From the IMG/VR virus record IMGVR_UViG_3300036760_000056, positions 1 through 42,801 of that record: a DNA stretch of 42,801 nucleotides, one strand, 5' to 3'. Within the stretch, counting starts at the first letter, position 1, and each line of letters opens with the position of its first letter. The notes beneath the pieces were generated by a model, which saw nothing but the letters and a program-made list of their open reading frames with translations, was not told where the DNA came from and did not search any database. Below, one piece after another: positions 1 to 42,801 of the stretch. The stretch is from a virus. The position numbers and the translations under genes are program-made.

Positions 1-127
1 TCCGAGGCTGATTTGCTCGGCGCAGCACGCGAACATCAGGCGGGGGGCCAAACCCCCCCAGAATCCAATCCTCCGGCGGAAACAACCCCTCCTGAATCCA
101 AGACACGCCAATTTGTGCGTAAAGTGG
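1..127. repeat. 127-bp exact direct repeat with the right end (circular join)
   Basis: Bases 1-127 are identical to 42675-42801. The repeat lies inside one open reading frame that reads through the join without interruption. The length equals a common maximum assembly k-mer, so this is most simply an assembler overlap marking a circular or circularly permuted genome of about 42,674 bp. A true short terminal repeat is less likely because it would split a coding sequence. Confidence 0.95.
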
Positions 128-876
128 CAAATGCGTTGCCTACAGTCGGTGGGATCGGTGCGCCTATCGTGGGAGCTATCGGAACGGGCGGCGTGAGCCT
201 TCCGGCGACAGCCTTGCTTGCGGGGGCGGGTGCGGCGGCGGGTGAGGGCGTAAAACAGGCTATTTTGTCATCTTTGGGCGATCAGGCTCCGACTTTGGCA
301 GAGGCGGCGTTACCTGTCGTGAAGGAAGGGGCCAAAACAGCGGCTTTGACCTATGTGGGCGGAAAAACGTTGCAAGGACTTGGTAAACTCGGAAAAATCG
401 CGTTTGCGCCAAGTCTTGCAAAATCTGGTGCGGCGGTAGGAGAAGCGGAAATTGCGGCGGGGGCGAGATTACCTCGTGCGACTGAAACTCTTGCGAAGGT
501 TGGTAGAACGGCGGAGAAAGCGCGGCTGGAAGTGGATAAAATCGGAAACACCTTGGAGAATTTTGCGGAGCGAGAAAAAGTACCAACCGGACGCTATCTT
601 ACACGACAGAAAGATCGGCTTGATCTCATCCTAAGTAAGTTTGGTAAAAACAATAACGCAAAAGATCAACTTGGTCAAGATGCTTACGTTAAAGCCTCCG
701 CTATAAAAAAACAAATCGTCGCTAGTCTAAACCAACAGATTCCCGAAAGAGTAGAACCGGCGGCTCAATATGCAGCGGGCATGACGCGGAAAAAGATCGT
801 AAAAGGTATTGGGAAAACTATCGCCAAGGCTGCGATACCAGCAAGTGTTTTGGCTGGTATATCGGCATTGAAGTAA
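1..876 (+). CDS. Ejection/internal virion-type protein, 3' part of a junction-spanning gene
   Basis: This is the C-terminal 291 codons of a 312-residue protein whose ATG lies at 42612 near the right end; the frame continues exactly across the repeat. The complete N-terminus starts MAIYTVELDGNQFDIEGPDG, a short acidic beta-rich lead that I recall from phage virion proteins. Then come a Pro-rich linker (about residues 34-50), a long Gly/Ala-rich hydrophobic stretch (about 60-110, VGGIGAPIVGAIGTGGVSL onward), a charged helical region and a second Ala/Ile-rich stretch at the C-terminus. Glycine-zipper hydrophobic segments are typical of proteins ejected with podovirus DNA. It follows two similar genes (40611 and 41563) and precedes a small membrane protein. 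The ejection role is inferred from composition and position; no catalytic motif is seen. Confidence 0.75.
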   Translation, partial: SEADLLGAAREHQAGGQTPPESNPPAETTPPESKTRQFVRKVANALPTVGGIGAPIVGAIGTGGVSLPATALLAGAGAAAGEGVKQAILSSLGDQAPTLAEAALPVVKEGAKTAALTYVGGKTLQGLGKLGKIAFAPSLAKSGAAVGEAEIAAGARLPRATETLAKVGRTAEKARLEVDKIGNTLENFAEREKVPTGRYLTRQKDRLDLILSKFGKNNNAKDQLGQDAYVKASAIKKQIVASLNQQIPERVEPAAQYAAGMTRKKIVKGIGKTIAKAAIPASVLAGISALK

Positions 877-885
877 GGAGCTATT

Positions 886-1113
886 ATGCCTAAAGGTGAT
901 TTGAAACTAATTCTGTCGGAGCTTCAAGATTTGAAGTCCGAAATCAGAGAAGTGCGTCAAACTGATATACCAAGTTTGCGAACAGCCGTTGCCGTTTTCA
1001 AAACTGAACTTACTACCATCAAAGAAAAAGTCTCAACAAAGTCTATGGTTATTACAGCCGTTGGAGGACTTATCGCGGTAGCAACATCCGTTGCCGTTGC
1101 GTATTTTAAATAA
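886..1113 (+). CDS. Small protein with coiled coil and C-terminal TM helix (holin/XhlA-like candidate)
   Basis: This 75-residue protein has an N-terminal heptad-rich amphipathic helix (about 5-50, LSELQDLKSEIREVRQ) followed by one hydrophobic segment at 53-73 (MVITAVGGLIAVATSVAVAY). This is the layout of XhlA/haemolysin-type small phage lysis proteins and some holin accessory proteins. AAGGAG lies just upstream of the ATG. It comes directly after the ejection genes at the end of the late operon, where lysis functions often sit. It could instead be a virion membrane protein. A separate 3-TM holin is encoded at 16010-16432. Confidence 0.6.
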   Translation: MPKGDLKLILSELQDLKSEIREVRQTDIPSLRTAVAVFKTELTTIKEKVSTKSMVITAVGGLIAVATSVAVAYFK

Positions 1114-1132
1114 CTATGAATGGTGGTATGAT

Positions 1133-1351
1133 ATGTTCAGTAAAAGCCGTCCCGGATCAGATTTTGAAACAGTCCAATGTCCAGTTTGCCGCGCCCTTCT
1201 CGGTAAACGGGAAAAGGCCGTAATATACAAAGCGCATTGCTCCGAATGTCGCGCCACATTCTATTGGAAACCCGGACAGACCAAACCAAATGCCGTTTTA
1301 GACCGCGACGAAGAAAAGAGAAAGTGCGGTTGTAATGGTTGTGGACGTTAA
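1133..1351 (+). CDS. Cys-rich zinc-binding protein, Com-like
   Basis: This 72-residue protein has two CxxC knuckles, QCPVC and HCSEC, separated by about 18 residues, and a C-terminal CGCNGC cluster. The spacing and the small aromatic segment after the second knuckle (ATFYWKPGQ) resemble the Mu Com family, small zinc-binding regulators that act on mRNA or DNA. The ATG at 1133 is preceded by GGTGG; an in-frame upstream start (1091) would overlap the preceding gene. It is the last rightward gene, and its stop overlaps the stop of the convergent minus-strand gene by 4 bp. Zinc binding is well supported; the regulatory role is inferred. Confidence 0.65.
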   Translation: MFSKSRPGSDFETVQCPVCRALLGKREKAVIYKAHCSECRATFYWKPGQTKPNAVLDRDEEKRKCGCNGCGR

Positions 1352-1569
1352 AGTTCCTCTATAATCAGCTTATACTTTTTCCACGCACCAGAATTTCCAT
1401 TTTTCAACTCAACTATTTTAGTTCCTTGCGGAAATCCAAACGCATTGGGATTCGAGTACAATTTTATAGACCCCCAATATCCAGTTTTTCTCCCCTCGAA
1501 ATCAACTCCCTCTGAATACCAAGGATAACCTACTCCAAGAATAATTCGTTTCTTTTTTCTTAGTCCCAT
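1348..1569 (-). CDS. Hypothetical small phage protein (73 aa)
   Basis: This is the last gene of the leftward block. It encodes a basic, Gly/Tyr/Trp-rich 73-residue protein beginning MGLRKKKRIILGVGYPWYSE. The fold looks beta-rich and no motif or membrane segment is visible. It overlaps the preceding gene by 10 bp and converges with the Cys-rich gene at 1133-1351. AAGGGA lies about 10 bases upstream of the ATG. The function is unknown. Confidence 0.6.
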   Translation of the reverse strand: MGLRKKKRIILGVGYPWYSEGVDFEGRKTGYWGSIKLYSNPNAFGFPQGTKIVELKNGNSGAWKKYKLIIEEL

Positions 1570-1865
1570 ATTAACGGCGTCCCTTTTTTCTGGTTCGCAA
1601 TCCAGCGGAAGAGGTCGTATTCATATATCCCCCCCACGTCCACAACCTTACCTTCACTATTGAACCTTTTAATGACGGGTGCAGTTTGACCGTACAACCA
1701 GTCGTTGAAGTTGTCAATCCTGTCGTAGAGGCCGCACTCTCGTAAAATGATCTTGACCTGATTAGGAGAAAGTCCTTCATGGTAATCAAGACTCTCCACG
1801 CGAACTTTATTGTCCACTTTAGACTTACCTCTGCTATACCCCAATCTAACCTTACGTCCTGCCAT
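1560..1865 (-). CDS. Hypothetical phage protein (101 aa)
   Basis: This soluble 101-residue protein has a basic N-terminus (MAGRKVRLGYSRGKSK) and an acidic/aromatic C-terminal half. The ATG is preceded by a near-perfect AGGAGGG. An overlapping frame at 1571-1930 has only a GTG start inside the neighbouring gene and no ribosome site, so I treat that one as non-coding. No recognisable domain. Confidence 0.6.
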   Translation of the reverse strand: MAGRKVRLGYSRGKSKVDNKVRVESLDYHEGLSPNQVKIILRECGLYDRIDNFNDWLYGQTAPVIKRFNSEGKVVDVGGIYEYDLFRWIANQKKGTPLIWD

Positions 1866-1904
1866 TTTACCCTCCTATAGACATTTCCAACCGTCCACGA
1901 ATAG

Positions 1905-2138
1905 TTATTCGGGTTTGGTTTTCTCTTCACTTGGTTTCTCCTTCGGAACGGGATTAACTTGAGTCAATTCGATATAGCGTTTCAAAACATGATCGAACGC
2001 CAAGACAATAGATTCGAGTAATGCGGCTTGAACATTTATACCGCGTTGCAATTCCCGAATATCAAGTGCATTGATTTCTTCTTGAGTCAAAGGGCGTTCC
2101 TCTTTAATCTCGCGTCCTTCCAATGGAATGTCACTCAT
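1905..2138 (-). CDS. Hypothetical acidic helical protein (77 aa)
   Basis: The protein starts MSDIPLEGREIKEE; this ATG has AAGGAG seven bases upstream, better than a start seven codons earlier. It is mainly helical, with a central hydrophobic helix (VQAALLESIVLAFDHVLKRY) and a Pro/Glu/Lys-rich tail. It overlaps the 3' end of the upstream gene by 8 bp. It could be a small oligomeric or adaptor protein; no known family is recognised. Confidence 0.6.
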   Translation of the reverse strand: MSDIPLEGREIKEERPLTQEEINALDIRELQRGINVQAALLESIVLAFDHVLKRYIELTQVNPVPKEKPSEEKTKPE

Positions 2139-2343
2139 GTTTTTCTCCTTTTGATTCAACAGATTCGGTAGATTCTTCTGTCACGGTATCGCCACTTGGC
2201 ATTATCGTGACTTTCTTGGTCGTTTTGGTGCGCTTTTGCTTTTTGGCATCTTTAGCCGCATCGTAGAAATATTCCATCGTTAAAATCCAACAGATATATC
2301 CCTCGAACAAAAGCATAACCCACTCTCTTATTTCGGAAATCAT
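2131..2343 (-). CDS. Small membrane protein (70 aa, one TM helix)
   Basis: The N-terminal third contains one transmembrane helix (VMLLFEGYICWILTMEYFY, about 9-27). A very basic segment (DAAKDAKKQKRTKTTKKV) and a Ser/Thr/Glu-rich tail follow. The topology is probably N-out with a cytoplasmic basic tail. AAAGGA precedes the ATG, and the gene overlaps its upstream neighbour by 4 bp (ATGA). It could be a small lysis accessory or envelope protein; the function is unknown. Confidence 0.6.
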   Translation of the reverse strand: MISEIREWVMLLFEGYICWILTMEYFYDAAKDAKKQKRTKTTKKVTIMPSGDTVTEESTESVESKGEKHE

Positions 2344-2588
2344 TTTCGCATATCCTTTGGGTTAATTTTTTTGCCCCAATAGAACTTTCCATCTTTTGAA
2401 AACTTGTAGACGTTTGAAACCTCGTCTTTATGCCGCAGGATTAGGGCATCCTTGTCTTCCACATTCGCAATTAACGCCTTGTTCACGCGGCGCATTTTTC
2501 TGTTGTGTTTGCGTTTGTCGTCCTTTTCGCTGGCGCGACGACTTCCGCACGCTCCGCGAATCGGGGTCTTTCGGTGACTTCGGGACAT
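2340..2588 (-). CDS. Small basic phage protein (82 aa)
   Basis: It starts MSRSHRKTPIRGACGS, with AAAAGGAG upstream of the ATG. The N-terminal pattern Ser-Arg-Ser-x-Arg-Lys-Thr-Pro-Ile followed by a run of Lys/Arg is one I have seen in small proteins of many unrelated phages. The C-terminal half is mixed (DVYKFSKDGKFYWGKK-like). Strong basicity suggests nucleic-acid binding, but this is inference. The same frame extends upstream without a ribosome site; that part overlaps the 2669-3046 gene and is not expected to be translated. Confidence 0.65.
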   Translation of the reverse strand: MSRSHRKTPIRGACGSRRASEKDDKRKHNRKMRRVNKALIANVEDKDALILRHKDEVSNVYKFSKDGKFYWGKKINPKDMRK

Positions 2589-2667
2589 TGCGGATTTCTC
2601 CTTTTCCATTGATTTGTACCATTTTTCCAAATATACAAACATCCAACCATTCAGGTGCTTTATCCAT
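2428..2667 (-). CDS. Possible overlapping small protein (79 aa)
   Basis: A frame begins with ATG two bases after the stop of the preceding gene and starts MDKAPEWLDVCIFGKMVQ. It ends in a low-complexity basic/Gln stretch and a Cys cluster (CECGRQGC). Only its first 80 bp lie outside the better-supported gene at 2340-2588; the rest is out of frame with that gene. The sensible N-terminus and tight spacing favour translation; the weak ribosome site and low-complexity tail argue against it. Confidence 0.35.
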   Translation of the reverse strand: MDKAPEWLDVCIFGKMVQINGKGEIRNVPKSPKDPDSRSVRKSSRQRKGRQTQTQQKNAPREQGVNCECGRQGCPNPAA

Positions 2668-2668
2668 A

Positions 2669-3046
2669 TTAGTCCCAATGTCCGCCAATGTATCCCCACG
2701 TCCATTTCATTCCATAATCGGTATCTTTCCGATAACCCGGTGTACGCGCATAAAAAACTCTTTCGCTTCCCGGTATCCATCCCGCCGCATCGTTTCCTGC
2801 CTGTTTTTTGAATTGATAATATATATGGAAACAAAAGGGCCACGTTAGAAGAAATCCAAACTTGGAATATTTTTGAAGATGTGTAACTGCAAATCCAAGA
2901 ACAGGGCGTCGCCAAACCAGCCAATGAATATAGTTCCAAAAACCAATTCGGCCTGATTTGTCTTCCAGTCGAACCAATGGGCCAGCCACATATCCAAATA
3001 CAACAGTAGGAACGGTATTAAGCGGTGCAGGATATGGTAATCCCAT
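2669..3046 (-). CDS. Hypothetical aromatic-rich phage protein (126 aa)
   Basis: GGGAGG lies upstream of the ATG at 3046, giving a 126-residue protein starting MGLPYPAPLNTVPTVVFG. It is rich in Trp, Tyr, Phe and Gly, with a hydrophobic central part (FGFLLTWPFCFHIYYQF) and a C-terminus MKWTWGYIGGHWD. I have the impression of a conserved phage family with a 'WPFCFH...PG...VPGYR...MKWTWGY' pattern, but its function is not known to me. It could be peripheral to the membrane. Confidence 0.6.
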   Translation of the reverse strand: MGLPYPAPLNTVPTVVFGYVAGPLVRLEDKSGRIGFWNYIHWLVWRRPVLGFAVTHLQKYSKFGFLLTWPFCFHIYYQFKKQAGNDAAGWIPGSERVFYARTPGYRKDTDYGMKWTWGYIGGHWD

Positions 3047-3047
3047 G

Positions 3048-3191
3048 TTATTTAACCTCCCAAGATGATTCAATAGTAACAGAATCACCAACAACCTCGG
3101 CGATTTTCTTTTCGGCCTCTTCCTTGGTCTTGGCTCTAACAACCGCATCGTAATGCACCGTGACACTATAATTTACAGTGAAAGATTTCAT
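3048..3191 (-). CDS. Small protein (47 aa)
   Basis: The sequence begins MKSFTVNYSVTVHYDAVVRA, followed by a Lys/Glu helix (KTKEEAEKKIAEVV) and a final beta strand (SVTIESSWEVK). This beta-alpha-beta arrangement is compact and plausible. CGGGAG precedes the ATG. It lies between the stops and starts of its neighbours with one base to spare, as expected for a real gene in this packed block. Function unknown. Confidence 0.6.
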   Translation of the reverse strand: MKSFTVNYSVTVHYDAVVRAKTKEEAEKKIAEVVGDSVTIESSWEVK

Positions 3192-3192
3192 T

Positions 3193-3450
3193 TTAGTTCT
3201 CCCGCCATCCTTTTACAACAAGATATATCGAATTCTTGGTATGAACCAAGATCATGCTTTCGCCCTTATATTCTACGCGTGTAACTTTGGTTGTGTGCCA
3301 TTGTCCCGCGTCTAAATGCGAGAATTGAATATCAAGTTCTTTGCCGGGCCGAATCCCACCTTTGATTGTGCCTTCCATTAAACACAAATCAATTTTATGG
3401 TGGTGATAATTATCGTCAGAATGACCGATTCTCTGAATTTGTATTTTCAT
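3193..3450 (-). CDS. Hypothetical beta-rich small protein (85 aa)
   Basis: The protein starts MKIQIQRIGHSDDNYHHHKI and alternates short beta strands with turns; a His cluster (HHHK) lies near residue 17. AAAGGTGG sits upstream of the ATG. It is immediately downstream of the GTG-started gene at 3451-3885. No membrane segment or catalytic motif is seen. Confidence 0.6.
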   Translation of the reverse strand: MKIQIQRIGHSDDNYHHHKIDLCLMEGTIKGGIRPGKELDIQFSHLDAGQWHTTKVTRVEYKGESMILVHTKNSIYLVVKGWREN

Positions 3451-3885
3451 TTATTCCACCTTTGTCCAATAGTTTGAATGAACATAACCCGGCACAGTAC
3501 CTTCAAACAATTCTCCATGATCCGCGCACATTACAATTTCGTTATACAAATGGGGCCATTTCTGTACAGCTTTTTTATATCGCCATGTATAGGCTTTCTG
3601 TTGAATCGGTACTACTATACGATTGATCCATTTGAATATGGGTGTATGGTAAGCAAGCCAGTTGTCTACTTTAATAGGCCACCAATTAGGGTACCAGCAG
3701 TACCCCGGACGGTATATGGAGTAAAGTCCCGACCAACCAAAACCACAATAAATGCGAACTGTGCCAAATTTCTCTTTCACATCCCGCACATCCATACGCA
3801 TCCATTTGCGAAGCCAATAACCGATATAGGCTCCCGCATCATTTATACCGTTCCAATCTACGCCTTCGTCTCCCCAATTATGCAC
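3451..3885 (-). CDS. Hypothetical Trp/Tyr-rich protein (144 aa), GTG start
   Basis: The start is GTG, supported by AGGAG eight bases upstream and by the fit to the upstream stop. The protein is unusually rich in Trp and Tyr (WNGINDAGAYIGYWLRKWMR; PGYCWYPNWWPIKVDNW) and contains a helix with a basic cluster near residues 90-110 and a Cys-Ala-Asp-His segment near the C-terminus. The composition resembles its neighbour at 2669-3046. No family recognised. Confidence 0.55.
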   Translation of the reverse strand: MHNWGDEGVDWNGINDAGAYIGYWLRKWMRMDVRDVKEKFGTVRIYCGFGWSGLYSIYRPGYCWYPNWWPIKVDNWLAYHTPIFKWINRIVVPIQQKAYTWRYKKAVQKWPHLYNEIVMCADHGELFEGTVPGYVHSNYWTKVE

Positions 3886-3886
3886 G

Positions 3887-4036
3887 TTAATTCTCCTGAA
3901 TTTTTATATTGCGACCAAGAATCTTCTTGCCAATCACCATTAGCATTTCGAGAATTTCTGTTGATTTGAAAACATATTGACCATCTTCAAAATAAACCAA
4001 ATAACCATTATTCTTTTCGTGTATTTGGATTCTCAT
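3887..4036 (-). CDS. Small protein (49 aa)
   Basis: It starts MRIQIHEKNNGYLVYFEDGQ with AAGGAGGG upstream of the ATG. Two predicted beta strands are followed by an amphipathic helix (STEILEMLMVIGKKILG) and a basic tail. The layout resembles small phage proteins that present a strand-helix fold, but no function can be assigned. Confidence 0.6.
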   Translation of the reverse strand: MRIQIHEKNNGYLVYFEDGQYVFKSTEILEMLMVIGKKILGRNIKIQEN

Positions 4037-4187
4037 CTGGCCCTCCTTGAAATCCCGCCTGAAAACGCTTTTTCATGGCATCCGAAAGTTTAAGACGTTC
4101 AACCCGCGCTTCTGCCGCTATACCAAGCATACCTTCTTGCGCGTCTGCTATACGTTCGAGTGCTTTCGCAATGCGTTCGGAATCCAT
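4008..4187 (-). CDS. Small helical protein (59 aa)
   Basis: AAGGAG precedes the ATG. The N-terminal helix (MDSERIAKALERIADAQEGM) has a heptad-like spacing of hydrophobic residues and could form a coiled coil; the C-terminus is Gly/Pro-rich and disordered. It overlaps the downstream 49-aa gene by 29 bp. Function unknown. Confidence 0.6.
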   Translation of the reverse strand: MDSERIAKALERIADAQEGMLGIAAEARVERLKLSDAMKKRFQAGFQGGPDENPNTRKE

Positions 4188-4188
4188 G

Positions 4189-4632
4189 TTATTCTCCTTG
4201 GTAGTTCTTAAAGTCAGGAATTTGCAAATGCGGCCAGTCTTTTATCGACTTCCACGCTCCGCCTGATTCAAGGCCCACGGCTTTAGAAATCGCCAACAGG
4301 CTATAATAATACTTTTCTTCCCATAGATATTTTCCAGTCTGGTTATCGACCACAGCAACGTCGATAGCGCGACTCGGCTTATAGTTATGTGCGCCCAGAA
4401 CCGTAACGCCATCCACATTAGTAACAATCTTGGCTTTATCCTGAATGTACCATTTCCCGTCAGAACCAAGTGTTCGTCCCTTCTTAAAGAGTTCCAACTG
4501 TTCTGAAGGGAGTCTATGGACGCATGACAGAACAAGATATTTGCCCGGATTTGACTCGAAAAAAGCATTTTTTATTTCCTCCCACCTATCGCGTATTGGT
4601 TTCGCGGCATCGTTTATATCTTTGGTTGGCAT
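4189..4632 (-). CDS. M15-family peptidoglycan peptidase (endolysin)
   Basis: This 147-residue protein matches the VanY/L-alanyl-D-glutamate peptidase fold used by phage endolysins such as T5 Lys. The zinc site is visible: an AHNYKPSRAIDV block (His82, Asp91; a variant of the S-x-H-x-x-G-x-A-x-D motif) and a C-terminal DWPHLQI block (catalytic Asp132, zinc ligand His135). The early LSCVHRLPSEQLELF segment matches the helix that carries the substrate-binding Arg in this family. There is no signal peptide, so export would depend on a holin. The predicted substrate is the stem peptide of host peptidoglycan. GGAGG precedes the ATG. The fold is well supported; the exact bond cleaved is inferred from the family. 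Confidence 0.88.
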   Translation of the reverse strand: MPTKDINDAAKPIRDRWEEIKNAFFESNPGKYLVLSCVHRLPSEQLELFKKGRTLGSDGKWYIQDKAKIVTNVDGVTVLGAHNYKPSRAIDVAVVDNQTGKYLWEEKYYYSLLAISKAVGLESGGAWKSIKDWPHLQIPDFKNYQGE

Positions 4633-4784
4633 GACTTGTCCTCCAATTTGCTTTGGTGTCCAAATTTCAAAATAATAGGATCAGCGTCTCCTTGAGTCGT
4701 TTTGAAATATTCAATATGAACCGTTGTTATCTTTATGTCGTCCCGGTTAATAATTTCTTCTATGAGATTTCGGAGAGGCGACAT
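4614..4784 (-). CDS. Small protein upstream of the endolysin (56 aa)
   Basis: It starts MSPLRNLIEEIINRDDIKIT, with GAGGAAAA upstream of the ATG, and overlaps the endolysin start by 19 bp. A helix is followed by beta strands. No membrane segment, so it is not a holin. Function unknown; position suggests coupled translation with the endolysin. Confidence 0.5.
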   Translation of the reverse strand: MSPLRNLIEEIINRDDIKITTVHIEYFKTTQGDADPIILKFGHQSKLEDKSCQPKI

Positions 4785-4975
4785 TAGCGTTTTTCCTCTA
4801 TTACGGTAAACTGAATCGGAACATAAACAACTTCACCTGATGTAAGTCTTAGGACATAAATACTATCATGGATAACAGTAAAACTATCTACTTGGTACCG
4901 TTTCTCCAAGCCCATCGGAATCTTGACATATGCCAAGAAACTAATCGTGAGGAGGAAGAGAAGATGTTTCATCAT
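4784..4975 (-). CDS. Small exported or membrane-anchored protein (63 aa)
   Basis: The preferred ATG at 4975 has AAAGG upstream and gives a start MMKHLLFLLTISFLAYVK, a short hydrophobic core that could be a signal peptide or N-terminal anchor. The remaining 45 residues look like beta strands and probably lie outside the cytoplasm. It is joined to the next gene by a TAATG overlap. It sits close to the endolysin and could be a spanin-like or envelope protein, but there is no lipobox cysteine. An upstream in-frame ATG (5062) would overlap two other genes and lacks a ribosome site. Confidence 0.5.
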   Translation of the reverse strand: MMKHLLFLLTISFLAYVKIPMGLEKRYQVDSFTVIHDSIYVLRLTSGEVVYVPIQFTVIEEKR

Positions 4976-5066
4976 AAATAACCTTTCCTGTTTTAACGTC
5001 GAGCAAATATTTCTTACCAGTCTCGCTGTCCCAGCACCAAATGGCTTCGAGCGTCGTATCATCCAT
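4941..5066 (-). CDS. Small protein (41 aa)
   Basis: AAAGGA precedes the ATG. The sequence begins MDDTTLEAIWCWDSETGKKY, with a central strand pair (KKYLLDVKTGKVIYDE). It has a TAATG junction with the gene upstream and overlaps the 63-aa membrane protein by 35 bp. The composition looks coding, but it is too short to classify. Confidence 0.5.
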   Translation of the reverse strand: MDDTTLEAIWCWDSETGKKYLLDVKTGKVIYDETSSLPPHD

Positions 5067-5254
5067 TATAGTTTCCTTTCAAGAACAGATATACGCGCAA
5101 TCAGAGTTTGGAGTTCGCCATTGAGAGCCGTAATACGCCCGTCGTATTCTTTCGCGGCTGTATCATAACCATCTGCAAAACCTTCATCAATACCATCTTG
5201 ATAACCCTGATCGTAACCGATACTGTAGTCGCTGATGTTAAGAATTTTCGGCAT
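5066..5254 (-). CDS. Small acidic protein with YxxGYxxG repeats and coiled coil (62 aa)
   Basis: AAGGAG lies upstream of the ATG at 5254. Residues 8-35 carry a repeated aromatic-Gly-acidic pattern (YSIGYDQGYQDGIDEGFADG), followed by a coiled coil (LNGELQTLIARISVLERKL). A protein with the same architecture is encoded at 15401-15598 (GYQDGRDEGYDDGYREG plus coiled coil), so the phage carries two members of this family. I know such 'GYxDGxxxGYxxG' proteins only as uncharacterised phage proteins. Confidence 0.6.
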   Translation of the reverse strand: MPKILNISDYSIGYDQGYQDGIDEGFADGYDTAAKEYDGRITALNGELQTLIARISVLERKL

Positions 5255-5474
5255 TTTGACTCCTTGGTAAAACTCCACTTAATCTATAGATAGTTTTACC
5301 GAGATTGATTAGTTTAAGACCACCAGACACAATATACTGGAATGTAAACTTCAACATTGTTTCGCCGCGCACATTAACATATAGTTTCGGATGCGCGATC
5401 CATGAATAATGCGATCCCTTCTCTATCTCTTTACGCATAGCGCGGCGAATTGCTTTAACTTTTTTCTGATTCAC
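5238..5474 (-). CDS. Hypothetical basic protein (78 aa), GTG start
   Basis: A GTG start directly follows the stop of the upstream gene. The N-terminus is strongly basic (NQKKVKAIRRAMRKEIEKG), followed by a beta-rich central segment. GGAAG upstream is a weak ribosome site and suggests translational coupling. Nucleic-acid binding is possible from charge alone. Confidence 0.5.
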   Translation of the reverse strand: MNQKKVKAIRRAMRKEIEKGSHYSWIAHPKLYVNVRGETMLKFTFQYIVSGGLKLINLGKTIYRLSGVLPRSQNAENS

Positions 5475-5699
5475 TTATTTAACTTCCAATGGAGACTTAG
5501 CAGGTTCTGTTCCGGGAAAACTAAACTGCGCCAATAAATGTTCAGCATAGTTCAAAACGCCCTGTTGCTGTTGAAGTTGCTGTGATAAAGAAACAATGTT
5601 TTGCTGAACTTGGATAATTACACGACGCGATTCTTCAATCTGCTTAACGAGAATTTCGCGTGTAAGAGTTTTCAGTTCTTTGTCTTTTTCGTTGCTCAT
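5475..5699 (-). CDS. Coiled-coil protein (74 aa)
   Basis: GGAGG precedes the ATG. Residues 5-60 form a continuous amphipathic helix with a Gln-rich section (SLSQQLQQQQGVLNYAEHLL), consistent with an oligomeric coiled coil; the tail is Pro-rich. No enzyme motif. It overlaps the upstream GTG-started gene by 56 bp. Confidence 0.55.
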   Translation of the reverse strand: MSNEKDKELKTLTREILVKQIEESRRVIIQVQQNIVSLSQQLQQQQGVLNYAEHLLAQFSFPGTEPAKSPLEVK

Positions 5700-5820
5700 T
5701 TTGTAATTCCTCCAATAAAGTTTGAATATCCTGCCTATATACGGCCCACCACGACTTTCCCGGAATTGTCTCCGGGTGGTCGAGACGATATTTAATCGCC
5801 CTTACTAAGTCCGATTGCAC
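5644..5820 (-). CDS. Hypothetical small protein (58 aa), GTG start
   Basis: I choose GTG at 5820 because GGGAAGGA lies seven bases upstream; the ATG ten codons earlier has no ribosome site and lies deeper inside the protease gene. The protein (VQSDLVRAIKYRLDHPETIP onward) is helical and ends in a basic tail. It overlaps the HtrA-like gene by 29 bp and the coiled-coil gene by 56 bp. Confidence 0.45.
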   Translation of the reverse strand: MQSDLVRAIKYRLDHPETIPGKSWWAVYRQDIQTLLEELQNEQRKRQRTENSYTRNSR

Positions 5821-6583
5821 GTTTGAATCCTTCCCAATAACCAAGATCATACTTCGGTATAGATTTATCCACTCCGCGAAAATGGGTAAGAAACTCTATG
5901 ATCTGACCAGTTTGGACACTAAAACCTAAACCCGTAAACACATTGGCGCGAACTGGTGACACAATTCGACTATTGATACCGACAAGTTCGCCGCGCATAT
6001 TGATGAGAGGCCCACCGCTATTTCCCGGATTCAAAGACGTATCTGACTGTGACATATTATAGACACCAAGAGTATCACGATTCAACGCACTTAAAATACC
6101 ATGCGTTACTGTGAAATCGAAACCAAGTGGCGATCCAACTGCAATAACATCTTGGCCTACTTTGAGCTTGCGAGGATCGGCGAGTCTTATATATGGCGTC
6201 GGTTTATCAAAATTTGATTCAACAAGGGCCAAATCAAGCGACTCCTGTTTATACAAAACCTCGCCAGCCGTACATATCCCATTGTAATTACAGACAGTGA
6301 TTCCTGTGATAATTGGTAACGTGAACAGATGATGACACGTTAGAACATGATTATTCGGGCTTACAAAAACCCCCGCCCCCGATACCGTAACAGGTTTTGT
6401 TGACATATGAATCTCTATACCCGTTTTAGTAAATGTAATTCCATCTATAACTTCTGCGATGCCAGAAACGTATATACTCACACTTTTCGGAAGAGATTCC
6501 TCGCTAACCCTAACGAATCTATCCTGCCTGTTACATCCCGAAAACAAGACCAAAAGACCTACGACGAATAGATTAAACCGCAT
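5792..6583 (-). CDS. HtrA/DegP-like trypsin-fold serine protease, predicted lipoprotein
   Basis: The 263-residue protein begins with a signal sequence and lipobox-like site (LLVLFSGC, Cys17), so the mature protein should be lipid-anchored outside the cytoplasm. The protease domain follows: GAGVFVSPNNHVLTCHHLF carries the catalytic His (His85, or less likely His84), SLDLALVES the Asp117, and SLNPGNSGGPLINMRG the nucleophile Ser189 in the GNSGG box. The GSPLGFDFTVTHGILSAL segment is typical of the S1C (HtrA) group. There is no PDZ domain. GGAGG supports the ATG at 6583 rather than one four codons earlier. Proteases of this type process or degrade envelope proteins in bacteria. The catalytic assignment is solid; the role in infection is unknown. 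Confidence 0.9.
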   Translation of the reverse strand: MRFNLFVVGLLVLFSGCNRQDRFVRVSEESLPKSVSIYVSGIAEVIDGITFTKTGIEIHMSTKPVTVSGAGVFVSPNNHVLTCHHLFTLPIITGITVCNYNGICTAGEVLYKQESLDLALVESNFDKPTPYIRLADPRKLKVGQDVIAVGSPLGFDFTVTHGILSALNRDTLGVYNMSQSDTSLNPGNSGGPLINMRGELVGINSRIVSPVRANVFTGLGFSVQTGQIIEFLTHFRGVDKSIPKYDLGYWEGFKRAIGLSKGD

Positions 6584-6809
6584 TATGTCCTCCACATTTC
6601 ACGCCGCCATACGGTTTTCCATGAGACAACCAATGGAGCATTTCGTTACAAACGCCCACACCGACAAGAAACTGAAAACGGCGCGAGAATCTAAACCAAG
6701 GTGTAGCTTGATACTGGTGAATATAACCGTTTCTAACGCCAATCAAATCGTATATTGTCACGACTTGATCTGCTTCAAAAACAGGACGAGCATCGGGTGG
6801 GTTATCCAT
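6573..6809 (-). CDS. Hypothetical protein (78 aa)
   Basis: The ATG at 6809 has GGAG six bases upstream. A beta-rich N-terminal part (VFEADQVVTIYDLIGVRNGY) is followed by an aromatic/basic stretch and the C-terminal CNEMLHWLSHGKPYGG segment, which might be a metal site (Cys, two His). It overlaps both neighbours by about 10 bp. No family recognised. Confidence 0.5.
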   Translation of the reverse strand: MDNPPDARPVFEADQVVTIYDLIGVRNGYIHQYQATPWFRFSRRFQFLVGVGVCNEMLHWLSHGKPYGGVKCGGHNAV

Positions 6810-7602
6810 TTGTTCTCCAATCGCGCAATAGATTTTGACGCTTTTCAAACGTCAAAAGATTCTTTCCACCACGCGGCCATTTTCCACATTTTTGACAATG
6901 GTAGATTTGGTACTTGCCAGCTTCGGTACGAGCATATCCTTCTTTCGTGAGTTTATCACTTCCACATTTACACCGCATAACCGCGCCGTCCATATAAGTA
7001 GCCATATTCTGTGTGCGAATCCACCCATATAATTTTCCATATAGTTCTTCGGTGGATAGAACATCATGGATACAATAAGTCTTCATAACTTTCCAAGCGC
7101 GTTTATCTCCGGCCAAAATAGCAGACCAAAGTTCAAAACCCGGATATTCTTTATGTTTTAGTTTTTTATATTTGGTGTTCAAAACTTCTGCCATGTACTC
7201 CAACTTATGTGATGTGAACGCGAATATTTTACGACTTTCTTTCAGAAGATCGGTACTCTTACACGGCTTGATAGGCGGAAGGCCGTGAATAGCGGCTCTC
7301 GCGTTTAACTTCCTAACATCGAACTTTTCACCGTTTTGTGTAATGATTATATCTGCCTCATTTAGCAATTTGGACAAACCTTTTATAAGTTCTCTATCGT
7401 CTTGAATAAGGCGCGACGTACTATTATCCATGTACATAGTTTTCGACGCGGGATCACCATACCACTTTGCGGCCCATGCCAGCAAATGCCAGTCTTTTTT
7501 GATCTGGTTCAATCCTATGTTCTGGTCGAACAAACCCCATGTGTACGCCGTGATCGGGGCCGTTTCAATGTCGAATACGAGAATCTTTGGATCATTAGAC
7601 AT
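6802..7602 (-). CDS. DnaQ-like 3'-5' exonuclease with C-terminal zinc ribbon
   Basis: AAGGAG seven bases upstream fixes the ATG at 7602, giving 266 residues. The N-terminus KILVFDIETAP is the ExoI motif (DxE) of the RNase H-like DEDD exonuclease fold. ExoII is seen in DIIITQNGEKFDVRKLNARA and the ExoIII region in MKTYCIHDVLSTEELY (an Asp in a CIHDV context, as in DEDD enzymes). The C-terminal 60 residues hold a zinc ribbon (MRCKCGSDKL ... YHCQKCGKW). It belongs to the 'predicted 3'-5' exonuclease' group common in phages. It overlaps the RNA ligase start by 8 bp, so the two are probably co-translated; a shared role in nucleic-acid repair is inference. Confidence 0.85.
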   Translation of the reverse strand: MSNDPKILVFDIETAPITAYTWGLFDQNIGLNQIKKDWHLLAWAAKWYGDPASKTMYMDNSTSRLIQDDRELIKGLSKLLNEADIIITQNGEKFDVRKLNARAAIHGLPPIKPCKSTDLLKESRKIFAFTSHKLEYMAEVLNTKYKKLKHKEYPGFELWSAILAGDKRAWKVMKTYCIHDVLSTEELYGKLYGWIRTQNMATYMDGAVMRCKCGSDKLTKEGYARTEAGKYQIYHCQKCGKWPRGGKNLLTFEKRQNLLRDWRTNG

Positions 7603-8167
7603 TTTGTGTCTCCTTACCTTGTGCATCATTTTCCACTGTTTTCTTGAACATAACACCAGCGGCTTTATGGTAAATAACAATCCCTTCCGGCTTCATGTAT
7701 CCGGGGGCGACTTTGCTACCAGTTACCACCAAGTCGGTAAGTACCTTTTCAATGGCCTCGGTCGTAAATGCACCTTGATAGAGAATAGGTACGACTGATA
7801 CACATTTCGGTAATTCAACCATGTCTTTTGGAACTCGAAATAAAGTAAACCGACGCTCAAATAATTCATAGCCCCTCTGTATTCCCAAACCCCACCATTC
7901 ACCAAAATGAATACCATCACCAAGTTTTAGAAGTTCTTCTTTGTTCTGTCCAACCCACCGCGCAAAACCAAAGTTATCATTTTGTTCTTGAATGAACCGA
8001 TTGCGCGATCCAACTGAAATAATCTGGCCCTCGCGGATTTTGATTTGAGCATTAGTGCCATCTATTTTTTCTGTGATTACACAATCCCGGCTGATTCGTG
8101 CAATCTTCGGAAATGACTTAAATTCATCTATTCCTTTCACTTCTTCGCCACATTCAAGACATTCCAT
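7595..8167 (-). CDS. Small RNA ligase (nucleotidyltransferase domain only)
   Basis: The 190-residue protein carries the ordered motifs of the covalent nucleotidyltransferases: motif I EKIDGTN with the adenylated Lys34, motif Ia SRNR at 54-57, motif III HFGEWWG (88-93), motif IV EGIVIYH (161-167) and motif V VMFKK (172-176). This places it among RNA ligases of the T4 Rnl2-like/DRB0094-like type rather than NAD-dependent DNA ligases. It lacks the extra C-terminal domain of T4 Rnl2. The N-terminal CLEC pair may be half of a zinc site. AGGAG precedes the ATG. Phage RNA ligases usually seal broken host or phage tRNAs; this phage also carries tRNA genes. The substrate is not known. Confidence 0.85.
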   Translation of the reverse strand: MECLECGEEVKGIDEFKSFPKIARISRDCVITEKIDGTNAQIKIREGQIISVGSRNRFIQEQNDNFGFARWVGQNKEELLKLGDGIHFGEWWGLGIQRGYELFERRFTLFRVPKDMVELPKCVSVVPILYQGAFTTEAIEKVLTDLVVTGSKVAPGYMKPEGIVIYHKAAGVMFKKTVENDAQGKETQNV

Positions 8168-8175
8168 GATTTCTC

Positions 8176-8322
8176 CTATGGTTGACTATCTTCTATTTCA
8201 TCTTGGGCGTCTCCGCACATCGTACAAATCCAGCAAGAATAACCATATGCGGCTTGCGTAAATTCGTAGTTATGTCTTAAACCCGGCGCGACGCACTTTT
8301 CAGTTTTTGTTTCGTCTTGCAT
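8176..8322 (-). CDS. Small Cys-containing protein (48 aa)
   Basis: AAAGGAG precedes the ATG. The sequence starts MQDETKTEKCVAPGLRHNYE and contains SCWICTMCGD, a CxxCxxC cluster that could bind zinc with the upstream Cys and His. Short single-zinc proteins of this kind are frequent in phage early regions. It overlaps the HNH gene by 46 bp. Confidence 0.55.
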   Translation of the reverse strand: MQDETKTEKCVAPGLRHNYEFTQAAYGYSCWICTMCGDAQDEIEDSQP

Positions 8323-8690
8323 TGCCGTCTCCTTTGATTCTCCGAATTGGTTTTACTGTGATGACAGGTTTTGCACAAGACTTGCAATTCGGACGAAGGC
8401 ACAAACAATCTGTCTCTATAATCATCCCAACAACCATTCCACGTTGTTCCAACTTCCACCACTGGTTTAATATGATCGACCTGTTTTTCGGATCGTTCAA
8501 CAAGATTTCCACAATTTTTGCACCTGTAGTGTAATCCAGAATCGAGTTTAACTTCCGCGCTTTTAACAGTATCTCGATAGGCGGGACTCCATCTGAAAGT
8601 CTTCCTACAAAATGCAATGAAGTAGCCATTAAGCCTTTTGTTCCAGTCCGGCGTCGGGCGCGGCTGTTTCGACAACTTGTGAATCGGCAT
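8277..8690 (-). CDS. HNH endonuclease
   Basis: The ATG at 8690 (AAAGGAGG upstream) gives 137 residues. A structural zinc site is formed by YRCKNCG and VLCKTCHHSK, and between them lies QVDHIKPVVEVGTTWNGCWDD, where DH is the HNH catalytic pair, followed by SSELQVLC with the conserved Asn position replaced by Ser-Glu-Leu. It resembles small phage HNH proteins that accompany replication genes. It could be a free-standing homing enzyme or a replication/packaging nuclease; no intron is evident around it. Confidence 0.85.
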   Translation of the reverse strand: MPIHKLSKQPRPTPDWNKRLNGYFIAFCRKTFRWSPAYRDTVKSAEVKLDSGLHYRCKNCGNLVERSEKQVDHIKPVVEVGTTWNGCWDDYRDRLFVPSSELQVLCKTCHHSKTNSENQRRRQCKTKQKLKSASRRV

Positions 8691-8922
8691 TTGGTGTTTC
8701 CTCCTTTGGTTGAGGTATCGCCACGGCTTTCGGAGGATCAAAGTCGATAGAAACGAGTTTGGGTACCATATTCAGTTTCATTTCGATTTCCTTGATAAGA
8801 GCAGGGCCATAAAAAACACCCCGACGACCGTCTGCTAGGGTGATTATGACGTGCTGAAACTGTATGATATTTGGCTTGGGTTCTTCCGTAACAACTTCTG
8901 GAATTTTAATTTCTTCATCCAT
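8629..8922 (-). CDS. Hypothetical acidic protein (97 aa)
   Basis: GGAGG precedes the ATG. The N-terminal 20 residues and the C-terminal 30 residues are Pro/Glu-rich and disordered; the centre (NIIQFQHVIITLADGRRGVF) forms two beta strands and a helix. It sits directly downstream of the polymerase with 1 bp separation and overlaps the HNH gene by 62 bp. A role as a polymerase accessory is only suggested by position. Confidence 0.55.
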   Translation of the reverse strand: MDEEIKIPEVVTEEPKPNIIQFQHVIITLADGRRGVFYGPALIKEIEMKLNMVPKLVSIDFDPPKAVAIPQPKEETPNADSQVVETAAPDAGLEQKA

Positions 8923-8923
8923 A

Positions 8924-10774
8924 TTATTTCGCCTCCAACCAGTTTTTTCCGATTCCCACTTCTGCTTTAAGTTTCATCCTCGGCATCCAATTCGGTGTGG
9001 TAGACATAACGCGCTCTAGTTTCTTCTTGGTTAGAAGAGCAAAAGGCGCACGTTCAACAAGATGAATTTCATCGTGAACCAAGCCCGTCACTTTATCTCC
9101 AAACTGCTGTGCGGCCTCTTTGCACAAGACACCAGCCAAACCTTGCGATATATTTTCCAGAACCTTTCCACCATACAACTTACGCTTCTGTAGCTGACCT
9201 TTATCCCAAACATCATAAATCCATTCAGGGCCATGCGTTCCTTCTTGCTGACGCAAATTAGGATAGCGCATTTCAAGGCCATCTGGTAAAACCAAGGCTT
9301 CTTTCTTGTACCGAATTGGCATCCCTATAAATAAACCTTCTTCCTCCCGCGCTAACAGCGGAATATAGCTGTTCAAGACGTACCAAAGTTGCGGTACCCG
9401 CGTATACCGCGATCTATATAGATCAACGGCGCGATCTGCCTCCGCGTCCGAAATGGTTTGTCCAGTTTGAAGTCGGACTGTACGGGCGAACTTCTTGGCA
9501 CCCATGCCGTAACCTAAACCAAGAATAGCGCACTTACCGAAACGGCGTTCAAGATCGTCGGCCTTAGTTATTGTGCGTTCATAAAATGTGGAAGCAAAGT
9601 CGCAATAAAGGTCAATATCGTTCTCAATCGCCTCAATCAAACCGGGGTCTTTGGAAAGATACGCGACCAGCCGAAGTTCGATATTCGAGAAGTCACCTAC
9701 GATTAGTTTATATCCTGCGGGGGCTTTGACGGCTTGACGAAGGGTAGAACCGCGTGTAAAATTTTGGGGATTGCCTCCCGCGCCACTCCCTCCGCTATAA
9801 CGATGAGTTTGGTTTGCTCCTGAGAACTCCACATCAAAAGACCAAGTTCCTGTTTCTCCGATTTTTCCAAGTTTTTCGGAACGCGTTTCAAGAAGTGTTG
9901 ATTTTGCCGCGACTCTAGCTTCGCATAAAAGTCGTAATCTTTCATTTTCATTCTCCAACATATCAAGAAAGTCGGGATCACCAAGGGCAATCGCCGGAAT
10001 TAACTTCGGGGTGCCGTCTTCGTTTTTTTGCTTTGGAGAAGGTTTCATTGGCACGTCAAAACCTTCTTGTTCAAGTAATCTAGGGAATTTGACATTCGAT
10101 GAAAATTCGGCTTTAGCAATTTGCAAATCACTAAATATCGTGATCTTTCTAGCGCGTTCCGATTCGGCTGTTTTTTTGAGGAGTTCCACATCCAATTCAA
10201 TCTTTGGGTCTACGAACATCTGGACGGTACGATGAAGCATTTCATTCTGGTTTTCAGGAAAATCCTTCGCTAACCGCGAATAAATCTGTCCGCACAATTC
10301 AACGTCATGTAAACAATATTCTGAAAGTTCTGTCTCTTGTGCTGTTGTGAGTTCTTTAAGACCGTCTGTTTTCATTGTGCCTTTAGACTCCAAGCCAAAA
10401 TATTCAGCAAGGGTAGCTAAAGAATGGTTTTTTACACCCTTTCCCAATACGGCGCGGCTCATCCCTTTGGTATCAATCCAACGGCGTGGCTGTACACCAA
10501 AATGCTGTCGAAGAATAAACCCATCAAACTTGGCATTGTGCGCGATAATATCTGTATTGGCCCAATCAAAGGTCGAAAAGAATCCACGAAGGTATTTACC
10601 TGACACCCATTCGGTTTGCGTCGGTGTTCCACTTTGCAAAATATATTGATAACCCATTCCAAAGACTTTGAACAGTGGATTTCTTACATATTCGAGCATA
10701 GACATTTTTCGCAAGGTATATCCGTTTTTGGTATCCCAAAATGTTTCAAAGTCGATTACGAGTTTATTTGCCAT
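8924..10774 (-). CDS. polA: Family A DNA polymerase with 3'-5' exonuclease domain
   Basis: The 616-residue protein replicates the phage genome. The exonuclease domain shows DFET (Asp8, Glu10), NAKFDGFILR and YCLHDVELC. The polymerase domain shows motif A VGDFSNIELR (Asp361), motif B RRFGKCAILGLGYGMGAKKF and motif C GLVHDEIHL (Asp568). In motif B the residue equivalent to E. coli Phe762 is Leu418, between Lys414 and Tyr422. There is no 5'-3' exonuclease domain. The ATG at 10774 has AAAGGA upstream and places the exonuclease motif at the expected distance; an earlier start would add 27 unrelated residues. It overlaps the diphosphohydrolase-like gene by 11 bp. Lineage by motif is T7/Pol I type. 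Confidence 0.96.
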   Translation of the reverse strand: MANKLVIDFETFWDTKNGYTLRKMSMLEYVRNPLFKVFGMGYQYILQSGTPTQTEWVSGKYLRGFFSTFDWANTDIIAHNAKFDGFILRQHFGVQPRRWIDTKGMSRAVLGKGVKNHSLATLAEYFGLESKGTMKTDGLKELTTAQETELSEYCLHDVELCGQIYSRLAKDFPENQNEMLHRTVQMFVDPKIELDVELLKKTAESERARKITIFSDLQIAKAEFSSNVKFPRLLEQEGFDVPMKPSPKQKNEDGTPKLIPAIALGDPDFLDMLENENERLRLLCEARVAAKSTLLETRSEKLGKIGETGTWSFDVEFSGANQTHRYSGGSGAGGNPQNFTRGSTLRQAVKAPAGYKLIVGDFSNIELRLVAYLSKDPGLIEAIENDIDLYCDFASTFYERTITKADDLERRFGKCAILGLGYGMGAKKFARTVRLQTGQTISDAEADRAVDLYRSRYTRVPQLWYVLNSYIPLLAREEEGLFIGMPIRYKKEALVLPDGLEMRYPNLRQQEGTHGPEWIYDVWDKGQLQKRKLYGGKVLENISQGLAGVLCKEAAQQFGDKVTGLVHDEIHLVERAPFALLTKKKLERVMSTTPNWMPRMKLKAEVGIGKNWLEAK

Positions 10775-11099
10775 TGGCAACAATCCTTTCCCGCGTGTAT
10801 TCAATTCCTGCGATATTAAAAACAACAGCGGCGGCATGGTCTTCGTCCGTATCACCGCGTAATAGCTGTTGTAGGTGACGTTCCGCGCTGGCTTTGAAGC
10901 GATTCAATTCTTCTTCGGTTTGCGCCTTCATCCAGTTGTTTTCACCGTATTTATCAGCCCCTCTACCCATAAGTTCAGCCCAACGCCAGTAAAGAGGTTT
11001 CCAAGTTAAGTCAAAACGGGCTTTACCTTTCTGCACATCCCGTTTCATCCCGGTTGCAAATTCAACACGTTCGCCACTATCCTTCGTGGTAAAATCCAT
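10764..11099 (-). CDS. dATP/dGTP diphosphohydrolase-like protein (DUF5664 family)
   Basis: This 111-residue protein matches the phage family annotated as dATP/dGTP diphosphohydrolase N-terminal domain. Diagnostic segments are AELMGRGADKYGENNWMKA, FKASAERHLQQLLRGDTDED and HAAAVVFNIAGIEYT, with Glu and Asp residues in helical positions expected for metal binding. The probable role is adjusting nucleotide pools during replication; that activity is known for only some members. It is coupled to the gene upstream by TAATG and overlaps the polymerase start by 11 bp. Confidence 0.75.
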   Translation of the reverse strand: MDFTTKDSGERVEFATGMKRDVQKGKARFDLTWKPLYWRWAELMGRGADKYGENNWMKAQTEEELNRFKASAERHLQQLLRGDTDEDHAAAVVFNIAGIEYTRERIVANGK

Positions 11100-11368
11100 T
11101 AAATTTCTCCGTTCTCTTCAAACTTTTCGTTTTCGTAAGGATGAACCTCGCGTATATAAAATTCAAGAAACGCAAGAAACTTAGCCGCTTGTTCATCTGT
11201 TACATCAAATAAGCGCCTAAATTCATTATGCGCGGTTGTCCAACGACGTTCTTTACGCCAAGCGCGAACCAAAGGAACATATTCTAAGAAAGTCAAATCA
11301 CCTTTTTCTGTGGGTTTAAGATCACCCATAAGAAGAGGAACGCGGCGGTCTTGTTTAATTGCTGGCAT
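11099..11368 (-). CDS. Hypothetical protein in the replication cluster (89 aa)
   Basis: AAAGGAG supports the ATG at 11368. The protein begins MPAIKQDRRVPLLMGDLKPT and is helical and charged, with DEQAAKFLAFLEFYIREVHP near the C-terminus. It overlaps a small membrane protein by 14 bp and is joined to the diphosphohydrolase-like gene by TAATG. Function unknown. Confidence 0.6.
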   Translation of the reverse strand: MPAIKQDRRVPLLMGDLKPTEKGDLTFLEYVPLVRAWRKERRWTTAHNEFRRLFDVTDEQAAKFLAFLEFYIREVHPYENEKFEENGEI

Positions 11369-11546
11369 CGTCTTTCTCCTTTGGTGTAAGTGCGTCGAGA
11401 CGGCGTTCGAGTAAATCAACTGCTCCAATCACCCCAATATACTGAATAACAAAACCAAGAAGAGATACAATCAAACTTTGGTACAAAGAACCACCGATCA
11501 ATACAAAAGCCCCAATTATGCGTAATTGTTTCCAAGGATTCCACAT
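11355..11546 (-). CDS. Small membrane protein (63 aa)
   Basis: Two hydrophobic stretches near residues 9-22 and 24-44 (RIIGAFVLIGGSLYQSLIVS, LLGFVIQYIGVIGAVDLL) form either one long hairpin or two TM helices, followed by a charged cytoplasmic tail. GTGGA is a weak ribosome site. It starts one base after the upstream stop. It could be a membrane anchor for replication or a small lysis-related protein. Confidence 0.55.
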   Translation of the reverse strand: MWNPWKQLRIIGAFVLIGGSLYQSLIVSLLGFVIQYIGVIGAVDLLERRLDALTPKEKDDASN

Positions 11547-11547
11547 A

Positions 11548-12063
11548 TTATTTCCACTCTTGCAATTTATAACGTAGGGCGTTTACCCATGATTGATTAT
11601 ATATTCCAACTCTCCACCAAAAGCGTTTTCTCCATGTACCCCATTTCTGATTTATCTTAACCGCCGCTTCTTCAAGAGAATCCACGATTAAATCATCCTC
11701 GAAAAAAGCCACACTCGAAATAGAAGGGCGACTACCATTAAGATACACGCGAACAACTGGTTTCCAAAGTAAATAACGTGCATACCCAAGTTCATGGGCG
11801 ACACCTTCCGATTTGCGATCTGGCGTAAGATCAATAACAACATGGGCTTCGCGGATCATTTCCTTATCGCGCTTCCAAAATCGCACCATTTGGGAATACG
11901 TCGAATTCGTGATTTTATTGGTTGGGCGCACACCTTCGGCGGTAACAGGATCAAGAGGTTCAACCCCATGCTCCCGAAGAATTCGCGCAACTCGTTTACT
12001 ACGCTCAACAAGTTCCTTACCTGTCAAACCTGTCATAGCTCCTGCCGTATAAGCCCTTACCAT
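11548..12063 (-). CDS. Nucleoside 2-deoxyribosyltransferase-like protein
   Basis: GAGG upstream fixes the ATG at 12063, giving 171 residues. The N-terminus MVRAYTAGAMTG and the block KSEGVAHELGYARYLLWKPV match the nucleoside deoxyribosyltransferase superfamily, where the Glu of HELGYA is the nucleophile position; AHVVIDLTPDRKS is the usual loop before it. The C-terminal 40 residues are basic and aromatic and may be an added element. It probably transfers or hydrolyses deoxyribose on nucleosides or nucleotides, supporting nucleotide salvage or base-modification chemistry. The exact substrate cannot be read from sequence. Confidence 0.75.
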   Translation of the reverse strand: MVRAYTAGAMTGLTGKELVERSKRVARILREHGVEPLDPVTAEGVRPTNKITNSTYSQMVRFWKRDKEMIREAHVVIDLTPDRKSEGVAHELGYARYLLWKPVVRVYLNGSRPSISSVAFFEDDLIVDSLEEAAVKINQKWGTWRKRFWWRVGIYNQSWVNALRYKLQEWK

Positions 12064-12161
12064 TTTATTATCCTCACCGTTATAGAAGAAACAATTTTTA
12101 TCAAAGGCCCATAACAGAAACCAATGATTATGGCACAAACCACATTGTTCAAAGTATTCAT
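12057..12161 (-). CDS. Very small membrane peptide (34 aa)
   Basis: An ATG in a TAATG overlap with the primase stop opens a 34-codon frame starting MNTLNNVVCAIIIGFCYGPL, a single hydrophobic helix, ending in a basic tail. GGAAG is present upstream. It overlaps the next gene by 7 bp. The position between real genes and the consistent hydrophobic helix support it, but its length makes it uncertain. Confidence 0.45.
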   Translation of the reverse strand: MNTLNNVVCAIIIGFCYGPLIKIVSSITVRIIKW

Positions 12162-13690
12162 TAAAACGCTTCCACTTTTATTTTATTTTTGTCCCCAATG
12201 TCACGGACTTTAACCATGAAAGGAGCCACTGTTGACGATAATGTAGACTTGGTGTGATAGCACATACTTGTATCGGGGTCGTGCCGCCGGACTGTAATAA
12301 CAAACTCGGCGGCGGCTGGTTTGGCGATTGATCCCGCCATCCTAAATGCCGACGGTTGCTCGTTTTCGTCCTTGGCATGAAACGCCCCTTTGTTTTCGTG
12401 GTCTACGAAAATGAACGTACATCCAAACTCATTTCGTAGCTTTTTTATTTGTTCCAAAACAGTTTGAATTTCTCCGCGATTGTTCTCCTCTACAGTATGA
12501 AAAGACACAAACGAGTCGATCAAAACAATATCAGGTCGTATATCCTCAAGCTCTTTACGAAACGCTTGATACGACGTGTCCAAATTTATTCGGGTGGTAG
12601 TGCCGCACCGTATAAAAAGGTTCCCTTTCAGGTCTTTTGTGTGTAGGTCTTTTGCCGCGATTACAGCCCGAAATCGTCTTTGAGTTTCACCCTTAAATCG
12701 TTCTTGGTCTATAAACAAAACCTTTGCGGGTTTGCAAGGAAATCTATTCATCCACATCCCGCCGCCCCGCGCACATTCTATTGCCAAGTCAATTAGCACC
12801 CATGTTTTCATAGTTTCAGGAAGTCCGGCGACAAATCCTATTGACTTCTGCGCGACAATGCCCGGTACAATCCAGCTAACTATTTCGATGTTGGAAAGGA
12901 ACGATTCGACATTCGACGCCGCTTGTTCGCTCTCACCCGTCGCGTAGCGTCCAATGCTATCGCAAATGATTGTAAGTTCTCCCAATGGAAACGCCACTTC
13001 AATCGCTTTTCCTTTAAGTAGCTCAAAAATGTCTGTCGAAGAGTATCCACGCGCTCTAAGACTTCCTGCCACTTTGGTAAAAGTTTCATTACGATTACCT
13101 TCTTTTAATCCAGTTAAGGCATCTGTAAACCAATTTCCTGCTTTAATTGTACTAGGATTCTTATTAACTGAATTTCCAAAAGTTCCTTTAGCCGGGAGAA
13201 GCGCGGATAACCATTCTGGTAAAGCGGCTAAAGGCGTCAAGTGCGGCGCGTTAATCCACGAATACCCTTCTGACGGGGCCATTTTTGAATAACCGCCTTC
13301 TCCTTTCGTATCTACGCCGATTGCTATGGTACTTGTCGTGTTCGTTTGTTTGAGTTCAAGCGTGGGGTTCCATCTAAAATACAAGTGCAATCCACCAGAT
13401 TTTGTTCGCTCTGTCCATGTACGGGGCAAACGGCTTTTATTTGATTCGTACCATATTTTGCTTTCGGAGTGTTTCGTGAAATCAAAGTCGAGTAAAAATA
13501 AATTACTAACTCGGCCCATTGCGACTCCCACACTTCGGTTGTTAGGGGTGAACCATTCAATGACTTCTTCATATGTTGGAAGTTCGGTTTGGAGCCGCGC
13601 CCATTTAACTAGCGGGGTTTTGGTTTCGTTGCTTACGGGAAATAGGCTTAACTGCCTGTTCCGAAGTTTTAGAATCTCCGCTAGTTCCAC
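12161..13690 (-). CDS. Bifunctional primase-polymerase / RepA-like helicase, GTG start
   Basis: A primase-polymerase domain occupies residues 1-165: LFPVSNETKTPLVKW, the metal-binding FLLDFDFTKH (Asp68, Asp70) and SGGLHLYF with His102. The C-terminal half is a RecA/RepA-like ATPase: GLPETMKTW as a non-standard P-loop (Lys295), KVLFIDQERFKGE, and Walker B DIVLIDSFVSFH. It would prime and unwind DNA for replication. I choose GTG at 13690, which has GGAGG five bases upstream and gives 509 residues; an in-frame TTG 15 codons earlier lacks a ribosome site. The 5' 86 bp overlap the nuclease gene. Confidence 0.9.
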   Translation of the reverse strand: MELAEILKLRNRQLSLFPVSNETKTPLVKWARLQTELPTYEEVIEWFTPNNRSVGVAMGRVSNLFLLDFDFTKHSESKIWYESNKSRLPRTWTERTKSGGLHLYFRWNPTLELKQTNTTSTIAIGVDTKGEGGYSKMAPSEGYSWINAPHLTPLAALPEWLSALLPAKGTFGNSVNKNPSTIKAGNWFTDALTGLKEGNRNETFTKVAGSLRARGYSSTDIFELLKGKAIEVAFPLGELTIICDSIGRYATGESEQAASNVESFLSNIEIVSWIVPGIVAQKSIGFVAGLPETMKTWVLIDLAIECARGGGMWMNRFPCKPAKVLFIDQERFKGETQRRFRAVIAAKDLHTKDLKGNLFIRCGTTTRINLDTSYQAFRKELEDIRPDIVLIDSFVSFHTVEENNRGEIQTVLEQIKKLRNEFGCTFIFVDHENKGAFHAKDENEQPSAFRMAGSIAKPAAAEFVITVRRHDPDTSMCYHTKSTLSSTVAPFMVKVRDIGDKNKIKVEAF

Positions 13691-14537
13691 TCGCGCCTCC
13701 GTTGTATTTAAACCGTTTATCTGATTCCCATGCAAGTCTGAATTTATATGTTTGACGGCATCTAATTGCTTGGTTTTTCAACTGCTCAATTTCTTCTGGA
13801 CTTGTTATTAACATCGGATGAAAATCATCCCCGTTTTCTTTTCCGAACCTAAGAATTTCTAAACCCCCGACTTTCAATGGTAATTTATATTGGGCCAACC
13901 ACTTATCTAACCATTCTTCGATTGCGATTGCGTATGAGGCAAGCTGGATGAATTGATCCACATATATACCATTGCTTGTTTTATAATCTGACAGGATAAG
14001 TAAACCATTCCGAAGAGAAAGATGGTCAAACTTACCACCAAACTGGTGAACAACCGATGCAACAATCGCTTCCAACAAGACGGTTTCACCTTTATTTTGT
14101 TCGCGCCAGCCGTCATATTTTTTTACACCATTATTGATTTTGTCCCAATTTGGATTTGATTCGTGTTCAGACAACATTTGCAACGCTTCTCTAGCTCGAC
14201 CAGATTCGACAAGATATGCGTAATCGTGAACAATGGTTCCGATACCAGCCGCTTCTTCGGCTTTTGTACGATAAGCTGTTTTTGCCGCCTTAAGGATTTC
14301 TTTTTTCTTGTCATTGTCGGGCCATTCCACAAAGTTTCCTTCGTGTGTTGCTTCCTCCATTAGTTTTGTATATGTGTATTCTCCACCTTGACCTATCATC
14401 CAACTTATCAACTGTTCCGATGTTGGGTAGCCGCCCTTGCCGAAAGTAGTAGCCCCCGGAACGCGATTTCCATCAAGAGTATACTTGTGTTTCTCTTCGT
14501 CGAAAATAAGTAGATGATCGTCTTTTCGTGATTCCAT
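13605..14537 (-). CDS. PD-(D/E)XK exonuclease (Cas4/RecB-like)
   Basis: This 310-residue protein shows the Cas4/RecB-type nuclease core: a His-containing helix GTIVHDYAYLVESG (His near residue 105), VHQFGGKFDHL (the Asp), LLILSDYKTSNG (D-x-K) and FIQLASYAIAIEEW (the QxxxY motif). It is likely a DNA exonuclease for recombination or end processing in replication. The last 30 residues are low-complexity and overlap the primase gene out of frame. AAAGGTG lies upstream of the ATG. Confidence 0.85.
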   Translation of the reverse strand: MESRKDDHLLIFDEEKHKYTLDGNRVPGATTFGKGGYPTSEQLISWMIGQGGEYTYTKLMEEATHEGNFVEWPDNDKKKEILKAAKTAYRTKAEEAAGIGTIVHDYAYLVESGRAREALQMLSEHESNPNWDKINNGVKKYDGWREQNKGETVLLEAIVASVVHQFGGKFDHLSLRNGLLILSDYKTSNGIYVDQFIQLASYAIAIEEWLDKWLAQYKLPLKVGGLEILRFGKENGDDFHPMLITSPEEIEQLKNQAIRCRQTYKFRLAWESDKRFKYNGGASGTSGDSKTSEQAVKPISRKQRNQNPAS

Positions 14538-14538
14538 T

Positions 14539-14820
14539 TTATTCTTGCACCTTTACAATCAAGCGTTCAGCAGTAGTTTCAACAAGTTTCAAGAATTCTT
14601 CCAAGTTTGAGTAAGCCAAACCAGCAAGGCCCGGACTCTGAACCACAGCTTGATAAATGCCTTGCCGAAGAATACGCCAATTTTTTTGTTCATCATATGA
14701 CGGCGGTACGGATTCTTTCCTGTTATCCACAACTGCCGAAGTTCCTGTATCCAATTTGCGACTAACTGGCGCGGGAGCCGTTTCAGCAACAACCGATGTT
14801 CCATTAGATTTTGAGATCAT
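14539..14820 (-). CDS. Hypothetical protein in the replication cluster (93 aa)
   Basis: GGAGG precedes the ATG at 14820, one base after the upstream stop. A disordered N-terminal half (MISKSNGTSVVAETAPAPVS) leads to a helical C-terminal half (WRILRQGIYQAVVQSPGLAG ... FLKLVETTAERLI). It is flanked by the OB-like candidate and the nuclease, which suggests a recombination or replication accessory. Confidence 0.6.
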   Translation of the reverse strand: MISKSNGTSVVAETAPAPVSRKLDTGTSAVVDNRKESVPPSYDEQKNWRILRQGIYQAVVQSPGLAGLAYSNLEEFLKLVETTAERLIVKVQE

Positions 14821-14821
14821 T

Positions 14822-15193
14822 TTAGTCCTCCAAAACAGCAACGGCAATATCATTAAACCGCCGACCGCCTTTCAATTTGCGTTCCCCGTTGAAAACGAAT
14901 TCAAGGGTTTCTCCGGCAACAACCTGTTGAATCGCGGTATCAATCGCCTTACCACCAAACAAGGAAACAACGTCACCTTCTTTGATGTCCGCTTCTTTGT
15001 AAGTGTTCCCTTCTTTCACTGTGATGAGGGCGTCACCGTCAATCGCGTTGAACTCGTGCAACTTGCTCGGCTTGCCATTGATGGTGATGTCTTTTGATCC
15101 GATGTACTTTCCAACAAAGCGTGAACCTAGCTTGTCGGCCAAGCGCACGGTTGGGTTACTCTTCAACTCCGTACTCAATGTTCTTTTTGCCAT
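14822..15193 (-). CDS. Beta-rich protein, candidate single-stranded DNA-binding protein
   Basis: AGGAG supports the ATG at 15193 and a 123-residue product. The core is a series of beta strands (GSRFVGKYIGSKDITINGKP, SKLHEFNAIDGDALITVKEG, IKEGDVVSLFGGKAIDTAIQ, GETLEFVFNGERKLKGGRR), compatible with an OB-like barrel with basic surface loops. It precedes nuclease, primase and polymerase genes, where SSB genes often lie. There is no classical acidic SSB tail, although it ends VLED. The SSB label is inference. Confidence 0.5.
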   Translation of the reverse strand: MAKRTLSTELKSNPTVRLADKLGSRFVGKYIGSKDITINGKPSKLHEFNAIDGDALITVKEGNTYKEADIKEGDVVSLFGGKAIDTAIQQVVAGETLEFVFNGERKLKGGRRFNDIAVAVLED

Positions 15194-15204
15194 TTTAGTT
15201 TCTC

Positions 15205-15411
15205 CTATTTGGACGACTTGAATAAAAAGCTCGACAAAAGCGTGAGGCCCCACGCGTGTAAAAAGCTGACCTTGTGCAACCCGTCCACTACATTCACCGC
15301 GACGCCGTTCCAGAGCAATTGCACCGGCAACGCGAACAGCGCGGACAACCCGACCAAAAGCGCAACCGCGCCAATGGCAACCATCAAAACGCCTACCAAT
15401 TTAGTTAGCAT
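15205..15411 (-). CDS. Small membrane protein (68 aa)
   Basis: GGAGG precedes the ATG. Two hydrophobic helices (MLTKLVGVLMVAIGAVALLV and FALPVQLLWNGVAVNVV) and a third shorter one near the C-terminus (FLHAWGLTLLSSFLF) are visible. It lies in the same interval as the 3-TM holin and could be a holin partner, antiholin or membrane anchor. The overlap with the coiled-coil gene upstream is 11 bp. Confidence 0.6.
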   Translation of the reverse strand: MLTKLVGVLMVAIGAVALLVGLSALFALPVQLLWNGVAVNVVDGLHKVSFLHAWGLTLLSSFLFKSSK

Positions 15412-15598
15412 TGAGAGCCTCCGCCAGCTTTTCTTTCAGCGTCTTGATTTCGTCTTGGAGGATGCCGATTTCCCGCGCCGCTTCATCCTGCCCGGCGTCG
15501 TGTCCTTCTCGGTAACCATCGTCGTATCCTTCATCCCGGCCATCTTGGTAGCCGCTGTCATAGCTTTCCTCACAGCGATAATTTTTTCCATCAGACAT
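15401..15598 (-). CDS. Acidic protein with GYxDGxxxGY repeats and coiled coil (65 aa)
   Basis: GAGGAGG lies upstream of the ATG at 15598. Residues 12-38 repeat an aromatic-Gly-acidic unit (SGYQDGRDEGYDDGYREGHD), followed by a coiled coil (IGILQDEIKTLKEKLAEALN). It is a paralogue of the protein at 5066-5254 by architecture. The repeats are acidic with conserved Tyr-Gly spacing of four residues. Function unknown. Confidence 0.6.
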   Translation of the reverse strand: MSDGKNYRCEESYDSGYQDGRDEGYDDGYREGHDAGQDEAAREIGILQDEIKTLKEKLAEALNAN

Positions 15599-16010
15599 TG
15601 GTGGCCTCCTCTTTGCCAAGGTTAATGAAAGATTCGGGACACTCCCACTCCACAACATCAATTTCGCGTTCCGGCTGCGCTTCAATCCGCTCTTCGGTCG
15701 CTGGAACGGTTTTCTTTCCGACCACAATTTTGCGACACACCACGTCACGGTTCGCCGTGACTAAAATCTTCACGCCTGATTCCAGTGTTGCCGTCGCGCC
15801 AGTTGTGTACTCATTGCGAGTCTTCTCAAACTTACCCAGTGACGCGCATAGCAATCCGAATTCTGTTTTATTCTTAGTGGAAAAAACTAGGTTAGGTGCA
15901 TCAAAAGTATCTTGCGGCCCTAACCATCCTTGAATCTTTTCTGGCCATTCGCGGGCGTCCACATAATCCGCCAACTCTCGTAAAGCTGCGACGTATTCTG
16001 ATTTTTTCAT
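15591..16010 (-). CDS. Hypothetical protein (139 aa)
   Basis: The protein begins MKKSEYVAALRELADYVDAR, a helical segment, then beta strands (FGLLCASLGKFEKTRNEY, TATLESGVKILVTANRDVVC, KIVVGKKTVPATEERI) and an acidic C-terminus. I have seen similar small phage proteins annotated only as hypothetical. There is a 1-bp TAATG-type overlap with the holin stop; the ribosome site is weak, suggesting coupled translation. Confidence 0.6.
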   Translation of the reverse strand: MKKSEYVAALRELADYVDAREWPEKIQGWLGPQDTFDAPNLVFSTKNKTEFGLLCASLGKFEKTRNEYTTGATATLESGVKILVTANRDVVCRKIVVGKKTVPATEERIEAQPEREIDVVEWECPESFINLGKEEATNV

Positions 16011-16432
16011 TATCGTGCCACCCCTTTGAATTTTTCATACGTCCGCAACGTACCCATACCAAGTAAGCCAAGTAACAAGCTCATAAGCTCACCAGTTTGA
16101 AAGACTGGTAATGTAACCGCCCGACCCGTTACCGCAATTCCCCAGTCCAATACTGGCTTAAGAACAAACGCCCACGCGCAACCAAAAGCGCATATCCAAC
16201 CAACCGCCGGACGCCACCCACTCACAAATAAGCTGTTCGATTTAGCTTCTTCTTTATTGATTTCTAATTGGCCTGTATCAACCTGTGTAAACAACTTCAA
16301 TAATTCTGTCTCTTGTTCAGCGAGTTTTAACGCTATTTCTGCTTTAGCGGCCTCGCGTGCGGCTGTATTAGGGATGATCTTATCGAGAACATTCCCAAGT
16401 ATTGGAAGTAAGCTGGCGATTAACGGTATCAT
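16010..16432 (-). CDS. 3-TM holin (gene-transfer-agent holin family)
   Basis: The 140-residue protein has a hydrophobic N-terminal helix (IPLIASLLPILGNVLDKIIP), a charged helix (AAKAEIALKLAEQETELL) and two more membrane helices (SGWRPAVGWICAFGCAWAFVL; MSLLLGLLGMGTLRTYEKFK). The GWRP ... LLLG.LG.G.LRTYEK signature is that of the 3TM holins named after gene transfer agents (PF11351-like). It would permeabilise the inner membrane to release the endolysin. It overlaps the upstream regulator gene by 4 bp (ATGA). Confidence 0.88.
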   Translation of the reverse strand: MIPLIASLLPILGNVLDKIIPNTAAREAAKAEIALKLAEQETELLKLFTQVDTGQLEINKEEAKSNSLFVSGWRPAVGWICAFGCAWAFVLKPVLDWGIAVTGRAVTLPVFQTGELMSLLLGLLGMGTLRTYEKFKGVAR

Positions 16433-16872
16433 TCTGTTTCCTCCTCTGTACTATATAGGCCGCTATTCGCCATTTTGACGACATACCATTTTGCCCCTTT
16501 TGATTTAATTCTTTCAATCATTTTTTGGATGGTAGTGCGTTTCACCCTCAATTTACGCGCTGTTTCTACTTGGTTTAATCCTTCTGAAAGGCACACCAAG
16601 ACTTGCTGTTCTCTCTTTGAAAACTTAATTTCGCGCCAATCTCTTTTAATGACTTTTCTTGTGAGGTTTTCTTGATCTTCACCAAACTCGGATAATACAT
16701 CTGGATTAGCTGTTGGGTATTCAGATTGTTCTTGTCCCGTTTCTCTTTTCGGATTCGACCTGTTATTATTACCAACAAATTCCCAATAAGGGCTACTTTC
16801 TCCATTGTAACATTTCTTAGTATTGGTATCTCTCAATTTTTGATATTTAACAATTCGTGATTTAGCACCCAT
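16429..16872 (-). CDS. Sigma-70 region 4-like / LuxR-type helix-turn-helix protein
   Basis: The 147-residue protein has a disordered polar N-terminal half and a C-terminal DNA-binding domain: FSKREQQVLVCLSEGLNQ, VETARKLRVKRTTIQKMIER. The pattern 'REQQVL.CL.EGLNQ.E.A..L...T.....R' is that of sigma region 4/LuxR-type HTH domains. No sigma region 2 is present, so it is a regulator rather than a full sigma factor. It is immediately upstream of the holin, overlapping by 4 bp, and may time late or lysis gene expression. AGAGG precedes the ATG. Confidence 0.75.
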   Translation of the reverse strand: MGAKSRIVKYQKLRDTNTKKCYNGESSPYWEFVGNNNRSNPKRETGQEQSEYPTANPDVLSEFGEDQENLTRKVIKRDWREIKFSKREQQVLVCLSEGLNQVETARKLRVKRTTIQKMIERIKSKGAKWYVVKMANSGLYSTEEETE

Positions 16873-16874
16873 AA

Positions 16875-17471
16875 TTATTTAACCTCTTTTAGTTTGTATA
16901 TTTTTAATTTCTTGATTTTAACTGCTCTTTCTTCTTTATAAGAACCAACCCATATATCTATTTGGTTGATGATCTTACGCTTATACCTTTTACCATTATG
17001 TTTAGTAGTAGAGTATTCCCCCATTATATCATTTATATATCTAAACCCATACCCATCTATATATAACCAGTCACCGTAATGTAGTTTTCTATCGTATTCG
17101 GGATGCCTACACCGCCCATGTAGCTTTCGACACGCGCCGCATAACAAATCCCGACTAACCGCCACGCCTCCCGGTTCTACATGGACTCCAGTTGCCGTGT
17201 AAAAAGGAGTAGAATCAGTTTGATTTTTTACACTTCTATATGACGTTGTTGTAAGAATCCCCAACGGTGTGATATCGAAGGATAGCTCTAACGGCAACTT
17301 TGGTTTCTTCGGGAGTAAGTCTATCCCCGCGAAGCATATTACAACCCGTACAACACGGTACAACATTGGTCGGGCTATATCCCATATCATTATTGAGCCG
17401 ATCCAAACCAATACCAGTAGGATGCAAAGATTTCTCACAGTAATAACAACCTTGTTGAATGAGTTTTTCAT
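16875..17471 (-). CDS. 3D-domain (double-psi barrel) cell-wall protein with N-terminal TM anchor
   Basis: Residues 66-185 match the 3D domain seen in MltA-like and Rpf/YabE-type cell-wall proteins: GILTTTSYRSVK, TATGVHV, GGVAVSRDLL, YGDWLYIDGYGFRYINDIMG and QIDIWVGSYKEERAV, which contain the three conserved Asp positions of the domain. Such domains bind or cleave glycan strands. The N-terminus (VVITVRNLCILLVLVWIGSI) is a strong membrane anchor, preceded by GGGAGG only three bases from the ATG. The first 79 codons overlap the HNH gene in another frame, so this start may be wrong or an example of overprinting. It sits two genes upstream of the holin and probably acts in lysis. Confidence 0.75.
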   Translation of the reverse strand: MKNSFNKVVITVRNLCILLVLVWIGSIMIWDIARPMLYRVVRVVICFAGIDLLPKKPKLPLELSFDITPLGILTTTSYRSVKNQTDSTPFYTATGVHVEPGGVAVSRDLLCGACRKLHGRCRHPEYDRKLHYGDWLYIDGYGFRYINDIMGEYSTTKHNGKRYKRKIINQIDIWVGSYKEERAVKIKKLKIYKLKEVK

Positions 17472-17625
17472 ATTCCTCCCTACTAATTGACCACTCTTGT
17501 CTGTGAGTTTTAGCTTTGTATGTGGCCGCTCTATATCGTCCTCTAGGACTTCGTTCGGTCTTTGCCCGGTTTGCTTTACCTTTTATTGATTGATGATATT
17601 TATATTGAGCTTGTTTGTTATACAT
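17236..17625 (-). CDS. HNH endonuclease
   Basis: The core is visible as CYYCEKSLHP, IGLDRLNNDMGYSPTNVVPCC and CNMLRGDRLTPEE, a standard phage HNH nuclease with a structural zinc site (CxxC ... CxxC) and the GLDRLNN catalytic loop. The N-terminal 50 residues are basic (KTERSPRGRYRAATYKAKTH) and likely bind DNA. I use the ATG at 17625 (GGGTG upstream); a GTG three codons earlier is possible. The last 236 bp overlap the 3D-domain gene out of frame. This looks like a mobile homing-type gene. Confidence 0.88.
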   Translation of the reverse strand: MYNKQAQYKYHQSIKGKANRAKTERSPRGRYRAATYKAKTHRQEWSISREEYEKLIQQGCYYCEKSLHPTGIGLDRLNNDMGYSPTNVVPCCTGCNMLRGDRLTPEETKVAVRAILRYHTVGDSYNNVI

Positions 17626-17630
17626 GGGAT

Positions 17631-17825
17631 TCACCCAAGAAAATTGCGACGAACGCGAGATTCATATCTCATTTCCTCTCTTTTGACGACTTGCGCTAAC
17701 GCTTTTAACGCTTCTCCGTATGAGTCAAATTTTTCTATTGGTATTTCCGAAAATCTTTCAAATTCTCCTGTTACAACAAACTTGTCTCCCCAAGTTTCTA
17801 TTCTGATATTAGCTATGGTACTCAT
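17631..17825 (-). CDS. Small hypothetical protein (64 aa)
   Basis: It starts MSTIANIRIETWGDKFVVTG with AAGGTG upstream. A beta strand pair is followed by a helix (SYGEALKALAQVVKREEMRY) and a basic tail. It overlaps the metallopeptidase-like gene by 4 bp. Function unknown. Confidence 0.6.
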   Translation of the reverse strand: MSTIANIRIETWGDKFVVTGEFERFSEIPIEKFDSYGEALKALAQVVKREEMRYESRVRRNFLG

Positions 17826-18106
17826 TTTGACACCTTCTTTAGATGTTTTTTTGCCATTTTTATAATTGTGTTTTCAACAGCGTAAATAAACTTATGTTCC
17901 TTGACATTTGTAACTCTAAATCCTTTTAGACGCAAAACCGTTACCCACAAATGTAGTAATTCATGTAAGACCGTTGCCGCGTATTCCGCGACCGTATCGT
18001 TTAGCTTCTGCGATATGGTTATCACCGCGTAGTTATGTCCGCGCAACAAGAAATTACCATAGGCTTTATTTTTGCAAGCCTTAACATCTTTCAGATTTAT
18101 TAACAA
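17822..18106 (-). CDS. Minimal HExxH zinc metallopeptidase-like protein, TTG start
   Basis: The motif VLHELLHLWV (His48, Glu49, His52) is a zinc-binding HExxH helix, preceded by a beta strand (NYAVITISQKLN) and followed by a charged helix with a Glu-containing segment (FIYAVENTIIKMAKKH) that could supply a third ligand. At 94 residues it is much shorter than most peptidases, similar to SprT/ImmA-like minimal domains. I choose TTG at 18106, which has GGGAGG upstream and overlaps the stop of the preceding gene; ATGs at 18118 and 18139 lack good ribosome sites. The substrate is unknown. Confidence 0.65.
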   Translation of the reverse strand: MLINLKDVKACKNKAYGNFLLRGHNYAVITISQKLNDTVAEYAATVLHELLHLWVTVLRLKGFRVTNVKEHKFIYAVENTIIKMAKKHLKKVSK

Positions 18107-18240
18107 GGTTCCTCCCATTCGCGGCCACATTTCAAGCATTTAATATGGTCAAAACAACCTTCATGGGATGCAAAACGTCCTTCCCAATCGTGAAAACGTC
18201 TATGAAAAACAACACATATAATACTAAAAAGGAATTTCAT
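18100..18240 (-). CDS. Small Cys-rich protein (46 aa)
   Basis: GAGGAGA precedes the ATG. A short hydrophobic N-terminus (MKFLFSIICVVFHRRFHDWE) is followed by HEGCFDHIKCLKCGREWEEP. The HxGCxxH and CxxC groups could form one zinc site. Coupling to the HExxH gene is indicated by their 7-bp overlap. Function unknown. Confidence 0.55.
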   Translation of the reverse strand: MKFLFSIICVVFHRRFHDWEGRFASHEGCFDHIKCLKCGREWEEPC

Positions 18241-18391
18241 TTATTTTCTCCTCTATTGTTTTATTATCAATATAATTTAACAATAATTGTATGATTAGTT
18301 TTTCTGTAAACCTTTCAGGAAAAGACAATTCGCCATTTTCGTTTTGCATTTTAATTTGGTCTAGCTGTTTTATAAGCGCATCTAGCTTCAT
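18224..18391 (-). CDS. Small helical protein (55 aa)
   Basis: It starts MKLDALIKQLDQIKMQNENG and is rich in amphipathic helices (FTEKLIIQLLLNYIDN). AGGGGGA precedes the ATG, and the start overlaps the upstream stop as ATGA. It may be a small regulator or protein-protein adaptor; nothing more can be said. Confidence 0.55.
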   Translation of the reverse strand: MKLDALIKQLDQIKMQNENGELSFPERFTEKLIIQLLLNYIDNKTIEEKINEIPF

Positions 18392-18609
18392 CTATCCCCC
18401 TGATAATACTTCGACGTTGTATTGTAGGCCGCGACCCGTTTCCACACGTCGCAAAGTAACGCCGATTTTCTGATACGCACCGCAAGCTCTTGTAAGTCTG
18501 GATTATATACGTTATGAGAAGCTATTTGATAGTGCTTATTCATAAGTTCGACCAACTCTTTATAGTATTTACTGTAGATTTTTGCCGCTATCTGGTTTGA
18601 TTCCCCCAT
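18388..18609 (-). CDS. Hypothetical helical protein (73 aa)
   Basis: AGGAGG seven bases upstream fixes the ATG at 18609 (MGESNQIAAKIYSKYYKELV). The protein is helical with many Tyr and Lys residues; a longer frame upstream overlaps the 56-aa gene and is not needed. Function unknown. Confidence 0.6.
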   Translation of the reverse strand: MGESNQIAAKIYSKYYKELVELMNKHYQIASHNVYNPDLQELAVRIRKSALLCDVWKRVAAYNTTSKYYQGDR

Positions 18610-18739
18610 GATAATCCCTCCTGTGAAATTTACATACCAAGTATTCAATGCCGCGAATAGTTCTAAGCCATAAAATATCCGTTTTTTTAGACGCCTCATC
18701 CCGCAACTCTTTTACGCACAAATTACAATGAAGTAGCAT
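18569..18739 (-). CDS. Small protein with CxxC (56 aa)
   Basis: A perfect AAAGGAGGT precedes the ATG. The sequence begins MLLHCNLCVKELRDEASKKT and continues to LVCKFHRRDYHGG; CNLC plus C36 and H39 could form a zinc site. The 3' 41 bp overlap the next gene out of frame. Function unknown. Confidence 0.5.
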   Translation of the reverse strand: MLLHCNLCVKELRDEASKKTDILWLRTIRGIEYLVCKFHRRDYHGGIKPDSGKNLQ

Positions 18740-18905
18740 GGTCTTTGACCTCCTTTAGACTTTTATGGCGATGCCTGATTTCCTCTCCCTCCCTATGCAA
18801 CTGTGCTTCTAGGAATGCCTCATATATAGACACCTTTTTATCAACACCATAACTTATAGTTAAAACCCAACCATTGACGGCTTCTTCTAATATTGTTTTA
18901 ATCAT
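18723..18905 (-). CDS. Small protein (60 aa)
   Basis: GGGAG supports the ATG at 18905. The start MIKTILEEAVNGWVLTISYG suggests a short beta/helix fold; the C-terminus is a charged helix with several His (HREGEEIRHRHKSLKEVKDH). Function unknown. Confidence 0.55.
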   Translation of the reverse strand: MIKTILEEAVNGWVLTISYGVDKKVSIYEAFLEAQLHREGEEIRHRHKSLKEVKDHATSL

Positions 18906-18906
18906 T

Positions 18907-19494
18907 TTATTCTCCCAGTAATTCCAACGCATAATTCATAATTTTTTTATCTATTTTTGCCCTCGCCGACCTCGCCGCTGACTCCGCCGCTGACTCCGCC
19001 GACCTCGCCGCTGACTCCGCCGCCGACCACGCCGACCTCGCCGCTGACTCCGCCGACCTCGCCGCTGACTCCGCCGACCTCGCCGCCGACCTCGCCGCTG
19101 ACTCCGCCGACCTCGCCGCTGACTCCGCCGCCGACCTCGCCGCTGACTCCGCCGACCTCGCCGCTGACTCCGCCGCTAACTCCGCCGCTAACTGGTCTAT
19201 TTTACCAGCCAGAAAGTCTTTAGCGGCCTGAATAGCTTTTCGTGGACGATTATCAGTCGGATATTCTTTCTCAAAATAATTTAATGATAATTCAGCAGAA
19301 TATATGGCCCATTTAATGTTTTGTGGGTGTGTTAGAAGTCGAGAAAGTAACCATCTAGCATAGTCCGCATGGTTATCTAACAACAAAGACGCAACAACGG
19401 CTTTTAACGATATTTTTTTACAGCTAATAAACCAGTCAATCCCCGCTTGACAGGCGTTTAGGTCTTTTAATTGATCTACAGTTATTTTAATCAT
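18907..19494 (-). CDS. Repeat protein with SAARSAE heptads (195 aa)
   Basis: Residues 1-98 form a helical domain (LKDLNACQAGIDWFISCKKI ... DYARWLLSRLL). It resembles the N-terminal part of phage proteins annotated as Imm5-like putative immunity proteins, where an 'ACxxGxxWF' start precedes Ala-rich repeats. Residues 99-182 are about twelve imperfect heptads built from Ala, Ser, Glu and Arg, then a short basic tail. The heptads probably form a long amphipathic helix or helical solenoid. GAGGAGG precedes the ATG. The repeat length should vary between relatives by slippage. The role is not known; the immunity label is an annotation habit rather than evidence of function. Confidence 0.7.
   Translation of the reverse strand: MIKITVDQLKDLNACQAGIDWFISCKKISLKAVVASLLLDNHADYARWLLSRLLTHPQNIKWAIYSAELSLNYFEKEYPTDNRPRKAIQAAKDFLAGKIDQLAAELAAESAARSAESAARSAAESAARSAESAARSAARSAESAARSAESAARSAWSAAESAARSAESAAESAARSARAKIDKKIMNYALELLGE
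18957..19200. repeat. Tandem repeat, 21-bp units with 6-bp and 9-bp variants
   Basis: A block of about 240 bp built from units such as gacctcgccgctgactccgc is repeated head to tail without unique spacers, inside the gene at 18907-19494. The unit encodes Ser-Ala-Ala-Arg-Ser-Ala-Glu on the minus strand. GC content is far above the surrounding sequence. Copy number may be collapsed or expanded in short-read assembly. Confidence 0.92.
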
Positions 19495-19496
19495 TG

Positions 19497-19688
19497 TTAA
19501 TCCTCCTCATAAGTATTTCGGTTTGATACATTGTCGTTGCTTTCATCCGTCGTGATATGAACGTCATGCCCTTTACATAGCGGACAATACGGTTTCAAAA
19601 CTGCGTCACTTGCGCTAAGTTCGGGATAATTATGCCAATGCGCGTCGAAGTCTTTCCCACAAGTCCGACAATATCCGAAAACTTCCAT
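19497..19688 (-). CDS. Small zinc-ribbon protein (63 aa)
   Basis: YCRTCGKDFDAHWHN and YCPLCKGHDVHI provide two CxxC knuckles with nearby His residues, a standard zinc ribbon, followed by an acidic disordered tail. AGGGGG precedes the ATG. Many phage early genes encode such single-ribbon proteins; the role may be nucleic-acid or protein binding. Confidence 0.65.
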   Translation of the reverse strand: MEVFGYCRTCGKDFDAHWHNYPELSASDAVLKPYCPLCKGHDVHITTDESNDNVSNRNTYEED

Positions 19689-19803
19689 AATCGCCCCCTG
19701 TTTTGTACCATTTACCGCCTTGATAGTAATATGGTTGTAAGTATCTAACCTCGCGTTTCTTGAAAAGTTCTAGCGTTGCGTTCAATCCTTTTCGGTTTTT
19801 CAT
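19630..19803 (-). CDS. Small basic protein (57 aa)
   Basis: AGGGGGC supports the ATG at 19803 (MKNRKGLNATLELFKKREVR). The protein is basic and aromatic (YLQPYYYQGGKWYKTGG) with a helical C-terminus. It overlaps the zinc-ribbon gene by 59 bp, the largest overlap in this stretch. Function unknown. Confidence 0.55.
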   Translation of the reverse strand: MKNRKGLNATLELFKKREVRYLQPYYYQGGKWYKTGGDYGSFRILSDLWERLRRALA

Positions 19804-20042
19804 TTTGCCCCCTTTATATAAGCATACCATAGGTTTTGAAGTTTTGCCAATATATTTTTACTGATAACAATATCAATAGGTTCCATATAGTTAATCGCAT
19901 AAACTTCTAAAGAATCTCCCGCGCCTGTCACGACGTAAAAGCCCTCATGGTTTAAGTACGTCCGCAAACTATCCCGTTGCGTTTCGTTAGCCCATAAATG
20001 GCGGGTATCGTCGCCCCATAGTGTTTTTATATAGACTTTCAT
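19800..20042 (-). CDS. Hypothetical protein (80 aa)
   Basis: It starts MKVYIKTLWGDDTRHLWANE and contains alternating strands and a helix (IVISKNILAKLQNLWYAY). Its start overlaps the upstream stop as TAATG, and no strong ribosome site exists, so it is probably translated by coupling. Function unknown. Confidence 0.55.
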   Translation of the reverse strand: MKVYIKTLWGDDTRHLWANETQRDSLRTYLNHEGFYVVTGAGDSLEVYAINYMEPIDIVISKNILAKLQNLWYAYIKGAK

Positions 20043-20377
20043 TATAGACTTATAGGCCGCGCATTAAAGAAAATTGACTTCTCTTTAGGTTTCGCGCCAA
20101 CTGGTATAATATCAAAATAAACTATAGTCTTAGTGCTATCAGGATCGTTTTGATAGCATTTTGTTTTTAGAATTTTTTCAACCCACCATTCAGCCTCGTT
20201 TTTTGTTACTCCAACAACTACAATATTGTCAATTCCTATAGGTAAACTGCGCTTATGAATGTTGAACCGTTTAATTGGTAAATCTGCGGACGGTTCCTCA
20301 TATCGCGGTTTAGGCGGTTCTGGATTGTCTACTTTGTGTATCCTTAGCTTAAATTCCTCTATGAAGTTTCTTAACAT
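20042..20377 (-). CDS. Hypothetical protein (111 aa)
   Basis: AAGGAGG lies upstream of the ATG. A basic N-terminus with a Pro/Glu linker (NPEPPKPRYEEPSADLP) is followed by a beta-alpha-beta segment (GIDNIVVVGVTKNEAEWWVE). Function unknown; it forms part of the run of small genes downstream of the amidotransferase. Confidence 0.55.
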   Translation of the reverse strand: MLRNFIEEFKLRIHKVDNPEPPKPRYEEPSADLPIKRFNIHKRSLPIGIDNIVVVGVTKNEAEWWVEKILKTKCYQNDPDSTKTIVYFDIIPVGAKPKEKSIFFNARPISL

Positions 20378-20389
20378 GGCGCAACCTCC

Positions 20390-20596
20390 TTAATCAATCC
20401 ATTTTTCTATTACTTCCTCTTCACGCGTTTTAGGTACTATAGAACCTTCGGGATATATTTCTAGCAACAATGCGCGACCTTTTAAGTTCGTAACATAACC
20501 CATTTCTATATATGCCGTTTCAAGTCCTACCAAATAGGCTAGGTGTTGATGCGTGATTGTCTTAAGCGGCCTTAACGGGATTGAAGAGAGTAGCAT
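20390..20596 (-). CDS. Hypothetical protein (68 aa)
   Basis: AAGGGGGA precedes the ATG. The protein (LLSSIPLRPLKTITHQHLAY onward) has beta strands and a short acidic C-terminal helix. No motif is recognised. Confidence 0.5.
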   Translation of the reverse strand: MLLSSIPLRPLKTITHQHLAYLVGLETAYIEMGYVTNLKGRALLLEIYPEGSIVPKTREEEVIEKWID

Positions 20597-20762
20597 AATT
20601 GTATCCCCCTTTTATTTTATTATAGAACCATTCATAATCCTGCTTTGACCACAATGGGACACCATACCAGAACGGCGAGGCCGCGATTTTATGAAAGTAC
20701 CCTTCCGTATCTCTGGAATTCGCCACTAACTTTTTTAACCGTCTGTATTTTGTGAAGTCCAT
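20562..20762 (-). CDS. Hypothetical protein (66 aa)
   Basis: AAGGGGG supports the ATG at 20762, one base after the amidotransferase stop. The product begins MDFTKYRRLKKLVANSRDTE and contains FWYGVPLWSKQDYEWFYN, an aromatic-rich segment. A longer frame would start inside the amidotransferase gene with no ribosome site. Function unknown. Confidence 0.55.
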   Translation of the reverse strand: MDFTKYRRLKKLVANSRDTEGYFHKIAASPFWYGVPLWSKQDYEWFYNKIKGGYNYATLFNPVKAA

Positions 20763-20763
20763 A

Positions 20764-21714
20764 TTATTCCCCCTTATCAGTTCCACATAGATTTCGTAAT
20801 CTTTGCTGGTCTGCATCCTCTTCTGCTTGCCATTTTGCTACGCGTTGCGCTTCTGCGTCTTTTAATTCTTCATTCCACCAATGCTCGGAGGGTGTGTCGC
20901 TACTTAGCGCGGCCTTGTAGTCCTCTTTGTATTCCTGCACTAAGTCCGGTTGTCCTACCGTCGATATGTAGGCGGGTTTCCTACCCTCAAATGTACTAAT
21001 GCGCGGGTAAACTCCCCGTGTCCATCTTATTGTCACACCGGGCAAGACTTCATCAATCCCCGTTATATACGCCTTACACCGTTTCGCCGTTTGTACTATG
21101 ATTTCCGCCGTTGTCGCTATCACTACACCTACGCCGCGAACGTGCGCCAGAAACAGCGTGGCGGTTTCGTCCCGCCAGATATCTATGATTCCATTGTCGT
21201 TAAAGACAATCGCCGCGTAATACCCGCCCACACCATCTAACGATTTTGTGAGATTCCTAGCGTCTTTTTTTACGTCGTGTTCTAAGTATTGAGATAACAA
21301 TGCCTCGCTGTCACAAGTGCTTAACGTCCGCGTAAACTTATCCGCGTTTGTTATGATCCCATTGTGCATTAAGGCCGCGCCGCCCTTATAGAAAGGATGC
21401 GTATTAGCCAGACTCTTTTCGCACGTTGCAAACCTTCCATGTATGGCAATGGCGTATAACTTTTCAGATGATACACCCTCTGCATTTTGTTGGTGTCTTA
21501 ATGCCTTCTCGTACTTAAACAAGGCCGCGCTCTTCTTAGCTCTTAAGACTTTGGGCGGTTCTAACCAGCGTTGAATTGAAACGCCGCGTTCTCCTAGTCT
21601 CATAATCCCTAGACCGTGATTGTCTGATTTAGTCACAATCGGAATTGCCTTTTTAGCGAATAGTTCCGCGTTCTTTTGATTTTCAATTTCTACAATGGCG
21701 AATAATTTGCACAT
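20764..21714 (-). CDS. Class II glutamine amidotransferase (Ntn glutaminase domain)
   Basis: The 316-residue protein releases ammonia from glutamine. The catalytic Cys2 follows the initiator Met (MCKLFAIVEI). The glutamine-binding and oxyanion elements of the PurF/GlmS fold are present: HGRFATCEKSLANTHPF (Arg94), MHNGIITNADKF (Asn118-Gly119) and TCDSEALLSQYL (Asp135). After the glutaminase domain the protein ends in about 70 charged residues with no phosphoribosyl, sugar isomerase or synthetase domain, so ammonia must be passed to a partner. GAGGAGG precedes the ATG. The amidoligase gene lies directly upstream, one base away, and is the obvious partner. Confidence 0.9.
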   Translation of the reverse strand: MCKLFAIVEIENQKNAELFAKKAIPIVTKSDNHGLGIMRLGERGVSIQRWLEPPKVLRAKKSAALFKYEKALRHQQNAEGVSSEKLYAIAIHGRFATCEKSLANTHPFYKGGAALMHNGIITNADKFTRTLSTCDSEALLSQYLEHDVKKDARNLTKSLDGVGGYYAAIVFNDNGIIDIWRDETATLFLAHVRGVGVVIATTAEIIVQTAKRCKAYITGIDEVLPGVTIRWTRGVYPRISTFEGRKPAYISTVGQPDLVQEYKEDYKAALSSDTPSEHWWNEELKDAEAQRVAKWQAEEDADQQRLRNLCGTDKGE

Positions 21715-21715
21715 A

Positions 21716-22906
21716 TTAAGCTACCTCCTCTAATTCAGCCTCTTCGTTTTCTTCTGGTACTTCGTCAATTAGTATCTGGTTTTGTTCCGTGTCGCTTTCA
21801 GCATCCGGCGCAAGCGCGTTAAGACTTGCAAACTTTGTTTGACGCGCTTCTAACCATGCCACGTTTGAATCTGATAAGTTCCAATACTTCCGCGCCGATA
21901 CGAAGGAACGCGGACACCTTAAGACAATCGCGCCCTCGCTTATTGCGTGTAGGGTTTCAATCCAATTTATGATTTTATCCGCGTCTAAAGTACCACCAAA
22001 AAGCCTAATTTCCAGCGTTTTGTACCTATCCCATGCACTCGCATTTATCGCGTAATAACGGCTACCATTTCGCGCCGCTTGAAAATCCGCGTGTCTATTC
22101 CGGCGACAAAACGTATTTTTCCGGCGACTTTTCGGTACGACGGTATATAGAAGGTTCAAACTCCTAACTAATTTCTGAAACGCCAACGCGGGTTCATTGT
22201 TTTCCCGCTGGTCTAGGTGAACGTGTAACCCACAAGACCTATTTACGCGTGCGCCAATACCTTGCAAGGCCGCCAACAAGGGTGGGAGAACCTCGCGGAT
22301 TTCCTCGCGCTTCAAACATACGCGCAATTCCGTACCTGTTTCGTTTCCTTCATGGTTTATAGAACCATCGCGACCTACATCAACCCATTTTGAGAAGGGA
22401 TAAAGCGCGGAAAAGTCCGCGTCTTTAGGCGTGATACACTCTATTTCGATACCTACATATTTTCCCGCGTCATTTGGTTGTTTAGGTGTACTTAGTCTTT
22501 TCTTCTGAAAGTTTAAGTACACGCCGCTTATGATCTTGTTTGCTAAGTAATCCCCTGAAATATCCCGCGTGCGGTGTCTTTCCCTATGGATTAAATCGCG
22601 TATGCTTCTAAGCGCATCGTGTCGGTCTGAATGATTTTCTAGGCATTCTTCTATTAGCCGTCCATTAAATCGCCGCGATATAACACTAATTGGTTTACGC
22701 ACAATCTCCTGTAAATATGCGACCTTAAGTCCTTTAATATCATCCCGCAAATATCGCACGTTATTTATACTTCCCGCCTTTTTACCCGCGCTTATCGCCA
22801 GCGCGAACGCGTAGCGGGTTTCTTTTAGGGCGCGATATAGCTTTATCGCGTGTTCACGGTTTATTTTATTTTGCTGGTATTTGAAAGTATATAAATATGT
22901 TTTCAT
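21716..22906 (-). CDS. COOH-NH2 amidoligase (glutamine synthetase-fold)
   Basis: The 396-residue protein belongs to the amidoligase family of the glutamine synthetase fold, which activates a carboxylate with ATP and joins it to an amine or ammonia. Signature blocks are YVGIEIECITP (Glu154 and Glu156, metal ligands), VDVGRDGSI (Asp180), GTELRV (Glu193), SCGLHVHLDQ (His228, His230) and TLEIRLFGGTLD (Glu299, Arg301). Residues 1-145 form an extra basic helical domain that may bind the substrate. The C-terminus is acidic. AGGAGG precedes the ATG. The neighbouring glutamine amidotransferase can supply ammonia, suggesting amidation of a carboxyl group on a protein, peptide or wall component. The substrate is unknown. 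Confidence 0.88.
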   Translation of the reverse strand: MKTYLYTFKYQQNKINREHAIKLYRALKETRYAFALAISAGKKAGSINNVRYLRDDIKGLKVAYLQEIVRKPISVISRRFNGRLIEECLENHSDRHDALRSIRDLIHRERHRTRDISGDYLANKIISGVYLNFQKKRLSTPKQPNDAGKYVGIEIECITPKDADFSALYPFSKWVDVGRDGSINHEGNETGTELRVCLKREEIREVLPPLLAALQGIGARVNRSCGLHVHLDQRENNEPALAFQKLVRSLNLLYTVVPKSRRKNTFCRRNRHADFQAARNGSRYYAINASAWDRYKTLEIRLFGGTLDADKIINWIETLHAISEGAIVLRCPRSFVSARKYWNLSDSNVAWLEARQTKFASLNALAPDAESDTEQNQILIDEVPEENEEAELEEVA

Positions 22907-22918
22907 ATTCTTAACCTC

Positions 22919-23173
22919 CTATATTAAATCAATCTTACAATCTGTTTCAGTCACTAAAACCGCGTCTTGTTTATTGTGCGCCTTAATCCTTTCAGCCATT
23001 GCCCTTACAAGGAAAGTATTGTCCGTGTAAATGATAATATCAAGACTTTTTTCCTTTTCGCCCTTCCAAAACCCCGCGCCCTTCACAATCGTAAACCCGT
23101 CAAAACCTAATGATAGCAGATTTTCAATCCATTTCGCGTCTTTGTTTTCTGTATGAATATCGTACCGTTTCAT
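22919..23173 (-). CDS. Hypothetical small protein (84 aa)
   Basis: AAGGGG precedes the ATG. The protein (MKRYDIHTENKDAKWIENLL) folds as beta-alpha-beta-alpha-beta (FDGFTIVKGAGFWKGEKEKS, LDIIIYTDNTFLVRAMAERI, DAVLVTETDCKIDLI). It could be a small ferredoxin-like or ACT-like regulatory fold. I have seen similar short proteins in phages carrying amidoligases only as 'hypothetical'; any link to that system is inferred from position. Confidence 0.6.
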   Translation of the reverse strand: MKRYDIHTENKDAKWIENLLSLGFDGFTIVKGAGFWKGEKEKSLDIIIYTDNTFLVRAMAERIKAHNKQDAVLVTETDCKIDLI

Positions 23174-23191
23174 AATTTACCCCTTATCCTC

Positions 23192-23263
23192 TTATTTCAA
23201 AAACCATCTAAAAGAACCGTCTGGAAGTCTCACAATTTCCCATCCATGCCGTTTAGTTTCCAT
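23192..23263 (-). CDS. Possible very small peptide (23 aa)
   Basis: A short frame, METKRHGWEIVRLPDGSFRW followed by FLK, begins at 23263 with GAGG ten bases upstream; an in-frame ATG eight codons earlier (23287) is another option. The beta-turn-beta pattern with aromatic ends looks like a genuine miniprotein, but at this length coding cannot be proven. Confidence 0.35.
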   Translation of the reverse strand: METKRHGWEIVRLPDGSFRWFLK

Positions 23264-23432
23264 TGTAGTTAACCTCGCTCTTTTCATATACTTCGCGCTC
23301 ACCTTCTACCGTCCATGTCACCAATAAGGCGGGATTCATCTTGAAGGCGCGAACACTTGCAGGATACCATTTGCGCCACTCGCTTATTGTCCTTTCTTCA
23401 AGTTCTGTAAGGTTCCGATTAAGTTTTCTCAT
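23253..23432 (-). CDS. First leftward gene, hypothetical (59 aa)
   Basis: ATG at 23432 opens a 59-codon frame starting MRKLNRNLTELEERTISEWR, a charged helix, then a beta segment (PALLVTWTVEGEREVYEKSE). AGG lies just before the start, closer than ideal. It is the most upstream recognisable gene of the leftward block, about 290 nt after the predicted promoter. Function unknown. Confidence 0.6.
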   Translation of the reverse strand: MRKLNRNLTELEERTISEWRKWYPASVRAFKMNPALLVTWTVEGEREVYEKSEVNYNGN

Positions 23433-23777
23433 ACCTAAGTTTTGCGCCAGTTTATGAAAATTTCAAGATTTATTTTTCCTTCAAACTGATTGAATACCAA
23501 TACTTTTGAAGAATTTACAAGTCGTTTACAATCGCGGCTTGTCGTCATTATGCCAAAAACCAGCCTATATAGTACAGGGGTATAAAAACCCTTCGTCAGC
23601 CTAACGCCTTGTGTTTAACCCAAGTTCACAAGCTGGTTTTTTTAAGATAAAGCGCGTGTCTTTATCCCCTACATGACATAATGAGGCGCAACCAAAACCG
23701 CGCCAATGTTCAATCCTTAAGAATGCATTATAAGGATATAGCGGGTAATTGACAGAAAAGGGATTTTCAAACGTCAT
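23433..23777. other. Divergent control region (345 bp, no gene) with multi-helix inverted repeats
   Basis: No reading frame longer than about 15 codons looks real here. The segment holds the leftward promoter (23727-23755) and an elaborate inverted repeat: AAAAACCAGC (23555-23564) pairs with GCTGGTTTTT (23632-23641), and inside lie TTGTG/CACAA (23609-23613/23627-23631) and a short GGG/CCC hairpin (23578-23591). The outer stem is flanked by U-runs in both orientations. On the leftward transcript this would be a branched leader RNA; it could also act as a bidirectional terminator or as an origin structure. AT-rich stretches surround it. Confidence 0.7.
23727..23755 (-). promoter_or_regulatory. 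Sigma-70-like leftward promoter
   Basis: On the minus strand CTGTCA (23755-23750) and a perfect TATAAT (23732-23727) are separated by 17 bp. Transcription would start near 23720 and run through about 290 nt of leader before the first gene at 23432. On the opposite strand the -35 overlaps TTGACA (23749-23754), which could serve a rightward promoter, although no convincing -10 follows at the right spacing. Confidence 0.6.
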
Positions 23778-24281
23778 ATGACAAACTCATTACAAAACGA
23801 TGACAAACAATCAAATGATCTTACCAGTTTGACAGAACAAAATTGGTTGTTTATCAATAACTTTCTTCAAAATGGTAGTATTAAGAAATCATACCAATTA
23901 GCTGGTTATAGAGGCAAGGATTTAAGTGCGCCATATCAGCTATTCAAACAACTAAAATCGCGAATTGAGGATTTAGCTAACTTAGACGTTACAAGTCGCG
24001 CTAGGTTACAAGCTGATTTAGCGCGGGTTCTTGATCTACCATTGGCAGAATCAAAGAAAGAATTAACCCTTTCCGAGTGGTTAAGAGTTAGGAAGTTTGT
24101 TGCTTCGATAACTCCTGATGTTCAAGCTAACAAGCCACAAATAAGCGTGTTGATTATTAACCGTTCAAGTAAAGATAATGGCTTTGGTGATGCTGATGGT
24201 AATAACCTCGCATCACACGCCCCACAAAAAGATGTTGTCATTGATGCTGAATTGATAGACCCCCAACAATCTAAACCTTAA
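23778..24281 (+). CDS. terS: Small terminase subunit (TerS-like)
   Basis: The 167-residue protein begins with a polar tail and then shows NWLFINNFLQNGSIKKSYQL, AGYRGKDLSAPYQLFKQLKS, a helix-turn-helix pattern ('F...YLQ.G....A...AGY') typical of small terminase DNA-binding domains that recognise the packaging site. The C-terminal half is helical then disordered. It is the first rightward gene and is followed by tRNAs and the large terminase. No strong ribosome site is adjacent: AAGGGA is 14 bases away. The fold assignment is by pattern and position. Confidence 0.7.
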   Translation: MTNSLQNDDKQSNDLTSLTEQNWLFINNFLQNGSIKKSYQLAGYRGKDLSAPYQLFKQLKSRIEDLANLDVTSRARLQADLARVLDLPLAESKKELTLSEWLRVRKFVASITPDVQANKPQISVLIINRSSKDNGFGDADGNNLASHAPQKDVVIDAELIDPQQSKP

Positions 24282-24300
24282 GTGAGCTTGAGATAAAAGA

Positions 24301-24326
24301 GGGGGAGGGGTAGGGGACAGACGGGG
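24301..24326 (+). promoter_or_regulatory. G-quadruplex-forming motif
   Basis: Four runs of at least four G (GGGGG, GGGG, GGGG, GGGG) are separated by loops of 1, 2 and 6 bases, fitting a canonical G4+N1-7 quadruplex pattern. It lies in the gap after the small terminase gene, on the late-gene coding strand, and would form in both DNA and mRNA. It is the only such motif I noticed in the non-coding gaps. It could pause transcription, mark a packaging site, or control translation of the downstream gene. Confidence 0.75.
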
Positions 24327-24451
24327 TCGATGGATTGTAATATGGGCTGTTACATCCCCCACACAGAAGGGAGGTAAACGGTCAATCCCCTGTGGAAAAA
24401 AAATTTGAAATTTAGGGGCCAATCGGCCAAATAAAATCTTAGGAGTCTTAA

Positions 24452-24616
24452 ATGCCAGTTGAAGCGCGGGGTAAGGGAATTTATGAAAAGGCGTCCGGCA
24501 AAAAAATCGGCCAATCCAAGTCCGAAGAAATGGCGAAAAAGGCGGCGCGTGTCCGCAACGCGATCCACTTCACCACATGGCGTCCCACGCGGCGCGGCCC
24601 AAAGCGTTCGATTTAA
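24452..24616 (+). CDS. Small basic phage protein (54 aa)
   Basis: AGGAG seven bases upstream supports the ATG. The sequence starts MPVEARGKGIYEKASGKKIG and continues with a Lys/Ala-rich helix (SKSEEMAKKAARVRNAI) and a basic Trp-containing tail. The pattern 'K.SGK.IG.S.SEE.A....R..NA' is one I associate with short conserved phage proteins near terminase genes. Strong positive charge suggests DNA or RNA binding. A longer frame at 24459-24701 on the same strand is out of frame and lacks a ribosome site. Confidence 0.7.
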   Translation: MPVEARGKGIYEKASGKKIGQSKSEEMAKKAARVRNAIHFTTWRPTRRGPKRSI

Positions 24617-24705
24617 CTTTCCTCGGCACCCGGAACACGTTCAAAAATGCGCCTTCTTTAATGATTGCGTTTCCTGTTCGAGAATCGTGCAGGGCAAATA
24701 ATTTA

Positions 24706-24780
24706 CGCACCTTGGAGCATTGGTAGCTCGTCGGCCTCATAAGCCGAAGGTAGTTGGTTCGATTCCAACAGGCGCAACCA
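24706..24780 (+). tRNA. tRNA-fMet-like (CAT anticodon), CCA encoded
   Basis: A full cloverleaf is visible in 75 nt: acceptor CGCACCT/AGGCGCA, D-stem GAGC/GCTC, anticodon stem TCGGC/GCCGA with loop CTCATAA, T-stem GTTGG/CCAAC with loop TTCGATT, then A-CCA. The first base pair is a C1 x A72 mismatch, with G2:C71 and C3:G70 next to it and A11:U24 in the D-stem. These are the features that separate initiator from elongator methionine tRNA. Much of the sequence matches E. coli tRNA-fMet in order. An extra A4 x C69 mismatch weakens the acceptor, and the anticodon stem has two of the three initiator G:C pairs. Confidence 0.88.
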
Positions 24781-24796
24781 TTTAGAAGCGCGAATC

Positions 24797-24867
24797 GCCC
24801 TTTTAGCTCAACGGCAGAGCAGCGGTTTTGTAAACCGTCGATATGGGTTCGATTCCTTTAGGGGGCT
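24797..24867 (+). tRNA. tRNA-Thr (TGT anticodon)
   Basis: The 71-nt cloverleaf has acceptor GCCCTTT/AGGGGGC (two G-U pairs), D-stem GCTC/GAGC with loop AACGGCA, and anticodon stem GCGGT/ACCGT with loop TTTGTAA. The anticodon TGT reads ACA. The T-arm loop TTCGATT is canonical but its stem ATGGG/CCTTT has one mismatch. CCA is not encoded. Its 3' acceptor strand (AGGGGG) lies 11 bases before the ATG of the large terminase and could double as its Shine-Dalgarno site. Confidence 0.8.
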
Positions 24868-24876
24868 TTCACTTTT

Positions 24877-26211
24877 ATGGAAGTAACCTTACATCCAGCA
24901 CAAGACAGAATTTTTGAATCCTCCGCACGCTTCATTGGAGCAATCGCGGGGATTCGCGGCGGCAAGACTTATATTGGCGCACTTTGGCTTTTGGAGCAGA
25001 TTCAAACTGACTATAAAAATGGCAGGTATGGCGACTATTTAATATGCGCCCCTACAAATCCAACATTAGATCAGTCCACCCTGCCCAAATTTAAGGAATT
25101 CTTTCCGAAAGATTGGGGAGAATGGAAGGAACAAAAGAAGTGCTTCGAGTTGGCGTGGAATCGCCCCGGATCAGATGAACCCTGCCGCATATTTGTGCGG
25201 TCATTGGATGATCCCGATTCTGTCGAGGGTATGGATTGTCTCGCGGCATGGATTGATGAAGCGGGTAAAATTAAAGGCGAAGGTTGGATCAATGTTCAAG
25301 GCCGTCTTTCTGTAAACCTAGGACGGGCGATCCTAACCTCGACGCCGTATGCCGTGAATTGGTTTCAGCGCGACATTCTCAACAAGGCCGGGGCAATATA
25401 TAATTTTGATGATACCGGGCATTGCGAAGTGCGCCATTTTCCAGCACGCGGCAATACGATTGAAGTCGTCACTTGGTCGTCGATTGGCAACCCCGTGTTT
25501 CCGAAAGATGAATTTGAGAGGATGCAGAAGGAATTGCCGAAGGCAATTTTTGATCGAAGATACCGTGGTTTGTTCACACGCTTGGAAGGTTTGGTCTATC
25601 CAGAGTTCGATGAAGATTCTTGTTTGGTTGATCCATTTGATATTCCTGATAAGTGGCTGCGTTTTGGGGGTCTTGACTTTGGTAAGTCTAACCCTAATGC
25701 GATTCTGTCTATTGCACTCGATCCCGAAACTAAAATTTTTTATGTCTTCAAAGAGTTCTACGCGAGTGAAACGCTATTAAAGACAATCTCGATTCATCTG
25801 AATAACGAGAATCTTTCTTACGTTTTGGCTGATACTCAAGCCGCGCAGTTGATTTTGGAACTGAATCAGTTTTATGGAAACCGCAATGTTAAACCAGCAG
25901 ATAAGACCAAAGATACTGGCATTGCTAGAATTCGCGGTTTGTTGCAAGAAGGGCGACTCAAATTTTTTCGGGGTAAGACTTCGCATACTTTGGATGAGAT
26001 TCAGTCTTACCATTACGCGGCCCCTGATGCAAATGGTTTTAATAATGACAAGACAGTGGACAAAAACAATCACTGTATGGACGCGCTGCGATATGCTTTC
26101 AGCCGTCCGATGACTGGCCTTTATTTGCACCATGTTGGCGCGGCCAAAGGCAAGAAACGTAAACGAATGAGTAGTCGCGTAGAAATAACTGACTCGATAA
26201 CGGGATATTAA
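24877..26211 (+). CDS. terL: Large terminase subunit (ATPase and nuclease)
   Basis: The 444-residue packaging motor shows an N-terminal ATPase with Walker A AGIRGGKTYIG (Lys30, Thr31), the adenine/Q-region near the N-terminus, and Walker B CLAAWIDEAGK (Asp127, Glu128), followed by the coupling motif LTSTPY. The C-terminal RNase H-like nuclease begins LRFGGLDFGKSNPNAIL (catalytic Asp), then YVLADTQAAQLILEL and NHCMDALRYAF. It cuts and translocates DNA into the prohead with the small subunit and portal. The ribosome site overlaps the end of the tRNA-Thr gene. Its length and layout are normal for podovirus terminases. Confidence 0.95.
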   Translation: MEVTLHPAQDRIFESSARFIGAIAGIRGGKTYIGALWLLEQIQTDYKNGRYGDYLICAPTNPTLDQSTLPKFKEFFPKDWGEWKEQKKCFELAWNRPGSDEPCRIFVRSLDDPDSVEGMDCLAAWIDEAGKIKGEGWINVQGRLSVNLGRAILTSTPYAVNWFQRDILNKAGAIYNFDDTGHCEVRHFPARGNTIEVVTWSSIGNPVFPKDEFERMQKELPKAIFDRRYRGLFTRLEGLVYPEFDEDSCLVDPFDIPDKWLRFGGLDFGKSNPNAILSIALDPETKIFYVFKEFYASETLLKTISIHLNNENLSYVLADTQAAQLILELNQFYGNRNVKPADKTKDTGIARIRGLLQEGRLKFFRGKTSHTLDEIQSYHYAAPDANGFNNDKTVDKNNHCMDALRYAFSRPMTGLYLHHVGAAKGKKRKRMSSRVEITDSITGY

Positions 26212-26215
26212 ATTT

Positions 26216-28141
26216 ATGGCCTACGAAGAAAACAAAGACCAGCAAGTTGCACCAGAACCGCAGGAGGGCGAAACACAACCCGCGCCTACTGGCCCGATTC
26301 AGATCAGCGACGCTCTCGGCATTGATGCCGAACAAAAGTGTATCGACGATTTGATTAGTATGTTTGAGCCTTGGGAATCTTGGCGCAGACCCTATGAAAC
26401 TCTTTGGGAAGAAATTTATCGGCTTTATTTTTCAAGTCAAGATAAGCGCAAAACAAGCACGCGTTCTTCCATTACTGTTCCAATCGTCTTCCAGATCATA
26501 GAAGCGGCAGTTCCAAAAGTCGTCAATACAATTTTCGGATCAGGTGAAGAGTTCTTTGATATTATCCCGGTCAATCCCGCCGACCAAGACTTCGCAGACG
26601 GGATGCGTACTCTTCTCACGTTCCAATTAAATCAAGCAGAGTTTATGATTAAATTCGTGGACTTTGTTAAACAGCTTTTACTTTATGGCACATCTTACTT
26701 CCATGTTTATTGGAAGGTGAAAAGAGAATGGGTCACATCACGCACACCCATTCGTGAACCTCTCACAATCAATGGACTCGTTATTGATCCCAACAATATT
26801 CGGTGGGAAGAGAAGCGGGAATACAAAGTTGTCGAACGTCGTCCAGAGATTGATGTACTTGATATTCTTGATGTATTTCCTGATCCTGAATCCCGCAACG
26901 AGAACGATGCGCGGGGTGTTTTTGTACGGTCGTGGATGAGTATTCAAGATGTGAAGAATATGGGGAAGGGACAATTTCCTATATTTGGAAATACCGAAAA
27001 TCCAAAGTTGGTAGAAGGCGACACCAAGTTCGGAGAATCGCGTCAGGCGCGTTATTCTATTCGCGGCCTATCGACTCCTTCCGGGAAAGACCTCGTTGAA
27101 GTTTTGACCTTTTGGGGAAAGTACGACCTCGACGGCGACGGCATTAAAGAGAAATGTCAGATCATCATTGCGAACCGACAGGTTATTCTTGTCGCCCGTT
27201 CAAATCCGTTCCATCATCAGCAATGCCCCGTCGTGCGCTGTGTTTTCTTCCCCATTCCTTTAGAGTGGTTCGGTATGGGTTTAGTTGAACCCATCATAAG
27301 CAATGTCCATGAGCTTTGGACACTCCGCAGACAACGCATTGATAATATAAATTTGATCCTGAATAGAATGTGGAAGGTCAATTCTCTCGCAGATATTGAT
27401 CTTGATACGCTCATATCAACTCCCAATGGTATCATATTAACTGACCAGATGGATGGCGTTGAACCAATCGAGACAGGTGATGTTACTTCTTCTGCTTACA
27501 ATGAGGCTACGATTGTACAATCTGATATTGAAAATGCAACAGCCCCTCGGTCTATCCAAGGTTCGCCGGAGTCTGGGCGTCTTGGCCGCACAGCCAAAGG
27601 AGCGCAACTTATCATCGGTCAAGCTCTTGAAAAATTTGCAGTTGGTACCAAGCTCGTTGAAGAACTTGGAATTAAACGCGTCCTCAAACTCGTACAAGGT
27701 TTGAATCTACAGTTTATTGATACCGACCAACAGTTGAATGACACCTATGGTTTTCTTTTTCAGCCGCTTCAAGACCCAATAACGGGTCAACCCATTGGCC
27801 CGGCGATTCAATCTGTGGAAGATTTACGGGTAGACTTCAAGTACAAGATGGTTGGGATCAGTGACATGATCGGAACCGAAGGTAAGATTCAGCAACTCAC
27901 GACAATCTTTGGTACCTTCGCGCCATATCTTGCACCAGAGTCTATCGAAAGCATCCTCGACAAAATCGTAAAACTTTCTGGTTTCGATCCAAATGAAATA
28001 AACATAACAGCAGTAGCCAATCCTTTGGGCGCAATGGCGAATACCGCTGCGACTGGTGAGCGCGTGAATCCCGAACAGAACGCGATCTTGGAACAAAACA
28101 AACAGAACGGGCCTTCGGCTCCGAAGACTCCGGGGAGATAA
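26216..28141 (+). CDS. Portal protein
   Basis: The 641-residue protein starts after the terminase stop with a 4-base gap. Central features of a podovirus portal are present: WESWRRPYETLWEEIYRLYF, a beta/helix wing (LDIFPDPESRNENDARGVFV), VFFPIPLEWFGMGLVEPI followed by the long stem helix ELWTLRRQRIDNINLILNRM, a tunnel-loop region SPESGRLGRTAKGAQLIIGQ, and an extended C-terminal crown. It forms the dodecameric DNA channel at the capsid vertex. The assignment rests on motif order, size and its place between terminase and scaffold. Confidence 0.9.
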   Translation: MAYEENKDQQVAPEPQEGETQPAPTGPIQISDALGIDAEQKCIDDLISMFEPWESWRRPYETLWEEIYRLYFSSQDKRKTSTRSSITVPIVFQIIEAAVPKVVNTIFGSGEEFFDIIPVNPADQDFADGMRTLLTFQLNQAEFMIKFVDFVKQLLLYGTSYFHVYWKVKREWVTSRTPIREPLTINGLVIDPNNIRWEEKREYKVVERRPEIDVLDILDVFPDPESRNENDARGVFVRSWMSIQDVKNMGKGQFPIFGNTENPKLVEGDTKFGESRQARYSIRGLSTPSGKDLVEVLTFWGKYDLDGDGIKEKCQIIIANRQVILVARSNPFHHQQCPVVRCVFFPIPLEWFGMGLVEPIISNVHELWTLRRQRIDNINLILNRMWKVNSLADIDLDTLISTPNGIILTDQMDGVEPIETGDVTSSAYNEATIVQSDIENATAPRSIQGSPESGRLGRTAKGAQLIIGQALEKFAVGTKLVEELGIKRVLKLVQGLNLQFIDTDQQLNDTYGFLFQPLQDPITGQPIGPAIQSVEDLRVDFKYKMVGISDMIGTEGKIQQLTTIFGTFAPYLAPESIESILDKIVKLSGFDPNEINITAVANPLGAMANTAATGERVNPEQNAILEQNKQNGPSAPKTPGR

Positions 28142-28142
28142 G

Positions 28143-28436
28143 ATGAGCGACTTGAGCGAACAGCAGCTTGCGCGTCTGGCAAATGATGTTAATAACGGTC
28201 ATATCATTCGATCTTTTTGTCAGCACCCCGGTTTCAAACTCTATAAAGCTGAACTTGATTTAATCTTGGAAGACAAAAAAAATATATGGCTTCGTGGTTC
28301 AGATGAAGATGCGAAGACAGAACGCATACGCGCCCAAGGCGTTCAGAAGGCCGTAGATATTCTTAAACAATTTATTCTCATCGGTGATAGATCGGCACAA
28401 ATCATCAACAACGAAGTGCCAAATCCCACTGAATAA
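28143..28436 (+). CDS. Hypothetical late protein (97 aa)
   Basis: AGAT-GGGG upstream is weak; the ATG follows the portal stop by one base. The protein (MSDLSEQQLARLANDVNNGH) is helical and charged, with a hydrophobic helix (AVDILKQFILIGDRSAQII). Small proteins in this location are often head-assembly or packaging accessories. Function unknown. Confidence 0.65.
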   Translation: MSDLSEQQLARLANDVNNGHIIRSFCQHPGFKLYKAELDLILEDKKNIWLRGSDEDAKTERIRAQGVQKAVDILKQFILIGDRSAQIINNEVPNPTE

Positions 28437-28490
28437 TCCTTTTAGGAACCCGCGTACAAGAGACGCGACAAGTTCCAAGGAAGTAACAAA

Positions 28491-29309
28491 ATGGAAAACA
28501 GTAACAATCAGTCTGCCCCGGCAGCAGAAGCACCAGCAGCCGACAATGCGGAATCGACTACTAGTTCACCAGATGCAGTTGGAGCAACAGGCGGAGTCAA
28601 CGATACCACCCAGAATCCTCCGAAACCAGTTGAGCCAACATTCGATCCTCGGACAAGCTATGATTCACTTGTTAAGGAACTTCAAAGCGTAAACAAGAAT
28701 TATGGAAATCTTCGTTCTGAGTTTACTCGCCGCACTCAATATGAGGCGCAGTTAAAACAGCAGATCGACACTCTCCATAAAGCCTTCGCAGAAGCGACGA
28801 AACAGGAAGTAAGCCCCGAAGAGTTTATGAAGTCCTTGCAGACACAAGGCATAAAAGCGTTCGACCCACTTAGAGATCAGTGGACAAAAGAACTGAAAAC
28901 AGAACACGAAAAGGCATTGGAAGCACGCGATCATCAGATCACTGGCTTGCAGACCAATTTCGAGATTATGCGCCGCGAATTGAATGTCGCGGAATATCCT
29001 GACTTCGCCAAATTGAAGTCAGTAATGAACGAAATTGCGTCTTCGGAAAATTGCCCCGTTGACTGGAATCAGGACGTTGGCGTTATTTATGATACCTTGT
29101 ATAAACTTGCACGCGACCTAAAAGCAGAGGAATCTGTTAAACAAGCACATGAGCTTGGCCGAAAAGCGGCTGATGCTCAATCCGCGAAAGAAGCTGGATC
29201 AGCTGTCGCGGCGGGTGGTAAAACCAATACAGCTGGCTTGGACACGCGCCAGATGAGTGCCGCACAGTTGAAACAACACTTTGCGAAACTCGGAATGGTT
29301 AGCGACTAA
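28491..29309 (+). CDS. Scaffold-like protein
   Basis: The 272-residue protein has a disordered Ala/Pro/Asn-rich N-terminus, a long charged coiled-coil middle (YDSLVKELQSVNKNYGNLRS, QLKQQIDTLHKAFAEATKQE) and a short basic C-terminal helix (MSAAQLKQHFAKLGMVSD) that could contact the capsid protein. The position directly upstream of the major capsid gene and the composition are those of a scaffold. AAGGAAG precedes the ATG. Confidence 0.8.
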   Translation: MENSNNQSAPAAEAPAADNAESTTSSPDAVGATGGVNDTTQNPPKPVEPTFDPRTSYDSLVKELQSVNKNYGNLRSEFTRRTQYEAQLKQQIDTLHKAFAEATKQEVSPEEFMKSLQTQGIKAFDPLRDQWTKELKTEHEKALEARDHQITGLQTNFEIMRRELNVAEYPDFAKLKSVMNEIASSENCPVDWNQDVGVIYDTLYKLARDLKAEESVKQAHELGRKAADAQSAKEAGSAVAAGGKTNTAGLDTRQMSAAQLKQHFAKLGMVSD

Positions 29310-29344
29310 CCTAGCGATTGGACTTTTACTTCTAGGAGCCTCAA

Positions 29345-30286
29345 ATGGCTAATACAATAGGTATTTCTACCGCCGTCGGTAATACATTTACCGATACTGG
29401 CGTTTATTATGACAAGCGTTGGCTGGAACGTCTGATTCCCCAGCTGTATTTTGAAGACCTTGGCACAAAACGCCCTCTTCCGAAACAGTCTGGTACGCTG
29501 GTTAAGTTCCGTCGTCTGAATAAGCTGACGGCTATTTCCAGTCCGCTGACAGAAAATACCAATCCGTCGGAAACGACTGTTGGTACAACCGAAGTTACTG
29601 TTGAGCCGCTGACGTATGGACAGTTTGTGAAAACGTCCAAAGAATTACAGTGGAAGTCAATCAACCCCATCATGGACGAAATCTCTGATGAATTGTCTGA
29701 CAACGCTGCTCTTTCTTATGACACCATCGTTCGCGCCGCGCTCTCCGGCAACTTCACCAACCAGTTCGCTGGTGGTGCGGTGTCCGAAATCACAGTGGCT
29801 GATGCTTCTGTGTTGAACGCTGCCGAAATTCGCAAAGCTGTTTATTCTCTCCGTAAGAGCAATGTTCCCGGTTTTCAGGGCAATATGTACAAATCCTTGA
29901 TCCATCCGGCGGGGCATTTCGATCTACAGTCTGATACGGCTGCGGGTTCTTGGCTTGAAACATCGAAATATATCAAGAACGATGAAATCATGCGCGGTGA
30001 AGTTGGCGCGTTGTATGGTACTCGTTTCGTGGTTTCCACGAACGCGGGTTCTGGTACTGGCGCGACTGACGAAACCTTCCATGCTTACGTCTTCGGACGT
30101 GATGCTTATGCCGTGACCGAGCTTTCTGGTCAGGGTATGGAAATGATTCGCAAAGAATCAGGGCCGCAGGATACATCCAATCCGTTGAATATGTTTTCTA
30201 CGGTTGGTTGGAAGTTCGTTCTCGCCGCGAAAGTTCTACAGAGCCTCCGGGCTGTGCAGATTTACGCGGGTTCGGCTGCTGAGTAA
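29345..30286 (+). CDS. Major capsid protein, N4-gp56 family
   Basis: The 313-residue protein matches the N4 gp56 capsid family: WLERLIPQLYFEDLGTKRPL, the SGTLVKFRRLNKL strand, LTYGQFVKTSKELQWKSIN and PIMDEISDELSDNAALSYDT, then a domain ending in EMIRKESGPQDTSNPLNMFS. It forms the HK97-fold icosahedral shell. AGGAG precedes the ATG, and the gene is followed by a strong hairpin. The family is well known from podoviruses and related uncultured phages. Confidence 0.93.
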   Translation: MANTIGISTAVGNTFTDTGVYYDKRWLERLIPQLYFEDLGTKRPLPKQSGTLVKFRRLNKLTAISSPLTENTNPSETTVGTTEVTVEPLTYGQFVKTSKELQWKSINPIMDEISDELSDNAALSYDTIVRAALSGNFTNQFAGGAVSEITVADASVLNAAEIRKAVYSLRKSNVPGFQGNMYKSLIHPAGHFDLQSDTAAGSWLETSKYIKNDEIMRGEVGALYGTRFVVSTNAGSGTGATDETFHAYVFGRDAYAVTELSGQGMEMIRKESGPQDTSNPLNMFSTVGWKFVLAAKVLQSLRAVQIYAGSAAE

Positions 30287-30304
30287 TCTGTCGTAGTTTT
30301 ATTG

Positions 30305-30334
30305 CGCCCCTTTTGGGGTTTCCCGGAAGGGGCG
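30305..30334 (+). terminator. Terminator-like hairpin after the capsid gene
   Basis: CGCCCCTT (30305-30312) pairs with AAGGGGCG (30327-30334) around a 14-base loop, with a second short GGGG/CCC pairing inside. The 3' flank is AT-rich (taaataaaatt) rather than a clean U-tract, so it could attenuate rather than stop transcription. The 3' arm AAGGGG may also be the ribosome site of the next gene. Confidence 0.7.
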
Positions 30335-30345
30335 TAAATAAAATT

Positions 30346-30822
30346 ATGCTATATTGTACCTTTTACAATAAGTTGCGTAAGCTCAATAAAAATCTTCGTA
30401 TATACGGAGACGACGCTGCTCCCAATCGTCCTTGGGGTTTGTACATCGTGACCAAAGACGGAATGGAACAGAATCATATTTGCGGTATTAGTCGGGATGG
30501 TGGGATGGTTTATGAACTGACTGAACGACGGTGGGATGGTTTTATTCTTCGCCAAGGATGGCGACGTGTTTTGAAAATTCTACTTTCAAAAGGAATAATC
30601 AACCGTCAGAAAACTGAATACGAATTTATGACAGCATTTGAAGGAAATCGCGGACGTGGTTTGAAGATAGAGAAAGACCCTCTTTCCAAAGCGATGGAAG
30701 AAGCTAGGGCGCGTGGTTTGGCAAAAACTGGCGTAGAAAATTACGTCGAGGTAGACGATTTGGTGGATATTCATAGATGGCGTGAGAAGTTGCGCCAAGA
30801 CAAATCAAACTACTGGGCGTAA
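30346..30822 (+). CDS. Hypothetical late protein (158 aa)
   Basis: The ATG at 30346 gives a protein starting MLYCTFYNKLRKLNKNLRIY; an earlier start would lie inside the hairpin. The N-terminal half is beta-rich with aromatic residues (PWGLYIVTKDGMEQNHICGI), followed by a helical basic part and a charged C-terminus. It shares its place with small connector genes in other podoviruses, but no family is recognised. Confidence 0.6.
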   Translation: MLYCTFYNKLRKLNKNLRIYGDDAAPNRPWGLYIVTKDGMEQNHICGISRDGGMVYELTERRWDGFILRQGWRRVLKILLSKGIINRQKTEYEFMTAFEGNRGRGLKIEKDPLSKAMEEARARGLAKTGVENYVEVDDLVDIHRWREKLRQDKSNYWA

Positions 30823-30832
30823 GGAGAATACC

Positions 30833-31219
30833 ATGATTGGAAGCGCGGCGGGTTTCTGTCAGAAACATAAAATCGACAAGATGTTTGTTGGCCTAGAAGA
30901 TGCCACAGAACCAACGTGTGTGCGATGTGTGGCTGACGCAACTCCAAAATTAGGACGCGACCAGAAAGTTGAAGACCCCGGCGAAGGATTTTTTCACGGA
31001 AAAGGGTCTAGCGCGAATATCACCGTGACTGAATCGGCGCATGGTGCTGTCGCTGGGCCAGTTGCTCCAATTGTAAAAGCAACAAGCCTTGAAGCCCATA
31101 TCAACCATGCTATTAGCTGGCTGACAACGGCTCCGATGCCGAAAGACCTCAAACAATTTAAGAGCCTCCAAAAGTCTATAGCGATTTTGCAGGGCCTATT
31201 GGAGAACAAAAATGGATAA
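30833..31219 (+). CDS. Hypothetical late protein with N-terminal Cys/His cluster (128 aa)
   Basis: AAGGAG six bases upstream supports the ATG at 30833. Residues 9-31 (CQKHKIDKMFVGLEDATEPT, then CVRC) carry a likely zinc knuckle; a flexible middle leads to a helical C-terminus (HINHAISWLTTAPMPKDLKQ). It overlaps the following gene by 8 bp. Function unknown. Confidence 0.6.
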   Translation: MIGSAAGFCQKHKIDKMFVGLEDATEPTCVRCVADATPKLGRDQKVEDPGEGFFHGKGSSANITVTESAHGAVAGPVAPIVKATSLEAHINHAISWLTTAPMPKDLKQFKSLQKSIAILQGLLENKNG

Positions 31220-31478
31220 CCATGAAATTTTGTCAGAGTTTTGTATTCCAGAATCTGAATTGGACGCGGCTCTTGAGATTGGCGATTTTGGAAAACTTGG
31301 TATAACAGTTGAAGTGATTGGCCGCATCAATGGTATGGTTGTTTTTCGTAAACATAAGAAAGCAACTCCCGAAGGTAATTTCAAACCAGAAGGTGCCAAA
31401 GATATTCGTGAACGCCTGTTGGAAAAACAAGATGCCGAAGAAGACGCGACTGACCCAAACGATAATCCAGAGGAATAA
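31212..31478 (+). CDS. Hypothetical acidic late protein (88 aa)
   Basis: The sequence begins MDNHEILSEFCIPESELDAA, with a beta strand pair (LGITVEVIGRINGMVVFRKH) and a strongly acidic disordered C-terminus. No ribosome site stands out, so translation is probably coupled to the preceding gene. Function unknown. Confidence 0.6.
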   Translation: MDNHEILSEFCIPESELDAALEIGDFGKLGITVEVIGRINGMVVFRKHKKATPEGNFKPEGAKDIRERLLEKQDAEEDATDPNDNPEE

Positions 31479-31481
31479 AAA

Positions 31482-31976
31482 ATGGCACTCAACTGGCCCA
31501 ATTATCCAGAGAACGTGGGCGGGGACGAGCCGACAGCATCACCGACAAAGAATCAAAACTCGCTACTTGGAGCAGAACGTGGAACCCAATTTGTCCGTCG
31601 TCTCGAAACTGACGCTAATCGTAATCTCTACGTTCGCATTGCTGCTGACGATTCACTTCCTGCACCAGTTTCAGCTTTGGCTGGCAGTAGCATCAGTGGA
31701 GTTACAGCAAGTACCCTTTCAACAATTTTAACTTATACCGCCGCATCCGGTGTTAAACTGACACGAATTGGAGTAAGTGGAACGGACTATGCAAAATTTC
31801 AGATTTTTCGCAATACGGTGCTTATTGAAACTAAACGCTCCGGCCCAGATAGAAGTCTTGACTTTATTTTTACTTCTCCTCTCGGCTTGGTTAGCGGGGA
31901 TGTTCTCGATATAAAAGTGACACATTACGCACCGGGCGTATTAGCAGATTTTGAATCAACAATTTACGGAGCTTAA
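31482..31976 (+). CDS. Beta-rich virion protein, decoration/fibre-type candidate
   Basis: The 164-residue protein has a disordered N-terminus (MALNWPNYPENVGGDEPTAS) and a beta-sandwich-like C-terminal part: STLSTILTYTAASGVKLTRI, GTDYAKFQIFRNTVLIETKR, SGDVLDIKVTHYAPGVLADF. The last half resembles jelly-roll domains of phage surface proteins. It is one of three neighbouring beta-rich proteins (with 32247 and 33315). A decoration or receptor-contact role is inferred. Confidence 0.6.
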   Translation: MALNWPNYPENVGGDEPTASPTKNQNSLLGAERGTQFVRRLETDANRNLYVRIAADDSLPAPVSALAGSSISGVTASTLSTILTYTAASGVKLTRIGVSGTDYAKFQIFRNTVLIETKRSGPDRSLDFIFTSPLGLVSGDVLDIKVTHYAPGVLADFESTIYGA

Positions 31977-31977
31977 A

Positions 31978-32235
31978 ATGAGCGATATTGGCGGTTCTTA
32001 TCCAATCCAGATTCAGACACATGAAACCAAGGATATGAAATTAAAATGGATCGCGGCGCGTAAACAAGAAGCAAAGTCAAAACTTGTTCATTTCAAACAA
32101 GCGATTGAAGATTTGATTCAGGGAAAAGTTCCTGAAATTGAACGGCAGATTATGGCCGCTTCACAGGAATTGCAGCAACTTGAATTTCAAGAAACACAAC
32201 TAAAAAATTCGGTAGACGCCGATATAGTTGAATAA
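31978..32235 (+). CDS. Coiled-coil late protein (85 aa)
   Basis: ACGGAG precedes the ATG. After a short strand (GGSYPIQIQTHETKDMKLKW), residues 20-80 form one long amphipathic helix with several heptads (EAKSKLVHFKQAIEDLIQGK, IERQIMAASQELQQLEFQET). It may be a trimeric stalk or assembly adaptor placed between two surface proteins. Confidence 0.6.
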   Translation: MSDIGGSYPIQIQTHETKDMKLKWIAARKQEAKSKLVHFKQAIEDLIQGKVPEIERQIMAASQELQQLEFQETQLKNSVDADIVE

Positions 32236-32246
32236 GGAGAAACAAT

Positions 32247-33221
32247 ATGGCAGATGGACATTTTCCAACATTAGTATCCGCTACACGGGATGCGAACGCT
32301 TCAACCAATCCGTTGTTCACGCGTCTAACCGACGGGACGACCAATGTTAGTTTGACTGGTAGTTCGCTCAATGTAAATCTCACCAATGCAAGCATCGTCG
32401 TAACGGCGACTGACCTCGACATTCGTGATCTTTCACACACGCAAGATTCAATTAAAATCGGAGACGGCACAGATTTCTTGGAAGTTAATGCCGATGGTAG
32501 CCTTAACGTCAATGTGACGGGCGGGGCTTCCAATACTCAATATGCCGAAGATACGGCTCATGTCAGTGGCGACATTGGAACAGCGGCTCTCGTTGTTCGC
32601 AAAGATACCATTGGTACAAATACCAGCGCAGATGGTGACTATGCCACTCTTCTACAAGATGCGAATGGTCGTTTGTATGTTCAAATTCACGATGGCGGAA
32701 ACTCGATTACTGTTGATGGTACTGTGGCTGTATCCAGTGTTGCTGGTACGGTTACTGTTGCTGCGACTGATCTCGATATACGCGATCTTAACCTCACCCA
32801 AGATGCCGTAAAGGTGTCAGGGAATTCTACAGCAAATAGCGCAACCAATCCTATCTTTGTAAAAGAAGTGGATGCGGTTGTTTCAAATGAAGTTCATTCT
32901 TATAATACGGCTTCTGCCGTGGCTTCGGATGCGACTTCAAACCATGATTATACTGTCACTGGTACGACTTTCCTGCTCAAGCAGATTAAATTCGCGGCCT
33001 CTGGTGGCGGAAAAGTTGAAATCCAAACTGGCCCCGTTGCTTCTCTTGTGAGCCTTTGTGTTGGATTTATTCCGAAAGATGGTGGGATTGTTCAGATTGA
33101 TTTCAATCCTCCGAAAGAAGTTCCTGTTACCTCAACTGGTACTGTGCGCGTAATTCGCACGAATCGCCAAGGTCAGGCACAGGACTTGTATAGCACAATC
33201 ATCGGAAATGATATTCCGTAA
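32247..33221 (+). CDS. Beta-rich virion protein with internal repeat (324 aa)
   Basis: The protein contains two copies of a motif, ATDLDIRDLSHTQDSIKIG (about 52-70) and ATDLDIRDLNLTQDAVKVSG (about 172-191), and strands with the pattern 'GSLNVNV', 'GTVAVSSVAGTVTVAATD' typical of phage surface or decoration proteins. The C-terminal third (VTGTTFLLKQIKFAASGGGK, VEIQTGPVASLVSLCVGF) is a jelly-roll-like module also seen in the genes at 31482 and 33315. AAGGAG precedes the ATG. The role as capsid decoration, neck fibre or tail fibre is not resolved. Confidence 0.7.
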   Translation: MADGHFPTLVSATRDANASTNPLFTRLTDGTTNVSLTGSSLNVNLTNASIVVTATDLDIRDLSHTQDSIKIGDGTDFLEVNADGSLNVNVTGGASNTQYAEDTAHVSGDIGTAALVVRKDTIGTNTSADGDYATLLQDANGRLYVQIHDGGNSITVDGTVAVSSVAGTVTVAATDLDIRDLNLTQDAVKVSGNSTANSATNPIFVKEVDAVVSNEVHSYNTASAVASDATSNHDYTVTGTTFLLKQIKFAASGGGKVEIQTGPVASLVSLCVGFIPKDGGIVQIDFNPPKEVPVTSTGTVRVIRTNRQGQAQDLYSTIIGNDIP

Positions 33222-33244
33222 TCTGGAATAAAAATTGCTGTGGG

Positions 33245-33296
33245 CCAAGAATGAACTTGGGGTAGGGAATGGACAACCACAATAAACAACCATTCC
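33245..33296 (+). other. Two short hairpins between structural genes
   Basis: CCAAG-CTTGG (33245-33249/33256-33260) is followed by GGAATGG-CCATTCC (33266-33272/33290-33296), then aaatttt. They could form a weak terminator or a processing signal between the genes at 32247 and 33315. Stems are short and the loop of the second is 17 bases. Confidence 0.4.
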
Positions 33297-33314
33297 AAAT
33301 TTTAGGGGATAAGA

Positions 33315-33914
33315 ATGTCTGACATTGCAAACAATCAGAAAAATACGGTTGGTATAGAAAACATAACAAGTGGTAATGATCTTGTTGTGAATTCAGATGG
33401 AAGTATAAACGTCGCTGGAATCATCAGTAATGTACCAGCCGCTACTAATGTCAGCCAATTTGTTTCTGGGGGAAAAGTATTTTCTCTTAGCGCACAACTC
33501 AACATGGCGGCAGCGGATTCTGATAATCCTTTGATTTTAATTCGCAATCCTTCGGGAAGTGGTAAAACCCTTTATCTATACCGAATGTCATTTGGTATCA
33601 ATGTAAATAATGTCAATGCTAATTTCAAGTTAAAACATACGCCGACAATTACATCTAATGGAACAACGGCGACTCCCGTCAATACAAACATCGGTCATGC
33701 CAATACCTCGGTAATGAATGTGTATACATTATCAACACTGTCAGCAAGTGGAACGCAACTAAACTCCTTGACAGTAGCTCAAAACGGCAATACTTTTGAT
33801 TTTTTGGGAGATTTTTCAATTTGGCTTCCACCGGGTAAAGACCTTGTTTTAACGGGAGATCCAAGTTCCAATAACAGAGAATCTTCTGTGACGTTAGTGT
33901 GGGCCGAGGTTTAA
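33315..33914 (+). CDS. Beta-rich virion protein (199 aa)
   Basis: AGGGGAT lies upstream of the ATG. The N-terminus (NNQKNTVGIENITSGNDLVV, NSDGSINVAG) echoes the 'DGSLNVNV' region of the 32247 protein. The rest is beta-sandwich-like: NPSGSGKTLYLYRMSFGINV, NSLTVAQNGNTFDFLGDFSI, WLPPGKDLVLTGDPSSNN. It is probably a surface or decoration protein and a distant relative of its neighbours. Confidence 0.65.
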   Translation: MSDIANNQKNTVGIENITSGNDLVVNSDGSINVAGIISNVPAATNVSQFVSGGKVFSLSAQLNMAAADSDNPLILIRNPSGSGKTLYLYRMSFGINVNNVNANFKLKHTPTITSNGTTATPVNTNIGHANTSVMNVYTLSTLSASGTQLNSLTVAQNGNTFDFLGDFSIWLPPGKDLVLTGDPSSNNRESSVTLVWAEV

Positions 33915-33915
33915 C

Positions 33916-34098
33916 ATGGCAAAATTAATTCTAGCAAACGGTGATAACTATATTGTAGAAGAAACCGTTGAAGAAATTTTAGGAGTTATTGCAGCAGCAG
34001 CACCTTCTCCTTGGATTACCGTCACAACAGATGATGGTGCTATTACTTTTAATTCTTTTATTTTAGTACGGATACAAAACATCGAAGGAGCCGCCTAA
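33916..34098 (+). CDS. Hypothetical small late protein (60 aa)
   Basis: The ATG follows the preceding stop by one base. The protein (MAKLILANGDNYIVEETVEE) has a central helix and two strands (WITVTTDDGAITFNSFILVR), and its stop overlaps the adaptor start. A small beta-domain binding partner is possible; function unknown. Confidence 0.6.
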   Translation: MAKLILANGDNYIVEETVEEILGVIAAAAPSPWITVTTDDGAITFNSFILVRIQNIEGAA

Positions 34099-34802
34099 TG
34101 CAAGCTCAGACCCTCATCACAGACGTGCGTCGCGAACTCGTAGAAATCTCGGCCTCATACTGGACAGACGCGGAACTTCTTCGTCAATTAAATCGCGGTG
34201 AACTCGATTATACCAATAAGACGCGTATCCTCGAAGATACCGCGCAACTCTCTTTAACGCAAGGTCGCCTTGATTATCCGCTTCCAAGTAATTGGTTAAG
34301 CGCAAGGGGCGTTTTCTATAAAGTTGTCGATCCCGTCACGGGTACTTTTCGTTGGAAGCGGCTTTATCCGACGAATCTCGAAAAAAACTCACAGCAACGT
34401 CCGAATTTCTTACACACTGGTACAGATCATCAGGGTGTGCCGAATCGCTATTGGATTTGGGGCCGTTCTCTTTGGCTTGACAAATCAACAGACGCGGATA
34501 ATACGACTTCCCTTCTTCTTTTCTTCAAATCGAAACCAATTCCACTCACCGTGGCGACCCAAGAAATAAATTTAGATGATTCTTTGTCCGAAGCTATTAC
34601 CGCGTATATTCTGTGGAAAGCTTGGTCTAAAGAACAAGAATTTGATCGCGCAGACGCTCAACAACTCACCTACGACCGCTATGTGGCCGAAGGACGCCGT
34701 TGGGTAAAAAAGCAAAGCGGAGATCAAAGAAATCGGATAGACATAGATTCTCCCATGCCGTTTGATGGTGAATCTGGTGAATCCAATCCGCTTACTTATT
34801 AA
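34098..34802 (+). CDS. Head-tail adaptor, SU10/P22 gp4-like
   Basis: The 234-residue protein shows the adaptor pattern TLITDVRRELVEISASYWTD, AELLRQLNRGELDYTNKTRI, LSLTQGRLDYPLPSNWLSAR, then a beta domain and a C-terminal helical part (LSEAITAYILWKAWSKEQEF, DRADAQQLTYDRYVAEGRR). Such proteins form a ring below the portal and connect it to the nozzle in podoviruses. The N-terminal helix bundle plus beta insertion matches the SU10 adaptor family. The assignment is well supported. Confidence 0.85.
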   Translation: MQAQTLITDVRRELVEISASYWTDAELLRQLNRGELDYTNKTRILEDTAQLSLTQGRLDYPLPSNWLSARGVFYKVVDPVTGTFRWKRLYPTNLEKNSQQRPNFLHTGTDHQGVPNRYWIWGRSLWLDKSTDADNTTSLLLFFKSKPIPLTVATQEINLDDSLSEAITAYILWKAWSKEQEFDRADAQQLTYDRYVAEGRRWVKKQSGDQRNRIDIDSPMPFDGESGESNPLTY

Positions 34803-34814
34803 GGAGATAATCAA

Positions 34815-35261
34815 ATGTTCAATGAAAACTTGACACCAAAGGGACGGATCAAATTTGATCTCTATGATGCGTCTGGCAATCTGAAAGAAACACGCGAGAT
34901 TAACAACGTCGTTGTGACGGTCGGAAAAAACTACTTGGCGACGTGGCTCACAGCCGCGACACAGGCCGACTATTTTATGCGATACATTGGTTTGGGTACT
35001 GGTACGAACGCGGCTAATGCCTCGGATACCACGCTTCAAACTGAACTGACTTCTCGCGTTGCGGGAACTCTTACGCCGTCTTCAAATGTGTGGCAGAACG
35101 TCGCCTCATTTGGCCCCGGTGTTGATACTGGTGCGATTACGGAATCTGGTATTTTTTCAGCATCTTCGGCTGGCACGATGTTCGCCCGTCAGACATTCGC
35201 CGTTATCAATAAGGGTGCCGGAGATTCACTTCAAGTGACTTGGCAAGTTACCTTTAGCTAA
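34815..35261 (+). CDS. Hypothetical structural protein (148 aa)
   Basis: AAGGAGA precedes the ATG. The sequence (GRIKFDLYDASGNLKETREI, NNVVVTVGKNYLATWLTAAT) is beta-rich, with a C-terminal part typical of tail-fibre or minor tail proteins: YIGLGTGTNAANASDTTLQT, ITESGIFSASSAGTMFARQT. I have seen this 'GLGTGT...TLQ.E...R....' pattern in phage proteins near fibre genes; the precise role is not known. Confidence 0.7.
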   Translation: MFNENLTPKGRIKFDLYDASGNLKETREINNVVVTVGKNYLATWLTAATQADYFMRYIGLGTGTNAANASDTTLQTELTSRVAGTLTPSSNVWQNVASFGPGVDTGAITESGIFSASSAGTMFARQTFAVINKGAGDSLQVTWQVTFS

Positions 35262-35315
35262 GTGTAACAAAAACGTATACATATTTATTACAAGTAAAAT
35301 TTAAGGAGAATTACT

Positions 35316-36356
35316 ATGGCTATTTATCCCGGTGCGGGAGCCTCTGATAGCAATCTTTATATTGCCGTCAATGCTACTTCGACACAACTAACAGATAACC
35401 CGTTGTCCAACAGTGCTACAACGGTCAATGTGACTGATGCAACAGCGTTCCCTACTGTGGGATTTATTTCGATAGACAACGAAATAATTAGCTATACTGG
35501 AAAAACTGGAACTTCTTTTACAGGATGTGGACGAGGCGCAGATGGCACTACTGCGGCTTCTCATGTTCAGAACAGTCAAGTTTTTCATAATGTAATCGCG
35601 GCCCATCACAATGCTCCAAAAGATGAGATTATAGCGGTGGAAGCTGATCTTGTTTCGGCTTTTGGTGCGTTGACACCATCTGGCCCGAATTCTACGGATA
35701 CTTCTGTTGCTAATCGCGTAAAAAGTATTTTACAACAACTTAAAGCAATAGCTGGTATAACAAACTGGTACGACGCTATAACAGTAAGTCTTATAAACAA
35801 ATTATCTTTATCAGGCGGAACAATGTCTGGTAATATAGCGATGGGGAGCAATAAAGTTACGGGATTAGCCGCCGCTTCTGCCAATGGTGATGCTGTTCGT
35901 TATGAACAATTAAACGTGGGTAAAATCCTACAAATCGTAACAGCTTCCACGAATACCCAAGCAACTAGCACCTCTTCATCTTTCGCGGATACAAATCTTA
36001 CAGCTACGATTACTCCGACCTCTAATACAAGCAAAATTCATGTGCTAGTTTCCCAGAGTATTTCTGTTACTGGTAGTGCGAATTCAGTCGATGGAAGATT
36101 GCGTTTACTTCGCGGTTCTACAAATATTACTCCCGGCACATCGGATTATAGACCCATCGGTATAAATGATCCCGGAGCTTATGAAGATGACCAGCAATTT
36201 GCTGCTGATGTTATAGACTCTCCGGCAACCACATCTGCTACAACTTATAAAACTCAATTCGCCAGAGGTGCGGGTGGTGGCACTTTGCTTGTCCAGCGGA
36301 CAAACAATGCAACAAATGGTGTTTCCACGATTACTCTTATAGAGATTGGACAATAA
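35316..36356 (+). CDS. Tail fibre-like protein (346 aa)
   Basis: AAGGAGA precedes the ATG. Residues 1-100 form a beta-rich attachment domain with DATAFPTVGFISIDNEIISY. A coiled-coil segment follows (IAVEADLVSAFGALTP, VANRVKSILQQLKAIAG), then the classic fibre repeat LSLSGGTMSGNIAMGSNKVT, GLAAASANGDAVRYEQLN. The C-terminal 150 residues form a different beta domain with an Arg/Gly-rich end (LRLLRGSTNITPG, FARGAGGGTLLVQRTNNATN), probably the receptor-binding tip. The fibre assignment is good; the receptor is unknown. Confidence 0.85.
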   Translation: MAIYPGAGASDSNLYIAVNATSTQLTDNPLSNSATTVNVTDATAFPTVGFISIDNEIISYTGKTGTSFTGCGRGADGTTAASHVQNSQVFHNVIAAHHNAPKDEIIAVEADLVSAFGALTPSGPNSTDTSVANRVKSILQQLKAIAGITNWYDAITVSLINKLSLSGGTMSGNIAMGSNKVTGLAAASANGDAVRYEQLNVGKILQIVTASTNTQATSTSSSFADTNLTATITPTSNTSKIHVLVSQSISVTGSANSVDGRLRLLRGSTNITPGTSDYRPIGINDPGAYEDDQQFAADVIDSPATTSATTYKTQFARGAGGGTLLVQRTNNATNGVSTITLIEIGQ

Positions 36357-36904
36357 TGCAATATAATGAATCCGAATATAATGGTGATTCGTACAATCTC
36401 ACCAATTATACTCAAACTCTATCTGAAACAATAACCGATTCTGATGCTACTGTTGCCTTTTCAGTTTCGATTGTAAAGACTGATTCACAAGGATCAGCTG
36501 ATGCTCTTTCAGACGGAGTGAGTCTAGCTGCTATGTTGGATACCATTACTATTCTCCAACGCGCTAAAACTCCGTTCGCGTATAATAATGGTCGCTACAA
36601 CGACTATATGTACAATGCGCGTGCTGATGAAGACGAAATTCTTCTCGCGCCAACAAAAGTCTTGGTAGAATCTTTAAGTTCGACAGATTTTATGCAACCT
36701 TTTATCATTGCTAAAGTTATCACAGAATTGATAACCGACGTAGATATATTAGCTTTCTCTGGAATTCATGTCCTTAATGATTTTATCTTCTTGAGTGAAT
36801 ATTTCAGAATAGAAATAACCAATAAAGCCTTGAATGACACAATTCGTTTGGCTGACTGGTTATCTATTGAACGAACGCCAGTAAATAACGAGTGGGCCGA
36901 CTAA
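36356..36904 (+). CDS. Hypothetical structural protein (182 aa)
   Basis: Its start overlaps the fibre stop as TAATG. The protein carries two Asn/Tyr-rich segments (YNESEYNGDSYNLTNYTQTL; YNNGRYNDYMYNA) and several helices with spaced Asp/Ser (LSETITDSDATVAFSVSIVK, DADALSDGVSLAAM-like). It has no known motif. Coupling to the fibre and to the nozzle-like gene implies an accessory of the tail. Confidence 0.6.
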   Translation: MQYNESEYNGDSYNLTNYTQTLSETITDSDATVAFSVSIVKTDSQGSADALSDGVSLAAMLDTITILQRAKTPFAYNNGRYNDYMYNARADEDEILLAPTKVLVESLSSTDFMQPFIIAKVITELITDVDILAFSGIHVLNDFIFLSEYFRIEITNKALNDTIRLADWLSIERTPVNNEWAD

Positions 36905-39900
36905 TGGAAAAATTAACAATCTCTATCTCTCCCGAAGATTGGGGTCATTTAATAACCAAGTACAATGCTGATAGTGCAAAAGTTTCTTTGGCTGATTTTA
37001 CTGAAGGGACAGTCAACGTTGAATCAGATGTAACAGGTTCTCTCACCAAAAGAAAAGGCGGGCCGAATTATAATGCGACTCTTCTTGCGTCGGCACCCAA
37101 AGATCAGTTTGAAGCTATCTTCAGTGATGGTGCGCGACATCTTTTGGTCGTCCAAAGCGGCGAAGTCAAATATTCTTCTGGTGATACCATTTTCAATACG
37201 GTCGTGAACGGAACGGGTTTTAGCGCGACAGGAAATTTTGAATTTGCGACGACTCAAGATCGCGTATACATGGGTAATGGAATCAATGCTCCCCAAGTTT
37301 ATGATCGCGCCACTCTTTATGGTGGTGTTTCCTATACTGCGCCGCGTATGAAAGCAATGGGTGTTCAGGCACCAAGTTCGGCTCCCGTCGCTGGTGCGCC
37401 TACTGCTGGTGGTTCCGTTCCCAATGGCGCACATACCTACAAAGTAACATATCTTTATTATGATTCCGAGGAAAGTAATGGAAGCGCGGTTTCTGGTGTT
37501 CAGACGGCTGGTGCTGGAAATAACACAATTCCTTTAACCTCGATTCCTATTGGTGGATACGGCGTAACTGCCCGGAAGATTTATCGGGATAATAATGACG
37601 GTTTGTGGCTTCATCTTGCTACTCTTCAAGACAATACAACCACAACCTATTCGGATACTTTAGCTGTTGGCGCGACACCAACTGAAATTCCTACAGACCA
37701 TTTTACTCCGCCAAGTTTTGCACGCGTGACTCTTTGGCTCGACCAACTTTGGGTTTCCGGCGTTCCCGGCGACCCTTCAACTCTTTTTTATAGCGACACA
37801 GCTATGCCAGATTTATTTCCTACGCAGAATCAGATTCTCTGCAACCAAGAAGACCCTATTACAGCGCATACCGTTTATTTTGATCGCATGATTGTCTTCA
37901 ATCGACGTTCGATGGGCCAGATTCTCGGAAAAACTTCCGATACTTATAGATACGCCGCGATTCCAAGTTCGGTTGGCTGCGTGGATAATCGCACTCTCCA
38001 AATTCGCGTGATTGAAGGCGTTCCCATTTTAATTTGGCTTTCAGATCGTGGTTTCTATAGTTATGATGGTAATTCTATCAACTATATTTCCGATGAAATC
38101 GAAGACCTTGTTAATTTCAATATTCAGCAAGCTCTTCAACAAAAGAATACGGCCTCGCAATCTTCGTTTGGTGGGACACCTGAAAATGGTATTTCTCTAA
38201 CAGAAATTCCCGGTTCCATAACGACACGCGGATATTTGAACGGAACATCGGCTGCTGGAACAAACCCCCGTAGAAATTGGGACGATCAAGGTGATTGGGA
38301 AGGCGGCGCGACCAAAGTTAATAACAGAACGAAAGATAGCGATGGGACTCTTCGCGCCCCTACACGATTTGCGGTTTCTTCATTTAACGATGGAGATCAT
38401 TCTGGTACGCAAGGTACGTCTGCTTTAACGCTACCCATAACCACAGATTTTACAGGCGAGACTGGTTCAAGTGCCGGAGGTGGTTCCTTTGTCGGGTTTG
38501 ATAAACTAGCCACCCGCATTATACCAACAAAATCTGGTCACATCGTAAACGCTACGGTATTCAGCGTGTTTGCAATATTTCCTTCTCCGGTTGGGGATAT
38601 CCGTATATACAACGATGTAGGGGGCGAACCCGGAACAGATTTAGGGCAAGGAAATACTGTCCTATTAACCGCCGGAACTCCTTATTGGATCGTCGAATTA
38701 TATTCCCCGCAAACAAATAATCTTCGACGGTCTTCTGCAAATCTAAGTGGGGGAGATTCCCGCTATAAGAACGGTGCAGGGGCTTGGACAAATCCCGGTC
38801 ATCCTATAAGGGGGCAATATACCTTTTGTTCTTCGGCCATTCCCGCTTCTGGAATTTGGACTTCCGTCATATACGACACTTTTTCGGGCTTTATGGCCGC
38901 TGCAACTTTAGCCATCAATCATAGCGGTACATATTCTGTTGCTTCGCAATGTTCGGGTTCTCCAACTGTTTCTGCCCAAACAACTGTGGAGGGTAGCAAT
39001 GTTGTCAATTTTGCGGGGGGCGCACAAGTTTCACAAACAATAAATAATGTAAACGGTGTTGAAGCTCTAACGATAACAGATAAAAGATATTGGCGTATAA
39101 AAATTACTCTCACGACAACGGATAATCGTGCAACTCCAACAGTCGGTCTACCAATTCTCACTTTTGGTACAGTCGTAACATGGGAATCAGAAAGTATTGA
39201 TACAACTTCCCAAAGTATAGCGTATCCTTCTCTTGTTAAAACCAATACAACTCCTTCTGGTACTTCTGTTGTAATGTATATTGCAACATCGGCCAATATT
39301 GCTGGCCCGTGGACAGGTAGTGGAAATGCAGATGGACAATTTGGATCATATGGAAGTCATATAGTTCGACGCTATGTTCGTGTGCGTCTCGTCTTAACTA
39401 CAGACGCATCAAATGAAAATACGCCCGTTGTTTCTTCTCTTGTTTTCAAATGGACGATTTCGGCTAAGTATGTTTCGACCATAATTGATACGGGCGTTAA
39501 TCCTCCTGCTGGTTGGGACTTATTTTTGGCGGACTACGAAACCAACGGTGGAAGTGTTTCTTTTGAAATGCGTTCCGCGACTACATCTGGTGGAATAGCC
39601 GGAGCGACGTTTTATGCCGTTCTACCGGGTGAGTTTCCTACTGGTGTTTCGCCAAATCAGTTCACACAATGGCGCGTTACTCTTGTCGCTGACGACGAAG
39701 ATGTTCCACAAGTAGATTCTGTCACGATTCAATGGTTTATTTCATTGGTCGCCTCTATTCGTCCAGCTTCCATATTTGTGGATGGTCGTTATTATGTCGC
39801 CTTGGCCGAACTTGGTGACGCAACAAATACGGTTCTCCTCCAAATAGACTTAAATGGAAAATGGCGTAGAATGACTGGTCTGGCGATCAATACGTTTTCC

Positions 39901-40362
39901 TATTTCTTCAATCGACCTTATTTTGGTCTTTCGACCTCTGGTCAAATCCGGCGTTTCTTGGATGGAATTACAGATGCAGGAACCAATATTTCTTTTGACT
40001 GGCGAACTAAAGCCACAGACTTTAGCACAAAGTATCAAGATAATGTTTCCAAAGTCAAAGTAGTCGGCGAAGTTATTCTGAACGGAGTAAATACAGGAGC
40101 CGCGTTTCAACTCTATTATTCCATTGATGGCGGCGTGACTTTTGTTTTGATGTATACAAGTGATGGTCTTACAACCTATACCTCAACAACCGATGAACAA
40201 AATTTCTTTGTGCGGTTTAGACCATTATGGGATGGATCAAATCCTATCTCTGGTCGCACGATTATGTACCGTGTTTATAGTAATGATGCCAATCCTGTTG
40301 AAGTTGTAGGATTAGAATGTACGGCGTTCTTGCGTAAACAAGCTCCCGTAACCACAGGATAA
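36904..40362 (+). CDS. Nozzle-like tail protein (1152 aa)
   Basis: ATG at 36904 overlaps the previous stop (TAATG). Residues 1-400 are a repeating beta fold with propeller-like blades (GSLTKRKGGPNYNATLLASA, FEFATTQDRVYMGNGINAPQ, SFARVTLWLDQLWVSGVPGD, IPILIWLSDRGFYSYDG-like). The middle holds inserted beta-sandwich domains of a carbohydrate- or fibronectin-like type, with a tandem pair ending WTISAKYVST and WFISLVASI. The C-terminal 200 residues return to the first fold (SIFVDGRYYVALAELGDATN, LNGKWRRMTGLAINTFSYFF), which could close the propeller. This resembles podovirus nozzle proteins (T7 gp12/P22 gp10 type), enlarged by insertions. It is about twice the usual length. Confidence 0.75.
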   Translation: MEKLTISISPEDWGHLITKYNADSAKVSLADFTEGTVNVESDVTGSLTKRKGGPNYNATLLASAPKDQFEAIFSDGARHLLVVQSGEVKYSSGDTIFNTVVNGTGFSATGNFEFATTQDRVYMGNGINAPQVYDRATLYGGVSYTAPRMKAMGVQAPSSAPVAGAPTAGGSVPNGAHTYKVTYLYYDSEESNGSAVSGVQTAGAGNNTIPLTSIPIGGYGVTARKIYRDNNDGLWLHLATLQDNTTTTYSDTLAVGATPTEIPTDHFTPPSFARVTLWLDQLWVSGVPGDPSTLFYSDTAMPDLFPTQNQILCNQEDPITAHTVYFDRMIVFNRRSMGQILGKTSDTYRYAAIPSSVGCVDNRTLQIRVIEGVPILIWLSDRGFYSYDGNSINYISDEIEDLVNFNIQQALQQKNTASQSSFGGTPENGISLTEIPGSITTRGYLNGTSAAGTNPRRNWDDQGDWEGGATKVNNRTKDSDGTLRAPTRFAVSSFNDGDHSGTQGTSALTLPITTDFTGETGSSAGGGSFVGFDKLATRIIPTKSGHIVNATVFSVFAIFPSPVGDIRIYNDVGGEPGTDLGQGNTVLLTAGTPYWIVELYSPQTNNLRRSSANLSGGDSRYKNGAGAWTNPGHPIRGQYTFCSSAIPASGIWTSVIYDTFSGFMAAATLAINHSGTYSVASQCSGSPTVSAQTTVEGSNVVNFAGGAQVSQTINNVNGVEALTITDKRYWRIKITLTTTDNRATPTVGLPILTFGTVVTWESESIDTTSQSIAYPSLVKTNTTPSGTSVVMYIATSANIAGPWTGSGNADGQFGSYGSHIVRRYVRVRLVLTTDASNENTPVVSSLVFKWTISAKYVSTIIDTGVNPPAGWDLFLADYETNGGSVSFEMRSATTSGGIAGATFYAVLPGEFPTGVSPNQFTQWRVTLVADDEDVPQVDSVTIQWFISLVASIRPASIFVDGRYYVALAELGDATNTVLLQIDLNGKWRRMTGLAINTFSYFFNRPYFGLSTSGQIRRFLDGITDAGTNISFDWRTKATDFSTKYQDNVSKVKVVGEVILNGVNTGAAFQLYYSIDGGVTFVLMYTSDGLTTYTSTTDEQNFFVRFRPLWDGSNPISGRTIMYRVYSNDANPVEVVGLECTAFLRKQAPVTTG

Positions 40363-40364
40363 GT

Positions 40365-40598
40365 ATGCCGCGCACACAACCAAATCCAATCGGTAACGAT
40401 GTTAAAAGTTCGGTCTTGCAGCAAAATCTCGAAGAGCTTTTTCAATTCGCGCACGATCATCCTGTTCGCGCTGTTCTCCCCTCTGCTTCGGAGGGTGCGT
40501 CTGGCGACATGATTATCGTTGATGATGGCACAAATGTTTACGCTTGTTTCAGAACTTCTCGCGGCTGGTTTAGAACCCCCGCACTCACAGCAATTTAA
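40365..40598 (+). CDS. Small late protein (77 aa)
   Basis: The ATG follows the nozzle-like gene by two bases. The protein has an N-terminal helix (VKSSVLQQNLEELFQFAHDH) and a small beta domain typical of fibre tips (SASEGASGDMIIVDDGTNVY, ACFRTSRGWFRTPALT). It could be a tail-associated cap or chaperone-like protein. Confidence 0.6.
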   Translation: MPRTQPNPIGNDVKSSVLQQNLEELFQFAHDHPVRAVLPSASEGASGDMIIVDDGTNVYACFRTSRGWFRTPALTAI

Positions 40599-40610
40599 CA
40601 GGAGATCAAT

Positions 40611-41561
40611 ATGGGATTATTTTCTAAACCTAAAGTGCCGGGAATTGATACTGGTGCGCTATTAAATATAGCGAATAAAAATGCGGCTACACAACGCGAT
40701 ATTCTTGGTAGAAAGAAGTTGGCTCTCCAACCTCTTCAAGAACAATATAAGACAGGTCGTGCTGGTATAAGCGCACAAATTGAACCCGGTGCTGAAAATC
40801 TTCTTAATAAATATGCACAGGATTTAAGTGGAGTCGGCGCACAAGAAAAAACTGCCAATGATGCGGCTGTTGTAGCTAATCGTGCTAGTAATTTTAGAGA
40901 CGTACCAGAAATACAACGCGCCATTCGGGAATCTTTGGGTGGTAATAATCTTTTGAAGTCAGGTGGAGCAGTTGGACAAGTCGCACGACCGATTCTTGAT
41001 GCGGCGCGTTCTTCAAGTGATTTTTCCACGAATCTAAATTTAGACCAGTTGAATAATGAATCACGTCGTTCAGAAAATCTTGCCGGAACAGGTTTTAATG
41101 TACGGACAGATGCACTTAATAAACGTCTCGGTGTTGACCAAGATACATTAGACTATTTAGCTTCTACAGGTCGTCAAGATTTGGTAGATGAATATTCTTC
41201 TCTTGCTGGAATTGAAGACCAACTCGGTTCAAATAAACTTGGCATTGAACAAGCACGTCAGGCCAATGACCAAGCACAAGCGGCTGCTGCGGCCTCACGA
41301 AAAGGTCAGATTCTTTCAACTCTTGGTTCAGTTGCTGGTGCGGGTGCGGGAGCCTTAACTGGAAATCCTATGGCGATTGGATTGGGCGCACAACTTGGTG
41401 GACAATTCGGAAATATGGCGGGTGGTGGAGGCGGGGGCGGGAATTTTGATCCTACTCTTCTTTACGCTTTGGCTTCGCGTCAGCCAGCCAATAAAACAGC
41501 CGTTGTTCGCAGTTTAGGAAACGGAAATCAGCGCGTGAACGTCGGAACGGGGAGATACTAA
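40611..41561 (+). CDS. Ejection/internal virion-type protein (316 aa)
   Basis: AGGAGA precedes the ATG. The protein is mostly helical and Ala/Gln/Asn-rich (NIANKNAATQRDILGRKKLA, QARQANDQAQAAAAASRKGQ), then has a Gly/Ala hydrophobic zipper (ILSTLGSVAGAGAGALTGNP, MAIGLGAQLGGQFGNMAGGG) followed by a poly-Gly linker. The combination of an extended helical body and a glycine-zipper tail matches podovirus pilot/ejection proteins that enter the cell with DNA and form a trans-envelope channel. It is the first of three such genes. Confidence 0.75.
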   Translation: MGLFSKPKVPGIDTGALLNIANKNAATQRDILGRKKLALQPLQEQYKTGRAGISAQIEPGAENLLNKYAQDLSGVGAQEKTANDAAVVANRASNFRDVPEIQRAIRESLGGNNLLKSGGAVGQVARPILDAARSSSDFSTNLNLDQLNNESRRSENLAGTGFNVRTDALNKRLGVDQDTLDYLASTGRQDLVDEYSSLAGIEDQLGSNKLGIEQARQANDQAQAAAAASRKGQILSTLGSVAGAGAGALTGNPMAIGLGAQLGGQFGNMAGGGGGGGNFDPTLLYALASRQPANKTAVVRSLGNGNQRVNVGTGRY

Positions 41562-41562
41562 A

Positions 41563-42609
41563 ATGGCACAATCACAGATTCGTCAACCCTCTCAAGAAGA
41601 ACTTATCCGGGCTTTTTCAGCTGGTAATACTCCTTTTGATCCAACTCTGGCTGGTCGCGGTATTGCAGCGGGTGAAGACCTTGCTTCCACAATTCTTAAG
41701 AACAAGCAAGGACAAGAAGATCGTGTCCGTCAGCTTGCTGAAAAAATAGCGCAAGCCAAAAAAGAACAAACCTTTGTACAAGGTATCCAGAAAGGGCCAG
41801 TTGTTTCAAGCATTATCGGAAAACCGATAACCGCATCGGAAACGATCCAAGGCGTACAGCCGGAAGATAAACAACTTGGTGAAATTGCAGCGGCATATCC
41901 CAAGGAAGTTGCTGGTGAAAAACTCAAAGAAATTCTGCTCAATAAGTCAGAAGCAGGAAAACTTGAACGGGCGCGTCTTCGGAATGAACAGAAGAGTACC
42001 CAACCCGACCGTATTAAACAATTGTTTCAATTAGGCGATAAAACAGTTGGCGTGACATATGGAGGAGAAGTCAAACCGATTTCTGTTCCCGGTGACGCTA
42101 ATCTGAATCCGCTTAAGAAAACCCTTCCAGCGGATATTGCACAGCAACTTGGTGATTTCAATACATTGAGCGACCAAATTAATACTGTAAAATCGACCTA
42201 CAAAAAAGACTTTGTGGGGCCAGTTCAGGCGCGAACAGGAGAATTGGCACAAACTTTCGATATTCCTCAACTTGGTTTAGAAGCCTCTCCGCAACGTGCG
42301 GATTTCTATGCCAATGTGAATAGCATCCGAAACCAACTCTTATATCTTCGGTCTGGTAAACAGATCAATGAGAAAGAGTACGAACGTCTTGTGGCCGAAT
42401 TGCCAAATGAAAAACGGTCGGACGTAGACTTTGAAGCCAAGCTCAAGAATTTCGAGAAGTTTTTTAACGAGATCAAAACCAATAGACAATCCGCGCTGGC
42501 AACGGGGTATCAAATACCGGGAAATGGGGGTCAAACGCCTCCTGCCGGGAATCCCGGTAAAAAGACGGGTTTTAGAGTGATTTCAGTACGTCCTTCGGGG
42601 AGTCAATAA
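41563..42609 (+). CDS. Ejection/internal virion-type protein (348 aa)
   Basis: The ATG follows the previous stop by one base. The protein (QPSQEELIRAFSAGNTPFDP) is helical and Gln/Lys-rich with a long amphipathic region (AEKIAQAKKEQTFVQGIQKG), a folded centre (LSDQINTVKSTYKKDFVG-like, RADFYANVNSIRNQLLYLRS), and a disordered Gly/Pro C-terminus. It resembles phage DNA-ejection proteins by context and composition. No lytic transglycosylase motif is visible. Confidence 0.7.
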   Translation: MAQSQIRQPSQEELIRAFSAGNTPFDPTLAGRGIAAGEDLASTILKNKQGQEDRVRQLAEKIAQAKKEQTFVQGIQKGPVVSSIIGKPITASETIQGVQPEDKQLGEIAAAYPKEVAGEKLKEILLNKSEAGKLERARLRNEQKSTQPDRIKQLFQLGDKTVGVTYGGEVKPISVPGDANLNPLKKTLPADIAQQLGDFNTLSDQINTVKSTYKKDFVGPVQARTGELAQTFDIPQLGLEASPQRADFYANVNSIRNQLLYLRSGKQINEKEYERLVAELPNEKRSDVDFEAKLKNFEKFFNEIKTNRQSALATGYQIPGNGGQTPPAGNPGKKTGFRVISVRPSGSQ

Positions 42610-42611
42610 TC

Positions 42612-42801
42612 ATGGCGATTTATACAGTCGAATTAGACGGCAACCAGTTCGATATTGAGGGGCCGGATGGGGCTTCCGAGGCTGATTTGCTCGGCGCAGC
42701 ACGCGAACATCAGGCGGGGGGCCAAACCCCCCCAGAATCCAATCCTCCGGCGGAAACAACCCCTCCTGAATCCAAGACACGCCAATTTGTGCGTAAAGTG
42801 G
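42612..42801 (+). CDS. Ejection/internal virion-type protein, 5' part of a junction-spanning gene
   Basis: ATG at 42612 opens the gene that continues from base 1 to 876, giving 312 residues in the closed circle. GGGGAG lies upstream, two bases after the preceding stop. From 42675 the sequence repeats bases 1-127 of the window, so residues 22 onward are duplicated in the linear record. The TTG at base 13 is therefore not the true start. Confidence 0.9.
   Translation, partial: MAIYTVELDGNQFDIEGPDGASEADLLGAAREHQAGGQTPPESNPPAETTPPESKTRQFVRKV
42675..42801. repeat. Right copy of the 127-bp direct repeat
   Basis: This is identical to bases 1-127. Removing one copy restores a continuous circle and an intact reading frame. 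Confidence 0.95.

Follow-up and report, generated by a model that had tools for sequence, protein, structure and literature searches.

In LUZ24-like phages (LUZ24, tf, PaP3 and UFV-P2), an amidoligase and a glutamine amidotransferase (GATase) have been described (PMC3890496, PMC3517423), and RIO-1-like phages carry a peptidoglycan modification cassette that was hypothesized to prevent superinfection (PMC5498523). Amidoligase and GATase genes were also reported from OM43 phages, where the superinfection idea is credited to Iyer et al. 2009 (PMC10580990). Work on Arthrobacter cluster AL phages described a gamma-glutamyl cyclotransferase (GGCT) and an amidoligase, with gp97 termed AIG2-like (PMC5513430), and the records of these phages also carry an annotated GATase. 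Clostridium clostridioforme prophages encode an amidoligase and a GGCT (PMC11318856), and the Phage-ZRK32 genome has genes for GATase, amidoligase, glutathione synthase and GGCT (PMC10945688). Two other systems bear comparison. Ergothioneine synthesis uses a homologue of gamma-glutamylcysteine ligase, EgtA, together with a class II GATase homologue, EgtC, that hydrolyzes a gamma-glutamyl bond (PMC9103826). MurT/GatD is a two-gene unit for peptidoglycan glutamate amidation, in which a glutaminase and a ligase act on a cell-wall peptide (PMC3267633). Our literature search, which had most subscription journals outside its reach, returned no paper reporting the substrate of a phage amidoligase module.

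The window analyzed here is a 42,801-nucleotide stretch of viral DNA (IMG/VR record IMGVR_UViG_3300036760_000056), and it carries a divergent two-gene version of this widespread phage amidoligase/GATase cassette (Table 1). As in LUZ24-like phages, a PF12224 amidoligase and a class II GATase lie on one strand among the early genes. The LUZ24-like pairs differ in being accompanied by a PF14395 COOH-NH2 ligase and an ATP-grasp gene, and in UFV-P2 the two genes are one gene apart and the GATase is far longer (486 aa). The phiEco32/RIO-1 cassette also has its GATase and amidoligase in the early/replication genes, but it comprises seven genes, including a GGCT, a second amidoligase and an ATP-grasp protein, whereas the window is limited to the core of two genes; we found no GGCT or ATP-grasp homologues among the ORFs of the 42.8-kb window. 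Arthrobacter Laroyevirus and Ottawa phages (e.g. Salgado gp98-gp99) have an amidoligase followed by an adjoining stand-alone GATase, which is the order seen in the window. However, a GGCT lies directly upstream of these pairs (Salgado gp97), the amidoligase has a shorter and different N-terminal region, and the GATase is only 16–18% identical to that of the window. The nearest relative is L001 (IMGVR_UViG_3300032893_000068), a different phage genome in which the GATase is 60% and the amidoligase 45% identical to the window proteins. Its genes adjoin with a 6-base gap, its amidoligase has an N-terminal extension that resembles that of the window protein in length and charge, and its early operon is syntenic with that of the window, including primase-helicase and holin-family homologues. 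The MurT/GatD system resembles the window pair in that two genes supply a glutaminase and a ligase, but the protein families differ from a class II GATase and a PF12224 amidoligase: we take GatD to be a class I (triad) GATase and MurT to be a Mur ligase relative. EgtA/EgtC is alike in that a class II GATase-like protein lacking an acceptor domain accompanies the ligase.

Table 1. Positions of the amidoligase/GATase gene pair, its domains and its upstream neighbor in the window.
Feature	Positions	Strand	Details
PF12224 amidoligase, 396 aa	22906..21716	-	N-terminal extension (1-147), catalytic domain (148-365) and acidic tail
Stand-alone class II (Ntn) GATase, 316 aa	21714..20764	-	
Amidoligase N-terminal extension, residues 1-147	22466..22906	-	Charge, structure model, comparison with L001
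Amidoligase catalytic domain, residues 148-365	21812..22465	-	45-sequence alignment, structure model
Single base between amidoligase stop and GATase ATG	21715..21715	none	
84-aa gene directly upstream of amidoligase, same leftward block	22919..23173	-	phrog_16022, function unknown

A previous sequence-only reading of the window had placed the GATase gene one base downstream of the amidoligase gene, and the reading frames in Table 1 agree with this arrangement. A strong Shine-Dalgarno sequence (AGGAGG) precedes each gene, and that of the GATase overlaps the 3' end of the amidoligase gene. With a spacing of a single base, the two genes are likely to be translationally coupled. The pair had also been described as lying near a promoter. 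One candidate sigma-70 site, matching at 10 of 12 positions, is found at 23755-23727 on the minus strand, but such sites are no commoner than in shuffled sequence. Homologues of the 84-aa upstream gene were not found beside other amidoligase/GATase pairs, and clustering of neighboring gene families showed that L001 alone shares further families with the neighborhood of the window pair.

The GATase begins with MCKLFAIVE (ATG-TGC), leaving Cys2 as the putative nucleophile. It matches the PHROGs glutamine amidotransferase family (4.9e-8), and its Pfam GATase_6 match (PF13522, E=2.1e-5) scores 25 bits, slightly below the cut-off of 27. A PDB search with a 45-sequence GATase profile returned GlmS (7.5e-21), PurF and EgtC (4zfj, 0.0012). 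All the motifs reported before (Cys2, HGRF within HGRFAT, MHNGIITN and CDSEALL) are present, and M1, C2, G36, H92, R94, T97, H106, P107, H117, N118, G119 and D135 are invariant in the 45 aligned GATases. The profile alignment to GlmS pairs Cys2 with the nucleophile C1, R94 with R73, N118-G119 with N98-G99 and D135 with D123; we take the GlmS residues to be the nucleophile (C1), glutamine-binding residues (R73/D123) and the oxyanion pair (N98-G99). The AlphaFold model (pLDDT 80.9) has a predicted Ntn-hydrolase fold, and Foldseek matched it both to the glutaminase domain of GlmS (1xff, E 1.9e-12, TMt 0.71) and, at a TMt of about 0.70, to EgtC (4zfj). The glutaminase domain spans about residues 1-242 and is followed by a diverged helical tail, and the earlier statement that the protein has no acceptor domain is correct. 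The window GATase is a class II glutaminase domain with intact checked residues, and because it lacks an acceptor domain, it is most naturally read as part of a two-protein unit. A tblastn search with this protein against 50,697 phage records gave no match at 1e-5, nor did a related GATase (L020) match GenBank phages, and an Arthrobacter GATase query matched 332 phage records. In the material searched here, all members of the GATase subfamily of the window came from uncultivated viruses or metagenome contigs.

The amidoligase matches Pfam Amidoligase_2 (PF12224, E=1.7e-14, 54.8 bits, cut-off 22) and phrog_2443 (4.7e-18). Its motifs GIEIEC, SCGLHVHLDQ and TLEIRLFGGTLD are where they had been reported, and E154, E156, D180, S182, G226, H228, H230, R261, Y284, E299, R301 and W315 are invariant in 45 aligned amidoligases. 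Judged by its sequence, the protein is a PF12224 member with intact checked residues. Catalytic residues are kept in both proteins when they are aligned with their families, as seen in the two invariant sets and in the GlmS correspondence. The catalytic domain was modeled with pLDDT values mostly between 87 and 98, and a Foldseek search with the model retrieved numerous amidoligases from phages, among them Arthrobacter phage Salgado and Pseudomonas phage tf. The same model had no significant fold match in the PDB, where only insignificant ACT/PII-like matches were returned. In a loose form, the ordered motifs GxExE...HxH...[ST]xExR occur in E. coli YbdK and in 77 of 119 amidoligase ORFs, compared with none of 521 other ORFs (200 aa or longer) and two of 20000 YbdK shuffles; the hhalign comparison of the amidoligase with YbdK was weak. 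Given the lack of a significant PDB match, assignment of the window protein to the glutamine synthetase (GS) fold draws on Pfam and on the three motifs shared with YbdK, which presumably has this fold. Together, the family assignments of the GATase and the amidoligase are well beyond chance.

To examine how general the pairing is, we collected relatives from 80 IMG/VR loci, 12 GenBank phages and 4 metagenome-assembled contigs. Removal of duplicates and clustering at 90% identity left 84 non-redundant amidoligases. Counts from this set carry a sampling caveat, because similarity to the window amidoligase determined the ranking of the IMG/VR loci. These relatives do carry the pair: for 62 of the 84 amidoligases, a class II GATase gene lies on the amidoligase strand no more than 450 bp away, downstream in 47 cases and upstream in 15. 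Three of those 62 have both a GATase and a GGCT within that distance, another 12 of the 84 have a GGCT only, and the remaining amidoligases have a remoter partner, no partner or a contig end. In Bacillus phage 031MP004, a GGCT gene lies 1.1 kb from the amidoligase gene and there is no GATase. Conversely, the 1.09 Mb of loci contained 70 GATase matches, and almost all of these were next to an amidoligase. Distance matrices for the two proteins were correlated (Spearman 0.53, where the best of 1000 permutations reached 0.15), a value to which shared phage ancestry contributes, and the correlation was 0.40 when restricted to deep pairs. These data show that the linkage of amidoligase and GATase is kept across very divergent phages. 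Because 12 amidoligases have a GGCT and no GATase nearby, not every member of the PF12224 family needs a GATase.

On the amidoligase tree, sequences with the same partner type cluster together, and switches are few. The window protein pairs with L001 (98), and this group joins L017/L018 with weak support (80). Both of the latter loci have a RimK-like ATP-grasp gene just after the pair (PF08443, 4.2e-9 and 6.1e-10), which recreates part of the gene set that was published as a peptidoglycan modification cassette. The "hypothetical" genes upstream of the Arthrobacter amidoligase (L011:5057-5509 and L010:5060-5527) are GGCTs (PF06094, 2.1e-18 in L011). Among all ORFs of the collected loci there was no GATase-amidoligase fusion, and the only fusion found joins a GATase to a GGCT. 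This single ORF of phage C75C1 (L005:7747-8643), annotated in its record as gamma-glutamyl cyclotransferase only, has an N-terminal class II GATase (MC start, HFRFAT, SNG) and a C-terminal GGCT (PF06094, 2.7e-21). The fusion and the Arthrobacter GGCT-amidoligase-GATase trio show that GATase and GGCT can substitute for each other or occur together.

The N-terminal domain of the amidoligase was previously called basic, helical and unique. It is real and carries a net charge of +16, and it is predicted to be all-helical at low confidence (pLDDT block means 38-62 over residues 1-120). It is not unique, because most GATase-paired amidoligases are extended and L001 has a homologous domain. Identity between the window and L001 is 23% in the extension and 61% in the catalytic domain, so the extension is common to the two phages but fast-evolving. 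Across the survey, the median extension was 137 aa in GATase-paired amidoligases (n=57) and 10 aa in those with a GGCT only (n=14), although with only one well-supported independent contrast (four in all) this association of extension length with partner type is a lead rather than a result. The composition of the extension also varies, being CxxC-rich and acidic in the L048/L050/L066 group as opposed to basic and helical in the window.

The two neighboring gene products very probably work as a team. The reading we prefer, and to which we give an even chance, is that this two-subunit phage module carries out glutaminase-fed, ATP-dependent amidation of a carboxylate. By analogy with the respective families, the GATase would use Cys2 to hydrolyze glutamine to glutamate and ammonia, and the amidoligase would use ATP to convert the substrate carboxylate into an acyl phosphate, from which an amide would form with the captured ammonia (or an amine). 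The two proteins might also form a complex that channels ammonia. As for the acceptor, the genomic context hints at a carboxylate on a peptide of the host cell wall or of a cell-wall precursor, which may be modified early in infection, and a cell-wall peptide is the most plausible choice. Effects on peptidoglycan and superinfection had been raised in the sequence-only reading as a speculative idea for this pair, and they were already published for other phages (PMC5498523, PMC10580990). Amidoligase modules are common in phages, and a two-gene core that lacks the rest of the cassette offers a clean minimal case for finding the amidated target. The survey pattern of a GATase or GGCT next door, with the extension mostly accompanying the GATase, can guide the choice of model phages.

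An ammonia-fed amidation unit, as first suggested for this pair, is plausible but is not the only chemistry to consider, because an EgtA/EgtC-type pair hydrolyzes a gamma-glutamyl bond. Following that logic, the amidoligase would make a gamma-glutamyl amide and the GATase-like protein would cleave a gamma-glutamyl bond with no donation of ammonia to its neighbor; we rank this first among the alternatives and consider it unlikely though well short of negligible. It has a precedent in EgtC, which acts as a hydrolase (PMC9103826), and the window GATase has EgtC among its profile matches and a Foldseek score for EgtC that is level with that for GlmS. The profile search nevertheless favors GlmS over EgtC by many orders of magnitude in E value. 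Residues that bind the gamma-glutamyl group are common to glutaminases and EgtC-like GATases, so the two kinds cannot be told apart by sequence. GATase and GGCT both act on gamma-glutamyl compounds, and the EgtA/EgtC-like alternative keeps weight for this reason: the GGCT that takes the place of the GATase beside some amidoligases likewise cleaves gamma-glutamyl bonds, and phage C75C1 joins the two domains in one ORF. The ligase itself argues in the other direction, since PF12224 is not the GCS2/EgtA family. EgtA presumably belongs to PF04107 (GCS2), and no PF04107 match was found in the window genome by a search that was positive in 5 of 14 control genomes.

The same amidation chemistry could instead serve a host or phage protein or a small metabolite, with the variable extension recruiting the target. 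The extension has diverged far more than the catalytic domain and differs between clades, which fits target recognition, but it could equally dock the GATase. No target was recognized, and the RimK-like ATP-grasp neighbor in L017/L018 fits peptide and protein targets alike; we regard a protein or metabolite acceptor as rather improbable. We are similarly doubtful of a broader proposal in which the amidoligase is half of an exchangeable system, its partner frees an amine from a gamma-glutamyl carrier and the extension is a partner-docking or channel-forming domain. Under this proposal, with the same small likelihood, a GATase would yield ammonia from glutamine and a GGCT would yield R-NH2 from gamma-glutamyl-amines, and the window pair would then be a pared-down system that works with ammonia alone and whose docking domain has diverged. 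Finally, a role in auxiliary nitrogen or amino-acid metabolism that aids nitrogen use by the infected host, as put forward for Phage-ZRK32 (PMC10945688), is very improbable, because that proposal is speculative in its source, Pfam and PHROGs recognized no metabolic gene beside the window pair, and glutamine consumption is all that could be expected of a GATase acting alone with no biosynthetic acceptor domain.

Other arrangements were seen in the collected loci. Several loci have a triplet in which one GATase gene lies between two different amidoligases, the first of about 600-650 aa and the second of about 380-396 aa, with CxxC-rich regions preceding the catalytic domains (L039, L049, L050, L053, L055, L059, L060, L062, L065, L067, L069, L070, L074, L080, L091, L092, L094 and L095). 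A small conserved gene is found in 13 loci (L026:2393-2734, L027:4429-4776, L043:6217-6558 and relatives), often directly upstream of the pair. This gene looked by eye like a lysozyme (AIVSVESGGN...GPAQ), but Pfam, PHROGs and PDB sequence searches gave no match where tested, and we set that assignment aside.

Elsewhere in the window, the gene previously called an M15 endolysin gave a PF13539 match at 4189-4632 that is sub-threshold only (6.5e-5, 23.9 bits, cut-off 25). The terminase is nearest to those of Paenibacillus larvae phages (31%), which, together with the AGGAGG-type ribosome sites of the leftward genes, is weakly compatible with a Firmicutes host. Several minus-strand genes of the window also have recognizable domains. 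A trypsin-like serine protease (PF13365, 8.7e-26) is encoded in the leftward block at 5792-6595, and an RNA ligase domain protein (PF09414, 1.3e-12) at 7595-8167. The nucleoside 2-deoxyribosyltransferase gene at 11548-12138 (PF05014, 2e-9) adjoins the primase-helicase gene, and a role in nucleotide or base modification is possible. A three-TM holin family protein (PF11351, 2.6e-21) is encoded at 16010-16432 within the leftward block, with a gene for a sigma-factor-like HTH protein directly upstream (16429-16872). Nearer to the pair, the leftward (early) block also contains, at 18907-19494, a gene for an Imm5-like protein (PF21805, 3.8e-10) that has weak PHROG tail-fibre matches.
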